DNA of 64,000 bases, taken from a virus. The stretch's first letter is position 1, and the number at the start of each line of letters is the position of its first letter. The translations under genes were made by a program, and so were the position numbers. This document shows positions 1 to 64,000 of this stretch, in pieces. Under the pieces are notes generated by a model. It saw only the letters and a list, made by a program, of their open reading frames with translations, did not search any database and was not told the origin of the DNA. The stretch covers positions 32,531-96,530 of the IMG/VR virus record IMGVR_UViG_3300031951_011359; one strand, 5' to 3'.

Positions 1-134
1 GCTTTGAAAGGGGTAGTTGGTTTCTTTTGAATACCCCAATCATACCCCATTCTTTCAGCAATGATTCTTGGAACAAGAATGTGCCAAAGTTGGTTCCCAA
101 TACCAGAACCATCATAAATTTCAGAAACAATCAT
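1..134 (-). CDS. Glycosyltransferase-like protein, 5' end only
   Basis: Only the first 44 residues lie in the window; the gene runs off its left edge. The N-terminus carries a G-I-G-N-Q-L-W motif, like the GLGNQ(M/L)(F/W) donor-binding motif of GT11-type fucosyltransferases. This would suit the GDP-fucose genes upstream. The ATG overlaps the stop of the GT17 gene in an ATGA, so translation is probably coupled. The family is inferred from one short motif; another glycan enzyme is possible. Confidence 0.5.
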   Translation of the reverse strand, partial: MIVSEIYDGSGIGNQLWHILVPRIIAERMGYDWGIQKKPTTPFK

Positions 135-970
135 TTGATTAAACTTGTAAACTTCTCTTTGTTATCAAGGATATATTGTGGGTAAGAATCATCTACAGGT
201 ACAGTTTGATAAATTGCATAGTCTCTTCCCAATGGATCTTTGTTATCTTTGACTCTGGCAACATTCCGTTTGATTTGATCATTGTTTAACTCAGAATGAG
301 CAGCACACTCAATCTTTTTTAACACTCTCTCCTCAACAGAAAGTCCTTCACTTCCAACATAACTCCAGTGCCACCCACCAGGAAAAATTCTATAATTTTT
401 TTCATTTTCCTGTTTACTACGCAATTCAGATAAAGTATATTTGTTAAGAATTGATTTACTGAATAATTTAGTGCCCAACCATCTTGGCCTATCTTCATAA
501 TCCCAATCGGTTGTCATAGCACGAATTATACCACCAACTTCAACAAGATTCAAGTATCCCATACAATTTTCTTGGGCAAAATGAAAAATTGCTTCCTGTT
601 GAAAATAAGTGTTTAGTTTTTCAATTGCTTCTGGATTAGGAACTTCATCAACGTCACTCCAAATAATTGCATCTTCATCAGATATATTTTGTAAAATGCA
701 ATTCTTAATATTATCCTTTTGAAAAACATCTCTTTGATATGGATGAAGTTCTGGTGATGTTGTATCCTCAACAATGTTGTGAATGATTTTATGGTTGAAC
801 TTTTCAAACCTGCCTTTATTTTCTTGATAGTAAAGTGGTTTATCCAGACCAGAAAATGTTTTTGTTGCTTCACTTAAAATAAAGAAATCAACATAAGGAT
901 CAAGAATATTCAATCTAATTTCTAAGATATCCAATTCATTGAAAAAAGGAAATACATCAATTACTCTCAT
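131..970 (-). CDS. Glycosyltransferase family 17-like protein
   Basis: A 279-residue protein resembling GT17 (beta-1,4-N-acetylglucosaminyltransferase-like) enzymes. The N-terminus reads FFNELDILEIRLN (about residues 9-21), then a conserved PLYYQENKGRF stretch (about 45-55), and an acidic WSDVDEVP patch at about 104-111 that fits a metal and nucleotide-sugar binding DxD. No signal peptide or membrane segment is visible, so it should act in the cytoplasm. It overlaps both neighbours in an operon making activated sugars, so it probably transfers sugar to a glycan or protein. Acceptor and donor cannot be read from the sequence. Confidence 0.75.
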   Translation of the reverse strand: MRVIDVFPFFNELDILEIRLNILDPYVDFFILSEATKTFSGLDKPLYYQENKGRFEKFNHKIIHNIVEDTTSPELHPYQRDVFQKDNIKNCILQNISDEDAIIWSDVDEVPNPEAIEKLNTYFQQEAIFHFAQENCMGYLNLVEVGGIIRAMTTDWDYEDRPRWLGTKLFSKSILNKYTLSELRSKQENEKNYRIFPGGWHWSYVGSEGLSVEERVLKKIECAAHSELNNDQIKRNVARVKDNKDPLGRDYAIYQTVPVDDSYPQYILDNKEKFTSLIK

Positions 971-1814
971 ACTCCTCCTTCATCGCATTAAAGACTTTTG
1001 AAATTCCTTCTTGAATAGATGTTTTTGGCATCCACCATTTCATAATAAAAGTATCTGCTTGATTTCTTTTGTCTAATTGAACAGAATCCTTTTCTTCTGA
1101 TGGTTTAACTATAACATCATGATTTCCAATCAAAGAAAACTGCCCATTGATCATACTTGCAATATCTCTAATTTTCGTATAGTGAAAACTAGTAATATGA
1201 AGATTGTCTTCTGGAGTAAAATCAGTGAAATTTTCCATTACCGTTTCAAGTGCTTCGCAGCAATCTTCAGCATAGAGAAAATCACGTTGTTCTTCACCAT
1301 CAGTAAGCATATCAATTACACCAGTTTCAAATCCTTTACGAATGAAGTCTGTAATAACATGTGCCTTCTCATGATTTTTTTCAATACCATAGACATTCCA
1401 GAACTTAACAATCAGTCCGTTCAAAGATTTTGTATAAAGTTCTCCAACATTTTTCAAAACACCATATGGAGAGTAACTCATATTACTCATTTGAGACGAT
1501 GCAAATACAAATCTCACATTATATTTCTGGAGAAGAGTAAATGCATTTGCCATCAAACGACAATTGTTATTAATAAACTGGAAAGTATGTTGATACTTTT
1601 TCAGATATCGTGATCCACCCACATCAAAAGCAAGGAAAAATACAAAGTCAGAATCAGAAATTCTTTCTTCCAAAAGAGGATTTGGAATAGTTGTCATGTC
1701 TTCATCTGAGGTATTCACCAAATCAAATTCATGAACTTGATGTCCCTTGTTACGCAAATACTCCGTCAGATAAGCACCGATTTGCCCACTGGAACCCAAT
1801 ACTGTAATTTTCAT
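957..1814 (-). CDS. NAD-dependent epimerase/dehydratase (extended SDR)
   Basis: A 285-residue extended short-chain dehydrogenase. The N-terminal dinucleotide loop is GSSGQIG (residues 8-14) and a YGVLK stretch supplies the catalytic YxxxK. A conserved region near the C-terminal half (EEQRDFLYAEDCCEA) is typical of nucleotide-sugar epimerases. It overlaps the GT17 gene by 14 bases and lies one base from the GDP-mannose epimerase gene, so it belongs to the same operon. The substrate is not identifiable. Confidence 0.8.
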   Translation of the reverse strand: MKITVLGSSGQIGAYLTEYLRNKGHQVHEFDLVNTSDEDMTTIPNPLLEERISDSDFVFFLAFDVGGSRYLKKYQHTFQFINNNCRLMANAFTLLQKYNVRFVFASSQMSNMSYSPYGVLKNVGELYTKSLNGLIVKFWNVYGIEKNHEKAHVITDFIRKGFETGVIDMLTDGEEQRDFLYAEDCCEALETVMENFTDFTPEDNLHITSFHYTKIRDIASMINGQFSLIGNHDVIVKPSEEKDSVQLDKRNQADTFIMKWWMPKTSIQEGISKVFNAMKEEYESN

Positions 1815-1815
1815 A

Positions 1816-2889
1816 TCAAACAGGGTGATGGAAAGGAACGTAGGTTTCGTTTTCTAACTGAGAATTAATCCAATGATAAGTTTTTGAGATACCCTCTTCA
1901 AGACTCATCGAATAATCCCACTGAAGTTTTTCACGAATCAAACTATTATTTGAATTACGACCACGAACTCCAAGAGGTCCATCAATATGCTTTTTAGTAA
2001 TTTTCTTACCTGCTACCTTTGCAGCAATATCAGCAAGTTGATTAATGGTTACCATCTCTTCAGAACCAATATTGACTGGACCCATGAAGTCTGACTGAAC
2101 CAGACGATAGGTTGCCTCAACACATTCATCAATATAAAGAAATGAGCGTGTCTGCTCACCATCTCCCCAAATTTCAACTTCACCACCTTCTACAGGAAGT
2201 TCTGCTACTTTACGACAAATTGCTGCTGGTGATTTTTCTTTACCACCTCTCCAAGTTCCTTCTGGACCAAAAATATTATGGTAGCGAGCAACTCTGACTG
2301 GGATACCATAATTTCGATTATAAGCAAAGAAAAGACGTTCAGAAAACAATTTTTCCCACCCATATTCACTGTCTGGTCCAGCAGGATAAGCGTCATTTTC
2401 TTTTAATCCAGGATTTTCAGCGTCCATCTGAATATGCTCTGGATACATACAAGCAGATGATGAAAAGAAAATTTTAGTTCTATTTACACCTAACCTTTCA
2501 TTCAAATCTTTGACTGAACGAAGAATATTTAAATTAATAGTAGCAGAATTATTCATCACATCTGCATCATGATCACCTGTAAAAATATACCCTGCTCCAC
2601 CCATATCAGCAGCAAACTGATAGATTTCATCAAAAGTTCCAATATATCTTGATGGAACAAACTTATAAAAGTTATTTCCATATCCTCTAAATTGAACAAC
2701 TTTTTCTACAAGGTTTTGATCTGTTAGATCACCTTGAATAAATTCATCTGCTTCAGTTTTAGAATGTTCTGGTCTTTTTACATCTACACCACAAACCCAA
2801 TAACCTTCCTTTTTAAGTCTTTTTACCATGTGACTTCCAATAAAGCCACCTGCACCAAGAACAAGTGCTCTCTTTATATAATTTGCCAT
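1816..2889 (-). CDS. GDP-mannose 3,5-epimerase-like protein
   Basis: Resembles plant-type GDP-mannose 3,5-epimerase (GDP-mannose to GDP-L-galactose or gulose) along most of its length. Visible signatures are GAGGFIG near the N-terminus, QFAADMGGAGYI, SSSACMYPE, the catalytic YGWEK, RYHNIFGPEGTWRGG, WGDGEQTRSFLYIDECVEA and GPLGVRGRNS. The ATG at 2889 is chosen; an upstream in-frame TTG would add two residues. Together with Gmd and fucose synthase it lets the phage steer host GDP-mannose to rare sugars. Extended SDRs are often misassigned, but the GGAGYI and GVRGRNS blocks favour this subfamily. Confidence 0.8.
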   Translation of the reverse strand: MANYIKRALVLGAGGFIGSHMVKRLKKEGYWVCGVDVKRPEHSKTEADEFIQGDLTDQNLVEKVVQFRGYGNNFYKFVPSRYIGTFDEIYQFAADMGGAGYIFTGDHDADVMNNSATINLNILRSVKDLNERLGVNRTKIFFSSSACMYPEHIQMDAENPGLKENDAYPAGPDSEYGWEKLFSERLFFAYNRNYGIPVRVARYHNIFGPEGTWRGGKEKSPAAICRKVAELPVEGGEVEIWGDGEQTRSFLYIDECVEATYRLVQSDFMGPVNIGSEEMVTINQLADIAAKVAGKKITKKHIDGPLGVRGRNSNNSLIREKLQWDYSMSLEEGISKTYHWINSQLENETYVPFHHPV

Positions 2890-2927
2890 AAACAAGTCAA
2901 TAATCTCCTAGTATATATTATAGCATA

Positions 2928-3860
2928 TCAAAGCAAGTTTTTCTTATACCACTCATACGTTTGAGTGATTCCTTGACGAAGTTCAACTTGAGGTTCCCAA
3001 CCAAGAGATTTAATTTTATCTACATTTAAAACTTTACGGGGAGTTCCATTTGGTTTTGTTGTGTCCCAATTAATATCATGTTCATAACCAACAATATCAG
3101 CAATTGTTTCTGCTAATTGTTTAATAGTTACATCCTCACCCGTTCCAATATTAATATGTTCTTCACCTTCATAGTTTTGCATACAAATGAAACATGCTTC
3201 GGCAAGATCATCAACATATAGAAACTCGCGCATTGCTGATCCATCTCCCCACAATTTGACCTCCCAGTATTTACTATGGTTTAAAGCAGAATGAAACTTA
3301 GCAAGCATCGCAGGAAGAACATGAGATGTTTCTAAATTAAAGTTATCATAAGGTCCATAAAGATTGGTTGGCATCAGTGAGATTGCATTAAATCCATATT
3401 GTCTCCGATACGCCTGACACATTTTAATTCCAGCAATCTTTGCAATCGCATAAGAATCATTTGTCGTTTCTAGAGGTCCGGTAAGAAGTTGATCTTCTGT
3501 AATTGGAAGATTTGGATATTTTGGATAAATGCAAGAAGATCCTAGAAAGAGTAGTTTTTTTATTCCAAAATTATAAGATGTATTGATAATATTTGATTGA
3601 ATCATCAAATTATCATATATGAAATTGGCAGGATAAGTTTTATTTGCCATAATTCCACCTGCTTTGGCAGCGGCAAGAAAAACATATTCCGGTTCCTCAG
3701 AACAAAAATAACGCTCAACTTCACCTTGATTTCTAAAATCAACATCATCACGAGTACCTTTGATGATATTAGTATATCCCTTCCCTTCAAGGTTTCTGAC
3801 AATTGCCCTACCAACCATTCCGTTAGCACCGGCAACTAAAATTCTAGAATTGTTTTTCAT
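2928..3860 (-). CDS. fcl: GDP-L-fucose synthase
   Basis: NADPH-dependent 3,5-epimerase/4-reductase turning GDP-4-keto-6-deoxymannose into GDP-L-fucose. About 310 residues; GANGMVG dinucleotide loop, [19 protein letters not shown], catalytic YAIAK, and [11 protein letters not shown] are all family signatures. ATG 3860 puts the start just ahead of the Rossmann strand; an in-frame ATG 18 bases upstream is possible. Its start overlaps the end of gmd, so the two steps of GDP-fucose synthesis are adjacent and coupled. Confidence 0.92.
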
Positions 3861-4854
3861 TAGTACACATATCCTCAACTAATTGTTCGAAAGAAATTTT
3901 AGGTTCCCAACCTAATTTTTGTTTTGCTTTTGTATAATCTCCAAGAAGAGAATCTACTTCTGCTGGACGAAAATACTTTGGATCTACCATAATACGAACT
4001 AGTCCCGTATTTGTATCAATCCCAATCTCAGTTCCTTTATCTGTGAACTGCCATTCAATGTTCATTCCAAAATAAGGTGCTGCCATCTCAACAAACTGAC
4101 GGACAGAATATTGTTTTCCAGTAGCAATCACATAATCATCTGGTTCTTTTTGTTGTAGCATAATCCACATTGCTTCAACATAATCCTTAGCGTGTCCCCA
4201 ATCACGCTTAGCATCAAGGTTACCTAACTTGAGAACTGTCTGTTTTTCTTCAGATAATGCCTTAAATCCTTTAGTAATTTTACGGGTTACAAATGTTTCT
4301 CCTCTTCTAGGAGATTCGTGATTAAAAAGGATACCTGTACAAGCATACATTCCATATGCTTCACGATAGTTCTTAGTAATCCAGTATGCGTATAGTTTTG
4401 CTACCCCATAAGGAGAGCGGGGATAAAAAGGAGTAGTTTCACGTTGAGGAACTTCTTGAACAAGACCATAAAGTTCGCTTGTAGAAGCTTGATAGATGCG
4501 AACACGATCTTCCATACCCAATAAACGCACTGCTTCAAGAACCCGAAGAGTACCCATACCATCCACATCAGCAGTGTATTCAGGCATCTCAAAGGATACT
4601 TTGACGTGACTCTGAGCACCAAGATTATAAATTTCATCTGGTTGAACTTTTTGAATAACTCTAACTATATTAGTTGAATCTGTTAAATCTCCATAATGTA
4701 ATTTAATATTTTGAAATATATGATCAATACGATAAGTATTGATCATAGAAGAACGTCTAATGATGCCATGAACTTCATATCCTTTTTCCAAAAGAAATTC
4801 AGCAAGATATGATCCATCTTGTCCAGTAATACCTGTAATTAGAGCAACTTTCAT
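3844..4854 (-). CDS. gmd: GDP-mannose 4,6-dehydratase
   Basis: First committed enzyme of GDP-L-fucose synthesis. 336 residues, normal family length. [15 protein letters not shown] occupies residues 7-21; [10 protein letters not shown] holds the catalytic Thr/Glu region, followed by [11 protein letters not shown] with the catalytic Tyr and Lys. [17 protein letters not shown] and [14 protein letters not shown] are diagnostic of Gmd. The start overlaps the rmlB stop by one base and its end overlaps fcl. Confidence 0.95.
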
Positions 4855-5783
4855 TATTTTAAAATTAATTTTTTATACCACTCAATTGTTTTATCTAAAC
4901 CATCTTCGAAAGAAACTCTAGGAGACCAACCAAGTTGATTTTTAATTTTAGATATATCTGTTGAATAACGACGATCATGTCCAGGTCTATCATTTACATA
5001 TTCTATCATGTCATCCCCCATATTCATATGATTCAATATAGAGCGAACAAGATCGATATTTTTCATCTCACAATTTCCACCTATATTATATTTTTGCCCC
5101 TCTTTCCCCTTTAACCATACTTCAATCAATGCTTCACAATGATCCTGGACATATAACCAATCACGAATTTGTTGCCCATCACCATAGACAGGAACCTTTT
5201 TACCAGACAGCAGATTAGTTATAGCTTTAGGAATCATTTTTTCTTGATATTGTCTAGGACCATAGTTATTTGAACAATTTGTAATTATTGTAGACAAACC
5301 ATAAGTGTTGTGATATGCCATTACAAAATGATCACTTGCTGCCTTTGATGCTGAGTATGGATTTCTAGGAGAATAGTTAGAATTTTCTGTGAAGTATCCT
5401 TCTTCAATTGATCCATAAACTTCATCGGTGGAAATATGAATGAACTTTCCAACTTCATATTTCAAAGCAAGATTCAATAGATTAACAGTTCCACTAATAT
5501 TGGCGTGAATAAATGGTGAGCAATCTTCTATTGAATTATCTACATGACTTTCTGCGGCAAAATGAAAGACAGTTGAAGGTTTATATTTTTTAAACACAAA
5601 CTCACAACTATGTTTATCTGCAATATCCGTAGTGTATAATTTAACAGGATCTGGAATATTATGCCAATCGGCAGCATAAGTTAAATTATCAATACAAATA
5701 ATTTCTTCTGTTGTACATTTAATAAGATGATGAAGAAAATTACTGCCTATAAATCCTGCACCACCTGTAACTAATATAGTCAT
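4854..5783 (-). CDS. rmlB: dTDP-glucose 4,6-dehydratase
   Basis: 309 residues. The N-terminal GGAGFIGSN loop, [21 protein letters not shown] (Thr-Asp-Glu catalytic triad) and YSASKAASD are RmlB signatures; [14 protein letters not shown] and [11 protein letters not shown] follow. It makes dTDP-4-keto-6-deoxyglucose, precursor of rhamnose and other deoxysugars. No rmlA, rmlC or rmlD is visible here, so it may use host dTDP-glucose and feed a host or off-window pathway. It overlaps the cytidylyltransferase gene by four bases. Confidence 0.9.
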
Positions 5784-6271
5784 TTTTGACCGTACCTTTC
5801 TAGAAGTTCTGGAGAATATTGTTGAATATCTTTTATATTTTTTTCTTCTCTTTTAGCATTCTCAAGATCATAAACTCTATTTCTAAGTTCTGTAGTTGAA
5901 TATTGATGTCTTCTCATATGATAATGAATTTCTATACCATTATCAATGCAGTATTGTTTTCCAGTAACTTCAACATCTCTATATTCTTCACTCAAAAAAC
6001 GAATGTGAAAAGTTTGAGTCTTGATAAGATTTAAGAGATCTGCTTCAGTATCGTAAACAAGAATTTCATCCACATATTTACACGCCTGTACCTGAGCATA
6101 TCTTTCGTAGATAGACTGTACTGGTTTATTTTTTAAACCAGGTCTATCTATAGTAGGATCAACTTGAAGTGCTACTTTTAAATAATCGCACATTTCCTTT
6201 TCCATTTTGAGCATTGTAACATGTCCAGCATGAAAAAGATCAAAACAACTACAATTAAATCCGATTTTCAT
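5780..6271 (-). CDS. Cytidylyltransferase-like protein (TagD/GCT type)
   Basis: Nucleotidyltransferase of the glycerol-3-phosphate cytidylyltransferase type. CFDLFHAGH near the N-terminus is the HxGH CTP-binding motif and YSTTELRNRV near residue 125 matches the ISTTxxxxR motif. The ATG at 6271 starts directly before the first strand (MKIGFNCSCFD); upstream in-frame starts would add a poorly conserved stretch. It is the first gene after a terminator and so probably the first of the sugar operon. The alcohol-phosphate substrate is unknown. Confidence 0.8.
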   Translation of the reverse strand: MKIGFNCSCFDLFHAGHVTMLKMEKEMCDYLKVALQVDPTIDRPGLKNKPVQSIYERYAQVQACKYVDEILVYDTEADLLNLIKTQTFHIRFLSEEYRDVEVTGKQYCIDNGIEIHYHMRRHQYSTTELRNRVYDLENAKREEKNIKDIQQYSPELLERYGQK

Positions 6272-6291
6272 ACGAATATACTTTTTTATCA

Positions 6292-6408
6292 TTATACTAA
6301 AAAAGGTGGGTTTATGCAACCCACCTTTATGTGCTCAGGCTCGCCACCAATTCTTTGACTGGAAATTGGAAACCAGGCGGGAGAGAGTCCCATCCGCACC
6401 AACGTCAT
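6292..6408 (-). CDS. Possible 38-residue ORF running through a terminator
   Basis: A short frame of 38 residues (starts MTLVRMGLSPAWF) fills most of the gap between the sugar operon and the next gene and reads through the terminator hairpin. I see no strong ribosome site and no recognisable domain. It may be chance; the rest of the 6329-6463 gap shows nothing else. Confidence 0.25.
   Translation of the reverse strand: MTLVRMGLSPAWFPISSQRIGGEPEHIKVGCINPPFLV
6297..6328 (-). terminator. Rho-independent terminator before the sugar operon
   Basis: An 11-bp perfect stem (AAAGGTGGGTT / AACCCACCTTT) with a 5-base loop is followed on the minus strand by a T-run. It separates the small-gene region from the sugar operon. 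A TATAAT-like box (minus, near 6291-6296) directly after it could start sugar-operon transcription. Confidence 0.75.
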
Positions 6409-6463
6409 TTTAGAGATGCCGTAAACTCAAATAGGGTCATATTTGACTCCACCAGTATAAGTT

Positions 6464-6700
6464 TTAAGTCGTTCCAGGACTAATGTAAAGTTGGGTTAAC
6501 TTTGATATCTCAGTAATACCAAAAAATGCTATTAGAAATAACACGTCCCAAAGTTTAAGTTTGATAGCAAAAGGAATGCCGAGTAATCCCCCAACAAACT
6601 TTATCATCAAACCACTTTTAAAATCTCCCCACAACATAACTTGATAACCAAGTAGAAGGAGAAGGTTCCCAAGATACCTCAGGACACTTGTTTTAGACAT
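6464..6700 (-). CDS. Small membrane protein, two predicted TM segments
   Basis: 78 residues with two hydrophobic segments (about residues 9-25 and 33-65, split by a charged turn). Typical of the small conserved inner-membrane proteins found in cyanophage genomes. I do not recognise a function. It lies at the end of a run of small genes read from the promoter near 7230. Confidence 0.65.
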   Translation of the reverse strand: MSKTSVLRYLGNLLLLLGYQVMLWGDFKSGLMIKFVGGLLGIPFAIKLKLWDVLFLIAFFGITEISKLTQLYISPGTT

Positions 6701-6728
6701 AAGGGGTTTTCATCACCGACCAGTGCTG

Positions 6729-6983
6729 TTATAGACCATCCGTGTCTTCTTCGTCATCTTTTACATAACAAGGAACTCTATCTGGATCTAACCAAAGCGC
6801 ATAGTTGAAATCTTCCATTGCAGTAGAGCATTGTAGACCATTATCAAAAAGATAAATGTCATTCCAGCGTTTGGTATAGTAATTTTGCTTTTGCATACGG
6901 TAATCGGGTTTACCGTTGAGTTCAATAATACCTGCTTCTACAAAACGGTATTCTCCACGCTCCAGAAGAACTTTGGGTTTCAC
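6729..6983 (-). CDS. Hypothetical protein, 84 residues
   Basis: Unrecognised soluble protein with an acidic C-terminus (DDEEDTDGL). It begins with GTG, and that GTG overlaps the TGA of the upstream gene in a 4-base GTGA, which decides the start and implies coupled translation. No motif recognised. Confidence 0.7.
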   Translation of the reverse strand: MKPKVLLERGEYRFVEAGIIELNGKPDYRMQKQNYYTKRWNDIYLFDNGLQCSTAMEDFNYALWLDPDRVPCYVKDDEEDTDGL

Positions 6984-7192
6984 GCTTCAACTGCCTCAAG
7001 ATCGCTGGCGACATACTCCATAAGCATTTCGTAGTCGTCAAGGGGGTCACCAGAAAATACTACTCCTTCATTTTCGTAGAAGCGGCGCACCTTTTTATAA
7101 AGTTTCGGACTCTTTACGTCAAGGTAGATTTCCCCGTTAGCAGCAAGACGAAGAGTGCTAACATCTTTTTTGAACTTTTGAATCAGAGACAT
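6980..7192 (-). CDS. Hypothetical protein, 70 residues
   Basis: The frame is open far upstream through a tRNA gene, but the real start is the ATG at 7192 (MSLIQKFKKDV), just after a consensus promoter and downstream of tRNA-Pro. Mixed charged, probably alpha/beta, with an acidic end. Function unknown. It is the first gene of a short early unit with the next two. Confidence 0.75.
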   Translation of the reverse strand: MSLIQKFKKDVSTLRLAANGEIYLDVKSPKLYKKVRRFYENEGVVFSGDPLDDYEMLMEYVASDLEAVEA

Positions 7193-7214
7193 TGTTTTGA
7201 ATGTTGACCTTAGT

Positions 7215-7243
7215 ATTATAAGGGTTTGAGACTTTTGTGTCAA
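7215..7243 (-). promoter_or_regulatory. Consensus early promoter TTGACA-N17-TATAAT
   Basis: On the minus strand TTGACA (7238-7243) and TATAAT (7215-7220) are separated by exactly 17 bases, a perfect host sigma-70-type promoter 23 bases ahead of the 70-residue gene. The bases just upstream (ACTGGCACACT) recur at other promoters and gene ends in this window. Confidence 0.85.
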
Positions 7244-7267
7244 GTGTGCCAGTGAAGTAACTGGCAA

Positions 7268-7343
7268 TCGGAGTATTCGGATTTGAACCGAAATTATTCC
7301 TGCTCCCAAAGCAGGTGCCATGACCAAGTTAGGCGATACTCCG
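7268..7343 (-). tRNA. tRNA-Pro (UGG)
   Basis: Acceptor arms CGGAGTA/TACTCCG, a T arm with GGTTCAAATCC, and a CCTGC/GCAGG anticodon stem with loop TTTGGGA give anticodon TGG. CCA is not encoded. The 3' end of the HNH gene overlaps its 5' part. Confidence 0.92.
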
Positions 7344-7685
7344 TAGTTCCAACTCACCAGAATGAACTGCTGCGTGGCAACAAGCACATAATAGCACACA
7401 TCCCTTTATTTCGTCAAGAATGCGTTCGTGACTCCATCCACGAATCCCATGAAATTTAGCATCTTTTTGAGAAGGGTCTAAGTGATGAACTTGAAGTGCT
7501 GATGAATATTTATCATATCCACAAGAAACACATTTACCTCCCATTTCTTCTATAATAAAACTTCTTTTTTTCTGCCCCAACTCTAATCTATATTTGTTAT
7601 GGCAGGCACCACATACTGATTTTTTATGTCCATAAAATTTAGATGGGTCGGTTTCTCCACAATGCCCACATTTATGCGTTCTCAT
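7329..7685 (-). CDS. HNH homing-type endonuclease
   Basis: 118 residues. N-terminal CGHCGE and CGACH cysteine pairs are followed by GGKCVSCGYDK, then LQVHHLDP and CACCHAAVH, the HNH core with its zinc cysteines. The last codons and the TAA stop lie inside the tRNA-Pro gene. The leader has a late-like ATAAATAA box and a GGTAGA/TCTACC inverted repeat shared with the second HNH gene (13701-14003). Related to free-standing phage HNH endonucleases; target unknown. Confidence 0.88.
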   Translation of the reverse strand: MRTHKCGHCGETDPSKFYGHKKSVCGACHNKYRLELGQKKRSFIIEEMGGKCVSCGYDKYSSALQVHHLDPSQKDAKFHGIRGWSHERILDEIKGCVLLCACCHAAVHSGELELRSIA

Positions 7686-7688
7686 TTT

Positions 7689-7718
7689 GGTAGAATAAGT
7701 TTATCTACCATTATTTAT
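7689..7718 (-). promoter_or_regulatory. Late-promoter-like box with leader hairpin (HNH)
   Basis: Minus-strand ATAAATAA (7711-7718) is followed by GGTAGA (7704-7709) and TCTACC (7689-7694), ending just before the ATG. The same order and sequences precede the second HNH gene. A TTGACA on the minus strand near 7725 may add an early promoter. Confidence 0.6.
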
Positions 7719-7860
7719 GTTTTTTGTCAAGCGGTTCCCAGTGCTGCCAGTTGTATTTATGAATTGCCCAGATACCCATAATCGGTGGAACAATCAAAAG
7801 ATAACAAATAATTCCCAAAGTAAAAGGAGTTTCTAATACCCACCTTGAAAAATGTAACAT
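7711..7860 (-). CDS. 49-residue single-span membrane protein
   Basis: Too short for a usual ORF cut-off. Reads MLHFSRWVLETP, then a hydrophobic span (FTLGIICYLLIVPPIMGIWAI), then a charged tail. Its ATG overlaps the TGA of the upstream gene (TGATG), supporting a real coupled gene. Function unknown. Confidence 0.65.
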   Translation of the reverse strand: MLHFSRWVLETPFTLGIICYLLIVPPIMGIWAIHKYNWQHWEPLDKKHK

Positions 7861-8081
7861 CAATATCCTCTCCAAGTTTTAAACTCATAATAAAAATACT
7901 GATCAACAATCCAATTATCTAATGGAGCATTCTCTTCTCTTTGTGCCCATTCAATACAAAAATCTACAATCTTATGATCATTCAATGATTTGTGCCCCCA
8001 CATTCTTACAAATGCAGAGGCTGCAAAGTGATATTTTTGTTTAATGTGCGGTCCCATTTCCCTTATAATCTTTGGAGTCAT
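7860..8081 (-). CDS. Hypothetical protein, 73 residues
   Basis: The ATG at 8081 is preceded by a strong GAGGAGG ribosome site, which decides it against a longer frame. Rich in Trp, His and Tyr, soluble. It overlaps the 40-residue gene upstream by 41 bases in another frame. No family recognised. Confidence 0.75.
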   Translation of the reverse strand: MTPKIIREMGPHIKQKYHFAASAFVRMWGHKSLNDHKIVDFCIEWAQREENAPLDNWIVDQYFYYEFKTWRGY

Positions 8082-8163
8082 AATATCCTCCTCGTGTTCC
8101 GAAGTAGAGTGTTGATAAAACAAACGGGATTGAAACGAATAGAAGTGCTTTTGCTAATAACAT
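8041..8163 (-). CDS. 40-residue membrane peptide
   Basis: MLLAKALLFVSIPFVLSTLY forms one membrane span, followed by a GGYYD polar tail. Its ATG overlaps the upstream stop (TAATG), and its 3' half overlaps the next gene. Short single-span proteins of this kind are common in cyanophages; role unknown. Confidence 0.6.
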   Translation of the reverse strand: MLLAKALLFVSIPFVLSTLYFGTRGGYYDSKDYKGNGTAH

Positions 8164-8330
8164 TATAAAAACATTCCTGGTTTATAATCTACTATTTGTT
8201 GAATCTCATCAAGTAGTGCTCCATACTCTTTAAACTTTCTATCTCCTGCAATAAAATGTCTTTGTCTTATCCAAACAGCATCTGCAAGTAGTTTCAGTTC
8301 ATACTCCGATAAATCTTTAAAACGTTCCAT
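8163..8330 (-). CDS. 55-residue helical protein
   Basis: Starts MERFKDLSEYELKLLADAVW after a good AAGGAGAT ribosome site. Charged, helical, no membrane segment. First of three overlapping small genes downstream of gnd. Function not recognised. Confidence 0.75.
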   Translation of the reverse strand: MERFKDLSEYELKLLADAVWIRQRHFIAGDRKFKEYGALLDEIQQIVDYKPGMFL

Positions 8331-8342
8331 TGTAAATCTCCT

Positions 8343-9365
8343 TTATCTAACGTGATGACCACCAAACATATAACGCATCCCGTTCAAGATTTTTGCTCCG
8401 AATGATCCGAGATTGCGTGAGTTAAATCTTTCAAATAGGGCAGTAGTAATGACAGGAGCGGGAACCCCCAAATCCACAGCGGCAGAAACAGTCCAACGAC
8501 CCTCACCGCTATCGGAAACTCCACCAGAGAAGCGTTTAAGGCTACCATCCCTGCGTAGCACATCAGCAGTAAGATCAAGTAACCAACTACCAACCACGCT
8601 ACCACGACGCCATAACTCAGCAACCTCAGCAACATCAATATCGTAGCAATAGGATTCTGGGTCTGCCATTGGTGCAACTTCTGCGTCTCCTTCTCTGACA
8701 TACTGAGCACCTAGATTAGCGTTCTTCAAAATATTGAATCCTTCTGCATATGCCTGCATAATGCCATATTCAATTCCATTGTGAACCATTTTTACAAAGT
8801 GTCCTGCACCAGGGCCACCACAATGCAACCAACCAAACTCCGCAGAGGTTACGTCCGAGTCAAACTGAGTCCTCGGGGCAGCGGTGATTCCTGGAGCGAG
8901 GGCATCAAAAATCCTTGCACAAGTGGCGACCGCAGTATTTCCGCCACCAACCATAAGACAGTATCCACGATCCAAACCATAAACACCACCGCTAGTGCCA
9001 CAATCAATATATTGGATACCAAGTTTTGCCAGGCGTTCTGCTCTTTTCCGACTGTCTTTAAAATTGCTATTGCCATGATCAATAATAATATCTCCTTCAC
9101 CACAATATCGTAGTAACTCATTGATTGTCTCCTCTACTGTTTCTGCAGGAACAACCATTTGGAAGATACCTGGTTGTTTTCCATCTTTTACTATTTGAAC
9201 AAGGCTTTGTATAGAAGTTGTAACACCATTAACATATCCGTTTTCATATGCTTCTTGTGCCTTTTCATAATTTCTTCTGTATCCCCAAACTTCTATACCT
9301 GCTTTCATCATACGGCGAGACATACCTTCGCCCATTCTTCCAAGTCCAATTAATCCTACTTTCAT
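8343..9365 (-). CDS. gnd: 6-phosphogluconate dehydrogenase (decarboxylating)
   Basis: 340 residues, the shorter bacterial GndA-like form. GLGRMGEGM (7-15) binds NAD(P); CGTSGGVYGLDRG and KMVHNGIEYG carry the substrate-binding and catalytic Lys/Asn residues. It makes ribulose-5-phosphate and NADPH from 6-phosphogluconate. Cyanophages are known to carry pentose-phosphate genes that supply reductant and ribose for nucleotide synthesis; nrdA/nrdB in this window fit that. One sampled 60-base line is about 57% G+C, well above the AT-rich sugar operon, suggesting host origin. Confidence 0.95.
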   Translation of the reverse strand: MKVGLIGLGRMGEGMSRRMMKAGIEVWGYRRNYEKAQEAYENGYVNGVTTSIQSLVQIVKDGKQPGIFQMVVPAETVEETINELLRYCGEGDIIIDHGNSNFKDSRKRAERLAKLGIQYIDCGTSGGVYGLDRGYCLMVGGGNTAVATCARIFDALAPGITAAPRTQFDSDVTSAEFGWLHCGGPGAGHFVKMVHNGIEYGIMQAYAEGFNILKNANLGAQYVREGDAEVAPMADPESYCYDIDVAEVAELWRRGSVVGSWLLDLTADVLRRDGSLKRFSGGVSDSGEGRWTVSAAVDLGVPAPVITTALFERFNSRNLGSFGAKILNGMRYMFGGHHVR

Positions 9366-9373
9366 ATATTCTC

Positions 9374-9466
9374 CTATTGTGGATATGCGTTGTTAAGTCC
9401 CCATACAACAAAAAATCCAATCGTACCAAAAATAGTTAATGCGCTAAAAAGTAAATTAGTATTCAT
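9374..9466 (-). CDS. 30-residue single-span membrane peptide
   Basis: Reads MNTNLLFSALTIFGTIGFFV and ends WGLNNAYPQ. Almost entirely one membrane span. Start overlaps the end of the next upstream small gene. It does not match the small photosystem or cytochrome b6f subunits I can recall. Function unknown. Confidence 0.55.
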   Translation of the reverse strand: MNTNLLFSALTIFGTIGFFVVWGLNNAYPQ

Positions 9467-9569
9467 CATCATCCTCATAAGTTGATGGTTCTTCAAATAG
9501 TTCATCTAACTTTTGCTGTAAAACTCTTTCTTGAAGTTCTTGTAGGTCTTTGTCTGTTAAAACTATCAT
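9456..9569 (-). CDS. 37-residue acidic peptide
   Basis: A helical, Gln/Glu-rich peptide ending EDDDEY. It is coupled to the upstream gene by an ATGA overlap and overlaps the following start by 11 bases. Such dense packing supports it despite its size. No function recognised. Confidence 0.55.
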   Translation of the reverse strand: MIVLTDKDLQELQERVLQQKLDELFEEPSTYEDDDEY

Positions 9570-9745
9570 TTGTCCTTTAATAGTTCCTCCACTCTTTTAC
9601 GCATATTAGTACTATCTTGTTTGAGATAATCCCTCAAAGAATAACCACGCCGTCCACGCATAATACAAGTGCCTTGATAAAACATCGTGGCAGCAAACAC
9701 CAACAGAAAAGCAATGCCAATTATTTCAGAGTAATGTTGAGCCAT
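9566..9745 (-). CDS. 59-residue membrane protein
   Basis: N-terminal membrane span (IIGIAFLLVFAATMFYQG) and a strongly basic C-terminal half (RGRRGYSLRDY...RKRVEELLKDK). Ends in an ATGA overlap and starts within the preceding gene. Function unknown. Confidence 0.65.
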   Translation of the reverse strand: MAQHYSEIIGIAFLLVFAATMFYQGTCIMRGRRGYSLRDYLKQDSTNMRKRVEELLKDK

Positions 9746-9927
9746 GGAAGCAATGGTGGGATAACTCCAATCAACCTTAAAAGTCCCTCAGCAAATAAAG
9801 CAAGAACCACCCAACCGACGCACATACTAATGATGCTAGCATTACGGTTGTGTCGTCGTATTGCTGCATCGATCATCTCCTTAACTTCGGAACGGGTTAC
9901 ATAATCATCATCAAAAGGTTCCATCAT
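9721..9927 (-). CDS. 68-residue membrane protein
   Basis: An acidic helical N-terminus (DDDYVTRSEVKEMIDAAI) precedes one membrane span (SIISMCVGWVVLALFAEGLL). Start overlaps the upstream stop (ATGA); the end overlaps the next gene by 25 bases. Function unknown. Confidence 0.68.
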   Translation of the reverse strand: MMEPFDDDYVTRSEVKEMIDAAIRRHNRNASIISMCVGWVVLALFAEGLLRLIGVIPPLLPWLNITLK

Positions 9928-10073
9928 TTCTCATCTCCAAGAAACTTCGCAAGAGGATCTCTCCTCGTTTTGACTATTTCAACTGCTCTCTTGTAGAACA
10001 TATTATCTGTGTTCCCAGAGGCTTCAAAAGTTTCCTTGATCTTCACCCAATTGTCGTAGGTGTGCTGATCCAT
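9924..10073 (-). CDS. 49-residue hypothetical protein
   Basis: Begins MDQHTYDNWVKIKETFEASG, soluble and charged. First gene after the promoter near 10100 and coupled to the next by ATGA. I do not recognise the family. Confidence 0.68.
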   Translation of the reverse strand: MDQHTYDNWVKIKETFEASGNTDNMFYKRAVEIVKTRRDPLAKFLGDEK

Positions 10074-10097
10074 AAGGTTTAAGGTTGAATACTACTA

Positions 10098-10128
10098 GTT
10101 ATACTAGTGAGTATTTTTAAACTGTCAA
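10098..10128 (-). promoter_or_regulatory. Early-type promoter with overlapping ACTAGT palindromes
   Basis: Minus TTGACA (10123-10128) is followed by TATAAC after 19 bases or TAGTAT after 16. Two ACTAGT hexamers (10094-10099 and 10103-10108) bracket the -10 region and form an inverted repeat. It would drive the small genes down to gnd. Confidence 0.5.
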
Positions 10129-10187
10129 GTTTGTGTTGATACAAAAATATAGATTAAGAGAATCTAAAATTTTGTAATATTTCTAAA

Positions 10188-10270
10188 CGGAGAGAACAGG
10201 AATCGAACCTGCGAAGCTTTTAAACCCAGCCGCTTTCAAGGCGGTGTCCTCGACCAACCGGACTCTCTCC
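10188..10270 (-). tRNA. tRNA-Ser (UGA)
   Basis: GGAGAGA/TCTCTCC acceptor, GGTTCGATTCC T arm and an extra-long variable region fit a class II tRNA. The anticodon loop CTTGAAA gives TGA. Confidence 0.85.
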
Positions 10271-10280
10271 AAATAAGTCC

Positions 10281-10538
10281 TCAACGGACTTCAAAATCTA
10301 ATCGTTTAACTTTACGTTGACGACGTGCTTCTTGCCACTGAATATCTTCATTGGTAAGAACACTAGATTTTGTTTTTGTATGATAAGAGTTTAGCATAAC
10401 AACATTAGATAAGTCAACTGCTGAGATCTTATCACCACGAATAGTCGCCATATTTGGACAACCACATGTTACAGTTTTACTATGATACCCTTCTAACTCC
10501 CTACCACAGGAGCGGCATCTGATTCTTAAGTTTTCCAT
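10281..10538 (-). CDS. Small zinc-ribbon-like protein
   Basis: 85 residues. CRSCG near the N-terminus and a later CGC pair could bind zinc. The rest is polar with a basic tail. It lies between tRNA-Ser and the Dps-like gene. Zinc binding is inferred from cysteine spacing; function unknown. Confidence 0.65.
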   Translation of the reverse strand: MENLRIRCRSCGRELEGYHSKTVTCGCPNMATIRGDKISAVDLSNVVMLNSYHTKTKSSVLTNEDIQWQEARRQRKVKRLDFEVR

Positions 10539-10557
10539 TGTATTATAAGTTTAATTT

Positions 10558-10992
10558 TTATTCAGTAAATGATCTCAAAAACCAAACAAACTTTCCGTGT
10601 GCCTCATTGAGATCATCAAGTAAATTTGTTGTACCTCTTGAATTAAGTTCTTCTGCGATCTTTGCTGCTTCTCCAAACATTTCAATTATTGTAGTATGAC
10701 ATTTCAAGAGATCTTTAATCATCTCCATTTCAGAGAGACCACTTTTTGCTTCTGATACTCTGGATACTTCTGCAACTCTTGAGAGAGCACTAACTGGTTT
10801 AGCACCAAGAAATCTCATATGCTCGGAGATTCTATCAATCTCTTCAAAGAGTGCAGTATATTGCTCACCAAACATTGTATGAACTTGATAGAAATCAGGT
10901 CCAGTAATATGCCAATGATATACCCAAGTCTTTTGGAAAAGTACAAAAAGACTTGCTTGAGTATCAGAAAGTATTTTATATAGTTTTTCCAT
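10558..10992 (-). CDS. Dps-like ferritin-family protein
   Basis: 144 residues of four-helix ferritin-like type. YHWHITGPDFYQVHTMFGEQ matches the Dps block with both ferroxidase histidines, and DRISE supplies the Asp and Glu ligands. Dps proteins form 12-mers that oxidise iron and protect DNA from peroxide. A TATAAATA late promoter lies about 20 bases upstream, so it is made late, perhaps to guard DNA during packaging or lysis-stage oxidative stress. The role in infection is inference. Confidence 0.85.
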   Translation of the reverse strand: MEKLYKILSDTQASLFVLFQKTWVYHWHITGPDFYQVHTMFGEQYTALFEEIDRISEHMRFLGAKPVSALSRVAEVSRVSEAKSGLSEMEMIKDLLKCHTTIIEMFGEAAKIAEELNSRGTTNLLDDLNEAHGKFVWFLRSFTE

Positions 10993-11010
10993 TATACCAT
11001 ATTTTTTAGG

Positions 11011-11018
11011 TATTTATA
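11011..11018 (-). promoter_or_regulatory. T4-type late promoter (TATAAATA) for the Dps-like gene
   Basis: Exact TATAAATA on the minus strand, 19 bases from the start codon and 2 bases downstream of tRNA-Val. Confidence 0.75.
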
Positions 11019-11019
11019 A

Positions 11020-11092
11020 TGGGCAATCGCAGATTCGAACTGCGGACTTTCTGCGTGTAAAGCAGACACTCTAACCGCTGAGTTAATCGCCC
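11020..11092 (-). tRNA. tRNA-Val (UAC)
   Basis: GGGCGAT/ATTGCCC acceptor, standard D arm, CTGC-TTTACAC-GCAG anticodon arm (TAC) and GCAGTTCGAATCTGC T arm. Confidence 0.93.
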
Positions 11093-11098
11093 AAGAAA

Positions 11099-11263
11099 TT
11101 AAATCTTGGTCATCATATATTCTACGGTATTTGCTACATCATTCATAGCATCCCGTAGATTTTCCCGTTGACCCGACTCCTGCCTAACGACTGGGCGATG
11201 ATCATCGGTTAAAGTCCAACGCCACTGTTTCATATCAGAGCAATACCAAAGATTAATTTTCAT
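11099..11263 (-). CDS. 54-residue hypothetical protein
   Basis: Begins MKINLWYCSDMKQWRWTLTD; the first half is Trp-rich and beta-like, the second helical. Start overlaps the upstream gene by 11 bases. No family recognised. Confidence 0.65.
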   Translation of the reverse strand: MKINLWYCSDMKQWRWTLTDDHRPVVRQESGQRENLRDAMNDVANTVEYMMTKI

Positions 11264-11423
11264 TCTTCTGATATTCTAGTTTAATCCAGTTTAGAAGAGC
11301 ATTGACTTCCATAGAAGAATGATGTGGTTCTCCAAGATAATACTCAGTTGTTGCTACATCAGCAGCATACTTTTCAAGTGCTGCAATAGCGACTTCTCTA
11401 TCACGTTGGGAAATAAGAGACAT
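11253..11423 (-). CDS. 56-residue helical hypothetical protein
   Basis: Begins MSLISQRDREVAIAALEKYA after a GGAGG ribosome site. Helical and soluble. Translationally overlapped with the next gene. Function unknown. Confidence 0.68.
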   Translation of the reverse strand: MSLISQRDREVAIAALEKYAADVATTEYYLGEPHHSSMEVNALLNWIKLEYQKNEN

Positions 11424-11454
11424 AAACCTCCTAACTCGTTATCTATAATACACT

Positions 11455-11478
11455 AAAAAGGGGGTCTTGTCAACCCCC
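11455..11478 (-). terminator. Terminator after the porin gene
   Basis: GGGGG/CCCCC stem with a 9-base loop followed on the minus strand by TTTTT, 20 bases after the porin stop codon. Confidence 0.75.
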
Positions 11479-11500
11479 AATTTACACTATGTAGGAATTA

Positions 11501-13018
11501 TCAGAACGTAAACTTCGTCTGAATCACACCACCATAGTTGGAAGATGCACCAGCAAATGCCTGATTGTTAGAGGCATAGAACACTGCAGGAGTTACAGTG
11601 ATATTGTCGGACACCTTATACTTGTAGAAGACTTCCCACATCGTTGCATCCTTATCCAGTCCTTCCGCGTTACCAGGTTGACCGATGGCGAAACCAGCAG
11701 AGTTACCCTTAGCAAACACATTAGACCACTGGAGACCAGCATACCAAGTCTGTGAATCGGTAGCACCAGCAGGAGTTGCCTGACCTGCTGCATCCAGACT
11801 TACGGTGTTCCAACCATAACCAGCACTCACAGAAGGAATGATACCAGAAGTCTTGGGTTGCCAATAAGCACTCAGGGCATAACCATTAGAGGTTTGTCCA
11901 GGAGCAAGGGCACCAGACTTACCAGCAAGTGCGTTGAAAGTACGAACACGAGTACCTTCAGTACCATAACGGTAACCGAATGCAGCACCCCACTGAGGAG
12001 CACGATAACCAATTTGCGCCAGAGTATTCAGAGCACCAGATTCGTTGAACTCACCTTTGGTGGAATCACCACCATTTTGAGCAACATAGTTCACACCAGC
12101 AACGAAACCACCTTTACCTTTCTTGGTAGGTTGTGCCCACTGAGCACCGAAACCAGCACCAGTTGCTTTGTTATAAACACCAGGAGCACCAGCAAGTTGG
12201 AAGAAATCAAGGATTTCAGACTTATATGCGGTAGGAACCCAAGTCATCTCAGTGTTGCGAACCAGAGCACCAGCAGTCAGAGTTACACCCTTAGCAAGTG
12301 CAGGGAACTGGTAGTAAAGGCGGTCAAGAGTAACTGCGTTTGCAGTGCTCTCTGCCTTATCCAGTTTGAACAGGGAAGAAGATGAACCGAAGGGTTGACT
12401 GGAGAAGTTACCCGAACGCAGACGAGTGCGGAGCAGGTCTTTACCAGTGAACGAAGTATCAAAGTTCAGACGGAGATCGTAGTTGAATGCAGTGTTACCA
12501 ACATTCGTGCTAGCAGGAGCCTTGGAAGTACCAGGAGTCCAAGCATTATCTACACCACCAAGAACAAAGTTTACTTCACCTTTCAGTTTAGTGGTAGTAG
12601 AGAAACGGGTTGCTTCCAGAGCACCCACTTTTGCTTCCAGAGTAGATACACGACCACGAATCACGGCAAGTTCATCAGAGAACTCGTTAGCAAGACGCTT
12701 CAGTTCATCAGTAACTTCAGTCACACGGTCAAGGCAAGCATTCAGAAGTGCTGCTGCCTCATAACGGGACATTGCCTTACCACCAGCAAAAGTGCCGTTG
12801 GGGTAACCAGCAACGCAACCATAACGCTCTACAAGGTTGCTGAGTGCCTGATATGCCCAATCAGTGGGTTGCACATCAGAAAGTTGTGAGACACTTGTAA
12901 CCTGCTCAGTGGAAGAGTACTGGTTGACTGCTGCCATATTAAGGTCTGCGGCATTCGCAGCAACAGGAGCAACCATTCCCAGAGCAACAGGTGCAAGCAT
13001 CAGTTGTTTGAGTTTCAT
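11501..13018 (-). CDS. Cyanobacterial-type SLH-domain porin
   Basis: 505 residues. Signal peptide MKLKQLMLAPVALGMVAPVAANAA, then an SLH domain (about 45-99: DVQPTDWAYQALSNLVERYG, GYPNGTFAGG, MSRYEAAALLNAC), a coiled coil (about 100-135) and a long beta-barrel ending in Phe (QTKFTF), the mark of outer-membrane proteins. This is the design of SomA/OprB-like porins of Synechococcus and Prochlorococcus. One sampled line is 48% G+C against 40% in the nearby Dps-like gene, suggesting host origin. It would sit in the host outer membrane with the SLH domain binding the wall. Possible roles are nutrient uptake, receptor masking or envelope change; none is shown by sequence. Confidence 0.93.
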   Translation of the reverse strand: MKLKQLMLAPVALGMVAPVAANAADLNMAAVNQYSSTEQVTSVSQLSDVQPTDWAYQALSNLVERYGCVAGYPNGTFAGGKAMSRYEAAALLNACLDRVTEVTDELKRLANEFSDELAVIRGRVSTLEAKVGALEATRFSTTTKLKGEVNFVLGGVDNAWTPGTSKAPASTNVGNTAFNYDLRLNFDTSFTGKDLLRTRLRSGNFSSQPFGSSSSLFKLDKAESTANAVTLDRLYYQFPALAKGVTLTAGALVRNTEMTWVPTAYKSEILDFFQLAGAPGVYNKATGAGFGAQWAQPTKKGKGGFVAGVNYVAQNGGDSTKGEFNESGALNTLAQIGYRAPQWGAAFGYRYGTEGTRVRTFNALAGKSGALAPGQTSNGYALSAYWQPKTSGIIPSVSAGYGWNTVSLDAAGQATPAGATDSQTWYAGLQWSNVFAKGNSAGFAIGQPGNAEGLDKDATMWEVFYKYKVSDNITVTPAVFYASNNQAFAGASSNYGGVIQTKFTF

Positions 13019-13086
13019 AAAGATTTGTTTTTAGTACTAAACGACATGGTACTTCAGGGTTATTTAAACCCTTTGTATATGGGTCA

Positions 13087-13121
13087 CATAATTGGTGCGA
13101 GTAGTTGGGGCACCAATTATG
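13087..13121 (-). promoter_or_regulatory. 12-bp perfect hairpin in the porin mRNA leader
   Basis: CATAATTGGTGC and its exact complement are separated by 11 bases, about 70-105 bases ahead of the start codon. No T-run follows, so it is not a simple terminator. TAAATAACC boxes lie on both sides (13061-13070 and 13126-13134). Likely an mRNA-stability or translation-control element. Confidence 0.7.
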
Positions 13122-13126
13122 CAAGG

Positions 13127-13134
13127 TTATTTAG
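13127..13134 (-). promoter_or_regulatory. Late-promoter-like CTAAATAA box of the porin gene
   Basis: The minus strand reads CTAAATAACC, as at other late genes in the window. Upstream lies an inverted repeat CTTAAG-N5-CTTAAG (13140-13156) between this box and the early promoter, a possible operator. Confidence 0.55.
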
Positions 13135-13166
13135 AGAATCTTAAGCAAAACTTAAGTTCGAGGATT

Positions 13167-13195
13167 ATCATAGTATAGTTTTGTTCTTCTGTCAA
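13167..13195 (-). promoter_or_regulatory. Early promoter of the porin gene
   Basis: TTGACA (13190-13195) and TATGAT (13167-13172) on the minus strand with exactly 17 bases between. It gives a leader of about 150 bases containing the CTTAAG repeat, the late box and the hairpin. Confidence 0.8.
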
Positions 13196-13213
13196 CTAAG
13201 GTTTCTTTAAGAA

Positions 13214-13285
13214 AGCGGAGTATCGGATTCGAACCGACGACGAACTGCTTGGAAGGCAGCCATTCTACCACTGAATTAACTCCGC
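13214..13285 (-). tRNA. tRNA-Gly (UCC)
   Basis: GCGGAGT/ACTCCGC acceptor, anticodon loop CTTCCAA (TCC) and GGTTCGAATCC T arm. Discriminator T is usual for glycine. Confidence 0.92.
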
Positions 13286-13334
13286 AAATGATGGAGGATT
13301 TCTCCTCCATGCACACTTCCTTCACACAAAAGAA

Positions 13335-13363
13335 AGTATAAGACATAAAGAGTATTATGTCAA
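13335..13363 (-). promoter_or_regulatory. Consensus early promoter between tRNA-Thr and tRNA-Gly
   Basis: TTGACA (13358-13363) overlaps the last base of tRNA-Thr; TATACT (13335-13340) follows after exactly 17 bases. It would transcribe tRNA-Gly and perhaps the porin. Confidence 0.75.
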
Positions 13364-13434
13364 GCCCCCGACAAGATTCGAACTTGCGACCAGCGGTTTA
13401 CAAAACCGCTGCTCTACCACTGAGCTACAAGGGC
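13363..13434 (-). tRNA. tRNA-Thr (UGU)
   Basis: GCCCTTG acceptor pairs with CGGGGGC; standard D arm TAGCTCAGTGGTAGAGC; GCGGT-TTTGTAA-ACCGC anticodon arm (TGT); T arm with AGTTCGAATCT. Confidence 0.92.
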
Positions 13435-13438
13435 AAAT

Positions 13439-13506
13439 GGGTAACGAGTGCCCGTCACCCGCAGGAGACACTTCCTGCAAGTTTCACTGCATTAGAGGGC
13501 AGTGAA
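13439..13506 (-). ncRNA. Three-hairpin structured element in the tRNA cluster
   Basis: Three stems lie within 68 bases: GGGTGACG/CGTTACCC (8 pairs, one G-U, 6-base loop), GCAGGA/TCCTGC (6 perfect pairs, 6-base loop) and TTCACTGC/GCAGTGAA (8 perfect pairs, 8-base loop). The first two abut with no spacer. No ORF fits and no T-run marks a terminator. It may be a small structured RNA or a processing element. Confidence 0.5.
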
Positions 13507-13542
13507 TAAAACGTTTCTAATAGCCTCTCTTACCTCCCATAA

Positions 13543-13635
13543 GGAAGATGTAGGTATCGAACCTACAAAAGACAGTCCCTAAGAACTGCTGGGAATTCCA
13601 CCCAGAACGTAGTTTAGAAGAACCAAAGTCCTTCC
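13543..13635 (-). tRNA. tRNA-like element, class II shape, anticodon unclear
   Basis: 93 bases. GGAAG/CTTCC acceptor core, a perfect GTAGG-TTCGATA-CCTAC T arm, a CAGTTC/GGACTG variable stem and a CTGGG/CCCAG anticodon stem are present. The 7-base loop TGGAATT lacks the universal U33, and no proper D arm can be drawn. It may be a decayed Ser/Leu-type tRNA or a tRNA-like RNA not used in translation. Confidence 0.45.
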
Positions 13636-13637
13636 AA

Positions 13638-13710
13638 CTGGGGCGGCAGGGATCGAACCTGCGACCTAGATGTTAACAGCATCCCGCTACTACCGCTGAG
13701 CTACACCCCA
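13638..13710 (-). tRNA. tRNA-Asn (GUU)
   Basis: TGGGGTG/CGCCCCA acceptor, GTAGCTCAGCGGTAG D arm, GATG-CTGTTAA-CATC anticodon arm (GTT) and GCAGGTTCGATCCCTGC T arm. The HNH gene upstream ends inside it. Confidence 0.92.
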
Positions 13711-14003
13711 TTATGTTGTTCGTGATGTATTTCTCTATGGCAATTAGCACACACAAGAATACATTTATCTGCTTCTGCTTTTTGTTTTTCTATGGCAGCG
13801 GTGGTTCCAAGATTTTTTGTTTCTTTGGTAGTGGGATCAAGATGATGAAACTCTAATGCAGAAATGCATTTATTGTAACCACATCTTTCACACTTACCAC
13901 CTTTATATTCTACTAGAAGAAGTTTGTTTTGCTTGCGTCTTTTAATGACACTTGCTTTATTTGCTTCTCTACGATCAGCATAGGTTCTGGTTTCCTTAGT
14001 CAT
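13701..14003 (-). CDS. HNH homing-type endonuclease
   Basis: 100 residues with a basic N-terminus, GGKCERCGYNK, LEFHHLDP and CANCHREIHH, the HNH zinc core. Closely related to the HNH protein at 7329-7685. Its last codons and TAG stop fall in the acceptor region of tRNA-Asn, the same arrangement as at tRNA-Pro. A TATAAATA late promoter and hairpin leader precede it. Confidence 0.88.
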   Translation of the reverse strand: MTKETRTYADRREANKASVIKRRKQNKLLLVEYKGGKCERCGYNKCISALEFHHLDPTTKETKNLGTTAAIEKQKAEADKCILVCANCHREIHHEQHNGV

Positions 14004-14005
14004 AA

Positions 14006-14038
14006 GGTAGAAGTTTTATTGTTCTACCATTATTTATA
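14006..14038 (-). promoter_or_regulatory. Late promoter and leader hairpin of HNH gene
   Basis: TATAAATA (14031-14038), then GGTAGA (14023-14028) and TCTACC (14006-14011) just before the ATG. Late initiation would fall in the first arm. The leader matches that of the other HNH gene. Confidence 0.72.
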
Positions 14039-14050
14039 AGGGAATAAATG

Positions 14051-14127
14051 TGCCGTTGTGGGGGAATCGAACCCCTACTTCTCCAACTCCCTTGTCGGGG
14101 TGTCCTGACCACTAGACTACCAACGGC
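14051..14127 (-). tRNA. tRNA-like element with abnormal anticodon arm
   Basis: GCCGTTG/CAACGGC acceptor, a TAGTCTAGTGGTCAGGAC D arm and GGGGTTCGATTCCCC T arm are good. The anticodon region pairs best as CCGAC/GTTGG around a 6-base loop AAGGGA, with no U33. Outer arms look like Asp or Glu tRNAs, but I cannot assign an anticodon. Confidence 0.55.
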
Positions 14128-14211
14128 TTGATGGAGTAAGTGTGATATATCTCATAAGGATATAACAGGGACTTACCCTCTATCAGTTTATATATGGAGA
14201 TAAACTCCAAG
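14128..14211 (-). other. tRNA spacer with a small hairpin
   Basis: No gene is seen. AGTTTAT and ATAAACT (14185-14206) form a 7-bp inverted repeat with an 8-base loop, perhaps a processing or stability element. Confidence 0.3.
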
Positions 14212-14285
14212 CGGGTTAGGAGGGACTCGAACCCCCGACCAACAAATTAGAAGTTTGTGGCTCTATCCATCTGAGCTACTAACCC
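14212..14285 (-). tRNA. tRNA-Arg (UCU)
   Basis: GGGTTAG/CTAACCC acceptor, GTAGCTCAGATGGATAGAGC D arm, CAAA-CTTCTAA-TTTG anticodon arm (TCT) and GGGGTTCGAGTCCC T arm. Confidence 0.93.
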
Positions 14286-14378
14286 AAGAGACCTCCTGGT
14301 TTGTGCATCGTTGAGAGGCATAGGAGGGGCGGGACTTATAGGAGGGTTGGAACCTCGCCTGCCCATGAGAATATTATA

Positions 14379-14783
14379 CTACTCCTTCGGGCAGTCGTCA
14401 ACCCAGACTGCACAGATTCTCATTTCTCCACCAAGCAGTCTCTGTGCCTCACTGCCGTCTGGTGGTTTCTCAACATATTTTTGTTTATATTTCTTATCAT
14501 AATCGGAAATAATCCGATCATACTCTGGTGTTACAGCATCAATCGCACGATCCACATCACGCTTAACTCTACGTTCTACTGCATGAGGATCTTGAAGAAT
14601 AAGTTCATTAATAATAGTTTGCGGGAAATATTTTCTCTGAACCTCATCCAGTAAATCCCAAAGTCCATTTTCGGAAATTCCCGTGCATTGTGAGAGTGCT
14701 GCAATAAGACTTGATAATACTAAACCAACTATAAGCAGTTGTTTCTTATCTGTTTTCTTTTTACCAAAGTTAAAATTAAACAT
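14379..14783 (-). CDS. Membrane-anchored hypothetical protein
   Basis: 134 residues: a basic start (KKKTDKKQ), one membrane span (LLIVGLVLSSLIAALSQC) and a long helical, charged remainder. A Cys follows the span, so a lipoprotein is possible, though the box is not classic. Near the tail lysozyme, so a role in lysis or envelope attachment is possible but unproven. Confidence 0.65.
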   Translation of the reverse strand: MFNFNFGKKKTDKKQLLIVGLVLSSLIAALSQCTGISENGLWDLLDEVQRKYFPQTIINELILQDPHAVERRVKRDVDRAIDAVTPEYDRIISDYDKKYKQKYVEKPPDGSEAQRLLGGEMRICAVWVDDCPKE

Positions 14784-14808
14784 AAGAGCGCAGCACTCTT
14801 AATATGTA

Positions 14809-15000
14809 TCAGTCCTCTTCGGTAAATTCTGCAGGAGTTTCTTCTGTTAGTTCTGGTTCTGGAAGAGTAACTCCAATTTGAGTTAGATACTCAATTGCAC
14901 CCTGAACTTTCCAAAAAAGTTCTCTACTTTGATTCATTTGTTGTTCTAGAGTAATTCTTTGCTCTAAAAGATTTTTAAGATGTTCTTGCTGTTCAGTCAT
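14809..15000 (-). CDS. Small coiled-coil protein, 63 residues
   Basis: Residues 1-40 form an amphipathic helix (MTEQQEHLKNLLEQRITLEQ onward); the tail is acidic and Pro-rich. Small proteins of this type are widespread in marine T4-like phages. Function unknown. Confidence 0.75.
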   Translation of the reverse strand: MTEQQEHLKNLLEQRITLEQQMNQSRELFWKVQGAIEYLTQIGVTLPEPELTEETPAEFTEED

Positions 15001-15052
15001 TTTCCTATAAAAAGTAAAAAGTAAAGGGGAGTCATTCCACTCCCCTTATATA

Positions 15053-15721
15053 TCAAACTTCTACCGTGATCAGTTTGGAAGCATATTCATGAGCATACGA
15101 AGTGCGGGCACCATGATGTCCCCAACCAATCCAACTATACGCATAGTCCATGTAACGATTGATAGACTTACCAGGAGTTTTCATCCTATCTTCAATACGT
15201 TGCCATTGAACTTCAGTCGTTAGATAACGAAGTTGCGTGTGAAGTTCTGATGGAGAACCACCATACTTCTTAGCAAAATCACCCAATCCATAATAACGAT
15301 TGGCAGATGTCCATTGAATCAGTCCGTAACCGCGACCGCAGTTACCCCAACTGGTTCTACTACCACCTTCACAAATGTTAGGAACAAAAGTTGATTCCTG
15401 ACGAATGTTACCCATGATGGTAGCAAGGGCGTTTCTGTCTTTAATACCACGATTCTGGAAAAATGCCAGAGTAGCATTCTCATGTTCATTACACCCTTTA
15501 CAAATTAACCTTGTCTCTTTAGGTTTTGCGGGAGCAACCTCGCGGATTGCTGTCTTCTTTTCATCTACAAGATTAAACTCTTTGATAATAGCAAATGGTT
15601 TGGTCGTTGGTTCCACTGGTGGTGGAGGACCTTGCATCTTGTAGTTGACGAATGGCAGTGATGCCGTACTGGTTGTAACCGTTGCCAGAAGAGGCAGGGC
15701 TACTGTAAAGATAGATTGCAT
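15053..15721 (-). CDS. Secreted phage tail lysozyme-domain protein
   Basis: 222 residues from the ATG at 15721; a longer frame would need TTG. Signal-like MQSIFTVALPLLATVTTSTA, a Pro-rich linker, then a tail-lysozyme-type domain (about 75-220) with NIRQESTFVPN, where Glu is the likely catalytic acid, and GYGLIQWTSANRY. It would cut peptidoglycan during entry or release. A consensus early promoter lies upstream, unusual for a lysis enzyme. Confidence 0.82.
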   Translation of the reverse strand: MQSIFTVALPLLATVTTSTASLPFVNYKMQGPPPPVEPTTKPFAIIKEFNLVDEKKTAIREVAPAKPKETRLICKGCNEHENATLAFFQNRGIKDRNALATIMGNIRQESTFVPNICEGGSRTSWGNCGRGYGLIQWTSANRYYGLGDFAKKYGGSPSELHTQLRYLTTEVQWQRIEDRMKTPGKSINRYMDYAYSWIGWGHHGARTSYAHEYASKLITVEV

Positions 15722-15822
15722 TAATTTTAATTGAACTCTACATCCCAATAGAAAGGGGGTATACCACCCCTCTCGGGGGGCACTTTCCTGGGCTCTAATA
15801 TCACATCAAATTCTCATGATGC

Positions 15823-15845
15823 AATCCCTGTGTGAGGGATTTTTC
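15823..15845 (+). terminator. Terminator-like hairpin, plus strand
   Basis: ATCCCT-GTGTG-AGGGAT followed by TTTTT on the plus strand. It lies ahead of the plus-strand cassette and may block upstream plus-strand transcription. Confidence 0.5.
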
Positions 15846-15874
15846 ATAATAAGTTAATATTTAGGATATGTCAA
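15846..15874 (-). promoter_or_regulatory. Consensus early promoter of the tail lysozyme gene
   Basis: TTGACA (15869-15874) and TATTAT (15846-15851) on the minus strand with 17 bases between. ACTGGCACAC directly precedes the -35, as at the 7.2 kb promoter. Confidence 0.78.
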
Positions 15875-15900
15875 GTGTGCCAGTCTAGAAAGTGTCTCTC

Positions 15901-15908
15901 CTAAATAA
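15901..15908 (+). promoter_or_regulatory. Late promoter (CTAAATAA) of the plus-strand cassette
   Basis: CTAAATAA 24 bases before the first ATG of the cassette, in the same form as minus-strand late boxes in this window. Confidence 0.6.
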
Positions 15909-15932
15909 GCTAGGTTTATCATCTCTAGAACA

Positions 15933-16394
15933 ATGAAAAGACTTCTACTAGCCTTTTCGTTATTCTTCACTACTCCTGTCTTTGCAGGTGAAATTACATC
16001 CAAAATTGTTGATTCCGTTCAATTAAGCGTTCAGGGTGCAGCGGTTCAATCAACTAGAGTCGGTGGTCAGTATACCGTCTCTGGTACTAACATCAACGTC
16101 ACAACTCTTGGAGGAGTTGGATCTGCAGGTTCTTATAACATCAATACCAATGGTGCGGCATTTAGTTTTAGTGAATCTACAATTACTGCTGATACAGTTG
16201 TCTCCTCTCAGTCGGCAGCTAATGGAACAATTGCCGCTCCCAACCTTTATAGCGACTCTACTACTCAGTTAGGTGGCTCTGCAGGTTCTCTTGCAGGAAC
16301 TCTGAGTTCAACTGGCGTTCCTACCATCACTGCTGGTGGTCCTGGAAGCACTGGTACAGCACAAAGAACCGTTGAGTTAAGCGTATTCAAGTGA
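15933..16394 (+). CDS. Secreted low-complexity beta-rich protein
   Basis: 153 residues: signal peptide MKRLLLAFSLFFTTPVFAG, then a Ser/Thr/Gly/Ala-rich, beta-prone mature part without Cys. It contains YTVSGTNIN, nearly the same as YTVTGTNIN in the next gene, so the two share a domain. First of four overlapping genes. Likely exported to the periplasm or surface. Family not recognised. Confidence 0.8.
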   Translation: MKRLLLAFSLFFTTPVFAGEITSKIVDSVQLSVQGAAVQSTRVGGQYTVSGTNINVTTLGGVGSAGSYNINTNGAAFSFSESTITADTVVSSQSAANGTIAAPNLYSDSTTQLGGSAGSLAGTLSSTGVPTITAGGPGSTGTAQRTVELSVFK

Positions 16395-16753
16395 AACACA
16401 TAACTCCCGTTTTGCTGCTGGCAACGGGACTTATATCTCCTTGTTTTGCAGCACCTGTCACTCCTAATTTTACGAGTGGCACGATTACTTCTGAGACCAA
16501 AACTCGCACTGAGGTGGTTGAAGTTATCAAACAAATAGAATATACAACTGGGACATCTTATACTGTCACTGGTACTAATATCAATATACCTGACCGTCCT
16601 GGTCCAGGTGCGAACTACACAATTCAAACGCAAGGTGCTCCGTTCCAGTTTAGTGAAACTCACTTGACTCCTGGAATTGCGAAAGAAACATGGATAGATC
16701 GCAAAACGGTAGAAGAGTCTACCACAAATTCATTATCGGTCTTCACGCAATAG
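16391..16753 (+). CDS. Secreted paralogue of the preceding protein
   Basis: 120 residues starting at GTG in a GTGA overlap. Signal peptide MKHITPVLLLATGLISPCFA, then a domain with YTVTGTNINI and a FQFSETHLTPG segment matching FSFSESTIT in the first protein. Shorter and lacking the Gly/Ser tail. Export is clear; function is not. Confidence 0.8.
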   Translation: MKHITPVLLLATGLISPCFAAPVTPNFTSGTITSETKTRTEVVEVIKQIEYTTGTSYTVTGTNINIPDRPGPGANYTIQTQGAPFQFSETHLTPGIAKETWIDRKTVEESTTNSLSVFTQ

Positions 16754-17286
16754 TATTTGCCTTACCAGCAACTGCTCAGCAAGCACCGTCTAATACTAAC
16801 ATAGCAGGACCCTCAGCATCTGCAACTGGTAATGTGACGAACCAGGCTGTGCAAGTTTTACAGGGTCCTTTCGCTATGAATACTTATGGTTCTGGTGTAT
16901 CTTGTCAGGGTCCAACTCTGAACCTTCAGACCTTTGGATATAATAGTTTATCCAATAATAGTGATCCCACATCATATCAACAAAATTCCTTCAACGGAGG
17001 CATCTCTGCTGGGTTCTCTATTCCCCTTGACGGGTCTTTTCAGGAACTATGCAAAGCACGAGTCAGAACTGAAATCACAAGACAGCAGGCGGAAGCAGAC
17101 AAGGCACGACTTGATTTTGAACTTGTAAGACTCTTGAAGTGTGGTGAAGCAATCAAGTCTGGTATCTCATTTCACCCACAATCACCATACGCAAAGATAT
17201 GTGCTGATGTTGTTGTGAAGTATCCAAAAGTACAGGATGTAGTCAATGGAAATACCACCAATCAAGTCAGCGTCCGTAAGAATTGA
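16690..17286 (+). CDS. Secreted helical protein with conserved cysteines
   Basis: 198 residues. A basic N-terminus (RSQNGRRVYHK) precedes the hydrophobic export signal FIIGLHAIVFALPATAQ. The first half is polar and beta-like; then SAGFSIPLDG leads into a long helix with LCKARVRTEITRQQAEADKA. Four Cys (SC, LC, LKC, KIC) may form disulfides in the periplasm. It starts inside the previous gene by 64 bases. Some resemblance to outer-membrane efflux-type helices is weak; function unknown. Confidence 0.78.
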   Translation: MDRSQNGRRVYHKFIIGLHAIVFALPATAQQAPSNTNIAGPSASATGNVTNQAVQVLQGPFAMNTYGSGVSCQGPTLNLQTFGYNSLSNNSDPTSYQQNSFNGGISAGFSIPLDGSFQELCKARVRTEITRQQAEADKARLDFELVRLLKCGEAIKSGISFHPQSPYAKICADVVVKYPKVQDVVNGNTTNQVSVRKN

Positions 17287-17926
17287 TGCACCACGCATCA
17301 TTCCTACAATAGAACCTCCTGTCACAAAAAGAACTGAAAGAAACGTTACATTCAGTTTGGAACTTCCAATTATTAATGTTCCAAACCCATCATTCAACTA
17401 TCCAGTTGTTGATGTTCCGACTCAAGAAGAGTTTGATGCTGCGGTGAGAGCAGAACAAAAGAAACAAGAAGAATCACAAGAAGAAAAGTCTAGAGGACTT
17501 CCTGATAGTAAACCTGTATTAGCACAAGTCCAAGTTCCTCAAGAATCAATACAAGACAAAATAATCAAAGAGACAAACACCAATACAAATTTAGGAGTGC
17601 CCGTCATTGAAGTTCCAATCATCGGGGAAGTTCCAGTTCCTCCAAAAGAACAGGTTATTCTTGCTGGCACCACTGCTACTGCTTCTGTTGCTGCGGCTCT
17701 TATTGGCAAATCTTTGGTGGAGTGGATGGTAAAGAAAATGAAACCTATCGTTCAACAAATATTTGTAAGGGGTAAAAAACTCTTGAACAGAGACCTTACC
17801 CCTTATGAACTTCAGGTATATTTTGCGTTTGAGAAGAGTGACTCTCTCAAAAAAGTCAATAAACTATTAAAGAAGGAACAGAAGAAAGATAAACAAAGAC
17901 AATACAAAGAGTTTCACGAGAAGTGA
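17246..17926 (+). CDS. Membrane-anchored protein with proline-rich domain
   Basis: 226 residues. The N-terminal half is Pro/Val-rich with a Gln/Glu-rich stretch (about 65-90); a membrane segment lies at about 133-152 (ILAGTTATASVAAALIGKSL); the C-terminus is strongly basic and helical. It overlaps the preceding gene by 41 bases and ends against the nuclease stop codon. It could anchor the three secreted products to the inner membrane, but this is inference. Confidence 0.75.
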   Translation: MEIPPIKSASVRIDAPRIIPTIEPPVTKRTERNVTFSLELPIINVPNPSFNYPVVDVPTQEEFDAAVRAEQKKQEESQEEKSRGLPDSKPVLAQVQVPQESIQDKIIKETNTNTNLGVPVIEVPIIGEVPVPPKEQVILAGTTATASVAAALIGKSLVEWMVKKMKPIVQQIFVRGKKLLNRDLTPYELQVYFAFEKSDSLKKVNKLLKKEQKKDKQRQYKEFHEK

Positions 17927-18340
17927 TTACTTCTTACGCTTGGCATCCAGTTCAGCAAAGTTCTTCTTCTTGGTGCCGCCATCGTATTCCCATGCAAAAC
18001 CGGAAACTATCATCTGTTCGTTCAGTGATGTTGCTTCGTTATTGATAAACAGGTGCCCGATGATTCTTCCATACTTCTCTGTGCTGTCTGGAAGTTCGGT
18101 TTTGATAATAATATCTTTAGCAAATTGTAACCTATTCTTCAACCACTCTTTTGATTCAAGTCCAAGTTTCTTTTCATACTCGTCCTTCGTGCGACTCTCA
18201 GGAGTATCAACCCCAGCAAGGCGAATGCGTTTTTCCAAACTTATAGAAAATCCTAAATCAATATCAGCATCAATCGTATCCCCATCAACTACCCTTAAAA
18301 TATTTTTAATCCTGTAAATATATGGGTCTCTGTCCGCCAT
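17927..18340 (-). CDS. Staphylococcal-nuclease-like (SNase) protein
   Basis: 137 residues, single SNase OB-fold domain. VVDGDTIDADID, RIRLAGVDTPESR and EKYGRIIGHL cover the calcium-binding and catalytic Asp/Arg/Glu positions. No signal peptide, so it acts in the cell or in the virion, perhaps on host DNA. Its stop codon abuts that of the plus-strand cassette. Confidence 0.88.
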   Translation of the reverse strand: MADRDPYIYRIKNILRVVDGDTIDADIDLGFSISLEKRIRLAGVDTPESRTKDEYEKKLGLESKEWLKNRLQFAKDIIIKTELPDSTEKYGRIIGHLFINNEATSLNEQMIVSGFAWEYDGGTKKKNFAELDAKRKK

Positions 18341-18353
18341 TTATTTAAAGCAA

Positions 18354-18938
18354 TTAACTCTTACTATATATTCTCCCCAATACCCATTCACATCCAGGAG
18401 TTTCATTATTAGCAAAAAGTTTTTCAACTTCACCATTATTCCACCACTTTCTACCAGTCATATAATTTTTTCTTTTATCTTTAAATTCTTGGGAACGAGT
18501 TGCCCCTTTTTTATTTTGTGGTAGTTTTTCTATATGCTCTTTTGATTTTTTCTTACCAGATAAAGCATTACTTATATTTTCTCTATGGGACTTTGGAGCA
18601 ATTTTACCATAGAAAGGATGATTTACACCACTCATTTTTAAACTTTGAATTTCTTTCTGTTCTTCACTTACAATCCTACCAGAAGTTCCTTCACCTCCAT
18701 CGGTAAGATTTCTTAAAATACCAGTCCCATTATCTTTTCTACCATAAACATCAATCATATAAACTTCGTGTTTGATTGCTTCTTGTTCTGTTAGGTTTCT
18801 TTTTAGATATATTATTCTATCTCTACTTGGTAAAGGCACAATTCTTTTTTTAACATACATTCTAAACCCCTTACCTTTACCGATGTAATAAGGAGTTCTA
18901 TCCTCACGCAAATATGCGTAGGTGTAATAGTTATTCAT
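18354..18938 (-). CDS. GIY-YIG homing endonuclease with NUMOD3-like repeat
   Basis: 194 residues. TYAYL...PYYIGKGKG is the GIY-YIG motif at the N-terminus, with the catalytic region continuing to ILRNLTDGGEG. HRENISNALSGKKKSKEHIE is a NUMOD3-type DNA-binding motif. The C-terminal GRKWWNNGEVEKLF block is common in phage homing enzymes. Related to the enzyme at 29122-29589. The leader is a long inverted repeat with a late promoter in its loop. Confidence 0.9.
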   Translation of the reverse strand: MNNYYTYAYLREDRTPYYIGKGKGFRMYVKKRIVPLPSRDRIIYLKRNLTEQEAIKHEVYMIDVYGRKDNGTGILRNLTDGGEGTSGRIVSEEQKEIQSLKMSGVNHPFYGKIAPKSHRENISNALSGKKKSKEHIEKLPQNKKGATRSQEFKDKRKNYMTGRKWWNNGEVEKLFANNETPGCEWVLGRIYSKS

Positions 18939-18940
18939 AC

Positions 18941-19024
18941 TGCTTTATGTGTGGTAATACTATTTATACAAGAAAAGAGGCATTTCTGCCTCCAATCTTT
19001 TGCTTAGGTTACCACACATAAGCA
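18941..19024 (-). promoter_or_regulatory. Long inverted repeat enclosing terminator and late promoter
   Basis: Arms 18941-18957 and 19009-19024 match at 16 positions with one bulged base (core TATGTGTGGTAA). Inside, on the minus strand, come a terminator (GAGGCA-GAAA-TGCCTC then TTTT, 18973-18992) and TATAAATA (18961-18968). The second arm ends at the GIY-YIG start codon. Read-through RNA can fold over the ribosome site; late RNA lacks the first arm. Confidence 0.8.
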
Positions 19025-19031
19025 TCACTAT

Positions 19032-19244
19032 TTAGAAAGGAAACTTAATACTCCCAGTATTTAGTTTCGGAATAGGAAGTTTTTCAAATGCCTTATTCAC
19101 TTGATTCTCTACAACCTTACCAACAAACTGCTCTGGATTGTTTAAGATTGCTTCTGCTTTTTTATAAGTCACATAAGCACCATAACAAAGTGCTCCACTA
19201 ATGAGAAGACTTGTCGTTGATAGAATGAGTGCTAGGTTCTTCAT
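19032..19244 (-). CDS. Small exported or membrane protein, 70 residues
   Basis: A hydrophobic N-terminal segment (MKNLALILSTTSLLISGALC) is followed by an amphipathic region (ILNNPEQFVGKVVENQV) and a LPIPKLNTG tail. Likely inner-membrane anchored. Start lies inside the upstream small gene. Function unknown. Confidence 0.72.
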   Translation of the reverse strand: MKNLALILSTTSLLISGALCYGAYVTYKKAEAILNNPEQFVGKVVENQVNKAFEKLPIPKLNTGSIKFPF

Positions 19245-19353
19245 TTTTCATTTCCTCGTTTGCTAATTTTAGTATGTAGTAAATGATATACAATACAAAT
19301 ATAAGTCCTGGTCCAAGAATCGACATTACTCCCCAAGGAAAATCTTGCGGCAT
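19198..19353 (-). CDS. 51-residue single-span membrane protein
   Basis: MPQDFPWGVMSILGPGLIFV begins it and one membrane span (about 10-30) dominates. The ATG overlaps the upstream TAA (TAATG), and the end overlaps the next gene by 47 bases. Possible holin-like candidate by size and context only. Confidence 0.6.
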   Translation of the reverse strand: MPQDFPWGVMSILGPGLIFVLYIIYYILKLANEEMKNEEPSTHSINDKSSH

Positions 19354-20099
19354 TAGTATTTACCTTCTACACAATAATCAGACTTCTTGTTGGGAACATA
19401 TTCCTTATAACCCTCTTGTGGTTTCATCCACCCACAACCAATCAACCATTCCATTGTCATAGGAGTAGGTCTTACTTGATCCCAAAGTGGTCCATTAGCA
19501 CACATTTCCAGTTTTTGTGCAGTTACATTAGACTGTTCCTCTGCCCAATTAGCATCTGCTTCCCATGGAACAGCACGACTTTGACCCATACTCTCATAAG
19601 CAAGACGAGTTGACTTCATAACCCAAGCAGGAATCTCAGTGTCTTGATGAACCTGTGCCATAAAGGAGGTTTTGAGTCCACCACCCATACAGTCCTGAAC
19701 AACATGCCATCCTTCGTGTCTCATCGTTCCTAGAAATTCTCTAGGGTCTTTAAGCAATTCTTCATTTACAAAAAACCGATTGTATTCCGGTTTATATAAA
19801 CCGATTGTTCTTGGAGTGAAGTATCGTGCTGGTCCAACATAAACAGGAACTCCAAGTTTTTCAAGACCAGCAAGAATCTTTTGTATCTCTTCTCTAAAAG
19901 TATCAAACTCTTTTCCTTTAATTAGTGAAGAGTCTACAGTGAGTTGTTCTACACCATCAGTACATTCCTTTAAAATCATACAACCCATCGATGCCAGGCT
20001 ATATGCTGGAACGGTGGGTTGTTTCTTTGCAACTGTATTAGCACTTGTAGGTAATGCTAAAGATATTGACAGACTAATTGCAGTAAAAAGTTTTTTCAT
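19353..20099 (-). CDS. Secreted HExxH putative metallopeptidase
   Basis: 248 residues. Signal peptide MKKLFTAISLSISLALPTSA. MRHEGWHVVQDC at about residue 125 is a zincin-type HExxH motif. Six or more cysteines suggest disulfides in the periplasm. It is coupled at both ends (ATGA and TAATG). Peptidase activity is inferred from the motif only; the target may be an envelope protein. Confidence 0.75.
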   Translation of the reverse strand: MKKLFTAISLSISLALPTSANTVAKKQPTVPAYSLASMGCMILKECTDGVEQLTVDSSLIKGKEFDTFREEIQKILAGLEKLGVPVYVGPARYFTPRTIGLYKPEYNRFFVNEELLKDPREFLGTMRHEGWHVVQDCMGGGLKTSFMAQVHQDTEIPAWVMKSTRLAYESMGQSRAVPWEADANWAEEQSNVTAQKLEMCANGPLWDQVRPTPMTMEWLIGCGWMKPQEGYKEYVPNKKSDYCVEGKY

Positions 20100-20296
20100 T
20101 CATTCCACCAACCTTCCTCTTTATGTATCCATACTTTTAGGTCTTTTACATACTTTCTTAATATTTCTGCTTGAGAAAGGTGCCACTCATCACCTGTCAA
20201 TAGATGCTGCCGAGTATGTTCATCGACAGCATCTAGACACTTCTTAATTATCGGGTTCCAAGGTTCCCGAATAGGAGTATTCCATTCTCTTGGCAT
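20096..20296 (-). CDS. 66-residue hypothetical protein
   Basis: Helical, Trp- and His-rich, soluble (starts MPREWNTPIREPWNP). Coupled to the metallopeptidase gene by ATGA. Function unknown. Confidence 0.7.
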   Translation of the reverse strand: MPREWNTPIREPWNPIIKKCLDAVDEHTRQHLLTGDEWHLSQAEILRKYVKDLKVWIHKEEGWWNE

Positions 20297-20302
20297 AATA
20301 CC

Positions 20303-20425
20303 TCATTTTTTCTTGCCACCATTTTTTGCCTTGTTTGCATTCGCATTACCAGAGTTCTGCTTTTTGTTATTGGCAGAACCTGCACCACCAGAACCTTTCT
20401 TTCCCTTGTTTGCGGATTTAGACAT
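20303..20425 (-). CDS. 40-residue Lys/Gly/Asn-rich basic peptide
   Basis: Very basic and low-complexity (MSKSANKGKKGSGGAGSANN, then more Lys/Asn). Start overlaps the upstream stop (TAATG). It may bind DNA or RNA; nothing specific is recognisable. Confidence 0.6.
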   Translation of the reverse strand: MSKSANKGKKGSGGAGSANNKKQNSGNANANKAKNGGKKK

Positions 20426-20739
20426 TACGCTCCAGTGCGAGGTGTAACTTGACCTTCTTCAAGTGCTTCAACTCTTTCTTCAAGAGATGGTTCTGCAACA
20501 GCAACTTCTGGTGCTGGTGGTTCTGGAGTGGGTTCAATTACCACTTCTCTACGTGGTTCTTCTTTCTTTTCATCTTCATCACCACCCTTCTTCATTGTGT
20601 TAATACCGAAAGTTGCAGCAGATGCAGTGAAGACAGTTGCAATAAAAGTGGGGTCCATCTTAGATAGAGCCCCAGCATAACTAGCAGTAAGAAGAGCAGC
20701 GGACCAACCCAAGATCGCAATACGAATAACAGTACTCAT
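20425..20739 (-). CDS. Two-span membrane protein, holin candidate
   Basis: From ATG 20739, chosen for the AAGAAAGG ribosome site 8 bases upstream. Two hydrophobic segments (about 3-22 and 31-47) are followed by a charged, Pro/Glu-rich cytoplasmic tail. Size and topology fit a class II holin, and endolysins are nearby, but no holin family is recognised. A CTAAATAA late box lies 50 bases upstream. Confidence 0.6.
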   Translation of the reverse strand: MSTVIRIAILGWSAALLTASYAGALSKMDPTFIATVFTASAATFGINTMKKGGDEDEKKEEPRREVVIEPTPEPPAPEVAVAEPSLEERVEALEEGQVTPRTGA

Positions 20740-20790
20740 ACATTTACCTTTCTTGTCGTTTTCCATCAGTTCCGTGTGATGAAGTCTGTC

Positions 20791-20798
20791 TTATTTAG
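20791..20798 (-). promoter_or_regulatory. Late-promoter-like CTAAATAA
   Basis: Minus-strand CTAAATAA between the barrel gene and the holin candidate; same form as at 13127 and 46603. Confidence 0.5.
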
Positions 20799-20802
20799 GT
20801 TT

Positions 20803-22416
20803 TTAGAACCTAAACTTAACATTTGCGGAAACTGCAGTGTTACTTACACCATTATTAATCTGATGAATTCCTTGAACACTAACAATCTCTTTGTAGTCAA
20901 GAGTTGCAGATGCTTCAATAGCATTATCAGTTGCATAAGAACCTTCAATACTTAAACCAAATAAATCTTTTTTCTTACCACCAAAACGAGTTTCAAGTCT
21001 CAGACCTGCTTCACCGACGTGATAAGTTTCATTGATACCACCAACACTTCTTACTGATTCAGGAGAACCAGTTTCACTGAATGCGTTTCTTGTATAATTA
21101 CGAACAGTATATCCAACGAAAGGAGTTATATTCTTATGAGCATGAATGAAAAGTCTATTGCTGACCCACCACTCTTGTCCAGAAGTCTGACTTTCATTTT
21201 TGAAAACTCCAGCAACATTTCTAGATACATTATAGTTATTTTGAGCAAGACCAGCATTCGTCAGAAGTGATAAAGTATTACCTCTCAACATATTAAAGAC
21301 GCCATAGTGACTCTTCAGAAGTTTAGAAGTGCTATCGGTTCCATTCAGATTTAGAGTTATATTATTATACTGACCACCAATCGTCCAGGTTGGTTTGATA
21401 TCAATCTCTACACCACCACCATAGATGAATGAAGTTCCAGAGTAACCATTCTCTCCATGTGACCAGGCATAGTAATTTTTACTGAACACTTTGATTTTTT
21501 CTTTTGACTTAGTTGGTTCGTGATTGAGAAGTCCTTGCAATCCTTCACCAATCTTATCCATAACTTCGTACTGATCTACACGACCATAGAAGTCAGCATA
21601 TTCGTGAGTAGTTGCAACTGTGCTTGCTTGTGATGTGGTTACAACAGCAGTTCCATTTGTAACTACCGTTGAATTATCACTATAAGTATCGGTTGTAACT
21701 GGTGTTGTAGTGATGGTTGTAACAGAAGTTGTTGTTACATCAGTTTGATTGTGGCGGTTGATTCTTTGTCTTCCACCATCTTCTGTTGCTGTGTGAGTAA
21801 CAGTTGTTTCGGATACTGGAGTAAGAACAGCAACAGTTGAAGATACATTATTAGCAGTATTAGAACTTACCAGAGTTGGTGCTGGTGGTGCAATTGGTTG
21901 TCCAGTTGTATCATTAATACCATCACCATCAGCATCACCAGAAAGTGCTGCAGCGGTAAGAACTACAGTACTAGAAAGGATGACATTATCCATAGGCATC
22001 CAATTAGCTGTTGGAGCTCCAGCAGCATTGTAAGTGAATTGATAATCTCCAGCACCAAGTCCAGTAAAAGTTACACCCTGCCAAGTTGATGATACCTGAC
22101 TATTGCTACCATAAGCAACTAATTGTGATCCGTTAGAAGTAAAATAGTTTGTACCATCAATCAATCCATCCGGTCTTGTTGCTGAAAGTAAAGTCCAGTT
22201 AACGGTTGTTGCAGAAAAATTAGTTCCGTTGATACCTTGTAACGTTAAAGTCCCTTCGTTAAAGGTAGTTCCTGGATGCCAGTTACCATACCAGAAAGTA
22301 ACTGATCCATTACCACCACCAACATATCCGATGGAGTTGGTGTGAGATAATGCTGCAGTTGGCACTCCAAGTAAGAGCGCAGACGCTGCAGCCAGCGCCT
22401 TTTGCGTGTAAGACAT
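20803..22416 (-). CDS. Secreted outer-membrane beta-barrel protein (autotransporter-like)
   Basis: 537 residues. Signal peptide MSYTQKALAAASALLLGVPT; an N-terminal beta domain (about 25-160) with a DADGDGIND calcium-binding-type loop; a Thr/Val-rich linker (about 185-265); and a C-terminal part (about 290-537) with alternating aromatic strands ending NVKFRF, the terminal Phe of outer-membrane barrels. The plan is that of an autotransporter-type barrel with passenger. It would change the surface of the infected cell. A CTAAATAG late box precedes it. Confidence 0.8.
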   Translation of the reverse strand: MSYTQKALAAASALLLGVPTAALSHTNSIGYVGGGNGSVTFWYGNWHPGTTFNEGTLTLQGINGTNFSATTVNWTLLSATRPDGLIDGTNYFTSNGSQLVAYGSNSQVSSTWQGVTFTGLGAGDYQFTYNAAGAPTANWMPMDNVILSSTVVLTAAALSGDADGDGINDTTGQPIAPPAPTLVSSNTANNVSSTVAVLTPVSETTVTHTATEDGGRQRINRHNQTDVTTTSVTTITTTPVTTDTYSDNSTVVTNGTAVVTTSQASTVATTHEYADFYGRVDQYEVMDKIGEGLQGLLNHEPTKSKEKIKVFSKNYYAWSHGENGYSGTSFIYGGGVEIDIKPTWTIGGQYNNITLNLNGTDSTSKLLKSHYGVFNMLRGNTLSLLTNAGLAQNNYNVSRNVAGVFKNESQTSGQEWWVSNRLFIHAHKNITPFVGYTVRNYTRNAFSETGSPESVRSVGGINETYHVGEAGLRLETRFGGKKKDLFGLSIEGSYATDNAIEASATLDYKEIVSVQGIHQINNGVSNTAVSANVKFRF

Positions 22417-22509
22417 AGAAAAACAGTGAGTCGGTGGTTTGAGATTCTCTAGAACCTACAAATCACAACTCACTGCGGTGGTGGAGTTGCTTCAACTCAA
22501 CGGTTGAAA

Positions 22510-22517
22510 CTATTTAG
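22510..22517 (-). promoter_or_regulatory. Late-promoter-like CTAAATAG of the barrel gene
   Basis: Minus-strand CTAAATAG directly after the endolysin stop codon, giving a leader of about 90 bases for the barrel gene. Confidence 0.5.
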
Positions 22518-23186
22518 TCATCCCTTCTTCCAAGATTCACCTTCTGTCTTTCTTCTACGCGCCAATCCTGCTTCTACATTTGAACCAGGATTTCTGTAGA
22601 GGTATAAAGCATCTGGAACTAAGTCCCATTCTTTATTCTTCAGGCGTTTAGTAATAGTATTAAAGTTATCACCACCGTAAAAACCGGCACCAAGATTATA
22701 AGCAAAGCTGAGCAAAGCTCCTCTTTTTCCATCTGACATTTCACTCCAATGTGGGATTTTACGCAATGCAGGAAGGAACTCTTTCTTACATTGTTCGATG
22801 AGAAGATCATCTGCTTCTGCTTGCGAAAGAGTATCGCCAAGTTTAAATGCTGAACCATCCTTCTTACGGGTTGAACCCCAACCAATTGTGATTGGAAGTC
22901 CACCAGTCAGAGGGTCTGGATATGCCTTAAGATGACATCCTTCAAACTCTTTGATTAACTTGATTCCCATCTGTGGGAGATCATCACCACCAACTACAGG
23001 CGCTGCAGCAGCAGGGGTTGCTGGTGCAGCACTAGTCTTTTTTCCGCGATAAATCTCTGCCCAGTCTACATTATCTTCCAGATACTTAACTGGGAGATTA
23101 TCTTCTAACCACTGAACTGCTTTAACATGATTAGGGTTTCTTTCATCATAGAACTGAAAGAAATTATGAAGATCGATTTTTGCCAT
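22518..23186 (-). CDS. Endolysin, T4-lysozyme-like (GH24) with N-terminal module
   Basis: 222 residues. Residues 1-50 (LHNFFQFYD, AVQWLEDNLP) form a module also found in the next enzyme. A linker of Ala/Pro leads to a GH24 lysozyme domain: IKEFEGCHLKAYPDP with catalytic Glu, ITIGWGSTR, SFAYNLG and GLARRRKTEGESW. It would hydrolyse peptidoglycan at lysis. The shared N-terminal module may bind the wall or a partner. Confidence 0.92.
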   Translation of the reverse strand: MAKIDLHNFFQFYDERNPNHVKAVQWLEDNLPVKYLEDNVDWAEIYRGKKTSAAPATPAAAAPVVGGDDLPQMGIKLIKEFEGCHLKAYPDPLTGGLPITIGWGSTRKKDGSAFKLGDTLSQAEADDLLIEQCKKEFLPALRKIPHWSEMSDGKRGALLSFAYNLGAGFYGGDNFNTITKRLKNKEWDLVPDALYLYRNPGSNVEAGLARRRKTEGESWKKG

Positions 23187-23310
23187 TGTTGTCTCCGAAA
23201 TAACGTTGATAAAGTTCGTTTGCTTCTAGATGCTTTCCATGATTAGTAAGTTCTTTAATCACCTTAAGCATCTTTGCCTTAAATCTAGTCGAAGATTCTA
23301 CCCCATCCAT
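23164..23310 (-). CDS. 48-residue small protein between two endolysins
   Basis: Preceded by a strong AGGAGG ribosome site 6 bases before ATG 23310. Basic helical sequence (KAKMLKVIKELTNHGKHLEA). Overlaps both neighbours. Could regulate or assist the lysis enzymes, but this is only positional. Confidence 0.65.
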   Translation of the reverse strand: MDGVESSTRFKAKMLKVIKELTNHGKHLEANELYQRYFGDNNGKNRSS

Positions 23311-23956
23311 CGTTGCCTCCTGGACACCAACGGTGCTTGAGAACTGCTTTGGTGTAAATTGTTTTCTTACCGTTAGTCACAGGTCCAGTATAGTTATCAT
23401 TCAATGAACCATATGGATCATTCACAAAATATCCCTTACCATCTGGAGTCTTACCAATTACAACACACATATGCCCACCAGTAGGTGCAGAAAGAGAACC
23501 CCTATGGAGTATGCCAATAACAACGGGCTTTCCAGCATCCAAACTTTTATCAATATCAGCAAAAGATAGATTGTAACTAAAGTGTGACTTAACACCATAA
23601 CCTGCCAGAACTTTCGTCTGTACGGCATGATCAGTTGTATCACCAATTGCAAATACTTTCTTGACATACTCATCATCGCCCTTAATGCTTCCTGGCTTAA
23701 GGAAAGCAAGGCACATAGCGCACGATGAACTGTTACAAGTTCTATGTGCATCTCGGTAATTGTCTACTTGATTGAAATATGGAACATTCAGAACTGCTGG
23801 TGTAGGTGGTTTGGTTCTAAAAATTCCAATCCAATCGGTTTCTGAATCGTCAAGGAATTGAGCAGGTAGGTTATCTTCTAACCATTGAACTGCTGCTACA
23901 TGATTTGAGTTAGTGTCGTCGTAAAACTTAAAAAAGTTATGAAGATCCAATGTCAT
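23285..23956 (-). CDS. C39-like cysteine peptidase/amidase with shared lysin module
   Basis: 223 residues. Residues 1-48 match the N-terminal module of the lysozyme (LHNFFKFYD, AVQWLEDNLP). The rest is a papain-like C39 fold: CNSSSCAMCLAFL has the catalytic Cys, GGHMCVVIG the His, and NDPYGS the Asp. It probably cleaves peptide cross-links of peptidoglycan, complementing the lysozyme. Confidence 0.82.
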   Translation of the reverse strand: MTLDLHNFFKFYDDTNSNHVAAVQWLEDNLPAQFLDDSETDWIGIFRTKPPTPAVLNVPYFNQVDNYRDAHRTCNSSSCAMCLAFLKPGSIKGDDEYVKKVFAIGDTTDHAVQTKVLAGYGVKSHFSYNLSFADIDKSLDAGKPVVIGILHRGSLSAPTGGHMCVVIGKTPDGKGYFVNDPYGSLNDNYTGPVTNGKKTIYTKAVLKHRWCPGGNDGWGRIFD

Positions 23957-24137
23957 CTTCTTCTCCTATGTACTCTAATGAAAATACATCATGCTCTGGA
24001 ATATCGGGATTCAACCATTCACTAAATTCAGATTGAATCGCATGGGCATTTTCAATATTTTTTTGTTCACATAGGAAATGCATCCTGTCAATTGCCCAAT
24101 CGTGTGATTGACGAAGAGTAGTTTCAAGTGTCACCAT
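23937..24137 (-). CDS. 66-residue acidic hypothetical protein
   Basis: The longer frame would run antisense to a plus-strand gene; ATG 24137 (MVTLETTLRQSHDW) avoids this. Acidic C-terminus (EYIGEEDDIGSS) overlapping the C39 gene start. Function unknown. Confidence 0.6.
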   Translation of the reverse strand: MVTLETTLRQSHDWAIDRMHFLCEQKNIENAHAIQSEFSEWLNPDIPEHDVFSLEYIGEEDDIGSS

Positions 24138-24183
24138 AGTATTTAGAAAATCATTATCTTTTTTTAGTATAGCACTCCTGGTC

Positions 24184-24209
24184 TTTGACTGCAAATCTAA
24201 ATAGTCAAA
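24184..24209 (+). promoter_or_regulatory. Late box in an inverted repeat (GIY-YIG-like gene)
   Basis: TTTGACT (24184-24190) and AGTCAAA (24203-24209) flank CTAAATAG (24197-24204) on the plus strand, 12 bases ahead of the start. Late RNA would lose the first arm. Confidence 0.55.
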
Positions 24210-24221
24210 TAAAGAATTCTT

Positions 24222-24647
24222 ATGGATTGGCAATATAATGGAGAAGTCTTTACCGATGTTCCCAAAGGGATGGAAGGGTTTGTTTATATAATTACGAATC
24301 TTACGAACAATAAAAAATACATTGGTAAAAAACATTTCTGGACAAGACAAAAGAACAAAAAAACAGGAAGAAGAAAGACCGAAGAGTCTGATTGGAAAAA
24401 CTACTTCGGATCTTGTGATGAACTTAATGAAGATGTAAAGAAATTAGGTAGAGAACATTTTCTTCGTGAAATCCTCTACCTATGTCCTCATAAGAAATCT
24501 ATGAGTTATTATGAAACTTATGAACAGTTTAATCGTAATGTACTGATGAGTGAAGAATATTATAATACAAATATTGGTGGAACCTTTTATATGAGCGAAT
24601 CTGAAAGAATTTATGGCATCGTTCTTAAGTCTTCTAAGATTAGCTAA
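24222..24647 (+). CDS. GIY-YIG-like endonuclease
   Basis: 141 residues. GFVYIITNLTNNKKYIGKKH fits the GIY-YIG signature, followed by an Arg/Lys-rich stretch and a conserved LGREHFLREILY helix and a YYNTNIGG end with a candidate Asn. One of only five plus-strand genes in the window. It may be a free-standing homing enzyme; no extra DNA-binding domain is visible. Confidence 0.75.
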   Translation: MDWQYNGEVFTDVPKGMEGFVYIITNLTNNKKYIGKKHFWTRQKNKKTGRRKTEESDWKNYFGSCDELNEDVKKLGREHFLREILYLCPHKKSMSYYETYEQFNRNVLMSEEYYNTNIGGTFYMSESERIYGIVLKSSKIS

Positions 24648-24683
24648 AGCCTCATCTTCAACCGGGACAAAGGTAGTCTAGAC

Positions 24684-24712
24684 AAAAAAAGGGGACTTGT
24701 CAAGCCCCCTTT
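24684..24712 (-). terminator. Terminator after the 486-residue late gene
   Basis: AAAGGGG/CCCCTTT stem with inner complementary CTTG/CAAG, then a T-run on the minus strand. Confidence 0.75.
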
Positions 24713-24730
24713 GAAGATGTTATAATGTGA

Positions 24731-26191
24731 TCAATTCTGAGTTACATAATACTCAACCATATCATCCCAGGTATATTGTGAAAGATCATAACCTTCCTCT
24801 ACAAGACCATTCACCCACTCTTGAATTTCTTCAGCAAGTAAATAATCCTCATATTGTTCCATGATTGTACCAATTGCAGTTTCATCCATTTCCATCATAA
24901 TGTAATTTGCTTCGTCTAAGGTGTCTGCATGACCCTCAGACAGCAAGTAATTTAAAACAACATCGTAAGGTTGATATGATTCTTTTGCAGTTACAGGGGT
25001 TTTATTTTGCTGTTCCAATTTTTTCTGTTGCCTTTCTTGTTCTGCCTTTAAAGCATCTTCTACTGCTTTAGTATCAATTTTTCCAGGACCTTCCGGACCA
25101 CCCATCAATTCTCCCTGACGCTGCTTAGATCTGTTGCCCATTTTACGAAGTTCTTCAGCATCTTTTTCCATTTGACTTTGACCAGTGCCCCTTTGAGTGC
25201 CATCTGGGTTTAGTTTAGCAGCAAGTTCTGGTTTTGCCTTTGCCCAAGTTTTTAGTCCTAGTTCTTCTGCTTCTTTAGTTTTTCCTTGTTTAATGAGTTC
25301 TTTATACTTAGAAGTTACAGAATCAGACTTTGGTTTTGTAGGTGTTGCAGTAGATCCTCCTCCACCACCGCCAGATCCAGAAGGTGTTGCAGGTGGTTTC
25401 GGTGATGCTGTTGGTGCTGCTGGTGTTGTTGTAGCTGGTTGTGGTGATCCTGTTGGTTTTGATCCAGAACCTGCACCTCCAAGTTTTGCTCCCATATATC
25501 CAGCAAGAACACCAGTACCTCCGATTAATGCACCTTTAGCAATTCCTGGAAGTACTGCTTTTGCTTTTGAAGCAACATCCTTTACTTTTTGAGTTGCTTG
25601 ACTTAGTTTTGCCTTTGAAAGTAATTCTGCAGACTGCTTACCAGTCATTGGTTTTCCACCATCAACTGGTGATTTTGTTGGACTATATCCACCAACATTT
25701 CCTTTTCTCGCTTCCTTTTGAGCAAGATTTTGTATTCTTCTTCTTGCTACTTCAGGTCTTTTGGAATTTTGAATTATATTTGCAACTTTTTTTCTTGCAG
25801 GTTTTGATGCTATTCTTCCCGCAAGTTTAATGGCACCACCTAACAATTTATCTGCCAAACCCTCATAAATTGCAACATCAAAAAGTTCTAATTGTTCTTG
25901 AATATAATCTTCAGAAACTACACTTTCGGTAAGAATACTTTCATCAAAACTCAAATACTTTTCAATAATTGTTTCTTCTGAAGAATCTGCAAGAAATCCA
26001 ATAATACCTTCAGCACTATATCCTTCATAAACCATTGAAGTTGAAATAGTAGCAAGAATATCCTCTACTATTTCTGCTGCTTCCGCATCATAATATTGAG
26101 AATCTTCATTCAAAAAATCTTCCTGTTGGATATTGATTTCTTCATACAAATACCCAACAGAATTAATGAAGTCTTGCGAAATTCTAGACAT
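24731..26191 (-). CDS. Late low-complexity protein with EGYD module
   Basis: 486 residues. An acidic helical N-terminus (NSVGYLYEEI and on to about 115), a Lys/Arg-rich region (about 130-215), a hydrophobic Gly/Ala segment (about 218-240), a Pro/Ser/Gly linker (about 245-295), a basic helical part, then an acidic C-terminus with a YLLSEGHADT-type module and WVNGLVEEGYDLSQYTWDDM. The last matches the N-terminal part of the next late protein but one. Late promoter upstream and terminator downstream. Probably a virion or prohead-internal protein; not identified by homology. Confidence 0.75.
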   Translation of the reverse strand: MSRISQDFINSVGYLYEEINIQQEDFLNEDSQYYDAEAAEIVEDILATISTSMVYEGYSAEGIIGFLADSSEETIIEKYLSFDESILTESVVSEDYIQEQLELFDVAIYEGLADKLLGGAIKLAGRIASKPARKKVANIIQNSKRPEVARRRIQNLAQKEARKGNVGGYSPTKSPVDGGKPMTGKQSAELLSKAKLSQATQKVKDVASKAKAVLPGIAKGALIGGTGVLAGYMGAKLGGAGSGSKPTGSPQPATTTPAAPTASPKPPATPSGSGGGGGGSTATPTKPKSDSVTSKYKELIKQGKTKEAEELGLKTWAKAKPELAAKLNPDGTQRGTGQSQMEKDAEELRKMGNRSKQRQGELMGGPEGPGKIDTKAVEDALKAEQERQQKKLEQQNKTPVTAKESYQPYDVVLNYLLSEGHADTLDEANYIMMEMDETAIGTIMEQYEDYLLAEEIQEWVNGLVEEGYDLSQYTWDDMVEYYVTQN

Positions 26192-26221
26192 GGTTATGAT
26201 TTTAATACCTTTTTATAAAGA

Positions 26222-26229
26222 TATTTATA
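26222..26229 (-). promoter_or_regulatory. Late promoter TATAAATA
   Basis: Exact minus-strand TATAAATA preceded by TTTTT, about 30 bases before the 486-residue gene. No hairpin precedes this one. Confidence 0.8.
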
Positions 26230-26234
26230 AAAAA

Positions 26235-27779
26235 TCACTTACCAGGAAGTGCTTTTACCCCAAGTTTCTTATTGCGAGCAGCATCATTTTGTCTTGCTTT
26301 TTGAAGTGCTTGTTGTGCTTTTACAGCATCATGCTTCTTGTATGCACCTGCAAACATAGTTCTTCCAATTCTTTCTAATGGATTAGAAGAAGTTTTAGCA
26401 AGAGATTGAGCACTTGGCCCTGCCTTATAAACTGCTTTACCATCCTTAAACGCAAGATGTCCTGCTGTTGATTGCCCACCTCTTTGAACTACACCAGTTT
26501 TAGCAAGTTGAACAGTTTTTCTTTGTGATCCAGAACCAGTTGACATAAATGCAGGACCACCTGGTTTTTTCTGACTAAATGATGTTTGTCCACCAATACC
26601 TTTAATTGCAGTTCCTGCTTGCTTTTGACGATTTGCTGTTGCCATTGCTTTTCTTTCAACCGCATTAGCACCAGCAACAACATCAAATGCCTTAGATGCT
26701 GCCATTGCAGCACCGGTTCCTGCTGCAAGAGATCCTACTGGAGTAAGTGGAGCGCCTGCTGCTGCACCTAAAGCACCAGCACCACCAACTACAGCAGCTT
26801 TAAGTCCTGATCTCAACCAACCAGAACCTTTTGCTCTTTCATCAGCAACATCAAGTGCTGCTGCTGCAGGTCCAAGAAGTTTTCCACCGATTCTTCCAGC
26901 TCGTTTAAGTCCTGATGGAATTTTAATTTTTGGTCCAGTAGGTGGTTTTCCTCCAGTTTGTCCAACCGCAGGAAGTGCTGGTGGTTTTCCTCCAGAACCT
27001 CCAGAAGATGTTCTGGGTGTAGACGCTTTATCATATGCACCTCTCATCATAGCTTCTGGGGGTGCCTGTGGATTAGTTCCACGAGTTGCTAATTTGCCGG
27101 CAGGTTGCTTGGCATCGTATGCTGCTGCTCTTGCTTCTTTTGCTGCTGCTCTGTTTCTTCGCTCAGCTGCTTCAAGTTCTGGAGTAAATTCTCGCCTACC
27201 ACGACTACTAGTTGATCCTGAAGCAGGTAAAGCAAGTCTTGAAGGAGTTCCAGAAAGTGTTCTATTTCCATAAGGAACTCTACTTGAAGGTGGTTCTGGA
27301 GTTCCATATTTTTTTGGCGGGTTTCCAGGAAACTGTTGCCAAGCATCAGCAGCAGCTCCTGACGGTTTTCTTGCAGGACTTGCTACTGTAGTTGTTTTTC
27401 CTTGAGGACTTACTTCTGGTTGAGTTGTTTGAGATGCAATTTTATTAGTTTGCGAAACTTCTGGTGCTGCATTTGCCGATGCTCTTGCTCTTGCACTTCT
27501 AATTGCAGGAGCTCCTGCAGATCCTCGCAATGGTTGTCTCTGTCTCCCTAAAGCAGAAGGACCACCTAATCTTTGCTTGCTTCTGTTTGGTAGACTATTA
27601 TATGTATCTCTATCTAATCTATCATCCAATCTTTTTAGTGGATCATTATTACCTAAAGCAACTGATCCTGCAAGAGGGGTAGTTGCAGCTGCTAATGCTG
27701 CTGCAGCTTCAAGATCTCTTTTCTTTTTTTCATCTTCATTCAAATATGACTCTTGTAAAAACTGACTAAAAGACTTCAT
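26235..27779 (-). CDS. Late low-complexity protein with capsid-targeting-like N-terminus
   Basis: 514 residues. Starts MKSFSQFLQES, close to the T4 internal-protein targeting peptide (MKTYQEFIAE as I recall it), with LQE fitting the gp21 protease rule (L/I)xE. Then a disordered Arg/Ala/Pro/Ser-rich stretch (about 50-280), a Gly/Ala hydrophobic region (about 315-365) and a basic C-terminus with GHLAFKDGKAVYKAG. A DNA-associated internal head protein is a reasonable inference. Confidence 0.75.
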   Translation of the reverse strand: MKSFSQFLQESYLNEDEKKKRDLEAAAALAAATTPLAGSVALGNNDPLKRLDDRLDRDTYNSLPNRSKQRLGGPSALGRQRQPLRGSAGAPAIRSARARASANAAPEVSQTNKIASQTTQPEVSPQGKTTTVASPARKPSGAAADAWQQFPGNPPKKYGTPEPPSSRVPYGNRTLSGTPSRLALPASGSTSSRGRREFTPELEAAERRNRAAAKEARAAAYDAKQPAGKLATRGTNPQAPPEAMMRGAYDKASTPRTSSGGSGGKPPALPAVGQTGGKPPTGPKIKIPSGLKRAGRIGGKLLGPAAAALDVADERAKGSGWLRSGLKAAVVGGAGALGAAAGAPLTPVGSLAAGTGAAMAASKAFDVVAGANAVERKAMATANRQKQAGTAIKGIGGQTSFSQKKPGGPAFMSTGSGSQRKTVQLAKTGVVQRGGQSTAGHLAFKDGKAVYKAGPSAQSLAKTSSNPLERIGRTMFAGAYKKHDAVKAQQALQKARQNDAARNKKLGVKALPGK

Positions 27780-27799
27780 CTTCTTCTTACTTTTTTAGT

Positions 27800-27833
27800 T
27801 ATTTATAAAAAAAGAGGGTTGGTTAGACCCTCT
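27800..27833 (-). promoter_or_regulatory. Terminator fused to late promoter
   Basis: AGAGGGT/ACCCTCT hairpin (27813-27833) whose T-run continues straight into TATAAATA (27800-27807). It ends the 359-residue gene and starts the 514-residue gene. Confidence 0.82.
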
Positions 27834-27856
27834 GATAAACTATTTAAAAAATTGTA

Positions 27857-28936
27857 TCACGCACCTCTTACTTGTGAAGATGCTCCAGAACTACCCTTTT
27901 TTTCTTGCTCAATCTTTTTTCTCTCATCCTCACGCACTTTTAAAGTTGCTCTTCTTTGCAGTTCTGCACCAGCCATATTAGCACCGAAAGAACCATAAGC
28001 TTCCACAATACTTTGTCTCCATTCTTCACTCATATTTGCCATAATGACTGCTGCTGCTTCTTCAGTTTCAGCATAACCTTCGTCAATTAGATAACCTTGA
28101 ACGATATCGAATAGGTCTAAGTCCATATTCAATCTGCGCTGTCTAATTTGCTGTTGAAGATTTGGTTTTGATGTAGTAGCAGCAGGAGCAGGAGTTGTTG
28201 CCGCAGCAGGAGCAGATGTTGTAGGTCTAGTTGCAAGTGCTCCAGTACCAGTCAAGTTTGCACCTGTTGCTCTAAGTTGCTGTGCTTGTCTAAGTTCAGC
28301 AGAAGTTGGAGTTCTTCTTTCAATACCACCGACTAATGGTTTACCTGTTGGTCCTAGTTGTGGTTTAGGAGCAGGTGCAGAAGCAGGTCTTGTAGATGTT
28401 TGTACTGCAGGTCTTGCAGGTGCAGAAGCAGGTGCTTGTGTTGCAGGTCTTGCTGGTGCTTGCACTACAGGTCTCGTAGGTGCTGGTTGTCCAGGTCTCT
28501 GGAAAATAGGAGACATTCCTGGTTGAACTGGTTTACCTTGAATATTAAAACCACCAGGACCAATTGTAAGTCCACGAAGATTTTGTGCAGATGCAGGTCT
28601 TGTGGATGCTTGTGCCTTTTGTCTTTGAAGATATTCACCAGTAGTAGAAACTCTTCTATTTGCTTCTACTCCACCAATTCCTTGACGCATCAATTGTTGA
28701 ACTTTTGCTTTTCCACCACCGGCATCAAATGCAGTTAATTCATTCAAATATTCTTCATACATATCTTCCCAAGTATATTCACTGAGGTCATAACCTTCTT
28801 CTACAAGTGAATTTACCCAGTTCTCAAAGTCCTCTTGAACTTGCTCTTCAGTCAGTTCAACCTCTTCTTGAGGAGCATAAACATTATTATATGCTTCCAT
28901 CATATTAAAAGCATCAGTTCCAGTAATTCTAGACAT
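27857..28936 (-). CDS. Late low-complexity protein with EAYxxVY and EGYA modules
   Basis: 359 residues. MMEAYNNVYA at about 12-21; WVNSLVEEGYDLSEYTWEDM at about 42-61; a Pro/Ala/Thr/Arg-rich disordered centre; then LFDIVQGYLIDEGYAETEEA and IMANMSEEW at about 275-305. These modules recur in three other proteins here. Late promoter and terminators on both sides. Likely structural or prohead-internal; function unknown. Confidence 0.75.
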   Translation of the reverse strand: MSRITGTDAFNMMEAYNNVYAPQEEVELTEEQVQEDFENWVNSLVEEGYDLSEYTWEDMYEEYLNELTAFDAGGGKAKVQQLMRQGIGGVEANRRVSTTGEYLQRQKAQASTRPASAQNLRGLTIGPGGFNIQGKPVQPGMSPIFQRPGQPAPTRPVVQAPARPATQAPASAPARPAVQTSTRPASAPAPKPQLGPTGKPLVGGIERRTPTSAELRQAQQLRATGANLTGTGALATRPTTSAPAAATTPAPAATTSKPNLQQQIRQRRLNMDLDLFDIVQGYLIDEGYAETEEAAAVIMANMSEEWRQSIVEAYGSFGANMAGAELQRRATLKVREDERKKIEQEKKGSSGASSQVRGA

Positions 28937-28964
28937 TTTTTCTTTTATGATTTTTCTATAATTT

Positions 28965-28998
28965 TATTTATAAAAAAAGAGGGTCTTAACGACCCTCT
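28965..28998 (-). promoter_or_regulatory. Terminator fused to late promoter
   Basis: AGAGGGTC/GACCCTCT hairpin (28978-28998) with T-run running into TATAAATA (28965-28972). The 48-residue gene upstream ends in the hairpin loop. Confidence 0.82.
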
Positions 28999-29132
28999 AA
29001 CCATTCTTTCTTAAAATCATAATCACCAAACAGAAACTCATCAGATTCTGCTGCTTCCTTATATGCGTTCAGGATTTCCTGTTCACACCATTCATCATAG
29101 TTGGAATCATCTTTGAGTATTTTAGGATTCAT
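28986..29132 (-). CDS. 48-residue acidic protein
   Basis: Begins MNPKILKDDSNYDEWCEQEI. Its stop codon lies in the loop of the terminator that follows, so its last codons form one arm of the stem. Overlaps the end of the GIY-YIG gene. Function unknown. Confidence 0.62.
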   Translation of the reverse strand: MNPKILKDDSNYDEWCEQEILNAYKEAAESDEFLFGDYDFKKEWLEGR

Positions 29133-29589
29133 TTTTTATAAATCTACCACTCTCATCTCTGGGAAGTTTTTTTCTTTTTCCTTCTGCCCAAACTTTTTTC
29201 ATTGATTCACGCTTTCTTTCAATTTCCTCTGGAGTTTGTTTTCCAGGTCTTCCCATTTTATGAGCAGAGTTTGATTGCTTTTCTCTTATTTCTGGAGTTC
29301 TTTCATAAGGAGTATATAAATTTTTATATTGTTTTGGTGGTTTATCCCCACCATCAGTTTTATTTTCTAGAATTCCAGTTTTATTATTTAATCTGCCCCA
29401 TTTAGAAATTAAATTAATTTCTTCATTTAATGCAGTTTCTTCATCAACATTTTGTAATGGAAAAATAACTCTTTCTGGTGGTGGAACCTCTACACTATGG
29501 GATTTTTGTTTCCACCTATCATTTTTCCCCTTACCAACATAGTAGGGGGTTCCATCCTCTTTCAAATAAACATAAACATAATAATTCAT
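29122..29589 (-). CDS. GIY-YIG homing endonuclease next to nrdB
   Basis: 155 residues. YVYVYLKEDGTPYYVGKGKN is the GIY-YIG start, with ILENKTDGGDK as the catalytic end; the C-terminus is basic with an EIERKRESMKKVW helix. The ATG overlaps the nrdB stop (ATGA), so it is translated with nrdB. T4 also has homing enzymes tied to nrd genes. Paralogue of the 18354-18938 protein. Confidence 0.88.
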   Translation of the reverse strand: MNYYVYVYLKEDGTPYYVGKGKNDRWKQKSHSVEVPPPERVIFPLQNVDEETALNEEINLISKWGRLNNKTGILENKTDGGDKPPKQYKNLYTPYERTPEIREKQSNSAHKMGRPGKQTPEEIERKRESMKKVWAEGKRKKLPRDESGRFIKNES

Positions 29590-30767
29590 AACTGAAATCC
29601 CGAGAAAGTGTCTTTAGTGACATCTTGTTTGATTCCACCAACCACATAACTCTCCACTTCCGTTTCCTGGGGTGCCACTTGTAAATTTTTGGAATCAATC
29701 CAATGAGAAGTCCAAGGAAGAGGGTTATTCTTCGCAGGAATATCATAAAGTGGTTTGAGTCCAATTGCCTTCATTCTACGGTTTGCAATCCATTCGACAT
29801 ACTGTTGTAATAGTTTGTCATTAAGACCAATCATCGAACCATCCTTGAACAGATACTCTGCCCAAAGTTTTTCTTGGTTCACAGCGTTTTCAAAGGTCTT
29901 ATAGAACCACTGCTCTTCTTCTTTACTGATACGTGCCATCTCAGGATCATCACCTTCTTTCCACTTGTTCAGAATGTTTTGAGTGATAACCAGATGCTGG
30001 TTCTCATCACGAGCAATCAGTGAGATGATCTTTGCACTTCCTTCCATAAGCTTGAGTTCGCCAAACGCAAAACTACAAGCGAAGCTGACGTAAAAGCGAA
30101 TACCTTCAAGAATATTAACGTTTGCAACTGCTCTGAATAGTTTTCTCTTGAGTTCATACCTTGCTTCTCGTGCGTATGGTACTTGTTCTAATGCGTGAAC
30201 CCACTCATTTGAATTGTCATACTGATGAGCACTATTGATGAAATCGTTGTATGCCTGAGTCACACTCACGGCACGTTCCATAATGCGGTCTTCTTTGAGA
30301 ATGGTATCAAAAACTTCAGATGGGTCTGAGTAAACATTCTTGATGATATAGGTGTATGAACGGGAATGGATCATCTCCATAAACTCCCATACCTTCATAC
30401 ACGCTTCCAGTTCAGGAAGTGAACAGTATGGAGCAAATGCCATACCAGGTCCACGACCCTGAACGGAATCCAGCATTACCTGATACTTCAAGTTGCTGGT
30501 GAAGATGTGCTTTTGCTCTGGGCGTAGCATATGATAATCACTACGATCTTTTTGAAGAGATACCTCTTCGGGTCTCCAGAAATAACCCAGTTGTTGTGTT
30601 GTTAGTTTATCAAAAATTGGATACTTGTAAGAGTCATACCTTTGAATTCCTAATGGAGCGCCAAAAAACATTGGTTGTTTTTTAGTATCTACTTCATGAG
30701 GATTAAAAACGGTCATTGAATCGACCATTGGTTTATCCTCCAAACCTGTTTTAAAACTAAATGTCAT
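29586..30767 (-). CDS. nrdB: Class I ribonucleotide reductase, beta subunit
   Basis: 393 residues. Diiron ligands appear in WEFMEMIHSRSYTYII (Glu, His) and DENQHLVITQNIL (Glu, His); SRSYTY holds the radical Tyr. The C-terminal tail for docking to NrdA is present. With NrdA it makes deoxynucleotides from host ribonucleotides, drawing on NADPH that Gnd may help supply. Confidence 0.96.
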   Translation of the reverse strand: MTFSFKTGLEDKPMVDSMTVFNPHEVDTKKQPMFFGAPLGIQRYDSYKYPIFDKLTTQQLGYFWRPEEVSLQKDRSDYHMLRPEQKHIFTSNLKYQVMLDSVQGRGPGMAFAPYCSLPELEACMKVWEFMEMIHSRSYTYIIKNVYSDPSEVFDTILKEDRIMERAVSVTQAYNDFINSAHQYDNSNEWVHALEQVPYAREARYELKRKLFRAVANVNILEGIRFYVSFACSFAFGELKLMEGSAKIISLIARDENQHLVITQNILNKWKEGDDPEMARISKEEEQWFYKTFENAVNQEKLWAEYLFKDGSMIGLNDKLLQQYVEWIANRRMKAIGLKPLYDIPAKNNPLPWTSHWIDSKNLQVAPQETEVESYVVGGIKQDVTKDTFSGFQL

Positions 30768-30811
30768 AATTCTCCCTACTAAACTAACTCACACTGTAAT
30801 ATTTAACGAAG

Positions 30812-33106
30812 TTAAATTTTGCAACTTTCACAATCATCATCACCACTCATAATGTCATCAAGAAGAGATTGAAGTTGTTGTTTTGGTTCTTCAACTTCGT
30901 CATTTTTCATATCGTGGGTATTTTGGTAATATGCTGTTTTCCAACCATAGCGATAACAAGTCAAAAGGTCCTGTGCCATCACTGAAGTAGGAACTTCATT
31001 ATCGGCATAATTTTCTGGATTATACGACCAGTTTCCAGAAATCGCTTGATCGAAGAACTTTTGCATAACAGCAACAATATGAATATACCCACGATTGCTA
31101 GGCATATCCCACAGGAGCGTATAATTGTTCTTAAGTGATTGATACTGGGGAACAATCTGCTTGAGTGGTCCTTTCTTCGACTTCTTAATGGACAAGTATC
31201 CGCGAGGTGGTTCGATTCCATTTGTGGCATTTGACACAACGGAACTGCTCTCCGATGGCATCTGTGCGGACAGTGTTGAGTTCCGTACCCCGTATTGTAA
31301 AACTTGTTCCCTAAGACTACTCCAATCATACTTCAATTCGTTTGGAACGATTTCATCCACATCCTTCTTGTATGTATCAATTGGAAGAATACCTTGACCA
31401 TATTTGGTGCGATGCGAATACTCACAAGCACCTTTCTCTTTTGCAAGGTTGACTGTTGCTTGAATCAGATAATACTGGAATGCCTCAGTCAAATCGTGAA
31501 CAAGTTTCCAGGCACCGGGATCATCATAGTGCTCACCATTCTTAGCAAGATAGTGTGCCAAACCAATAAAACCAATACCAAGCGAACGACGTGCTCTAGT
31601 GGCGATTTCTGCTGCTTTGACAGGATACCCCTGAAAGTCAATCAATTCGTCCAGAGAACGCACTGAGAGGTCGCAAAGAACTTCAAGATCCTCGTTATCC
31701 CTGATTTTGCCAACATTAATAGCAGAAAGGATGCAAAGAGCAATTTCACCATCAGTATCATCAATGTGTTGAAGTGGTTTAGTAGGAAGAGTAATTTCCT
31801 GACAAAGGTTACTCATCTCAACTTTATCAATGAAAGAAGAGTGGGAGTTACAGTGGTCAATATTCATAATGTAAATACGACCAGTCTCTGCACGTTCTTT
31901 CAAGAGTGAAAGAAAGAGTTCTTGAGCAGCGATAGTTTTTCTTGAAATAGACTGATCTCGTTCATAAACATTGTATAACTCATCAAATCCATCAGTGCCA
32001 AAAGCATCATACAAACCAGGAACGTCGTGCGGAGAGAAGAGTGAAATGTCTTCGTTGCGGATAAATCGTTCATAGAAGAGTTTAGAGATTTGGATACTGT
32101 AGTCTAACTTGCGAACACGATTATCTTCGGTTCCTTTATTATTTTTTAGTACTAGGATGTCTTGGATTTCTGAGTGCCAAATGGGGAAGTGAACCGTAGC
32201 TGATCCACCTCTAATGCCATTTTGAGTACAGCATCGGACAGTCGCTTCAAACTTCTTGAGGAATGGAACAACACCTGTGTGCTGCACTTCTCCACCTCTG
32301 ATTTTAGAGTTGATGCCCCTGATGCGACCTGCGTTGATACCGATGCCCGCCCTTTGTGCAACATATCTGCCAATAGCCATATCGCTAGTAAAGATACTAT
32401 CGAGGGTGTCATCAACATCAACAAGGACACAGCTAGCGTATTGTCTAAGTGGTGTTCTAACTCCCGCCATGATGGGGGTTGGAATGTTGATTTTGTGCTT
32501 TGAGATTGCATCGTAATACCTTTTAACGTAGTCTAAACGTGTTTCTTTTGGATACTTGGAAAAAATAGTTGCCGCAATCAAAAGGTACATAAACTGTGGC
32601 GTTTCATAAAGTGCTCCAGTGCTTCTGTCCTGCACGAGATACTTATCAACGACCTGACGTAGACCTGCATAAGTGAACAAATAGTCACGGCTATGATCAA
32701 TGAACGACTGAAGTTTATCAAACTCTTCGTCGGTATACAGCAAAAGAATTTCTGGATCATACACACCACGCCCCACACAACGTTCTACATGCTGTTTGAC
32801 AGTTGGGCAGTCATAGATACCACCAAACAACTGTTTACGGAGGGCAAACAGCAGCAGACGAGCAGCAACGAACTGATAGTTGGGGTGCTCCAGATCAATC
32901 AAATCGGAAGCAGAGCGAATCAGAATCTCTTGAATCTCTGCTGTGGTGATGCCATCATAAAATTGGATACCAGACTGCATCTCAACTTGTGATGCAGATA
33001 CGTTTGCGAGATCCTTACATGCCTCTTCCACCATAACATGGAGTTTATTTAAATCAAGGGGTTCAGTTTTACCGTTCCTTTTGACGACGTTCGTTCCGTT
33101 ACTCAT
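30812..33106 (-). CDS. nrdA: Class Ia ribonucleotide reductase, alpha subunit
   Basis: 764 residues with an N-terminal ATP-cone-like region (VVKRNGKTEPLDLNKL). Key cysteines are in ASCVLVDVDD, SNLCQEITLP and ALCILSAINVG; STLSAQMPSESSS and NATNGIEPPRG form the active-site region. C-terminal CESC regenerates the dithiol. It overlaps the primase stop by 4 bases. Confidence 0.96.
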   Translation of the reverse strand: MSNGTNVVKRNGKTEPLDLNKLHVMVEEACKDLANVSASQVEMQSGIQFYDGITTAEIQEILIRSASDLIDLEHPNYQFVAARLLLFALRKQLFGGIYDCPTVKQHVERCVGRGVYDPEILLLYTDEEFDKLQSFIDHSRDYLFTYAGLRQVVDKYLVQDRSTGALYETPQFMYLLIAATIFSKYPKETRLDYVKRYYDAISKHKINIPTPIMAGVRTPLRQYASCVLVDVDDTLDSIFTSDMAIGRYVAQRAGIGINAGRIRGINSKIRGGEVQHTGVVPFLKKFEATVRCCTQNGIRGGSATVHFPIWHSEIQDILVLKNNKGTEDNRVRKLDYSIQISKLFYERFIRNEDISLFSPHDVPGLYDAFGTDGFDELYNVYERDQSISRKTIAAQELFLSLLKERAETGRIYIMNIDHCNSHSSFIDKVEMSNLCQEITLPTKPLQHIDDTDGEIALCILSAINVGKIRDNEDLEVLCDLSVRSLDELIDFQGYPVKAAEIATRARRSLGIGFIGLAHYLAKNGEHYDDPGAWKLVHDLTEAFQYYLIQATVNLAKEKGACEYSHRTKYGQGILPIDTYKKDVDEIVPNELKYDWSSLREQVLQYGVRNSTLSAQMPSESSSVVSNATNGIEPPRGYLSIKKSKKGPLKQIVPQYQSLKNNYTLLWDMPSNRGYIHIVAVMQKFFDQAISGNWSYNPENYADNEVPTSVMAQDLLTCYRYGWKTAYYQNTHDMKNDEVEEPKQQLQSLLDDIMSGDDDCESCKI

Positions 33107-34074
33107 ATTTTCTTCCAGTTGTTAAACTTAATTTTTGCTTCTAAACCTGAATATGTATTTGATTTTAACACATCCATAACGTTAAGTCCAGTGAGCACCA
33201 TATCATTAATGTCCTTTTGCTCAATGGATGTTGGCCAAATAATTACCTTGTCTCCTCTGTCGATAGTTTTTGATATTCGGTTGACGATTTCTCGATTGCG
33301 AGGTTCGTTATCAAAAACGTAAATATAATCGCCCCAACCAAACGACCCAATATCAACGTCGGACCCACACATAGCAACAGCATTTTGTACAAACGTGGAG
33401 TCGAAGGGTCCCTCAACAATGTAAATGGGTTTCGAAGAATCCACTTGGTCAAGACCATAAATCTTCGGGGCATCATCAGAAAGCATCACAGTAATATATT
33501 TAACAGGGTTAGGACCTAACGCTCTTCCCTGAAAACCAATCAAGTTACTTTCAATATCATACATTGGTATAATAATTCGACTCTCATCCCTACCAATAGT
33601 GTCGAACGTAACTTTTTGAGTGTTTGTCCACTCTTTAAATTTGTCAGCAAAATAAAACTTTTCAGGATCAAGTCTCCTTCTTTCCAAATAGTTTTTTGCT
33701 ACTTGATTCTCAGATGCTTTAGGTAGATCTAATTTCTTTTTAAAAACTGGTTTGACAAACTCAAACTTAGGTTCTTCTACAACGAAGTTTTTTCCAGTGT
33801 GTCCTTCCTTAAACTTCTCCATTGTGTATTGCTTATACAATACTGTATCGATTTCTTTGAGGAAGTTATTAAAGGACATACTTGCACCACAGTTGTGGCA
33901 CTTAAAATTAGTATTGTTCTTTACAGGATACAAGTATCCCCTCGTCTTGTTCTTGTTCTTCTGGGAGTCCCCACAGATAGGGCAGCGGAAGTTGTAAAGA
34001 TCCGACTTGACCCTTTTAAATTTTTGCAAGCGTGATGAAACAAGTCCAATGTACTTGGAGTCAACAAAATCCAT
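33103..34074 (-). CDS. DNA primase (T4 gp61-like)
   Basis: 323 residues. Zinc-binding CPICGDSQ and CHNCGASM at about 30-62, then a TOPRIM domain with IYIVEGPFDS and YVFDNEPRN carrying the acidic metal ligands. Partner of the gp41 helicase at 40333-41709. Separate from the main replication block, beside nrdA. Confidence 0.92.
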   Translation of the reverse strand: MDFVDSKYIGLVSSRLQKFKRVKSDLYNFRCPICGDSQKNKNKTRGYLYPVKNNTNFKCHNCGASMSFNNFLKEIDTVLYKQYTMEKFKEGHTGKNFVVEEPKFEFVKPVFKKKLDLPKASENQVAKNYLERRRLDPEKFYFADKFKEWTNTQKVTFDTIGRDESRIIIPMYDIESNLIGFQGRALGPNPVKYITVMLSDDAPKIYGLDQVDSSKPIYIVEGPFDSTFVQNAVAMCGSDVDIGSFGWGDYIYVFDNEPRNREIVNRISKTIDRGDKVIIWPTSIEQKDINDMVLTGLNVMDVLKSNTYSGLEAKIKFNNWKKI

Positions 34075-34087
34075 TATGAAGGGGGTA

Positions 34088-34504
34088 TTACTTCGCTCTT
34101 TCTATTGTAGCAGGAGCAGGTTTGGGAGTCAAGACAGTAGGTAACCAAGAACCAGTAACAGTAATTACAATAACTAAAACGGCAAGAACACCACCAACTT
34201 GCCATCTGAATTTCAAAAGATTATCTATATTTTCTTCTATTTTATTAAATCTCTCTGCCATTTCATTATGTTCAATCTCATTATCTTTTTTGATCTCATC
34301 AATCATTTTGATAAGTAAATCATCATTTCTGATACTTTGCTCTATTCTCTCATCGTGTTTTGCAAGAATTGTAGCAATACGCGAATTGCCTTCTGATATT
34401 TTATCTACTGCTGATTCCAATTTGGAAAGCATTTCGCGGGATAGGTCTTCATAAATGCTGAGTTTAGATTCAAGAACCGCCAATTTTGATTCTTGTGAGA
34501 ACAT
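34088..34504 (-). CDS. Coiled-coil protein with C-terminal membrane anchor
   Basis: ATG 34504 follows an AGAGG ribosome site and is chosen over a longer frame. Residues about 1-100 are coiled coil, followed by a membrane span (VGGVLAVLVIVITVTGSWL) and a short Pro-rich tail. Could be a tail-anchored envelope or lysis protein. No family recognised. Confidence 0.7.
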   Translation of the reverse strand: MFSQESKLAVLESKLSIYEDLSREMLSKLESAVDKISEGNSRIATILAKHDERIEQSIRNDDLLIKMIDEIKKDNEIEHNEMAERFNKIEENIDNLLKFRWQVGGVLAVLVIVITVTGSWLPTVLTPKPAPATIERAK

Positions 34505-34505
34505 T

Positions 34506-34733
34506 TTACCTCTTCTTTTTAGACCAACGTTTTCTAGCACCAGGATATTTACCTTTACCTATGATCGATGGTTTATTTCTTCTGGTGAATCCTAAAATTT
34601 TATCATATCCTGCTAATTTTTGGCCACTACTAGTCAATCCACCATCACCAACAGAATTTGTTGGTGCTCCACCAATCGCACCATCTTCTTTTAAATATCG
34701 AATAGTTTGAATTAATTTATCTAACTTATCCAT
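34506..34733 (-). CDS. 75-residue basic hypothetical protein
   Basis: Start ATG 34733 (MDKLDKLIQTIRYLKEDGAI). Helical beginning, Gly-rich centre and very basic C-terminus (ARKRWSKKKR). Likely a virion-associated small protein by context. Function unknown. Confidence 0.68.
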   Translation of the reverse strand: MDKLDKLIQTIRYLKEDGAIGGAPTNSVGDGGLTSSGQKLAGYDKILGFTRRNKPSIIGKGKYPGARKRWSKKKR

Positions 34734-35104
34734 TAAATTGCTTGCAATTGAGAGAGACACTCATTATCTTCTTGAATATCATGTATTTGAGTTTTGGGAT
34801 ATTCTGGAAAACGATTCAAAAAAACAAGAAAACTTTTTATATATGGCCAAAGATCTTTTTCTAAATTATAAAATAGTAATGGCACAGCAGCATCATTGAA
34901 TACATTAAAAAGAACTGTTAAATGATTAAGAATTAAATGAACTTTTAATTCACCAGTGTTCTTATATCTTTTTAAAAGTCTTTTAATATATTTGATTCGC
35001 TTCAAATCATCCTCAAAATCATCTTTTGTTAAAGCTTGAGGATTATCGTAGAATTTTATAGCAAATAACAAATAATTACCTTCATTCAATTCATCAAATC
35101 TCAT
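34733..35104 (-). CDS. Conserved helical protein of T4-like marine phages
   Basis: 123 residues. NYLLFAIKFYDNP and LKRYKNTGELKVHLILNHL followed by VLFNVFNDAAVPLLF resemble a small family common in marine myoviruses, of unknown function. Soluble, helical. Stop and start overlap the next gene. Confidence 0.75.
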   Translation of the reverse strand: MRFDELNEGNYLLFAIKFYDNPQALTKDDFEDDLKRIKYIKRLLKRYKNTGELKVHLILNHLTVLFNVFNDAAVPLLFYNLEKDLWPYIKSFLVFLNRFPEYPKTQIHDIQEDNECLSQLQAI

Positions 35105-35105
35105 A

Positions 35106-36134
35106 TCATGCAGTTACTGTCAATGTAGTTGTACCTAATCCAACTGATCCAGTAGTTCCAGCACCACCAACATTACGAATAAGAACATCACCAAATTGAG
35201 AGGTGAATGAACTAGTAACACCTACTCCATTAGATCCGTCAGTGATAACTCCAACAAATCCAGATGGAACATCAATTTTAAGAACTGTTGCGTTAGTACG
35301 AGTACTAAAAGTAACAGCAAGACCAGCAGTAATTGTAGATGCAATTGTATTGGCACTTCCAATTCTTACAAAAGTGTCTCCAATTGAAACTACTGGGGTA
35401 TTAGTAAGTTTTCCAGTAATTGTAACTGAACTTCCAACAGACACTCCAGATACAGAATCAACAAAAATTACAGTAGCACCAACCCCCACAGTTTGACCAG
35501 ATGTGGTGGCAGTGATTAAGAAAGGAACATTTGCTGTTAAAACTGTTGATGGTGCAGTAAATCCAAATGCTACTCTATTAGTAATTTGACCATTAAATTC
35601 AGTATAAACATTTGGTGACCCATGTGTTGCTGCGTCACCTGCCCAAGCATATTGCGTATTCCCGTTTGATGATGCATATCCAATGATCGCTGTTGATTCA
35701 TTAGCACCATTTGCATCAAAAGCGCGGATGCGAACTGTTGAACCAGCCCCAGCAAAAACAAGTTCATTAAACACTACATGAACATATCCAGTTTGTCCTG
35801 TAGTAATGCCAGTTGTTCCACCACCACCTACAGAAATTGGTGATGCTTGATTTGGATCCTCAAAGAAAACAGCAACTGGGCCCCCTACACCAATACCAGG
35901 AGTTCCACCAGTATTTGTAGTATTCAGTCCAACGACAGGAACTAATACTTCGTCATAATAACGAGTTGAAATACCAGAGTTTGCTTTTGTTTTGTATCTT
36001 CTTACTACCCAACCACGAACATCTGCAAAACAATTCCAAGGAGTTGTATTTCTGTCTGTCTCTAACAGATGCTTTGGAATAGCGTAGTTATTAGCAGCAG
36101 TTTCGGAAGTTGTAGAAATGCCCCAAAGAGCCAT
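35106..36134 (-). CDS. Virion structural protein, beta-rich
   Basis: 342 residues. The N-terminal ALWGISTTSETAANNYAIPK and WNCFADVRGWVVRRYKTK are typical of a cyanophage structural protein family; the rest is Gly/Thr/Val-rich with Ig-like beta repeats (about 200-340). Exact TATAAATA fused to a terminator upstream marks late expression. Possibly a capsid-surface decoration or fibre protein. Confidence 0.78.
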   Translation of the reverse strand: MALWGISTTSETAANNYAIPKHLLETDRNTTPWNCFADVRGWVVRRYKTKANSGISTRYYDEVLVPVVGLNTTNTGGTPGIGVGGPVAVFFEDPNQASPISVGGGGTTGITTGQTGYVHVVFNELVFAGAGSTVRIRAFDANGANESTAIIGYASSNGNTQYAWAGDAATHGSPNVYTEFNGQITNRVAFGFTAPSTVLTANVPFLITATTSGQTVGVGATVIFVDSVSGVSVGSSVTITGKLTNTPVVSIGDTFVRIGSANTIASTITAGLAVTFSTRTNATVLKIDVPSGFVGVITDGSNGVGVTSSFTSQFGDVLIRNVGGAGTTGSVGLGTTTLTVTA

Positions 36135-36165
36135 GTGTCTTACCTATAAATTCTTTTTCTATTCA

Positions 36166-36202
36166 TATTTATAAAAAAAGGAGACCTTAAGTTTGGTCTC
36201 CT
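36166..36202 (-). promoter_or_regulatory. Terminator fused to late promoter
   Basis: AGGAGACC/GGTCTCCT hairpin (36179-36202) with T-run running into TATAAATA (36166-36173). Confidence 0.82.
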
Positions 36203-36208
36203 TTAATT

Positions 36209-36394
36209 TCATTGTCCAGGAGTTAAATCCTTAGCACCTTTTGCTTTTAATTGTCCTTGAATTTGAAGAAGAATAAGTGAAAGAATGCCATTTGATTTGA
36301 CTTTTGGGTTTGCTCCTAATGCCTCTGAAACTGCAAACAGAACAGTTGCAATTAGAGCCTGATTAGCAAGACACCATGCTACTAAAGCGGACAT
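36209..36394 (-). CDS. Small membrane protein, holin-like candidate
   Basis: 61 residues after a GGAGG ribosome site. Hydrophobic start (LVAWCLANQALIATVLFAVS) and an amphipathic second segment. Size suits a small holin or membrane peptide, but no family is certain. It is the last gene before the terminator. Confidence 0.65.
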   Translation of the reverse strand: MSALVAWCLANQALIATVLFAVSEALGANPKVKSNGILSLILLQIQGQLKAKGAKDLTPGQ

Positions 36395-36427
36395 AATATC
36401 CTCCGTGTGAAGAGTATCCTGTCCTAT

Positions 36428-37738
36428 TTATTCAGGAGAAACCATTACAATAGGATTTTTTGCTCCTCTATATCTTGCACCAATTTTTGCAATACTCATT
36501 GCAGTTGGAACAGCACGAGCATCCATTTTTTCATCCTTCTTAAGATTCATTTTTTCAGCATCATCATTTTCACACTCAGATGCTTCCTTCATTGCTTGCT
36601 TACGAATTGTAGCAAAATAAACTTTCTTTCCTTTTTCTGCACCATATTGCTGTTGCATACTTGCCTTCATTCCAGAAGGATCATACTTCTTTTTTAACTT
36701 TTTTTCTTTTGTTTTCTCAGATTTATTCATCTTTTTTTCTTGAAGTATTCCAAGAAATTTTGAGTATCCAGTTTCAAGGATAACTTCACCATAAAGTTCA
36801 GTATGTGCTAAAACAGTATTTGATGGATTTACAACAACCTTATTTTTTACTTTTGCTGGAAGAATATCAATTTGAGTTGCATTTGCATCAGGATTATCAT
36901 ATTCTGGGGCATCAGTTTGAGGCAAATTTGCCATTCTTGACACTTCACCGATGAATTCTTCTTTTACGTTTGATGTATCTTTACCATCAGGAACTCCACC
37001 TCTTTTACGTTGGATTGCATTATGAACTGAACCACGATATTCTTTAGCGCCACTTTCAATTTTACCATCACCATCATAATCTCTCTTTGCTTTTCCTCCA
37101 CCTAAAGCAGAAGCAGTTTGCTCTCCTTTTTTCTTTTCACCTTCATATGGAGTTCCATACTCAGTCATTTCAACTTCAAGACCTTTTGATCTAAGTTGGC
37201 TAATTTTTTCACGATTGGCATATCTTACATAAGTTACATTACTTTTTTTATCAGTAACTCTTACTTTGTATTTTTTACCTTCGCTTGTATTATATTTGTT
37301 AAAATGTGCCTTTTCTTCCAAATCATATTTAAGTTGATCTAGATCAACTACCTCATTTTTCTTTTCTACAAACACTTTATAGAGTGCTTTTGCCATCAAA
37401 TCTGAAGCAGATACTTTCATATCCATTTCAAAATTTTCTGCCTGAGTTCCATCTTTACCAAAAAGTTTTTGTTTTACTGCCGATTTTTCTGCTTCACTCA
37501 GGCCACTATGTTGCATATATTCAGCATATGCAGTTTGTAGTGTTTTATTTTCTCTTCTACTTCTTAGACGAATATCAGAGGCAGCTTGACTTATTCTTTC
37601 CTCCTCCGTTTTTTCTACACCACTCTTTGGTTTGTTATTACCTGCAGATGGTTTATTTGCTCCTGGTTTTGAAGGAGAAGACATTTGTGCTTGTGGATGC
37701 TTTCTTGCAGGAAGATCTTCAGCAATATGCTTTTTCAT
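36428..37738 (-). CDS. Late basic protein with EF-hand-like loop
   Basis: 436 residues, Lys-rich throughout. KRDYDGDGKIESGAKEYRG at about 218-236 resembles a calcium-binding DxDxDG loop, two residues longer than a canonical EF hand. A GKKVYFATIRKQAMKEASE block lies near the C-terminus. Late box GATAAATA is 38 bases upstream. Probably a virion or internal head protein. Confidence 0.72.
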   Translation of the reverse strand: MKKHIAEDLPARKHPQAQMSSPSKPGANKPSAGNNKPKSGVEKTEEERISQAASDIRLRSRRENKTLQTAYAEYMQHSGLSEAEKSAVKQKLFGKDGTQAENFEMDMKVSASDLMAKALYKVFVEKKNEVVDLDQLKYDLEEKAHFNKYNTSEGKKYKVRVTDKKSNVTYVRYANREKISQLRSKGLEVEMTEYGTPYEGEKKKGEQTASALGGGKAKRDYDGDGKIESGAKEYRGSVHNAIQRKRGGVPDGKDTSNVKEEFIGEVSRMANLPQTDAPEYDNPDANATQIDILPAKVKNKVVVNPSNTVLAHTELYGEVILETGYSKFLGILQEKKMNKSEKTKEKKLKKKYDPSGMKASMQQQYGAEKGKKVYFATIRKQAMKEASECENDDAEKMNLKKDEKMDARAVPTAMSIAKIGARYRGAKNPIVMVSPE

Positions 37739-37747
37739 GAGAACAAT

Positions 37748-39082
37748 TTAACGTTTTACTTTTTTCCTATTTTTATTTATCAAATTAATACCATAAGGTT
37801 TTCCACCACTTTCAAGATTTTTAGCACCAACTCCAATAACACCAGGAGTCATCATTGCAGCATATCTAAAAGCACCTAAAGTTCCAACTAACGTATTAGG
37901 TTTTCCTGGAAGTCGCATCATCTTATCCATTTGCTTTTCAGAGTAAGATTCTTTGACATCTTTAATCCAAGATTTAAACATCATCCCATTCTCAGTTACA
38001 CAAATGAGATAATTAGTTCCTCTACGAATAATTTTACCATTCAATCCAGTATTTAAATTTTCAACAAAGGTTCCAACTTTAAAAATACTTTCATCAATAT
38101 AATTTTCTCTTAAAGATTTTTGATCAAATTTTGGAGCAATTTCCCAAGTATTATATCCTTCTTGCTGAATTTCTTGAATACCCATTCCTTGACGAACTAA
38201 ATCAAAAAGTTCAAGTGCTTGTTTATTTCTAACTCCTTTTGGTAAAGCGGAACGGAAAGTCATAAAATCTCCCTCCGCTGCAGCAAGACGTGACCTTGAT
38301 GCAGATACTCCTTCTACACCTTTATTACTATCAGGATCCCTATCACCTGCAGAAAGAACATCAATCACATCAAACTGATATAGTTGTCCATTATAATCGT
38401 TTGATAATCTTTCAAATTCTTTGACTCGATCTGCACCACCAACAATCCTTACGTTGCTGTATCCGTCATTATGTGCTTTTTTAAGCACATCAAAAATGGT
38501 TCTGTAATTGACATCATTGACAATTCTCTCACTATGGTCAGGGAACATCCGCCTCATGTATGAAATCTTAGTATCAGGATCTAGAGGATTTTTCTTTTTA
38601 TCCTGACTACGAGAAGGGACAATGATATAATCACCACCATCCTCCATTGCTGCCATTGCTGCAGTATCCATCAATTGTTGATGTCCAATGGTAGGAGGAT
38701 TGAAACGACCAAAAGCAACAGTCAGAGTCCCTTTTGTTTTAGGAACGGGTGGCGGTGTTGCTACTGGTGCTTCTTCAGGTGCAGGTTGTTGATCCACTGC
38801 CTGCTGGTCCATAGGCACCTGTTCTTGAGGAGCAGGAGCAGAGGGTGCTGGGGCAGCAGATCCAAGAGGGATATTTTTTTCAAATTCTCCTTGCTTAGGA
38901 TCCTTTCCACCGATCACTTGTCGCTTGTTGAAATACTTCAATTGACCACTCACGGTCTTTGCCTCAAATTCACCAGTGGCCCTATTATACCACCCTCCGT
39001 GCCCATCGCCAACAAGTCCAAGACGTTTTGCCTGAACTGATGCGGAGGTTGCCTCTGTAATGAATTGGGAAAATGTTTTCAT
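37748..39082 (-). CDS. Nucleotidyltransferase (NMNAT-like) with capsid-targeting-like N-terminus
   Basis: 444 residues. The start MKTFSQFITEA is close to the T4 capsid-targeting peptide, with ITE|A fitting the gp21 cleavage rule. A short domain (about 22-60), a Pro/Ala/Gln linker (about 75-115), then a nucleotidyltransferase domain: FGRFNPPTIGH (124-134) is the HxGH class motif and VSASRSR (259-265) matches the second (I/V)SxSxxR motif. IVGGADRVKEF fits the nucleotide-binding strand. The C-terminal part (about 300-444) is unassigned. Late promoter upstream. An NAD-type or other NMP-transfer reaction is inferred. Confidence 0.78.
   Translation of the reverse strand: MKTFSQFITEATSASVQAKRLGLVGDGHGGWYNRATGEFEAKTVSGQLKYFNKRQVIGGKDPKQGEFEKNIPLGSAAPAPSAPAPQEQVPMDQQAVDQQPAPEEAPVATPPPVPKTKGTLTVAFGRFNPPTIGHQQLMDTAAMAAMEDGGDYIIVPSRSQDKKKNPLDPDTKISYMRRMFPDHSERIVNDVNYRTIFDVLKKAHNDGYSNVRIVGGADRVKEFERLSNDYNGQLYQFDVIDVLSAGDRDPDSNKGVEGVSASRSRLAAAEGDFMTFRSALPKGVRNKQALELFDLVRQGMGIQEIQQEGYNTWEIAPKFDQKSLRENYIDESIFKVGTFVENLNTGLNGKIIRRGTNYLICVTENGMMFKSWIKDVKESYSEKQMDKMMRLPGKPNTLVGTLGAFRYAAMMTPGVIGVGAKNLESGGKPYGINLINKNRKKVKR
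37776..37783 (-). promoter_or_regulatory. Late-type GATAAATA box
   Basis: Minus-strand GATAAATA inside the 3' end of the nucleotidyltransferase gene, 38 bases before the EF-hand-like gene. Confidence 0.55.
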
Positions 39083-39134
39083 TCTAAACGAAATATTATT
39101 ACAAAACTGTAACTATATTAACCTTTCTAATATC

Positions 39135-39142
39135 TATTTATC
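39135..39142 (-). promoter_or_regulatory. Late-type GATAAATA box
   Basis: Minus-strand GATAAATA about 53 bases upstream of the nucleotidyltransferase start, between it and tRNA-Leu. Confidence 0.55.
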
Positions 39143-39156
39143 CTTTATTTATTTGA

Positions 39157-39229
39157 TGCCCGTGAGTAGATTCGAACTACCACTGTATGGATTCTAAGTC
39201 CACCCTCTCTACCGTTGGAGTACACGGGC
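39157..39229 (-). tRNA. tRNA-Leu (UAG), short variable arm
   Basis: GCCCGTG/CACGGGC acceptor, TGGA-CTTAGAA-TCCA anticodon arm (TAG) and GTAGTTCGAATCTAC T arm. The variable arm is short, unlike usual leucine tRNAs, so identity rests on the anticodon. Confidence 0.82.
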
Positions 39230-39232
39230 AAA

Positions 39233-39305
39233 TGGAGATAAGGAGACTCGAACTCCTGACTTCAACCTTGCAAAGGTCGCACTCTACCAACTGAGTTATA
39301 TCCCC
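39233..39305 (-). tRNA. tRNA-Ala (UGC)
   Basis: GGGGATA/TATCTCC acceptor, standard D arm, CGACC-TTTGCAA-GGTTG anticodon arm (TGC) and AGGAGTTCGAGTCTCCT T arm. Confidence 0.92.
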
Positions 39306-39320
39306 AAGAAAAGAATTATA

Positions 39321-39728
39321 TCACCGAAGTGGCATAAGGTCAAATAATTCTGGATGAAGAAATCCATATTTTCTCATAATCTCACCTGCTTTTGCATTTG
39401 CTTGATTTTCAGTAGGACTTCCAGCATGAGAACTTTTACGAATAAGTCCCTTTTCCATATGTTGCTTGTAATGCACATATTCATGTGCAAGAGTTCTCAT
39501 AATATCAATAGGATGGCGGTTGATAATACTCAAATGAATTACATTTTCTTTTGATATCTCACCAAATGCTGCTATTTTTTTAGAAAACTCAACATCATCT
39601 ACAAATATGACTGGAATATCATAAGTAAGTTGAAGTTCTCTTTTAAGGAAGACCTGAAATCTTTTGATAATTAAATCAAATTGAATTTTACTAGTAGGTC
39701 TTCCTTTTCTCTTTCCAATCAAAGACAT
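39321..39728 (-). CDS. SprT-like HExxH protein
   Basis: 135 residues with a basic start. LAHEYVHYKQHM (about 80-91) is a HExxH zinc motif, and a later ENQANAKAGEIM supplies a candidate third ligand. No signal peptide, so cytoplasmic or virion-borne. Likely a metallopeptidase of SprT or phage prohead-related type; activity is inferred. Confidence 0.72.
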   Translation of the reverse strand: MSLIGKRKGRPTSKIQFDLIIKRFQVFLKRELQLTYDIPVIFVDDVEFSKKIAAFGEISKENVIHLSIINRHPIDIMRTLAHEYVHYKQHMEKGLIRKSSHAGSPTENQANAKAGEIMRKYGFLHPELFDLMPLR

Positions 39729-39740
39729 TTTTTGAAATAT

Positions 39741-39920
39741 TTATTCTGCACCAAGAACAGCGCCAATATTGCCATCAATGTCTTGAATAATAGCACGAAT
39801 ATCCGAAATGCGTGGAGGAACACTTTCTGGATCGTAAGTATATCCTTTTTGTGATTCAAAAAGAATTTGACGAACGGCTGCAGCCGAACGAACATCCATT
39901 TTAAGAGTAACTTTTTTCAT
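39741..39920 (-). CDS. 59-residue hypothetical protein
   Basis: Begins MKKVTLKMDVRSAAAVRQIL and ends GAVLGAE. Small alpha/beta protein. ATGA overlap with the upstream mazG-like gene supports it. Function unknown. Confidence 0.72.
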   Translation of the reverse strand: MKKVTLKMDVRSAAAVRQILFESQKGYTYDPESVPPRISDIRAIIQDIDGNIGAVLGAE

Positions 39921-40333
39921 CGGTCGTCAGCAGCACGGTTTTCGGAGAAGTAAACATCAAAAGCACCTTCAGGATAACGCTTCAGAAGTTTTTGCACATT
40001 ACGAGCAACCACTTCATCAAGAGTTACATCAAGCGCCATACAAGCTTGAGCAACATACCACATAATATCACCAAGTTCAATAATCAGGTGTTCGCGGTTA
40101 TCTTCGTTAAACGGTTTACCCTGAAAGATCATTTTCTTCACAATCTCCATAAACTCACCACCTTCAGCATTGATACCAACGGCAGCAGTCAGAAGACGTT
40201 CAATATTAGCACCTTTCTCATCCAGTGCGACAAGACGATCAGAAAGGGAGAGAAAGTCTTTGGATGCATCAGAAGTTACAGCATCCACAAACTCGGCATA
40301 CTTATCAAAATTAACGTGTCTAGCAGTTTCCAT
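39917..40333 (-). CDS. mazG: MazG-like nucleotide pyrophosphohydrolase
   Basis: 138 residues. EGGEFMEIVKKMI and ELGDIMWYVAQACMALDVTL give the ExxE and ExxD metal-binding pattern of all-alpha NTP pyrophosphatases. Cyanophage MazG is known and was proposed to act on ppGpp or (d)NTP pools. It overlaps the helicase stop by one base. Confidence 0.88.
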   Translation of the reverse strand: METARHVNFDKYAEFVDAVTSDASKDFLSLSDRLVALDEKGANIERLLTAAVGINAEGGEFMEIVKKMIFQGKPFNEDNREHLIIELGDIMWYVAQACMALDVTLDEVVARNVQKLLKRYPEGAFDVYFSENRAADDR

Positions 40334-41709
40334 TAAAATTTAAATCCTTCAAACGATTTTTTGGGTTTCTTGTCTTCATCATTATACTCGTCATCCTGTC
40401 CAGAGTCAAGTATATCTTTTTGTGCAGACTGTTCACAATCATAAAGTCTCATCTTTGCTCTGTCAATACCCACAATAAAACGCTTGTAGATCGTAGGGTC
40501 ATTGTATCGATTCTTCAATTGTTTCACCATAATCTGTCCCAACTGTTCAAGTTCTTCAGTGCTAATAAGGGCAAACATAAGATCAGCAGTAGCAGGGAGG
40601 CCAAAGGATTCACTAGTATCAGTAAGTTCAACATCACTATTACCGTAACCTGAACGAGTGGTCTGAGTAGCGGAGACAATTGGGACATTAAACTCAACTG
40701 CGAGTCCCCGAAGTTCTTCAGCAATCGCTTTAATATAAGAATATGAATTGACAGAAAGGTTCGACTTATACCTGCTGGAAGCACATATATTAAGGTAATC
40801 AATGAAAATAATATCAGGTCTAAATGACTTCTTAAGTGCCAACTCATTAAGCAATGCCTTAAAGTGTCCACTATGCGCTGATGCAGTGGGATACTCTTTA
40901 ATTATAAGTGTTCCTTGTGTCTTCTTAGACAGATTGGTTACTTTATTCTCGAACATTTGACGTGGGAGATCAACCAACGACTGAATCGGAGTATTGAGAA
41001 GGTTTGCATCAATCCTTTCCGCAATTCGTTCCTCTGCCATTTCAAGAGTGATATAGAGAACGGACCTGCCTTGCAGTAAGACGGAACTAGCCACATGGCA
41101 CATGAATAACGATTTCCCAACACCCGTGCCAGCCAGAGCGATGTTGAGAGTCTTATTAGGGAGACCACCCTTTGTGATTTTGTTGAAATATTCCAAATCA
41201 AACTCGATCTTATCTTCTTTACGATGATAAAAGTCATAACGTTCCTCATAGTTTTGAAGATAGTCGTGTCCGATATTATTATCAAAACTTACTGCAAGAG
41301 CATCCGAAAGAATGCTTGGAATGGCATCACGATTCTTATCTTTATTATTTCCATCAGCAATATGAATAGACTCCATGAGTGCCAAATAGATTGCACGATC
41401 ACGACACCACTTTTCGGTAGTGTCAAGCAACCACTGCTTTTCTACAGGAGAATCATTCAGAGACTTGTTGATATCTCGAATCTCTTTGATTTGATCTTCT
41501 GTCAAATCAGTGCGATTCTCTACCTCAATATTAAGTGCTTCGATGGTGATTGCCGAACCATACTTAACAATGAATTGAACAATCTCTTCAAAAATAACCT
41601 TCTCGGTCTTTTGCTCAAAATAATCTGGTTGAATGAAAGGTATGACCTTGCGTGAGTAGTCTTCATTAAATACTAGATTCCTAAGAATAGTTGTCTCAAT
41701 TCGTTCCAT
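40333..41709 (-). CDS. Replicative DNA helicase (T4 gp41-like)
   Basis: 458 residues, DnaB-type. Walker A AGTGVGKS and the following LYITLEMAEERIAERI are typical; IIFIDYLNIC is Walker B. Works with the gp61-like primase. Lies in the order gp43-uvsX-oxygenase-gp41, close to other T4-like cyanophages. Confidence 0.95.
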   Translation of the reverse strand: MERIETTILRNLVFNEDYSRKVIPFIQPDYFEQKTEKVIFEEIVQFIVKYGSAITIEALNIEVENRTDLTEDQIKEIRDINKSLNDSPVEKQWLLDTTEKWCRDRAIYLALMESIHIADGNNKDKNRDAIPSILSDALAVSFDNNIGHDYLQNYEERYDFYHRKEDKIEFDLEYFNKITKGGLPNKTLNIALAGTGVGKSLFMCHVASSVLLQGRSVLYITLEMAEERIAERIDANLLNTPIQSLVDLPRQMFENKVTNLSKKTQGTLIIKEYPTASAHSGHFKALLNELALKKSFRPDIIFIDYLNICASSRYKSNLSVNSYSYIKAIAEELRGLAVEFNVPIVSATQTTRSGYGNSDVELTDTSESFGLPATADLMFALISTEELEQLGQIMVKQLKNRYNDPTIYKRFIVGIDRAKMRLYDCEQSAQKDILDSGQDDEYNDEDKKPKKSFEGFKF

Positions 41710-42266
41710 TACTTATAATGCAAATAGGCACTCAAAATATACTTTGAACCACTCAAGGGTGGATTTCCCTTATGAGGAAACATCCATAGTGGTGGGAACA
41801 TTACTAGTGTTCCTTTTTTAGGTTGGATAGATAAGTCTCTAAAAACAGTCTCTCCCCCAGATTCTACATCATTCAAATACCACATGAAGGATAAAAATCT
41901 TCTTGCAGACTCATGATCAACAACATCAACATGTGTATCAAATCGATCTTCTCCATCAGGATTATACTTCTTTATACGAAATTGTTCAAGAGCATGTTCC
42001 TGTGGAAAAACCCTATCGTCAATAAATTCATAATACTTATCACGATACTCAAATATTTTTTTGATGATGTGATTATGAACTTGATTAACTTCTGAAGTGA
42101 GTTCTCGATTCTCAGTTAAATTGAATTGAGTGAAATTTGGTTTGCCCTGATTATTATGACGTTCATGTTTATCTGAGACTTGCTCAAATAAAGAAACTAG
42201 AAAGTCACAGATCTCAGACTCTAAAGCATTTTCATATAGATGAATGAGATCATTAAGTTCAACCAT
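41709..42266 (-). CDS. 2OG-Fe(II) oxygenase, prolyl-hydroxylase type
   Basis: 185 residues from ATG 42266, 8 bases into the uvsX end. FDTHVDVVD gives the HxD iron ligands, and [20 protein letters not shown] gives the distal His and the 2-oxoglutarate-binding residues. Common in cyanophages; substrate unknown. Confidence 0.88.
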
Positions 42267-43260
42267 AACTAAATTCTTCTTTGGCAATTGCATCAAGTTT
42301 CTGCATCACTTCTTCGGTGAAATACTGATTAGGATTTCTCAGGATTTCTTTTGCATAAATTTTCTTGCCGTCCATCTCATAGCGACCCGCAACATTCTTC
42401 CAGAGTCCACCGAGTTCCCCGAGTTCCAGAAGACCATAATACCGATCAAGACCGCGCTCATCATAAAATAAACGGACTTCAACGTCTTTATTCTCCTTAC
42501 TTAAACGTGACTTAGCAGTCTTTGCCTTGATAATATTTCCGACCACTTCTGTTCCATCCTTCTCTTTTTTCTTACTGAGATATATGATAGAAGAAGCAGC
42601 ATACTTAAGACCACTGCCACCACCCATCTCTTTAGTAGGAACGTAAGCACCAATGACATCATAGGTATGGTTGGTAACAATCATTGGAATTTTTGCTTGT
42701 CCAAGTTTAAGAGTAAGCATACGGAATGCACCTTTAATGAGTTGAGATTTAGTCATGTCCCGAACTTCTTTATCATTCAGAGCATCATTAATCTCCTTAC
42801 TCGTGGAAAGCATTCCCAAAGAGTCTAGCACAAAAATACAAGGTTTACGTTCTGCTTCTGGTTTTTTCATATACATATCCACTGCTTTGAGTGCCGTTCC
42901 ACGAAACTCTTCTACGGTGACAACATTAACCACGACAAGACGAGAAGTATCAATTCCACGAGATTCTAAAAGAGATTTAGTGATAGCAGCCTCAGTATCA
43001 AAGTAGAGACAATAACCATCGGGGTGAGTATCGAGAAAATTCTTAACCACAGCGAGAGAGAAGAAAGTCTTTCCAGTAGAAGACTCTCCAGCAATAGCAG
43101 TAATCTTATTCCCAGATACACCACCAAATATGCTACCTGAAACCAGTGCATTAAAAATGTACGAACCCGTGTCAACATAAGTTTCAGTCTCATCAATATC
43201 GGAAGCAAGTTGAGTATACTCACCACCAATTTCTTTTACAATATCTTTAAGAAAGTCCAT
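42259..43260 (-). CDS. uvsX: UvsX RecA-like recombinase
   Basis: 333 residues. Walker A GESSTGKT, Walker B-like [10 protein letters not shown], and [12 protein letters not shown] mark the RecA/UvsX family. It performs strand exchange for recombination-dependent replication. Start overlaps the gp43 stop (TGATG). Confidence 0.95.
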
Positions 43261-45761
43261 CAGGAAAAAAATAATTCAAGGTTTACTGTTTTTTCTACAT
43301 TCCACCCAATCGCATCAAGAATAGATTTGAGAGGATCTACAAAACTCTTTTCAAATTGTAGTTCATAGTCAATGTATTTGTCAAGACCAAGTTCTTTGGG
43401 AAAATCTTGGATGAAAGAGATTACATTTTCTTGAATAATATTTGGTTTTTTCAAGAAAATAAACTTAACTTTCTCACCATTATTAATAAGTGAATATTTA
43501 TTAGTCAGTTTTTTCTCCTTTACATAATGATTAAAAAGAAGTGCTCCGCGAATATGAATTGGAGTTTTGGGCGCATAAATTGTTGATGATGCAGAATACT
43601 TACGAACATCTGAAGCAGTTCTTGGAAAAGCAATTTGTTCTGGAGGGAGTGCTTTAAATTCTTTACGGCACTTTTCAATAAAGTCAATTACATCCTCCTC
43701 AGTTCCGCTCATCATAAGTTTTAACCCATCCTTAATCATTTGACGACAAGGGGCAGGAGTTGAAGACTTAACTGCCTCAATACCCATCATTTTGAGTTTA
43801 GGTTCTTCATAGCGAACACCTTCACTGTCCCAGACATTCAGGATATAGCGTTTCTTCGCAGTCCAGATTCCACGTTCAGCAATGTTCTCACGCTTCATCT
43901 GCATTTTCTGATCATAAGCATTCACATACTCGGCCAGTTCTTGGTAGCAACCTTCAATATACTTTTCAAGTTCCACCTTACAGATCTTATCAAGGAACGA
44001 AACAACGCCTTCAGTAGTTTTCTCTCTTCCTTCGTATACACGATCAACCAAAGGACCCATATTGAGATAGATAGAATCAGTATCTGAAGCAATAACATAA
44101 TCGACACCATCAGTTTTAAGAATCTTGTTTAGATAAGCATTCATCTTGTTCTCAATCCAACGGATAGAAACCTGACCAGACAAGGTGATTGCCTCAGCGT
44201 TTGCTAATTTGTAATATCGAAAATACTGGTTACCGATAGCACCATAAGCAGAGTTAAGTTGAATCTTCCTTGCCATCTGAATGTTATTACACCTGGCAAT
44301 CTCCTTTTCAAGTTCCTTTGTTTTTTTCTTTTCATACTCTTGCTTTGCAGCGAGCATTTTCTTTTTATAGATGGTGCGATCTTCATAAATTTTTTGCATC
44401 AATTCGGGCAAAAATCCACGCACATCCTTTCGGAACATTGCACCATTCGCACAAACAGACTTGTCCTTATACAGTTCAAATGTAATTTCTTGATTAAGAA
44501 TCTTATCAACAGTTACAGTCGGATGCCTCTCCTCCAGAAGAGTTTCTGGTGAAATATTGTACTGCATAATGAGATGAGGATACAGGGAGTTAAGATCAAA
44601 AGAGACAACCCAATCATACTTCCCTGGAATCGGTTCTTTAACATAAGCACCTGCATACTTAGAATCTTTATCTGAACGTTCTTTTGGAGGAATTACAATG
44701 TTCCTCTTCTTCAAATAGTTATAGATGATAGTATCCCACATCCGTACTTGTGAAAACACATCCGCATAGTTTGCTTTAGCATCATAAGCCATTGTGATCG
44801 CAAGTTCAATCAGTTTCATCTTGTCTTCCAAACGGTCAACAAGTTCTACGTCAACGATGTTGTATTCTACAAACTTCTGCCATCCTTTAGTATAAAAATC
44901 TTTAAATGTATCAAACTCAGAGTGATCTAATTTTTGTTGCCCAAGTTCTACATTAGCAATGTGATCAAGGCGATAAGATTCTTGATTGGTGTAAGTAAAT
45001 TTTTTATAAAGATTTAAATAATCAAGTTGAGTAATTCCACCAACATCATAAGAGATATGCTTACGACCAGAAATGTAAACTTCAGTTTCTGTTACAAGTC
45101 CCCATGGAGAAATACGTTTCATAAGTTTTTCACCTAGAACACGATCTAGACGACGAACAAGATATGGAATATCATACATCTCACTATTCCATCCAGTCAC
45201 AACTTCTGGCGTGTTGGTTTCAATCATCCACCAGTTGATGAAATCGGTAAGAAGATCATACTCACTTGAAAATGCACGATATTCAACATTCTTTTGCTTA
45301 TTGTTAAAAGTACCTTGACCCCAAGTGCGAATCTTTTTAGAAGAATAATCTTGAATGGTAATTAGTAGAACCTCTTCAGCAGCAGACTCCACATCAGGGA
45401 ATCCATTTTCAGATGCAACTTCAATATCAAGAGTAGTAACTTTGATTTTACTAATATCAAACTTTAATTCTTCTTCAGGATACATCTCAGAAATATATTG
45501 ATAGATATATCCAGTGTTCCCATATATTTTAAAGTTTTCTACACCCTCATACTTCTTAATAAACTCACGACAGTCACGCACAGAACCAGGTTCGATTGCT
45601 TCTACATAATCTCCATTCAGAGTCTGATATTTAGTTTTTTTATTTGAAGGGACAAAAAGAGTCGGGTTAAACTTCTCACGTGTCATGAAGTGTTTTCCAT
45701 CTTCATAACCACGAATCAAGAAGTGATCCCCGACCATCTGTACATTTGTATAAAATCGCAT
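43260..45761 (-). CDS. Family B DNA polymerase (T4 gp43-like)
   Basis: 833 residues, complete. Exonuclease motif [13 protein letters not shown] (DxE) near residue 110; polymerase motif [12 protein letters not shown]; motif B with [10 protein letters not shown]; motif [10 protein letters not shown]. No intein, split or frameshift is seen. Loads on the gp45 clamp. Confidence 0.97.
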
Positions 45762-46015
45762 TATGCAGTTAGTTCAAGATACTTTTCAACAATTTCTGGT
45801 TTTGGATCCACAATAGTCAAAATACTATCAGAATGAATCATCATTTCTCTTTGTTCAGTTACATTTGGCCAAGGAGTTAAATTGCCTTCAGTATCAATGA
45901 GATATGGATTAATGAGTTTACAATCTGGTTCGCCAAGTTCAGAACCAACTTCAATAATTTCAGTTACAATTACGTTATCAACTTTCAGTAAAAGACACTT
46001 GATTGTCTTGTCCAT
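45761..46015 (-). CDS. Small LSm-like protein, 84 residues
   Basis: Beta-rich start with CLLLKVDNVIVTEIIEVG, resembling the following gene's KSGETVISDIKE block. I suspect a small barrel fold of LSm type, as proposed for similar phage proteins, but cannot confirm it. Overlaps both neighbours. Confidence 0.6.
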   Translation of the reverse strand: MDKTIKCLLLKVDNVIVTEIIEVGSELGEPDCKLINPYLIDTEGNLTPWPNVTEQREMMIHSDSILTIVDPKPEIVEKYLELTA

Positions 46016-46310
46016 TTACTTTCTCCTCATACATTTTTTTAATTGTCTGAATGGGTTCTACAATAGCAATAGCCCAATCACGTGGAACAGGAATTTGATC
46101 ATCACTGGTAAGTATAATCCATGGAGATAAAGATACCTCTAAGTCTCCATGTGGATTTTCATTTTCTTCCACCAACAAAATTGTTTTACGAGTTTCTACT
46201 TTATGTGGATTTGTAAATAGATATCCACATAGTTTTTCATCAGAAATCAATTCTTTGATGTCAGAAATTACTGTTTCACCAGATTTCAATAATGCTAACT
46301 TAATTGACAT
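45978..46310 (-). CDS. Small LSm-like protein, 110 residues
   Basis: Starts MSIKLALLKSGETVISDIKE; then GYLFTNPHKVE and SPWIILTSDDQIPVPRDW, a pattern shared with the 62742-63149 protein. Mostly beta with a helical end. RNA binding is conceivable but not shown. Confidence 0.65.
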   Translation of the reverse strand: MSIKLALLKSGETVISDIKELISDEKLCGYLFTNPHKVETRKTILLVEENENPHGDLEVSLSPWIILTSDDQIPVPRDWAIAIVEPIQTIKKMYEEKVNGQDNQVSFTES

Positions 46311-46343
46311 TGTTTTGATTTTCCTCCATACATTATACCAAGA

Positions 46344-46384
46344 AAAATGGGAGGCGTCAACTGGTTTTTGCCAGTTGCCTCCCT
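46344..46384 (-). terminator. Strong terminator after the 59-residue tag protein
   Basis: GGGAGGC..CAACTGG pairs with CCAGTTG..CCTCCC over a 6-base loop, with two extra bases bulged on one side; ATTTTT follows on the minus strand. Confidence 0.8.
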
Positions 46385-46408
46385 AGCGCCGACGATATTC
46401 AAAAGTAT

Positions 46409-46588
46409 TTAGTCTCCACCAGAATCACCAGAAGAACCACCAGAACCACTATCAGTATCTAAAGCACATACTTTCTTTTTTGGTGCCATAGCATACTTTA
46501 CAGTTCTACCATAACAATTTTCTTTGGTTTGTAAAGGTGGATTACCAAAATCACCTACCTTTTCCATAAACTGCTGAAAAGTTTTCAT
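46409..46588 (-). CDS. 59-residue late protein with capsid-targeting-like N-terminus
   Basis: Begins MKTFQQFMEK, very close to the T4 capsid-targeting peptide and to the two larger tagged proteins. The middle has KENCYGRTVKYAMAPKKK and the tail is Ser/Gly/Asp-rich. No (L/I)xE cleavage site follows the tag. A CTAAATAA late box lies 15 bases upstream and a strong terminator downstream. A minimal internal protein is the inference. Confidence 0.7.
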   Translation of the reverse strand: MKTFQQFMEKVGDFGNPPLQTKENCYGRTVKYAMAPKKKVCALDTDSGSGGSSGDSGGD

Positions 46589-46602
46589 CTGGCGTTTTTC
46601 TT

Positions 46603-46610
46603 TTATTTAG
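46603..46610 (-). promoter_or_regulatory. Late-type CTAAATAA box
   Basis: Overlaps the hsp20 stop codon and sits 15 bases before the 59-residue tagged gene. Confidence 0.6.
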
Positions 46611-47041
46611 AGATAGTCTTTCCTAGTATGATGTTCCGGAATTACTTTCCCAAGTACGATCCGTAGAAGTCCGTCTTCAAATGTGACTTCCCTGACTTCT
46701 GTGTCGTCGGATAAAGTCCACGCTCGTTTAAAACTTCTGCTAGCCACTCCCTTGTGGATAAACGTCCTATCCGATTCGGAATCTGTTTTTTGTCCTTCGA
46801 CAAAAAGTTTTCCATATTCTGTGAAAACATTAACCTCTCCCTTCTTAAATCCTGCAAGTGCAATTTCTAAATGCGACTCAACATTATTTACCTGAACAAG
46901 GTTATATGGCGGGTAATTTGTTGTAGTTTCGTGAAGATTAAATAAACGATCAAAATATTCGTCCATTCCAATACTATTGCGAGTAATCCTCTCCATCAGA
47001 GCAGGAAGATCAGCAGCAGTATATCTTGTGATACTGGTCAT
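46607..47041 (-). CDS. Small heat-shock protein (Hsp20)
   Basis: 144 residues. A short N-terminal arm, an alpha-crystallin domain (about 40-135) with YNLVQVNNVESHLEIALAGF and the A-x-x-x-G-L-like VTFEDGLLRIVL. An ATP-independent chaperone, common in cyanophages. A GGAGC ribosome site and TATAAT-like box lie upstream after the regA terminator. Confidence 0.93.
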   Translation of the reverse strand: MTSITRYTAADLPALMERITRNSIGMDEYFDRLFNLHETTTNYPPYNLVQVNNVESHLEIALAGFKKGEVNVFTEYGKLFVEGQKTDSESDRTFIHKGVASRSFKRAWTLSDDTEVREVTFEDGLLRIVLGKVIPEHHTRKDYL

Positions 47042-47115
47042 TATTGTAGCTCCTTAAAAAGCGAGTTTGTTTGTGTGGACCCTTACGGCATCCGTATATA
47101 ATTATACTAGATCAT

Positions 47116-47141
47116 AAAAAAAGACGGGTAGGAAACCCGTC
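47116..47141 (-). terminator. Terminator after regA
   Basis: GACGGGT-TTCCT-ACCCGTC followed by seven T on the minus strand. The minus TATAAT-like box after it probably drives hsp20. Confidence 0.82.
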
Positions 47142-47147
47142 CTATTT

Positions 47148-47588
47148 TTATTCGGTATCCTCTACCTTTTTCTTCTTTGCACCAATATTATATTTAGTTT
47201 CTAAAATCCAATCTCCCTTGTCCTTATAGGCGAGAACCTTGATCTGGTTCAGAGGAGCAATATCTTGAATCTTAGTCAGATCTACAATTTCAATCAAACC
47301 CCAATCTGCAAGAAGTTGGGCAATACGATTACGACGCTGAACATCATTCACAGTCAAGTTAGCATGTTTACCATCAAGAGCAAACAGTTCCTTAAAGTGA
47401 ACGAGATAATATCTACCTTGCTTGTGCAGAATATGGCAAGACTGATAGATTTTCTTTTCCTTTCTTGAAGCAACTCCGATACGGGTCAAAGTCTCACGAA
47501 CCTTTAGAAAATCATCAGGTTCATTGAGAATCACTTCCACCATTTGGTCGGGCGTCCACTTCACTTCAGGTTCTTGAACTACACTCAT
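47148..47588 (-). CDS. regA: RegA translational repressor
   Basis: 146 residues. EPDDFLKVRETLTRIGVASR, IYQSCHILHKQGRYYLVHFK and LLADWGLIEIV match T4 RegA along the chain. RegA binds start regions of early mRNAs to stop their translation. Position after gp62 is the same as in T4. Confidence 0.95.
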   Translation of the reverse strand: MSVVQEPEVKWTPDQMVEVILNEPDDFLKVRETLTRIGVASRKEKKIYQSCHILHKQGRYYLVHFKELFALDGKHANLTVNDVQRRNRIAQLLADWGLIEIVDLTKIQDIAPLNQIKVLAYKDKGDWILETKYNIGAKKKKVEDTE

Positions 47589-47965
47589 TTTGTTCCTCCA
47601 GTTTCAAATTTCGATTTAATAAAATTAAGTTGTTCTTTAGTAAGAATCCTCAAAGCTTGTTTTGCCTTTTCATTACTATAACCATAATAACGTTTGACAT
47701 AATCAAGGTCTTTGATTTTATCTTGTCGGAGCCAGGGAGAAAATCTCTTCTTTTTCCTCAGACTATTTATAAAAAAGTCATATTGCATCTTTTTTGGGAG
47801 GAAATGATATTGATTCATTTCATTCGCAAACATTACACAATCAATATGCCCAGATAGACAACGATTGATAACATACGGAGGATATTCCTTCTCAAGCGAA
47901 GGGTCTTCTTCAATCAGATTCTGTTTGGTCTGATTGATCGAGTTTAACCAGTCCTTCAATTCCAT
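47585..47965 (-). CDS. Clamp-loader small subunit (T4 gp62-like)
   Basis: 126 residues from ATG 47965 (MELKDWLNSINQTKQN). YPPYVINRCLSGHIDCVMFAN and PKKMQYDFFINSLRKKKRFS are conserved gp62 blocks. It overlaps the end of the methylase gene by 56 bases, so the methylase sits between gp44 and gp62. Confidence 0.9.
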   Translation of the reverse strand: MELKDWLNSINQTKQNLIEEDPSLEKEYPPYVINRCLSGHIDCVMFANEMNQYHFLPKKMQYDFFINSLRKKKRFSPWLRQDKIKDLDYVKRYYGYSNEKAKQALRILTKEQLNFIKSKFETGGTK

Positions 47966-48782
47966 AATTAAATAGCAGTAATTCTTTACGGGTTTTTTGT
48001 TCTCGCATATATTCACCAACAGAACGCATTGTATAAGTCAGATCAAACTCAGCAGCATTCCAGTTCTTGAATCGATTCTTTACAAGTTGGTCAGAATTAT
48101 AACTTACCAATTGATCCATATTATTAGAATCACAATCAGCAGCAAACTTATCGTGATCAAATCCTTTGTGCATTGATCCTTTGTGCCCATAGAGATTATC
48201 CTTAATGTCATAAGGAGGATCGAGATACATAAAAGCACCCTTGTTTCCATCCATCAGATAATCATACGAATAGTTAGTTATACGCCAGTTTTTGATTAGT
48301 TCAGAATACGCAGGCAGTTTTTCAATCCCTCGCATAGAGAAGTTGGCGTTGGATGCTTGTGGTGAAAATGATGAACTCTCTGTGAGACCGCTGAAAGAGC
48401 ACTTATTGACAACATAAAAAGCCACAGCACGATCAAAGTTTGACACAGTTTTGTCATTGATCCGTTCCTTTGATTGGAGGAAAAGTTCTTTTGATTTATC
48501 TGGAGTATTATTTGCGTTCTTTAAATCAACAAGTTCACTTTTCAAATCATACCCAAACATCTGAAGTTGCTGCCAGAAGTTTACCAGTGGTTCATACAAA
48601 TCATTCACCCAAATATCTAGGCTGGGATATTTCTTAGTGATATGAATCGCAACACTTCCTCCACCAAGAAATGGTTCTCGGAACTCATCATAGTTGCGAA
48701 GGTCTGGAAAGTAAGGATCCATCTTGACGCAAGCACGAGACTTGCCGCCTGGATAACGAAGAGGTGTTTTAAGAGATTTCAT
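47910..48782 (-). CDS. N6-adenine DNA methyltransferase (Dam/D12 class)
   Basis: 290 residues. LRYPGGKSRA at the N-terminus, REPFLGGGSVAIHI (SAM binding), and YLDPPYDIK (DPPY catalytic motif) are complete. It would methylate adenine in a site such as GATC. It lies inside the gp44-gp62 block and next to a candidate nuclease, suggesting a restriction-modification pair or protection of phage DNA. Confidence 0.92.
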   Translation of the reverse strand: MKSLKTPLRYPGGKSRACVKMDPYFPDLRNYDEFREPFLGGGSVAIHITKKYPSLDIWVNDLYEPLVNFWQQLQMFGYDLKSELVDLKNANNTPDKSKELFLQSKERINDKTVSNFDRAVAFYVVNKCSFSGLTESSSFSPQASNANFSMRGIEKLPAYSELIKNWRITNYSYDYLMDGNKGAFMYLDPPYDIKDNLYGHKGSMHKGFDHDKFAADCDSNNMDQLVSYNSDQLVKNRFKNWNAAEFDLTYTMRSVGEYMREQKTRKELLLFNYGIEGLVKLDQSDQTESD

Positions 48783-49309
48783 TGCACACTTTCAATAAAG
48801 TTCATTATAAGTTTATCCTTTTCCTGAAAATAATTTTTATTAGAAGAAGGACCGCCATTTAAGAAAAAATGTTCTGGTCCAGGATCACAACTGGCGGTAA
48901 GATCATTGCTACCAGATTTTCTAATATTATATAACATTGATCCAGGAACACAACAAGCTTTTAATTTATCTGGATCACTAAAAATATAGTAATCTGCTGG
49001 AATAAAATTTGATACATCTTTATCTTTTCCTCTACCATTTTTTACAACCACCCCCCTTACTGCTGTCTCAGACTTATTCCCAAAGGTTACTTTTTTAGAC
49101 TCATATGTAGTATTATTTCTATCTACCAAATCCCTCCCAGTTAAATTAACTCTTCGAAGATTTCCATTACTATATGCTTCATACGCTAACTCAATCATCC
49201 TACCAACATCAAAATATTGAGTTGGATCAGTATTTCCTGTTAGGGTAGAAAGAAGTTTGGATAATTTATCTATCTCAATAACTTTCAAGAAATCAATTTT
49301 TGTTTTCAT
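48779..49309 (-). CDS. Putative restriction-endonuclease-like protein
   Basis: 176 residues, coupled to the methylase by a 4-base overlap. The stretch GRDLVD...YESKKVTFG resembles a PD-(D/E)xK core with Asp and ESK about ten residues apart, after a helical N-terminus. Two CC and CD cysteines lie later. No exact family is recognised; the call rests on motif and methylase neighbour. Confidence 0.5.
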   Translation of the reverse strand: MKTKIDFLKVIEIDKLSKLLSTLTGNTDPTQYFDVGRMIELAYEAYSNGNLRRVNLTGRDLVDRNNTTYESKKVTFGNKSETAVRGVVVKNGRGKDKDVSNFIPADYYIFSDPDKLKACCVPGSMLYNIRKSGSNDLTASCDPGPEHFFLNGGPSSNKNYFQEKDKLIMNFIESVQ

Positions 49310-49505
49310 AATCTTTAGGATGATACTTCAAATATTCAAAGAAGGTAAGTTTCATTTCTTTCTGCGTCATACCACAATGCTTTGCAGCAGCAGGAAGAGT
49401 CAGTTTAGCACGAAACAAACCTTCGTTTGCCTCCTTTACATTTTCGGGAGTTGTCTTTACAGGTTCTTCTTTTAGAACTTTGTAGTCTATTTTATATAGA
49501 TTCAT
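49293..49505 (-). CDS. 70-residue HTH-like hypothetical protein
   Basis: LTLPAAAKHCGMTQKEMKLT resembles a helix-turn-helix. Overlaps the candidate nuclease start by 17 bases and gp44's stop by 4. Could be DNA-binding; common in cyanophages beside gp44, role unknown. Confidence 0.7.
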   Translation of the reverse strand: MNLYKIDYKVLKEEPVKTTPENVKEANEGLFRAKLTLPAAAKHCGMTQKEMKLTFFEYLKYHPKDYENKN

Positions 49506-50446
49506 CGGAACTCACACTCCACCATAATTTCAGTTAATGCTGCTAGGAGGTTAATTTCTTGGTCAGCCACGAACGCACATTGGTATTGATACTTAGCAAT
49601 AACAAGAACGGCAGCAGGGATAGATTGGGGAAGTAAGCAATCATAAGTGGCGTCGTAAACCCTGCGAAGAAGACTAGAAGCATCGTTGTCCAAGTTGGAG
49701 ACCACCCACTTTCGGACTTCAGAAAAGTTCTTATCTTTGAGATTTTTAATAAGTTCATTTACAGAGATGTCTGAGAAAGATGCAAGAATGCCTGAGTCGA
49801 TTTTTCCTCCTGTAGAATACCTCTGGCATTCGTTGAGGACCCTACGAAAATCTGGGAAGTGTTTTGTGACAAGTTCAACAACAACCTTTTCATCGTACTC
49901 AATTTTCTCCTGATCCAAGATTTGAAGAACTCTTTTGAAGAAACTTCCTGCAAGTTGTTGTTTCTGCTTCCCTTTAATAGTAAAATCAATGACCGCACAT
50001 CGGGAATGGAGAGGTTCAATAATCTTGTTCTTGTAGTTACAGGTGAAGATGAATCGGCAGTTGTTATAAAATGCCTCAATATTCGCCCGTAGTAGGAGTT
50101 GAACATCATTACCGGTATTGTCTGCTTCGTCAATGATGATGACTTTGTGTTTAGAAGATCCCGTAAGTGAGACGGTCGAAGCGAAGTTCTTTGCTTGGTT
50201 TCGTACAGTATCCAGGAAACGTCCTTCGTCGGATCCGTTGATGACATAATAATCTGCCCCCAATTCATTACATAATGCTTTTGCGATTGTAGTTTTACCA
50301 ATACCAGGAGGTCCTGCAAGAAGAAGATTTGGAATCTCACCCTTCTCTACAAACTCCTTGAATGTTTTTTTAGTATCATCGGGAAGAATACAATCCTCAA
50401 TTACTTGAGGACGGTACTTTTCCACAAAAAGAAATTCACTTGCCAT
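49502..50446 (-). CDS. Clamp-loader large subunit (T4 gp44-like)
   Basis: About 314 residues from ATG 50446 (MASEFLFVEKYRP); a TTG upstream is less likely. Walker A GPPGIGKT, Walker B IIIDEAD and an arginine-finger-type HSRCAV are present. AAA+ ATPase that loads gp45 on DNA with gp62. Confidence 0.95.
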   Translation of the reverse strand: MASEFLFVEKYRPQVIEDCILPDDTKKTFKEFVEKGEIPNLLLAGPPGIGKTTIAKALCNELGADYYVINGSDEGRFLDTVRNQAKNFASTVSLTGSSKHKVIIIDEADNTGNDVQLLLRANIEAFYNNCRFIFTCNYKNKIIEPLHSRCAVIDFTIKGKQKQQLAGSFFKRVLQILDQEKIEYDEKVVVELVTKHFPDFRRVLNECQRYSTGGKIDSGILASFSDISVNELIKNLKDKNFSEVRKWVVSNLDNDASSLLRRVYDATYDCLLPQSIPAAVLVIAKYQYQCAFVADQEINLLAALTEIMVECEFR

Positions 50447-50448
50447 AA

Positions 50449-50961
50449 TCAAATCCAATCAGGTTTACGTTGGGGCAGTCGAAGGTAGTTATCTTTTACC
50501 CAATGTTTTGAGGCAATATACCTTTTGTATGCGGTAAAGGTATCAATGCTATCATCAAATTTCCATTCCTCAGGCATTGCCCGAGCAAATGGAGTTACTT
50601 CTGGAATCTTTCCTCTTGGGAATAAGTAGAAAGCATCTACAAGAGTCTTGTAGCAGGAGTGAGTTTTATTATACCGCATAGTATACTCATCACACAAGTT
50701 CATTCCCCACTTGATCAACCAATAGGCATTGTGAATACTATCTGCTGCCCATTTTGTACAGGGATGATTGCGAAATGCGCCTTTTTCTGTTTTGTAGGGA
50801 GTATTGTCTGTTTTATACAGGTGCCCATACCCGTGTCCCCATTTTTCTGATGCAACAATGGAAAGCATTTGACAGCATTCCAGAGGCATCTTGACGATAT
50901 GTTTATCGGGAAGACAAATAGCACTCTCTGCTGGCCAGGGAGAGGTAACGAAGATATTCAT
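50449..50961 (-). CDS. Conserved T4-like cyanophage protein of unknown function
   Basis: About 170 residues from ATG 50961. LPDKHIVKMPLECCQMLSIV and FRNHPCTKWAADSI are distinctive blocks; many Trp, Cys and His. Soluble. Always near clamp genes in related phages as I recall, function unknown to me. Confidence 0.7.
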   Translation of the reverse strand: MNIFVTSPWPAESAICLPDKHIVKMPLECCQMLSIVASEKWGHGYGHLYKTDNTPYKTEKGAFRNHPCTKWAADSIHNAYWLIKWGMNLCDEYTMRYNKTHSCYKTLVDAFYLFPRGKIPEVTPFARAMPEEWKFDDSIDTFTAYKRYIASKHWVKDNYLRLPQRKPDWI

Positions 50962-51389
50962 CAGAAGCAATACTTTTGAAGAACATACTTGACTTTTTCG
51001 GGTTTGTCCTCCATCCAAAATGCCTCCCTATCAATATATTTAAGTCTAGAATCGAAAGTTATCACTTTCTTTAGATCTTGTTCTTTTTGATAACTTAAAG
51101 GCATGAAAGATGGATTAATACCAAAAGAATCTAAAAAAGTAAATCTAGTTTTACAAGATTGTGCAACATGAACAGACTCATGCATTAGAGTCTCATTAAC
51201 ATTAATATGCAGATTTTCAAATTTTTTCAGAGTATCTGTACACATTGTTAGAACTCTTTTTGCACTATCGTAAAATCCAAAGATGTCATACTTTTTGCAA
51301 ATAGGAGCATTTTCAACTACTCGAACTTTGTTAGATACCATTCTATAGACATCCATTTGTTGAGTAGAAAGATAAAGAAGAAATTCCAT
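50961..51389 (-). CDS. Cytoplasmic HExxH protein
   Basis: 142 residues. LMHESVHVAQSC (about 70-80) is a zincin-like motif. No export signal. Coupled to the gp45 stop (TGATG), so expressed with replication genes. Peptidase function is inferred only. Confidence 0.65.
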   Translation of the reverse strand: MEFLLYLSTQQMDVYRMVSNKVRVVENAPICKKYDIFGFYDSAKRVLTMCTDTLKKFENLHINVNETLMHESVHVAQSCKTRFTFLDSFGINPSFMPLSYQKEQDLKKVITFDSRLKYIDREAFWMEDKPEKVKYVLQKYCF

Positions 51390-52054
51390 CAACAGAAAGT
51401 AGAATCAGGTTCCAGAGCAATATAATACTTCAGATTGTACTTGGTGTTCGTGAACTGAGACAAAAGTTTAGAAGACACCACCACATCGTAGGCACCAGGA
51501 ATAATCTTGATGTTCTCTACCTTGAAGTTGAAGGTGAATTCAGCATCGGTCTCACCAACCACAATGGCATACTCGTTAGAAGTATCGTTCTTCTTATCAC
51601 GAACCACCAGTTTGATGACACCTGCCTCACCAACAGCAGACAAGTCGGGCAGTTGATACACTGCTGCTGCCTTCACCAGTTTCTCCAAAGAAGTGCTGTC
51701 CAGTTGGAAACAAACATCTTGAGAAGGAAGTTGAATCTCTTTATCAGGAGGAGAAATAATCACGTTAGGATCGGCATAGAAATATTTCACCCGACGTTTA
51801 CCTTCTTTGATGCTGAGATACGATTCTTCGGTAAAGTCCAAATCAGGATCCTGGTGAAGTCCCAGACCATTAAGAAACTGGTTCAGATCGTAGATAGCAA
51901 AGTCACGGGGGAACTCTTCATTAATATCTGCTTCAGCAAGAATGTTTTTTGCTACAGAAATAGTACGAAGTTGATTACCCTGCTTCACAAGAATGGAGTT
52001 GTTGATACCAGCAAAGTTCTTCAGGAGAGCAAGGGTATTATCAGAGAGTTTCAT
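51389..52054 (-). CDS. Sliding clamp (T4 gp45-like)
   Basis: About 221 residues from ATG 52054, chosen because MKLSDNTLALLKNFAGIN aligns with the gp45 start; ATG 52075 would add seven residues. DFAIYDLNQFLNGL and the C-terminal YYIALEPDSTFC match. Trimeric processivity clamp and, with gp55, the activator of late transcription. Confidence 0.93.
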   Translation of the reverse strand: MKLSDNTLALLKNFAGINNSILVKQGNQLRTISVAKNILAEADINEEFPRDFAIYDLNQFLNGLGLHQDPDLDFTEESYLSIKEGKRRVKYFYADPNVIISPPDKEIQLPSQDVCFQLDSTSLEKLVKAAAVYQLPDLSAVGEAGVIKLVVRDKKNDTSNEYAIVVGETDAEFTFNFKVENIKIIPGAYDVVVSSKLLSQFTNTKYNLKYYIALEPDSTFC

Positions 52055-52077
52055 AGTTTTGTTTTGGAGTTTCATAA

Positions 52078-52473
52078 TCAACGGAATTCGGACAGACCAT
52101 TATTCTGACGGGAATAGTGCCCATCGAAGTGGAGCAGAAGCATAGCATAGTGAATAACTTTGAGAAGATCACGTTTGTTGCGACCATCTTTATCACCATA
52201 GCGACTTCCATATTTCAAGATGTTTGCCTGACAGAAACCTGCAGCAAGTTTCTTTGCTGCCATCAGGTCAATTGTTTGAATATCATCATAACCTTGCTCA
52301 TCACCACAGTAATGTCCGTGATAAGTGCTAGTCACATAATCTTCAACATCTTTGAAGATCTTGTCTTCATTATATTTCCAAAGATTGTTTTTAGTTTCAT
52401 TCATAGAAATAGTGTACTCATTCAGGTTTCTTTCGTCTTCTGGACCAAACATAATAATAAAGGGAAGGGTCAT
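52078..52473 (-). CDS. DUF3310-like protein
   Basis: 131 residues after a good GGAAGG ribosome site. YDDIQTIDLM and ANILKYGSRYGDKDGRNKRD with DLLKVIHYAMLLL resemble DUF3310, a phage family near nucleotide-metabolism genes. Function unknown. Confidence 0.7.
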   Translation of the reverse strand: MTLPFIIMFGPEDERNLNEYTISMNETKNNLWKYNEDKIFKDVEDYVTSTYHGHYCGDEQGYDDIQTIDLMAAKKLAAGFCQANILKYGSRYGDKDGRNKRDLLKVIHYAMLLLHFDGHYSRQNNGLSEFR

Positions 52474-52494
52474 AATTTACCTTCCCCAATTATA

Positions 52495-53637
52495 TCAGAA
52501 TGTACGGTTCAGGTCAACTTCGTGACCGCCCTCAATCGTCAATTCAAGTTCACTAGTGGGCATCTTGAAGTCAGCATCCACTTTATCATACAGTTCCAGA
52601 AATGCTTGCTTGGTTTCGTCATCAAAGCGGTTCACACACACTTGAATTGCCTTCGCCTTATCATTGAAGATACTGTAGGCACGGATGATATGAACCAAGC
52701 GACGGGTGCTGATGATTTCCTCAATACCACCATCGTAGAAGGTCTTGCGGATGATGTCTGCCCAGTCTACCAGGCGCTTGCAGAAGTCACGGTCTTCCAC
52801 TTGCAAGTCCAGAGCGATGCCTTCCAGAATCTTCTGTTCGGTAGCAGGGGCAGGATAGGACTGCTCAAAGGTCACAGGGAATCGTTCCAAGAATGCTTCA
52901 TTAAGAACATTAGTGCCAATGAATCGACCATCATCACTACCTTTACCTTTGGTATTAGCAGTAGCAAAGACATTAAATCCAGCAGAAGGTTTTACAAACT
53001 TACCAATCTTTTTCAGGAAGACACCTTTACCTTCCAGAATAGATTGAAGACACAGAATCTTGTTAGAAGCAAGGTCAATCTCATCCAGGAGTAGAATCGC
53101 ACCCCTCTCAAGTGCTTCCACCACAGGACCATTGTGCCAGGCAGTTTCACCATTCACAAGACGAAAACCACCAATCAGGTCATCCTCATCAGTCTCAATC
53201 GTGATGTTGACACGAATCAATTCACGTTTCAGTTGGGCACAAGCTTGCTCCACACCGAACGTTTTACCATTACCCGAAAGACCCGTAATGAACGTAGGAT
53301 AAAAAAGACGGGACTGAATAATCTTTTTGATATCACCAAAATTACCAAACTTGACGAAGGTATCATCTTTATCAGGAATGAGGTTTTGTTCCACAGCAGG
53401 GAGGGCAGCAGGTGCTTGATAAGAACGCTCAATCTCTTCAACACGTTCTTGAGTAATTTCAAGATTCCAACGACCACGATCTGTTTTGAAAGGTTCAAGA
53501 TAACGAGTTACCGTAGGATAAGAGATTCCTTTAGATGCACAGTAACCACGAACATCTGCAGCAGAAAACTCAGTACCATACATAGACTTGAGTTCGGAAA
53601 TGAGTTGTTCGTTATTCACAGAAGACTTGCGAGACAT
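52495..53637 (-). CDS. MoxR/CobS-like AAA+ ATPase
   Basis: 380 residues. A helical N-terminal region (about 1-60), then AAA+ core with GLSGNGKTFG (Walker A), ILLLDEIDLAS (Walker B) and a sensor region FNVFATANTKGKG. Cyanophage homologues are often called CobS. Such ATPases work with VWA proteins, and one is encoded two genes upstream (54802-56946). Confidence 0.9.
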   Translation of the reverse strand: MSRKSSVNNEQLISELKSMYGTEFSAADVRGYCASKGISYPTVTRYLEPFKTDRGRWNLEITQERVEEIERSYQAPAALPAVEQNLIPDKDDTFVKFGNFGDIKKIIQSRLFYPTFITGLSGNGKTFGVEQACAQLKRELIRVNITIETDEDDLIGGFRLVNGETAWHNGPVVEALERGAILLLDEIDLASNKILCLQSILEGKGVFLKKIGKFVKPSAGFNVFATANTKGKGSDDGRFIGTNVLNEAFLERFPVTFEQSYPAPATEQKILEGIALDLQVEDRDFCKRLVDWADIIRKTFYDGGIEEIISTRRLVHIIRAYSIFNDKAKAIQVCVNRFDDETKQAFLELYDKVDADFKMPTSELELTIEGGHEVDLNRTF

Positions 53638-53680
53638 GATGTAGTTGGGTGTTTCATTTGAACTCTCATATTATACAGAC

Positions 53681-53704
53681 AAAAAAGGGGCAACCAAGTG
53701 CCCC
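53681..53704 (-). terminator. Terminator before the AAA+ gene
   Basis: GGGGCA-CTTGGT-TGCCCC then six T on the minus strand. A copy of the dispersed GACACTTT repeat abuts it. Confidence 0.8.
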
Positions 53705-53727
53705 ATGTGACAGTTTTGAAAGTGTCC
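53705..53727 (-). repeat. Dispersed 23-bp repeat, diverged copy
   Basis: Minus strand GGACACTTTCAAAACTGTCA and three more bases. Placed between a stop codon and a terminator, as at 57001. Confidence 0.55.
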
Positions 53728-53729
53728 AA

Positions 53730-54770
53730 TCAACGCATTGATGGGTTTCTTTCAGCAGCACTCATTGATCCATGATCTCTAGGATCATCATCATCTTCTC
53801 TGTCTCTCATTTGCTTTTGTCTTTGCTTTTTCATTTTTAAATTTTTCTGAGTCTCCAAATCAGCATCAGAAGTTTGTTGTGCTCTTGCAGTTGAAGATCC
53901 TCTTTTTCCTTTTGCCTGCAACTTATAAAAAAGGCGAGTTGCTTCATCAAGATCTTCTTTACTCATGTTTGCCATGAGAACTAAAGCATCTTGATTGGTA
54001 TCAGCGTAACCTTCAGCAACTAAGTATTCAAGAAGGTAATCAAAAAGGTCTACTTCCTCTCTTACACCTGCAGATGGTCCGCCAGATCTATATCCAGCAA
54101 CTCTCTGCGATAATGCTGATTTTTCTCTTGCCTTTCTTTGTGCTTCATCTTGTGGTTTGGTTGTCAATCCAGAAGTAACAGAACGATCTAAACCTCTGAC
54201 AGTTGATGTTCCACTAGACATGCCAGTAGGTCTAGTTCCAACACCACCACCAAAATATCCAGGAGAAATAGGAGTTCTTGGTCCAGATGGTGCTGCCACA
54301 GTTGGTTTCTCTGGTGCTGCCATAGATCCTGGACCTTTTGGCATATCAACCATTAAAGGATTAGGAGTTTTTGTTAATTGTGGTTTTTGTGAAACAACTG
54401 GAGGTGTTGTTGTTTTATCTACTTTTGGTTTTTGTGCTGCAGGCGCAGTTACTTTTGGTTTTTCTCTTGGTGTTCTTTTTGGTCTTTCAGTTCTACCATC
54501 ATCTCTTGTCTTTGGTGAAGGAAACTTTGGAATATTTACTCTAGGAATAGAATTATCAGGTTCAGGAAGGGTTAGTCCTGGAAAACGAGGAACTACTGAA
54601 CGAACACTATATGGATTAATTAAACTTTTTACACCATATTGAGTATCAGCAGCATGTGCCTCATCAATGAGATCAGATGAATTATTATACTCGTTTGCTT
54701 TCTCTCTCAATTCATCATTATAAACTGCCTCATACATAAGGCGAATATCTTGAACCTGTTGGGAATTCAT
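53730..54770 (-). CDS. Late low-complexity protein with YEAVY and EGYA modules
   Basis: 346 residues. IRLMYEAVYNDELREKANEY at about 10-29; a Pro/Lys/Thr-rich disordered centre; LFDYLLEYLVAEGYADTNQD and VLMANMSKEDLDE at about 245-280; basic C-terminus. Modules shared with other late proteins. AATAAATA about 25 bases upstream may be a late box. It separates the AAA+ and VWA genes. Confidence 0.72.
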   Translation of the reverse strand: MNSQQVQDIRLMYEAVYNDELREKANEYNNSSDLIDEAHAADTQYGVKSLINPYSVRSVVPRFPGLTLPEPDNSIPRVNIPKFPSPKTRDDGRTERPKRTPREKPKVTAPAAQKPKVDKTTTPPVVSQKPQLTKTPNPLMVDMPKGPGSMAAPEKPTVAAPSGPRTPISPGYFGGGVGTRPTGMSSGTSTVRGLDRSVTSGLTTKPQDEAQRKAREKSALSQRVAGYRSGGPSAGVREEVDLFDYLLEYLVAEGYADTNQDALVLMANMSKEDLDEATRLFYKLQAKGKRGSSTARAQQTSDADLETQKNLKMKKQRQKQMRDREDDDDPRDHGSMSAAERNPSMR

Positions 54771-54801
54771 ATGAGTTGTTGTACTTTTCTAAGATTATTT
54801 A

Positions 54802-56946
54802 TTACGCAACCAACTCCACAAACTCCCCAAGAATACGCTTGTTCATCTTCTTAGACTTCAAACTCTTCACAAAAGCAGATTTGATTTGAGACTTGGTAGC
54901 ATCTTCAGCAACCTCAAATTCAGATTCCTGAGCAAGAGTTGCGGCAGAAAGACCAAAGTAGGAATGATAACCAGAAGACTTGATAGTAAATGCCTTTTCT
55001 TTTTTCCAGGCATTCATCACCTTATCATAGGTGTCACCATAATACCCACAATAGCGGCGAATAAAACCACCAGCATCACGAGATTCCAGAACACGAATAC
55101 CGATAAAGTTCATATCAGTAAACCTGTCCCGAAGATTGCGAAGCAGAACATCAGTGAACTCGTGATACTCACAATCGCAAGAATAAGTCATACCAGTCTT
55201 ACGGTCACGGAGAAAGGCATTAGGACCGATATGAGCAGTGCCCATATAAGCGTCTTCCTCCCAGCGGCGTTGAACTTCACGGTGATACTTGAGCAGAGCA
55301 CCCTCACCATCAGTCAGAATCACACACTGAACCTTCTGAAGCTTGTTTTCCTTCTGGAACTTAGGAAGAATCTGATGAAGAGAAATCAGTGCCTCATTCA
55401 GCGGAGTTCCCGAAAGACTCATACCCATAGGGGCTTGATAGGAAGTATAAGAATTATAACGGAAAGAAGTAGCAAGGCGGAAGATATTCTTCATCTGCTC
55501 ATCCAGAGTCTTGCTGTTTACTTTGCTGGTAAGAAGATTCATCATAGAGAACCATTCACCAACCTGAACGAGACCATCCTTTTTCTTATAAGCAAGTTCA
55601 CGAATGTTTGCCTTACCATCTTCATACTTCACCAGAGGATAATCAGTAGTGAAGGCATAAACCTCAAACGGAATTGAGACCTTCTTACAGAACCAAACAA
55701 GGTTGAACAGTTGTTTGACCGTATCCATCATCACTTCGCACATAGAACCAGACCAGTCCAGAACGAACACCAGACCGTGATTCTTACCATCAGAAAGAGT
55801 GGTGACTTTCTTGAAAAGGTCTTCGTTATATTTGTAAGTATGAAGTTTGGTGCAGTCCAGAACACCAGTGCGAGCAGTGGTAGCACGGGCATAGGAATCT
55901 GCTGCCTTGCGACATTCAAACTCTTTTACCAGATAGTTGACTTCTTTCTGTGCAGAACGCTTGAACTCTACAAAATCCTTATCAACTTTACCAAACACAT
56001 CAACATAGTTCCATTCACGATCTTGAAGAAAAGAACTCCATGTTACTTTACACTTTTCATGGATTTCAGAATTGGGAACAATTACTTTATTAAGATCAAG
56101 TTTAGGAAGTTCAAGGTATACATTCTCATATCCATCATTGTTAATGAGATCTTTAAGTGCTTCCTCAAGATTGTCCATCGTCTTAACTTCAGGTTCTTCA
56201 CCATCATCAGGACTCTGAGAAGTAGGTTGCTTCTCCTGTCCAGTTTCACTCGTTGTGGGAGGTTGAGATTCACTATCAGATCCAGGTTGGTCATTCTCAC
56301 CCTCTTGCTGATCTGAAAAATCAGAGGCAGGTTGTTGACTTGCACCAGAATCCTGAGACTCCAGATTATCAATTGGAGTCTTAGTTTCTTCCTGTTGCTT
56401 TTGCTTACAATACTTATAAAGTGCCTCAGAAGCAATCAAAACATCGGCAAAGGTCTCAGTATCGGCAATCAGATTGATAATCTCAGTCTCTTCACCACGT
56501 TCAATAGGTACATCAATATAGTTACCGATCTTGAACCAAAGGTTGGCACGGTCAGCAAGATTATAGGTTTCCAGATTGTCGTCTTTGAGTTGGAAGAAAT
56601 CATCATCGGCAAGTTCTTTATAACCGTTATAGAAAGTCTTGGCAAGACCAGGATAACGGCGTTTCATCAGTTTTTCGATACGAGCATCCTCTACAATGTT
56701 CACAAACTGAGGAGGGACTTTAACTTGCTTAGTCCAGTCCTCATCGGGAGTATAAAGAGCATGACCAACTTCATGACCAACCAGAAGGTCATAAACAGTG
56801 TTGCTTGCCTTTTCCCACATCGGCAGGGTCAACACACGGGTGTGTACATTGAACTGAGCAGTCTCTACCTTCTTGTGCTCAACCACAAGGTCTTCGGTGG
56901 CAAGCAGTTTGGCAAGTTGAGACTTGATTTCGTGGCGAACGGTCAT
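54802..56946 (-). CDS. VWA-domain protein with HExxH motif (CobT-like)
   Basis: About 714 residues from ATG 56946. VGHEVGHALYTPDEDW near residue 60 is a HExxH-type motif. An acidic Gln/Ser/Pro linker (about 205-265) precedes a VWA domain with VFVLDWSGSM (MIDAS DxSxS) and CVILTDGEG. Pairs with the MoxR-like ATPase; such pairs remodel or load metal into client proteins. The client is unknown. Confidence 0.85.
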   Translation of the reverse strand: MTVRHEIKSQLAKLLATEDLVVEHKKVETAQFNVHTRVLTLPMWEKASNTVYDLLVGHEVGHALYTPDEDWTKQVKVPPQFVNIVEDARIEKLMKRRYPGLAKTFYNGYKELADDDFFQLKDDNLETYNLADRANLWFKIGNYIDVPIERGEETEIINLIADTETFADVLIASEALYKYCKQKQQEETKTPIDNLESQDSGASQQPASDFSDQQEGENDQPGSDSESQPPTTSETGQEKQPTSQSPDDGEEPEVKTMDNLEEALKDLINNDGYENVYLELPKLDLNKVIVPNSEIHEKCKVTWSSFLQDREWNYVDVFGKVDKDFVEFKRSAQKEVNYLVKEFECRKAADSYARATTARTGVLDCTKLHTYKYNEDLFKKVTTLSDGKNHGLVFVLDWSGSMCEVMMDTVKQLFNLVWFCKKVSIPFEVYAFTTDYPLVKYEDGKANIRELAYKKKDGLVQVGEWFSMMNLLTSKVNSKTLDEQMKNIFRLATSFRYNSYTSYQAPMGMSLSGTPLNEALISLHQILPKFQKENKLQKVQCVILTDGEGALLKYHREVQRRWEEDAYMGTAHIGPNAFLRDRKTGMTYSCDCEYHEFTDVLLRNLRDRFTDMNFIGIRVLESRDAGGFIRRYCGYYGDTYDKVMNAWKKEKAFTIKSSGYHSYFGLSAATLAQESEFEVAEDATKSQIKSAFVKSLKSKKMNKRILGEFVELVA

Positions 56947-56974
56947 GGGTTTGTTGCGTATGAACCTATCATAC

Positions 56975-57000
56975 AAAAAAAGAGGGTGATGAGACCCTCT
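56975..57000 (-). terminator. Terminator before the VWA gene
   Basis: AGAGGGT-CTCATC-ACCCTCT followed by T-run on the minus strand, then a TATGAT box that may start VWA transcription. Confidence 0.82.
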
Positions 57001-57023
57001 AGTGTGCCAGTTTGAAAAGTGTC
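57001..57023 (-). repeat. Dispersed 23-bp repeat
   Basis: Minus strand GACACTTTTCAAACTGGCAC then ACT, starting right after the TAA of the 638-residue gene and ending at the terminator. Confidence 0.65.
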
Positions 57024-58940
57024 TTAATTTAGTTTTTTAGGTTTTGGTTTGGTAGATGAAGGTGGTTTGCCTTGAAGAGCACTCTGTATTTTACCTGGAA
57101 GTTCATCAACAAATTTTACAACAGATGCTGGCATTTGGGGAGCACTTCCACCAGTAACTGCTTCAACAATATTTTGTTTCCAATCTTCACTCATTGCACC
57201 AGCGATTGCTTGTGCTGACTTTTCATCAGAAGCAAAACCCTCACCAAGAAGATAATCTACAAGAAGTTCTTCACGAACTGAGCGAATATTTTCATATTCA
57301 GATCCACTACCTCTACTGCCAGTCATTCTATGTTGAGAAAAAGTATCCCCTACTCTTTCATCTCCACGCTTCTTTCTTTCTACTCTTCTTTTCTTTTCAA
57401 ATTCATGTCTTTTTTTAGGACTCATTTTTTTCTTTGGTATTGGAAGTCCCGTAATACCTTCTTCAGTTTCGTCTTTTGCTTCGTAAATTGCGTTTTCTTT
57501 CATTTTAGTAGTGTACTCCTTTCCACCATAAGTGAATGTTGTTGGAACTGGATCTCCAATTCTCTTTGCCTCCTTTTCCTTTCTTTTTGCCTCTCTGAAT
57601 GCATCATCAAATGTAGAACCAATCTTACGAGAACCAACTTTTAAGCGACTACGAATTTGTCCTGTTGGTTTATCTACAGATGGTGTATCAATAGTATTAT
57701 AAACATTAGTTTTTATATTCTTTCTCAATTCAGCATCACTTCTACGCTTTTCACCCTTCATTGCTTGATCAACTGCTACAGTTCCAGCAGCTGCTGTACC
57801 AACAATTCCCGCAGTTTTTAGATTTCTTGATAAAGAAGAAATTGGAGATTTTGACGAACCACCAGAAGAAGATGATCCTGTTGCATATTTTTCTAAACCT
57901 GGATACTTCATATTTCCAGTTTTTTCTGTGGGTGATAAAGTAGCGCGAACAGTTTGTGTCAAACCACTACCTTTAGATGATTTTCCACCCCCAGAAGTAG
58001 GTGTCTTTGAAGTTGGTTTAGGTGCTCTTGTACTAACTAATGCTCCTGCTGGTTGTGCTACCTTTGGATCTTTAGGTAATGCTTCTGGTTTAAAGGTTGG
58101 CTTAGGTGCTTTTGTACGAACTAATGCTCCTGGAGGTTCGGCAGACTTTGTTGCCTTAGGAAGTGCTTCTGGTTTAAAAGTTGGTTTAGGTGCTCTTGTA
58201 GAAACTAACGCTCCACCAGGTTCTCCCGTTGTTTTTGCTTTAGGAAGTGCTTCTGGTTTAAAGGTTGGTTTAGGTGCTTTTGTACGAACCAATGCTCCTG
58301 CAGGTTCAGCAGACTTTGTTGCCTTAGGAAGTGCTTCTGGTTTAAAAGTTGGTTTAGGTGCCTTTACACTTGCAGATGTTTTTCCTGCCGAAGGAAGTGC
58401 TGGTCTGGATGGTGTACTGGGTAATGCCTTAGTAGAAGATACTTTAGGACCAGAAGGTTTAGATGGATTTATACGACTGCTAGGTGCTGTTGGTTCATTC
58501 CAAACATTAGTTGTAATTTTATTTGCACCTTTTGGAGCAGTTCTAACAGAAGTTGCTTTTACTGTTCTAACTATTGGTGCTGGAGATGGCGTAGACTTTG
58601 CAATAGTTTTTGCAATTTTAGCAGTCGATACTGGATTTAATGCGGTACTAGTAATAAGAGAATCAGTAGCTGCAGTTCTTAATGGTGTTTTTGCTCTTTT
58701 TGCAATAAATCCCGCTACTGCCTTTGCACCCTTAATTAAAGATCCTAGACCTGCCTCACTAATAATTTCTGCCATGATCTGTTTAGATTCTTCTTCAGAG
58801 TATCCTTCATTTAGAAGATACTCTAAAACCTGATCATAGATATCAATTTCTTCTTGAACATCATTTTCCGAATGTACATCAATATGCTCATAAACTTTTT
58901 GATATGCCTCTACAAAATCTCTATATTTTTTATCGTACAT
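57024..58940 (-). CDS. Late low-complexity protein with tandem 28-residue repeats
   Basis: About 638 residues from ATG 58940. FVEAYQKVYEH at about 9-19 and DIYDQVLEYLLNEGYSEEES at about 33-52; a basic Ala/Pro/Thr centre with four full 28-residue repeats (core APKPTFKPEALPK) at about 195-310; a charged C-terminal half with VDYLLGEGFASDEKSA and AGAMSEDWKQNIVEA. TATAAATA upstream. Probably a virion or internal head protein. Confidence 0.74.
   Translation of the reverse strand: MYDKKYRDFVEAYQKVYEHIDVHSENDVQEEIDIYDQVLEYLLNEGYSEEESKQIMAEIISEAGLGSLIKGAKAVAGFIAKRAKTPLRTAATDSLITSTALNPVSTAKIAKTIAKSTPSPAPIVRTVKATSVRTAPKGANKITTNVWNEPTAPSSRINPSKPSGPKVSSTKALPSTPSRPALPSAGKTSASVKAPKPTFKPEALPKATKSAEPAGALVRTKAPKPTFKPEALPKAKTTGEPGGALVSTRAPKPTFKPEALPKATKSAEPPGALVRTKAPKPTFKPEALPKDPKVAQPAGALVSTRAPKPTSKTPTSGGGKSSKGSGLTQTVRATLSPTEKTGNMKYPGLEKYATGSSSSGGSSKSPISSLSRNLKTAGIVGTAAAGTVAVDQAMKGEKRRSDAELRKNIKTNVYNTIDTPSVDKPTGQIRSRLKVGSRKIGSTFDDAFREAKRKEKEAKRIGDPVPTTFTYGGKEYTTKMKENAIYEAKDETEEGITGLPIPKKKMSPKKRHEFEKKRRVERKKRGDERVGDTFSQHRMTGSRGSGSEYENIRSVREELLVDYLLGEGFASDEKSAQAIAGAMSEDWKQNIVEAVTGGSAPQMPASVVKFVDELPGKIQSALQGKPPSSTKPKPKKLN
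58017..58358 (-). repeat. 84-bp in-frame tandem repeat
   Basis: The same coding unit recurs at exactly 84-base spacing (marker positions 58017, 58101, 58185, 58269, 58353). Each unit encodes 28 residues with core APKPTFKPEALPK followed by (A/G)GALV(R/S)T. Confidence 0.9.
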
Positions 58941-58961
58941 CTTCAAAAGATACTTTTTAGA

Positions 58962-59000
58962 TATTTATAAAAAAGAACCGCCCCGTGAGAGGCGGTTCTT
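58962..59000 (-). promoter_or_regulatory. Terminator fused to late promoter
   Basis: AAGAACCGCC/GGCGGTTCTT hairpin (58973-59000) with T-run running into TATAAATA (58962-58969). Confidence 0.82.
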
Positions 59001-59099
59001 GAGTGCTTGGCGTCGTGCCTTTGCTTGTCGGAGTGCTTGCGGTTTCAGTTTCCGCTTTTGCTCCTTCTTGGAATGTTTCTGCCAATTTGGGACTTTCAT
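58965..59099 (-). CDS. 44-residue very basic peptide
   Basis: Begins MKVPNWQKHSKKEQKRKLKP with ARRQALKNRL later, 40% Lys/Arg. Its coding runs through the terminator stem and its TAA lies in the TATAAATA late box. No strong ribosome site. A nucleic-acid-binding peptide is possible. Confidence 0.5.
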   Translation of the reverse strand: MKVPNWQKHSKKEQKRKLKPQALRQAKARRQALKNRLSRGGSFL

Positions 59100-59110
59100 G
59101 GGTCTTGTGC

Positions 59111-60826
59111 TTATGGGGATATCATACGGGAGAAACCCTTGACCTTCTCAAAGCGTAGGACACTTTCAAATTTGTCATGTAAGTCTGCCTTATGAGAAAT
59201 CACGAAGATATTAGCATCTTTAATCACATAACGAATAATCTTCAGAAATTCATCAGTGCCAAAACCATCAAGTGAAGAATCAAATACCTCATCCATAATC
59301 AGCAGATTAGTATTCACAGAATTTTTGACTCGTGCCACTTCTCTCCAGGTGAAGAGAAGAGAAAGGTCGATTCTCATTTTTTCACCTTCACTAAAAGAAC
59401 TATAAGAAAAGTCTTCGTGAATGGGTGATTTTACCGTTTCGTTAAATTCTTCATCAAGGTGGAAGTTAATATAAAAGTCCATCATTTGAAGATAACGATT
59501 CACCTGCTGATTTATGAAAGGAAGATACTTTTTAATAATCTTCGTTTTTACACCATCATCCTTGAGTAAGGAATAGGCAAAATCGTAATAAACGATTTCT
59601 TCTTTTTTCTTTGAGAGGTCTTCGAATGTTTTTTGGAGATTTTCTTTGAATTCTTCTAGTTTCTCATGTTCAGTATTTCGGTTTTCAAGTTGTTCGGCAA
59701 TAGTTTGAATTTCATTTTCAAGATCTCGGATTTGTCGCTGGTTAAGTGATATCCGAGTATTGTTTTGAGAAATCTCATGGTTGAGTTTCGTAATCTCCTT
59801 GGAAAGTGCAATGAATTGACGCTCTCTCTCCTGTTCTATTTTTATAGTCTCTTCCAGGTCTTGATAACCTTTCTGGAGTTCCTTTGCTTTATTTTGAGCG
59901 TCTGTAATTCTATTTAACCGAAACTCTTCTTCAATCGTTTGAGTACAGGTAGGGCAGACCGTATTCTCAGTAAAAAACTTATGCTCTTTAGTAATTACCG
60001 ATACTTTCTGCGAGATCTTACCTTTTAGATTGTTAAGCTTTACTACCTTATCTCCAGCACCAACGACTTCTTCCTGTTCTTTAGTGAACTTGGCAATCTC
60101 TTCCTCAGTTTTGTCATTCTCAGACATATAATTACCAACTTCAGAATCTAATTTGGCAATCTTTTCTTTATTGTTATTGATATTGGCATTACCACGATTC
60201 TCAAGTTCTTCAATGAAGTTTTGCTGCATCTTCATCTTATCCTTGAGATTTTCTTTACGCAACTCAAGAGACTTGACCTGATCTTTCTGAGTACGAATCT
60301 TATCTTTGATGAGATTGTTCATCGCAGAAAAGATACGAATGTCCAAAAGATCTTCAATCACTTCACGACGATGTGCTGTCGGAAGTTGCATAAAAGGAAC
60401 AAAAGTACTACTACCAAGAATAACAACTTGTGTAAATGATTTATAATTTACCCTAAGAATATTCTCTTCAAGGATTCTCTGATTTGCACGATCATCTGCT
60501 TCTTTATGAAGTGCTTCACCATTCACCTCAATATCAAAGACATTAGGTTTGATTCCACGACGAACAAGATAATCACGACTATTGACCGAAAACTCAATCT
60601 CAACCAAACAATCTCTTTCGTTGGTAGTATTAACCAATTGAGGTTTATTGATTTTTCGAAATGGTTTGTTGAATAAAGCAAATGTCAGAGCATCAAGTAA
60701 AGTGCTTTTGCCTGCACCATTTGTACCGATAATCAGATTTGTATTATTTTTTTCAAAGTCAATCTCTGTCCATTGATTCCCAGATGAGAGAAAGTTTTTA
60801 TATCTAATCTTGTGAAATAGCAACAT
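59111..60826 (-). CDS. Recombination nuclease ATPase subunit (T4 gp46-like)
   Basis: 571 residues, Rad50/SbcC-like. Walker A IGTNGAGKST, a long coiled coil with a CPTC zinc hook near residue 295, the SSFSEGEKMRI signature and LLIMDEVFDSS Walker B. With gp47 it resects ends for recombination and host DNA breakdown. Confidence 0.95.
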   Translation of the reverse strand: MLLFHKIRYKNFLSSGNQWTEIDFEKNNTNLIIGTNGAGKSTLLDALTFALFNKPFRKINKPQLVNTTNERDCLVEIEFSVNSRDYLVRRGIKPNVFDIEVNGEALHKEADDRANQRILEENILRVNYKSFTQVVILGSSTFVPFMQLPTAHRREVIEDLLDIRIFSAMNNLIKDKIRTQKDQVKSLELRKENLKDKMKMQQNFIEELENRGNANINNNKEKIAKLDSEVGNYMSENDKTEEEIAKFTKEQEEVVGAGDKVVKLNNLKGKISQKVSVITKEHKFFTENTVCPTCTQTIEEEFRLNRITDAQNKAKELQKGYQDLEETIKIEQERERQFIALSKEITKLNHEISQNNTRISLNQRQIRDLENEIQTIAEQLENRNTEHEKLEEFKENLQKTFEDLSKKKEEIVYYDFAYSLLKDDGVKTKIIKKYLPFINQQVNRYLQMMDFYINFHLDEEFNETVKSPIHEDFSYSSFSEGEKMRIDLSLLFTWREVARVKNSVNTNLLIMDEVFDSSLDGFGTDEFLKIIRYVIKDANIFVISHKADLHDKFESVLRFEKVKGFSRMISP

Positions 60827-61079
60827 TTTTAGGAGGAATTACGATATCGTCAGGAGTGATCACAGCATACTTGTAATTATACATCTTGCACGTCTTTATG
60901 GCAAGGTCGTCATCAACCTCAACCACGTCCATTTCAGTTTCTTCTTGGTCTTCTAGCATCAAAGCATAACGGGTAGCATCATCCTCATCCTCAAAAAGAA
61001 ATAAAACTTTATGTCCGTATTGGTCTTGGACAGCATATGCACCATCGTCTTTTCTATCTTTGAGAGTAAGGAGAAACAT
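60804..61079 (-). CDS. DUF3110-like small acidic protein
   Basis: 91 residues. VLFLFEDEDDATRYALMLED resembles DUF3110, found in cyanobacteria and their phages. Acidic and soluble; sits between gp46 and gp47 with a 23-base overlap. Function unknown. Confidence 0.72.
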   Translation of the reverse strand: MFLLTLKDRKDDGAYAVQDQYGHKVLFLFEDEDDATRYALMLEDQEETEMDVVEVDDDLAIKTCKMYNYKYAVITPDDIVIPPKNVAISQD

Positions 61080-61080
61080 T

Positions 61081-62118
61081 TTATTCTACCTCGCAAGCTT
61101 GTCGATAAAGATCTTGAAAAATACCTTTGATAATGTTTTTATCAAATTCAAATTCTGCTTCGTCAATGTAACGATTCAGAATAGACATTGTATTTTCTTC
61201 TTCATCAACCTCAAAATCTTCGTTCTCTTGAATATCAAAGTTTTCTACGATTTTGAGATCTTGAATTCCTGCCGTATAAAGTTTGTCAATAAACTTCTCA
61301 AAATCCTTTGGTTTAGATTTTTTACGAACGATCACTTTTACAATCTTGTTTTCATACTCTGTAGTATCAAACAATTGGTAGGGTGTATCCTCATAATAAA
61401 TGTTATAGAATAATTTATAAGGATTATTAATTGGAGTGTGCTCTAAGGTTTTAGTATCAAAGATATGAAATCCCCGAGTATCATTTACATCAGTCCAATA
61501 CATTTCATAAGGATTACCAAGATAGAAGATAGATCCATTGTCAGAACGAGTATGGTAATGTCCAGAAAATACTTTTGTGAAGTTCTTAAAAATATCTGCT
61601 TCCAGTCCATGCTCCTCCATAATCAAATTGCGATTAACACGGAACCCTTGAAGTTCTAAGTGTCCCATTGCAACTTTTGCTTTGGTCTTTTTAATTTGCT
61701 TAAAAGTTTGTTCTTGATTTTCTGGGTTGATCCAAGGCAAGAACAAAATCTTGAGTCCACCAATACTAACTTCCGTTGCTTCACTATAAGTCTTAATGTT
61801 TGAATAAGTCTGAAGAAGAAGACCAGGAGAGTTCACACTATTAGTTGATTTATAGTATGTGTCATGATTTCCAATAATCATATGTACATCATACTTTTTA
61901 AGATGGTCAAACACAACTCTTTTTGACCACTCAAGACTTTGATAATCAATTGACTTGCGACTATCAAAAGCATCGCCCATATGAATGACTGCCTCTACAT
62001 TGTTTTCTTCAAGGGCAGGAAAAAATACATTCTTGTAAAAGAGTTCAAAATAATCGTGAAGATGTTTAGACCCTTTTTTGGCACCGTAGTGACTATCAGT
62101 AATAATTGCTACCTTCAT
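61081..62118 (-). CDS. Recombination nuclease subunit (T4 gp47-like)
   Basis: 345 residues, Mre11/SbcD-like phosphoesterase. ITDSHYG, HMGDAFDSRK, IIGNHDTYY, MGHLELQG and FSGHYHTR are the five metal-binding motifs. Partner of gp46. Overlaps the gp55 stop by 4 bases. Confidence 0.95.
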   Translation of the reverse strand: MKVAIITDSHYGAKKGSKHLHDYFELFYKNVFFPALEENNVEAVIHMGDAFDSRKSIDYQSLEWSKRVVFDHLKKYDVHMIIGNHDTYYKSTNSVNSPGLLLQTYSNIKTYSEATEVSIGGLKILFLPWINPENQEQTFKQIKKTKAKVAMGHLELQGFRVNRNLIMEEHGLEADIFKNFTKVFSGHYHTRSDNGSIFYLGNPYEMYWTDVNDTRGFHIFDTKTLEHTPINNPYKLFYNIYYEDTPYQLFDTTEYENKIVKVIVRKKSKPKDFEKFIDKLYTAGIQDLKIVENFDIQENEDFEVDEEENTMSILNRYIDEAEFEFDKNIIKGIFQDLYRQACEVE

Positions 62119-62630
62119 TTATTGCGGTATTGGATGGCGTCTTTAATGGAATTATACTCCGAACTGTGCCCAGAAAGCAAGCTGTCGTCAACCATCATCA
62201 CCTCATCAAACCCAGTGCGTTCAATAATTTTTGTCTTAATATCCAGTTGTTTCTTTTCCTTTTGAATCCTTCTCAGAAATGCGTAGTGAATAATCTGAGT
62301 AAAGTAGGCAAAAGGATTCTTGGACTTCTCTGGATCAAAGTTGTGAATGTATTGGACACAATTCTCAATTCCGTCAGAAATCATATCCTCTCGGAACATA
62401 TAGTTGACGAAGTTTGGTTTGTATGATAAATGAGTCGCAATCTTTAGAAAACACTCACCAAGATAATTTGGAATTGGTGGTTTACCTTCCCACTGCTTTG
62501 CACGATCCTCTCTAGTTGGATTTCGTGCATTCTTTTTAAAAAAATCTGCTTCGACTTTAGAACGATAAACTACAAGTGCTTCTAATAGTTCTTTATTATT
62601 TACATAATGTTCAGTTTTTTTCTTGGACAT
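62115..62630 (-). CDS. Late-transcription sigma factor (T4 gp55-like)
   Basis: 171 residues. NFVNYMFREDMISDGIENCV and FAYFTQIIHYAFLRRIQKEK are the sigma-2-like blocks that read TATAAATA late promoters on host RNA polymerase, with gp45 as activator. This explains the many late boxes in the window. Confidence 0.93.
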   Translation of the reverse strand: MSKKKTEHYVNNKELLEALVVYRSKVEADFFKKNARNPTREDRAKQWEGKPPIPNYLGECFLKIATHLSYKPNFVNYMFREDMISDGIENCVQYIHNFDPEKSKNPFAYFTQIIHYAFLRRIQKEKKQLDIKTKIIERTGFDEVMMVDDSLLSGHSSEYNSIKDAIQYRNK

Positions 62631-62662
62631 AACATTGGACTCATTTATAATAACTTTTGTTT

Positions 62663-62692
62663 ATTATAACACATTTTAAGTGGGCTTGACAA
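62663..62692 (-). promoter_or_regulatory. Early/middle promoter of gp55
   Basis: TTGTCA (62687-62692) and TATAAT (62663-62668) on the minus strand, 18 bases apart, about 33 bases before the gp55 start. Confidence 0.65.
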
Positions 62693-62741
62693 GATATAAA
62701 AATATGTGTAGACTAGGTTTGTCTCCGTTGAAGATGAGAAT

Positions 62742-63149
62742 CTAGCTTTCTTTAAGACCTTTAAAGATTCTTTCAAGTTTCTTACGAGCATCTTCAACAG
62801 AAGAGATATAACCCATCTTCTGTGATAGTTTGATCTTACCAGAAGGATTATAAACATCAGATGTATCACTATCTTCAATATAATTATTGTAAATATAAAT
62901 CAAATTTTCATCTTTAGTTTCAGTCATTGTAATAATTTTATCAAGTCTAATTATAAAAAAATCATCATCTGACATTTCAATCCATGATTTAACTTTAATA
63001 TGCATTCCATATTGATTATTAAATGATTTCACTGTAACAGGATTTTGAAGAACAACTACAGGATCTCCATCATTTTCATCTATCATAACTAATGATAGAA
63101 TTTCTTCTCCTGATACTAGTTTAATAATTGCGTAAAACTCTTCTCCCAT
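62742..63149 (-). CDS. LSm-like small beta protein
   Basis: 135 residues. YAIIKLVSGEEILSLVMIDE resembles the KSGETVISDIKE block of the 45978-46310 protein, followed by VVLQNPVTVK and SWIEMSDDDFFII. Likely the same fold family, of unknown function. Coupled to uvsW by one base. Confidence 0.65.
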   Translation of the reverse strand: MGEEFYAIIKLVSGEEILSLVMIDENDGDPVVVLQNPVTVKSFNNQYGMHIKVKSWIEMSDDDFFIIRLDKIITMTETKDENLIYIYNNYIEDSDTSDVYNPSGKIKLSQKMGYISSVEDARKKLERIFKGLKES

Positions 63150-64000
63150 CAGTTCTTTAGCGGTATGTTTACAATATCATAATTGAAATTTTCTTCATTA
63201 TAAACTTTGATTCTTTCGATTAAGTGATTGAGTGTATAATTCTTTCTTGACTTATAACTGATATCATCGGCAATATCATATAAAGTTGCTTTGGTCTTAT
63301 TGTCACCTTTTCTTAGAACTCTTCCGATTGATTGAAGATTTCTGATTCTTGACTTTGATGGAGAAGCAAAGATAACATTGTGTAGATTTTTAATGTTAAT
63401 ACCAGTAGAGAAAGTTCCATAAGAAGCAACGATGATAGCGTTGTTTTCTTTTTCAGTAATTTCTCTAACTTTTTCTCGGTCTTCTGTATCAACACCACCA
63501 TGCACAAAAAATACGTGGCGTTGTTCGACGGTGCTATTATTTATGAGGTCGTATAAAGGTTGTCCGTGACCTTCGACTCTGGAAAATAGAATTAAAGTAT
63601 TTCCTTTGAGATCAAGTGCAAGGTTTCTGATGAATTTATTACGTTTCTCATGATTGATAATATATTGGACTTCTTCTTCAAAGTTTTCAAATTTATGTGG
63701 TGAGTGTTTCAATAGAAGTATATTGATGTCAAGTTTGGCAACGTGACCTTTCTGCATCAGTTCTTCTGTTCTGATGATTTTATAAGAAGGACCAAATAAA
63801 CCTTCCAGAACCCATTTGTGTGTTTGTGTACCGTCCAATGTTCCTGTAAAACCGTAACGATATTTTGCATCAGAAAGTTTTGTCATTATAGATACTAATG
63901 ACTTTGATTTAAACTGGTGTGCTTCATCTCCAACGACCACATTAAATCTTGAGAAATATTGTCGGGGAAGTTTGTAGATGGACTGCCAGGTTGTAATGAT
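63149..64000 (-). CDS. uvsW: UvsW-like helicase, 3' part
   Basis: Only the C-terminal 283 residues are inside; the N-terminus lies beyond the right edge. VVVGDEAHQFKSKS is the DEAH Walker B; FTGTLDG is motif III-like; IIVASYGTFSTGINI and SIGRVLRKGDN are motifs V and VI. It unwinds branched DNA and R-loops, moving T4 from origin to recombination-driven replication. Confidence 0.93.
   Translation of the reverse strand: MITTWQSIYKLPRQYFSRFNVVVGDEAHQFKSKSLVSIMTKLSDAKYRYGFTGTLDGTQTHKWVLEGLFGPSYKIIRTEELMQKGHVAKLDINILLLKHSPHKFENFEEEVQYIINHEKRNKFIRNLALDLKGNTLILFSRVEGHGQPLYDLINNSTVEQRHVFFVHGGVDTEDREKVREITEKENNAIIVASYGTFSTGINIKNLHNVIFASPSKSRIRNLQSIGRVLRKGDNKTKATLYDIADDISYKSRKNYTLNHLIERIKVYNEENFNYDIVNIPLKN

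What the first reader, a model, noticed from the sequence alone, without database searches (positions are those of the whole stretch)
37748..39082. Nucleotidyltransferase fused to a capsid-packaging-like tag
FGRFNPPTIGH and VSASRSR give an NMNAT/cytidylyltransferase-type active site behind MKTFSQFITEA and a Pro/Ala linker. An enzyme that makes or uses NAD-type nucleotides, delivered with the DNA, could act on the host at once, in the way T4 injects Alt ADP-ribosyltransferase. I know of no described cyanophage example.
Basis: inference. Interest (0 to 1): 0.78.

Follow-up and report, generated by a model that had tools for sequence, protein, structure and literature searches.

The report
Cyanophage-packaged nucleotidyltransferase with capsid-targeting tag
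A common cyanophage enzyme related to those that make NAD and coenzyme A begins with a T4-style "pack me into the capsid" tag, and its relatives have already been found in virus particles, so it is probably injected into the host cell with the viral DNA.

Summary
It has a T4-type capsid-targeting tag (MKTFSQFITE|A), a ~36-aa module, a Pro/Ala linker, a nucleotidyltransferase domain with both active-site motifs, and a KOW/SH3-like C-terminus. The predicted fold is nearest NadD, CoaD, NMNAT and RibF.

The gene is not new. It is cyanophage core gene T4-GC190, found in S-SM1 virions in 2010 and later in S-SZBM1, S-SCSM1 and S-CREM2 virions. A virion-borne NMNAT acting on host NAD was proposed in 2022-23.

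I found no paper linking tag and packaging. F4, F7, I/L8, E10 and A11 are nearly fixed in 40 non-redundant relatives while positions 3, 5, 6 and 9 vary, matching residues mapped in T4. The same tag starts the SAM lyase and kinase in S-CREM2 virions. The module recurs in that kinase and a third virion protein, suggesting a shared delivery cassette.

The substrate is unresolved: only the generic CTP_transf_like model passes its cutoff, and no NAD-pathway partner was found. Some relatives (P-HM2, ACG-2014e, jumbo phages) lack the tag.

The parts
37748..39082 (-). T4-GC190-type protein, 444 aa: tag + small module + linker + nucleotidyltransferase + KOW/SH3-like domain
   Evidence: open frame; 86% identical to S-SRM01 and 57% to P-SSM2_194 (= T4-GC190)
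39053..39082 (-). capsid-targeting tag MKTFSQFITE (residues 1-10); predicted prohead-protease cut between E10 and A11
   Evidence: T4 ipII/ipIII begin MKTYQEFIAE|A; T4 residues 4 and 7 target, 8 and 10 are for processing; F4, F7, I/L8, E10, A11 fixed in 39-40 of 40 relatives
38933..39040 (-). ~36-aa beta module (residues 15-50) shared with other virion-packaged cyanophage proteins
   Evidence: four strands, pLDDT about 80; HMM built from it finds the kinase and phrog_3561 proteins, 1e-12 to 1e-17
38732..38923 (-). Pro/Ala/Gln-rich linker (residues 54-117)
   Evidence: mostly pLDDT below 50; variable in length between relatives
38183..38731 (-). nucleotidyltransferase domain (residues 118-300)
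   Evidence: pLDDT mostly about 90; Foldseek best NadD 1.9e-5, CoaD 4.1e-5
38681..38710 (-). active-site motif 1 GRFNPPTIGH (residues 125-134, (T/H)xGH)
   Evidence: G125, R126, N128, P129 and H134 invariant in 41 sequences
38288..38305 (-). active-site motif 2 SASRSR (residues 260-265, [I/V]S(x)(S/T)xxR type)
   Evidence: S260 and R265 invariant in 41 sequences
37949..38071 (-). KOW/SH3-like C-terminal domain (residues 338-378)
   Evidence: strands at pLDDT about 85; matches an RNA polymerase II elongation-complex chain over 53 columns at rmsd 1.7; a separate ORF in ACG-2014e and P-HM2
36428..37738 (-). downstream neighbour, PHROG 3326, unknown function; the gene in the same place in S-SZBM1 (139) is in the virion
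26235..27779 (-). second tagged ORF in the window, MKSFSQFLQES, 514 aa; predicted also to be packaged
   Evidence: S-SRM01 counterpart begins MKSFSQFLEES

Best explanation
The protein is a minor internal head protein of a T4-like cyanophage and an active nucleotidyltransferase. Its first ten residues act like the capsid-targeting sequence of T4 internal proteins: they bind the prohead core, and the gp21-type prohead protease then cuts after E10, leaving the enzyme in the capsid. It leaves with the DNA and acts in the host at the start of infection. The domain most likely transfers a nucleotidyl group, probably AMP from ATP, to a phosphate-bearing acceptor; NMN or NaMN (making NAD) is the leading but unproven acceptor. 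The N-terminal module and KOW-like domain probably help packaging or partner binding. Shown here: the sequence and its conservation. Shown by others: virion association of orthologues. Inferred: cleavage, injection, activity, acceptor.
For: Orthologues in purified virions: S-SM1 (T4-GC190), S-SZBM1 (the only protein there classed as an enzyme), S-CREM2, S-SCSM1. Tag conservation matches the T4 positions shown to matter. Major capsid proteins of S-SZBM1 and S-CREM2 keep LTEA at the T4 gp23 LTEA position, so protease specificity looks unchanged. In S-SM1 the only ORF with the strict tag is this gene, and it is in the virion. In S-CREM2 4 of 5 tagged proteins are in the virion against 48 of 213 others, p = 0.012. 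Catalytic motifs are invariant across divergent relatives. Predicted fold is closest to adenylyltransferases.
Against: Some relatives have the bare domain without a tag: P-HM2, MED4-213, ACG-2014e and jumbo phages. In S-SZBM1 only 1 of 3 tagged proteins was detected, and the S-PM2 orthologue was not detected. My tag pattern was widened by one residue after seeing S-SZBM1. Two virion papers warn of carry-over through CsCl. No NAD-specific model reaches its cutoff; no NAD partner gene was found.
Confidence: 0.66

Rival explanations
1. Intracellular auxiliary enzyme: it works in the infected cell, for example supplying NAD or another cofactor, and its presence in virion preparations is carry-over; the tag is only a conserved N-terminal helix.
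For: Authors of two virion studies raise carry-over. The gene sits among replication and nucleotide genes such as gp41, mazG and nrdA/B. Untagged relatives exist.
Against: Detected in four virion proteomes read here, while intracellular phage proteins such as ssDNA-binding protein, UvsX and DNA polymerase are absent from the two tables I could read. A conserved helix need not reproduce the T4 pattern F4, F7, I/L8, E10, A11 with free positions between. Other enzymes with the tag are also in virions.
Confidence: 0.2
2. The acceptor is not NMN/NaMN: the enzyme adenylylates (or cytidylylates) another phosphate or carboxylate compound, a tRNA or a protein, so it is a takeover enzyme of another kind. 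(This rival concerns the substrate only and is compatible with packaging.)
For: The best sequence match in the PDB is the UPF0348 protein MJ0951, not NMNAT (0.0012; 0.0043). CoaD and RibF fit nearly as well as NadD. Family signatures KNPL and GxDR are not signatures I know from characterised acceptor classes.
Against: All these matches are weak; NAD-type models are the commonest sub-threshold specific hits (TIGR00482 in 37 and TIGR01526 in 31 of 41 members).
Confidence: 0.4
3. Packaged but catalytically dead: the domain serves as a structural or scaffolding element of the internal core.
For: Neighbouring gene products are Lys/Ala-rich, and one of them is a virion protein; copy number looks low (emPAI 0.26 against 2.83 for the portal).
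Against: Key active-site residues of both motifs are invariant, unlike the linker.
Confidence: 0.1

Closest known systems
T4-GC190 / PHROG 395 'cytidyltransferase' of cyanophages (P-SSM2_194, SSM1_190, SCREM2_gp154)
   Same: Same gene in the same neighbourhood (after gp41/mazG, before gp61/nrdA in P-SSM2 and S-SM1); same domains; found in virions
   Different: Nothing essential; the window copy is 86% identical to S-SRM01. The papers I read do not mention the tag
T4 internal proteins IPII/IPIII and Alt (capsid-targeting sequence, gp21 cleavage)
   Same: N-terminal tag alike at residues 4, 7, 8 and 10, with A at 11; predicted injected enzyme, as Alt
   Different: Unrelated enzyme; a second shared module follows the tag; cleavage and ejection not demonstrated
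NMNAT/NaMNAT (NadD, NadM, NadR), PPAT (CoaD), FAD synthetase (RibF)
   Same: Rossmann-like fold, (T/H)xGH and S-x-S-x-x-R motifs
   Different: Specific family models stay far below cutoffs; distinct KNPL and GxDR signatures; extra domains on both sides
UPF0348 protein MJ0951 (PDB 3gmi; to my knowledge the TmcAL/HIGH_NTase1 group)
   Same: Best sequence match in the PDB, over both motifs
   Different: E only 0.001-0.004; no evidence of a tRNA role
Virion-associated kinase and SAM lyase of S-CREM2
   Same: Same type of N-terminal tag; the kinase also has two copies of the module
   Different: Different catalytic domains

Membership tests
T4-GC190 / PHROG 395 | sequence similarity along the domain, KNPL and GxDR signatures | tested here: met
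   3.7e-100 to PHROG 395; 57% to P-SSM2_194 over the whole length; signatures
T4-GC190 / PHROG 395 | gene order between gp41/mazG and gp61/nrdA | tested here: met
   window ORFs against S-SRM01 and P-SSM2
T4-type capsid-targeted internal protein | N-terminal tag with targeting residues 4 and 7 and processing residues 8 and 10 | tested here: met
   MKTFSQFITE|A against MKTYQEFIAE|A; conservation
T4-type capsid-targeted internal protein | a gp21-type protease with the same cut motif in related phages | tested here: met
   gp21 genes annotated in S-SZBM1, S-CREM2 and S-SM1; LTEA kept at the gp23 site in S-SZBM1 and S-CREM2. Not checked in the window's own partial record
T4-type capsid-targeted internal protein | found inside the particle and cut after E10 | not testable with these tools
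   orthologues in virions; mature N-terminus not reported in what I read
NMNAT/NaMNAT | Rossmann-like fold with both catalytic motifs | tested here: met
NMNAT/NaMNAT | score above curated cutoff of a NadD/NadM/NadR model | tested here: not met
   TIGR01526 20.5 against 341 bits; TIGR00482 16.8 against 112
NMNAT/NaMNAT | turns NMN or NaMN plus ATP into NAD or NaAD | not testable with these tools
   needs an enzyme assay
Cytidylyltransferase (database label) | match to a CTP-specific family (TagD, CCT) | tested here: not met
   only the generic CTP_transf_like and cyt_tran_rel models match; no CTP-specific NCBIfam model among the hits

The most novel reading that the evidence does not exclude
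T4-like cyanophages have a modular delivery system: a T4-type capsid tag, often followed by a shared ~36-aa module, is fitted to a changing set of enzymes (nucleotidyltransferase, kinase, SAM lyase, the phrog_3561 protein annotated as a Cas9/HNH-type nuclease) so that they are packaged and injected as a takeover and anti-defence kit; the N-terminus would then predict the packaged proteins from genome sequence.
Probability: 0.5. Interest if true: 0.68.

Novelty: new variant of a known kind. Interest (0 to 1): 0.5.

Why it matters
Cyanophage virion studies keep finding enzymes and cannot say whether they are cargo or contamination. A tag that matches T4's functional residues gives a sequence-based reason to call them cargo, predicts which further proteins are packaged (such as the ORF at 26235-27779), and makes the idea of NAD manipulation at the moment of injection directly testable. 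If the module marks cargo too, the injected protein set could be read from genomes.

Tried and rejected
Plus-strand reading: stops. 'Cytidyltransferase' as a substrate claim: no CTP-specific model. The name 'ribonucleotide reductase alpha subunit' for relatives: it belongs to a stand-alone KOW-like ORF (PHROG 4808; ACG-2014e gp154) and is a wrong label. 'NAD synthetase' as a pathway partner: a SegE endonuclease. NAMPT/NAPRT partner: none in the record. Fusion of the window's neighbour with the enzyme in S-RIM2: no similarity to the window neighbour, a weak match to S-SZBM1_139. Strict T4 spacing of the tag against the S-SZBM1 virion list: no enrichment; the enzyme's tag is one residue shorter there, so the pattern was widened, and the S-SZBM1 list stayed non-significant. 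An alignment with jumbo-phage domains was too diverse for a collection scan. I could not choose NMNAT over PPAT, RibF or the UPF0348 type.

Full report
Observation. The frame at window:37748-39082 runs on the minus strand and encodes 444 aa; the plus strand is broken. Pfam CTP_transf_like matches above its cutoff, PHROG 395 at 3.7e-100. The window is part of a 96.5-kb virus record, close to Synechococcus phage S-SRM01 (86% for this protein).

It is a known gene. 559 phage records hold a relative. P-SSM2_194 is labelled T4-GC190. Sullivan et al. 2010 (PMC3037559) list T4-GC190, a 'putative citidylyltransferase', as a cyanophage core gene and detected it in S-SM1 virions. It was also found in virions of S-SZBM1 (PMC9146016), S-CREM2 (PMC10665884) and S-SCSM1 (PMC9602691); the latter two papers also cite an NMNAT-like protein in S-CBWM1 virions. 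These two papers discuss a virion-carried NMNAT that changes host NAD, and warn of carry-over.

The tag. T4 ipII and ipIII begin MKTYQEFIAE|A (read from the T4 record). In T4, residues 4 and 7 matter for targeting, 8 and 10 for processing (PMC9026906). The window protein begins MKTFSQFITE|A. I fetched relatives with scans whose search peptides, except in the P0002 scan that gave one locus, lay outside the N-terminus: 238 of 239 carry the tag; the exception is a bare domain. In 40 non-redundant tagged members F4 is kept in 39 (Y in one), F7, E10 and A11 in all, I/L8 in 39, while positions 3, 5, 6 and 9 vary. S-SZBM1-like members have the tag one residue shorter (MRFRQFIIE|A). The major capsid proteins of S-SZBM1 and S-CREM2 keep LTEA at the T4 gp23 LTEA position (E52 and E56), so the protease motif looks the same.

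Tag and virion content. With the pattern M.{1,2}[FYW]..[FYW][ILVFM].E, S-CREM2 has five tagged proteins against 0.195 expected and S-SZBM1 three against 0.13. In S-CREM2 four of the five are in the virion: SAM lyase gp6, kinase gp14, gp136 and this enzyme (Fisher p = 0.012). In S-SZBM1 one of three is (not significant). In S-SM1 the only such ORF is this gene, and it is in the virion. The pattern was widened by one residue after I saw S-SZBM1, so these numbers are supportive, not decisive. The S-CRM01 kinase begins MISFDQFLSE; a kinase in S-CRM01 virions is cited in PMC10665884. The S-N03 kinase lacks a clear tag.

A shared module. A profile built only from residues 14-53 of nucleotidyltransferase relatives finds, among all S-CREM2 proteins, just gp12 (phrog_3561, annotated 'Cas9/Csn1' but with no Pfam match) and kinase gp14 (two copies), both in virions; it also finds the S-N03 kinase, ACG-2014f gp187 (phrog_3561), S-CRM01 g128 and, weaker, the S-CRM01 kinase. 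No S-SZBM1 protein matches. I found no paper that describes either the tag or the module in cyanophages, within an open-access library only.

The enzyme. AlphaFold2 on 41 relatives gives a helix for the tag region, four short strands for the module (pLDDT about 80), a disordered linker, a domain at about 90 and a C-terminal beta domain at about 85. Foldseek hits are NadD 1.9e-5, CoaD 4.1e-5, human NMNAT and FAD synthetase; the C-terminal part matches a KOW/SH3-like barrel (the name of that fold is my reading of the hit). Invariant residues include G125, R126, N128, P129, H134, R158, D161, K164-L167, G216, R219, S260 and R265. Specific NAD models match weakly and far below cutoff; the best PDB sequence match is the UPF0348 protein MJ0951 at 0.0012. 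The acceptor is thus open. No NAPRT/NAMPT lies in the record, and the nearby 'NAD synthetase' of relatives is a SegE endonuclease.

Counter-evidence. P-HM2, MED4-213 and ACG-2014e have an untagged bare domain with the KOW-like domain in the next gene; RaK2 and Deifobo also have the bare domain. Packaging by this tag is therefore not universal. Among 24 divergent relatives on contigs binned with other marine microbes 13 have a tag-like segment before the domain, two of them with apparent GTG starts. The S-PM2 orthologue was not seen in its virion.

Verdict. A well-known packaged cyanophage protein for which the tag gives a credible packaging route. The new parts are the match of conservation to T4's functional tag residues and the module shared by unrelated packaged proteins. 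Substrate, cleavage and injection remain untested.

Noticed in passing
window:26235-27779 (-): Second tagged ORF, MKSFSQFLQES, 514 aa, no PHROG or Pfam match; predicted internal head protein. S-SRM01 counterpart has nearly the same N-terminus.
   Followed up: partly
window:24731-26191, 27857-28936, 53730-54770, 57024-58946 (-): Several large unknown ORFs start with another recurrent pattern (MYEAVYN, LYEEI, EAYNNVY, EAYQKVYE); three of the four match PHROG 3708 segments. Possibly another class of virion proteins.
   Followed up: no
window:11501-13018 (-): 505-aa OprB-type porin with an SLH domain (Pfam 5e-10 and 1.5e-7), a cyanobacterial outer-membrane type, within a phage record; no PHROG match.
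   Followed up: no
window:24222-24647 (+): SegE GIY-YIG endonuclease (7.5e-39); its relatives in S-SRM01 and S-SM1 are recorded as 'NAD synthetase', a wrong label.
   Followed up: yes
L258:3837-5081 (-), S-CREM2 gp6: Virion-detected SAM lyase (PF23780, 2.3e-19) with a capsid tag MKDFDSFLEE: a candidate injected anti-restriction enzyme.
   Followed up: partly
L090:2767-5832, S-RIM2 R1_1999: The enzyme is read as one 1021-aa frame with a Lys/Ala-rich C-terminal half that resembles a separate gene in S-SM1 (SSM1_191); a near-identical IMG/VR copy (L097) stops at 385 aa.
   Followed up: partly
PHROG 4808, PHROG 764: Labels 'ribonucleotide reductase alpha subunit' and 'cytidyltransferase' sit on a KOW-like fragment and on the Lys/Ala-rich neighbour, and look like transferred annotation errors.
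   Followed up: partly
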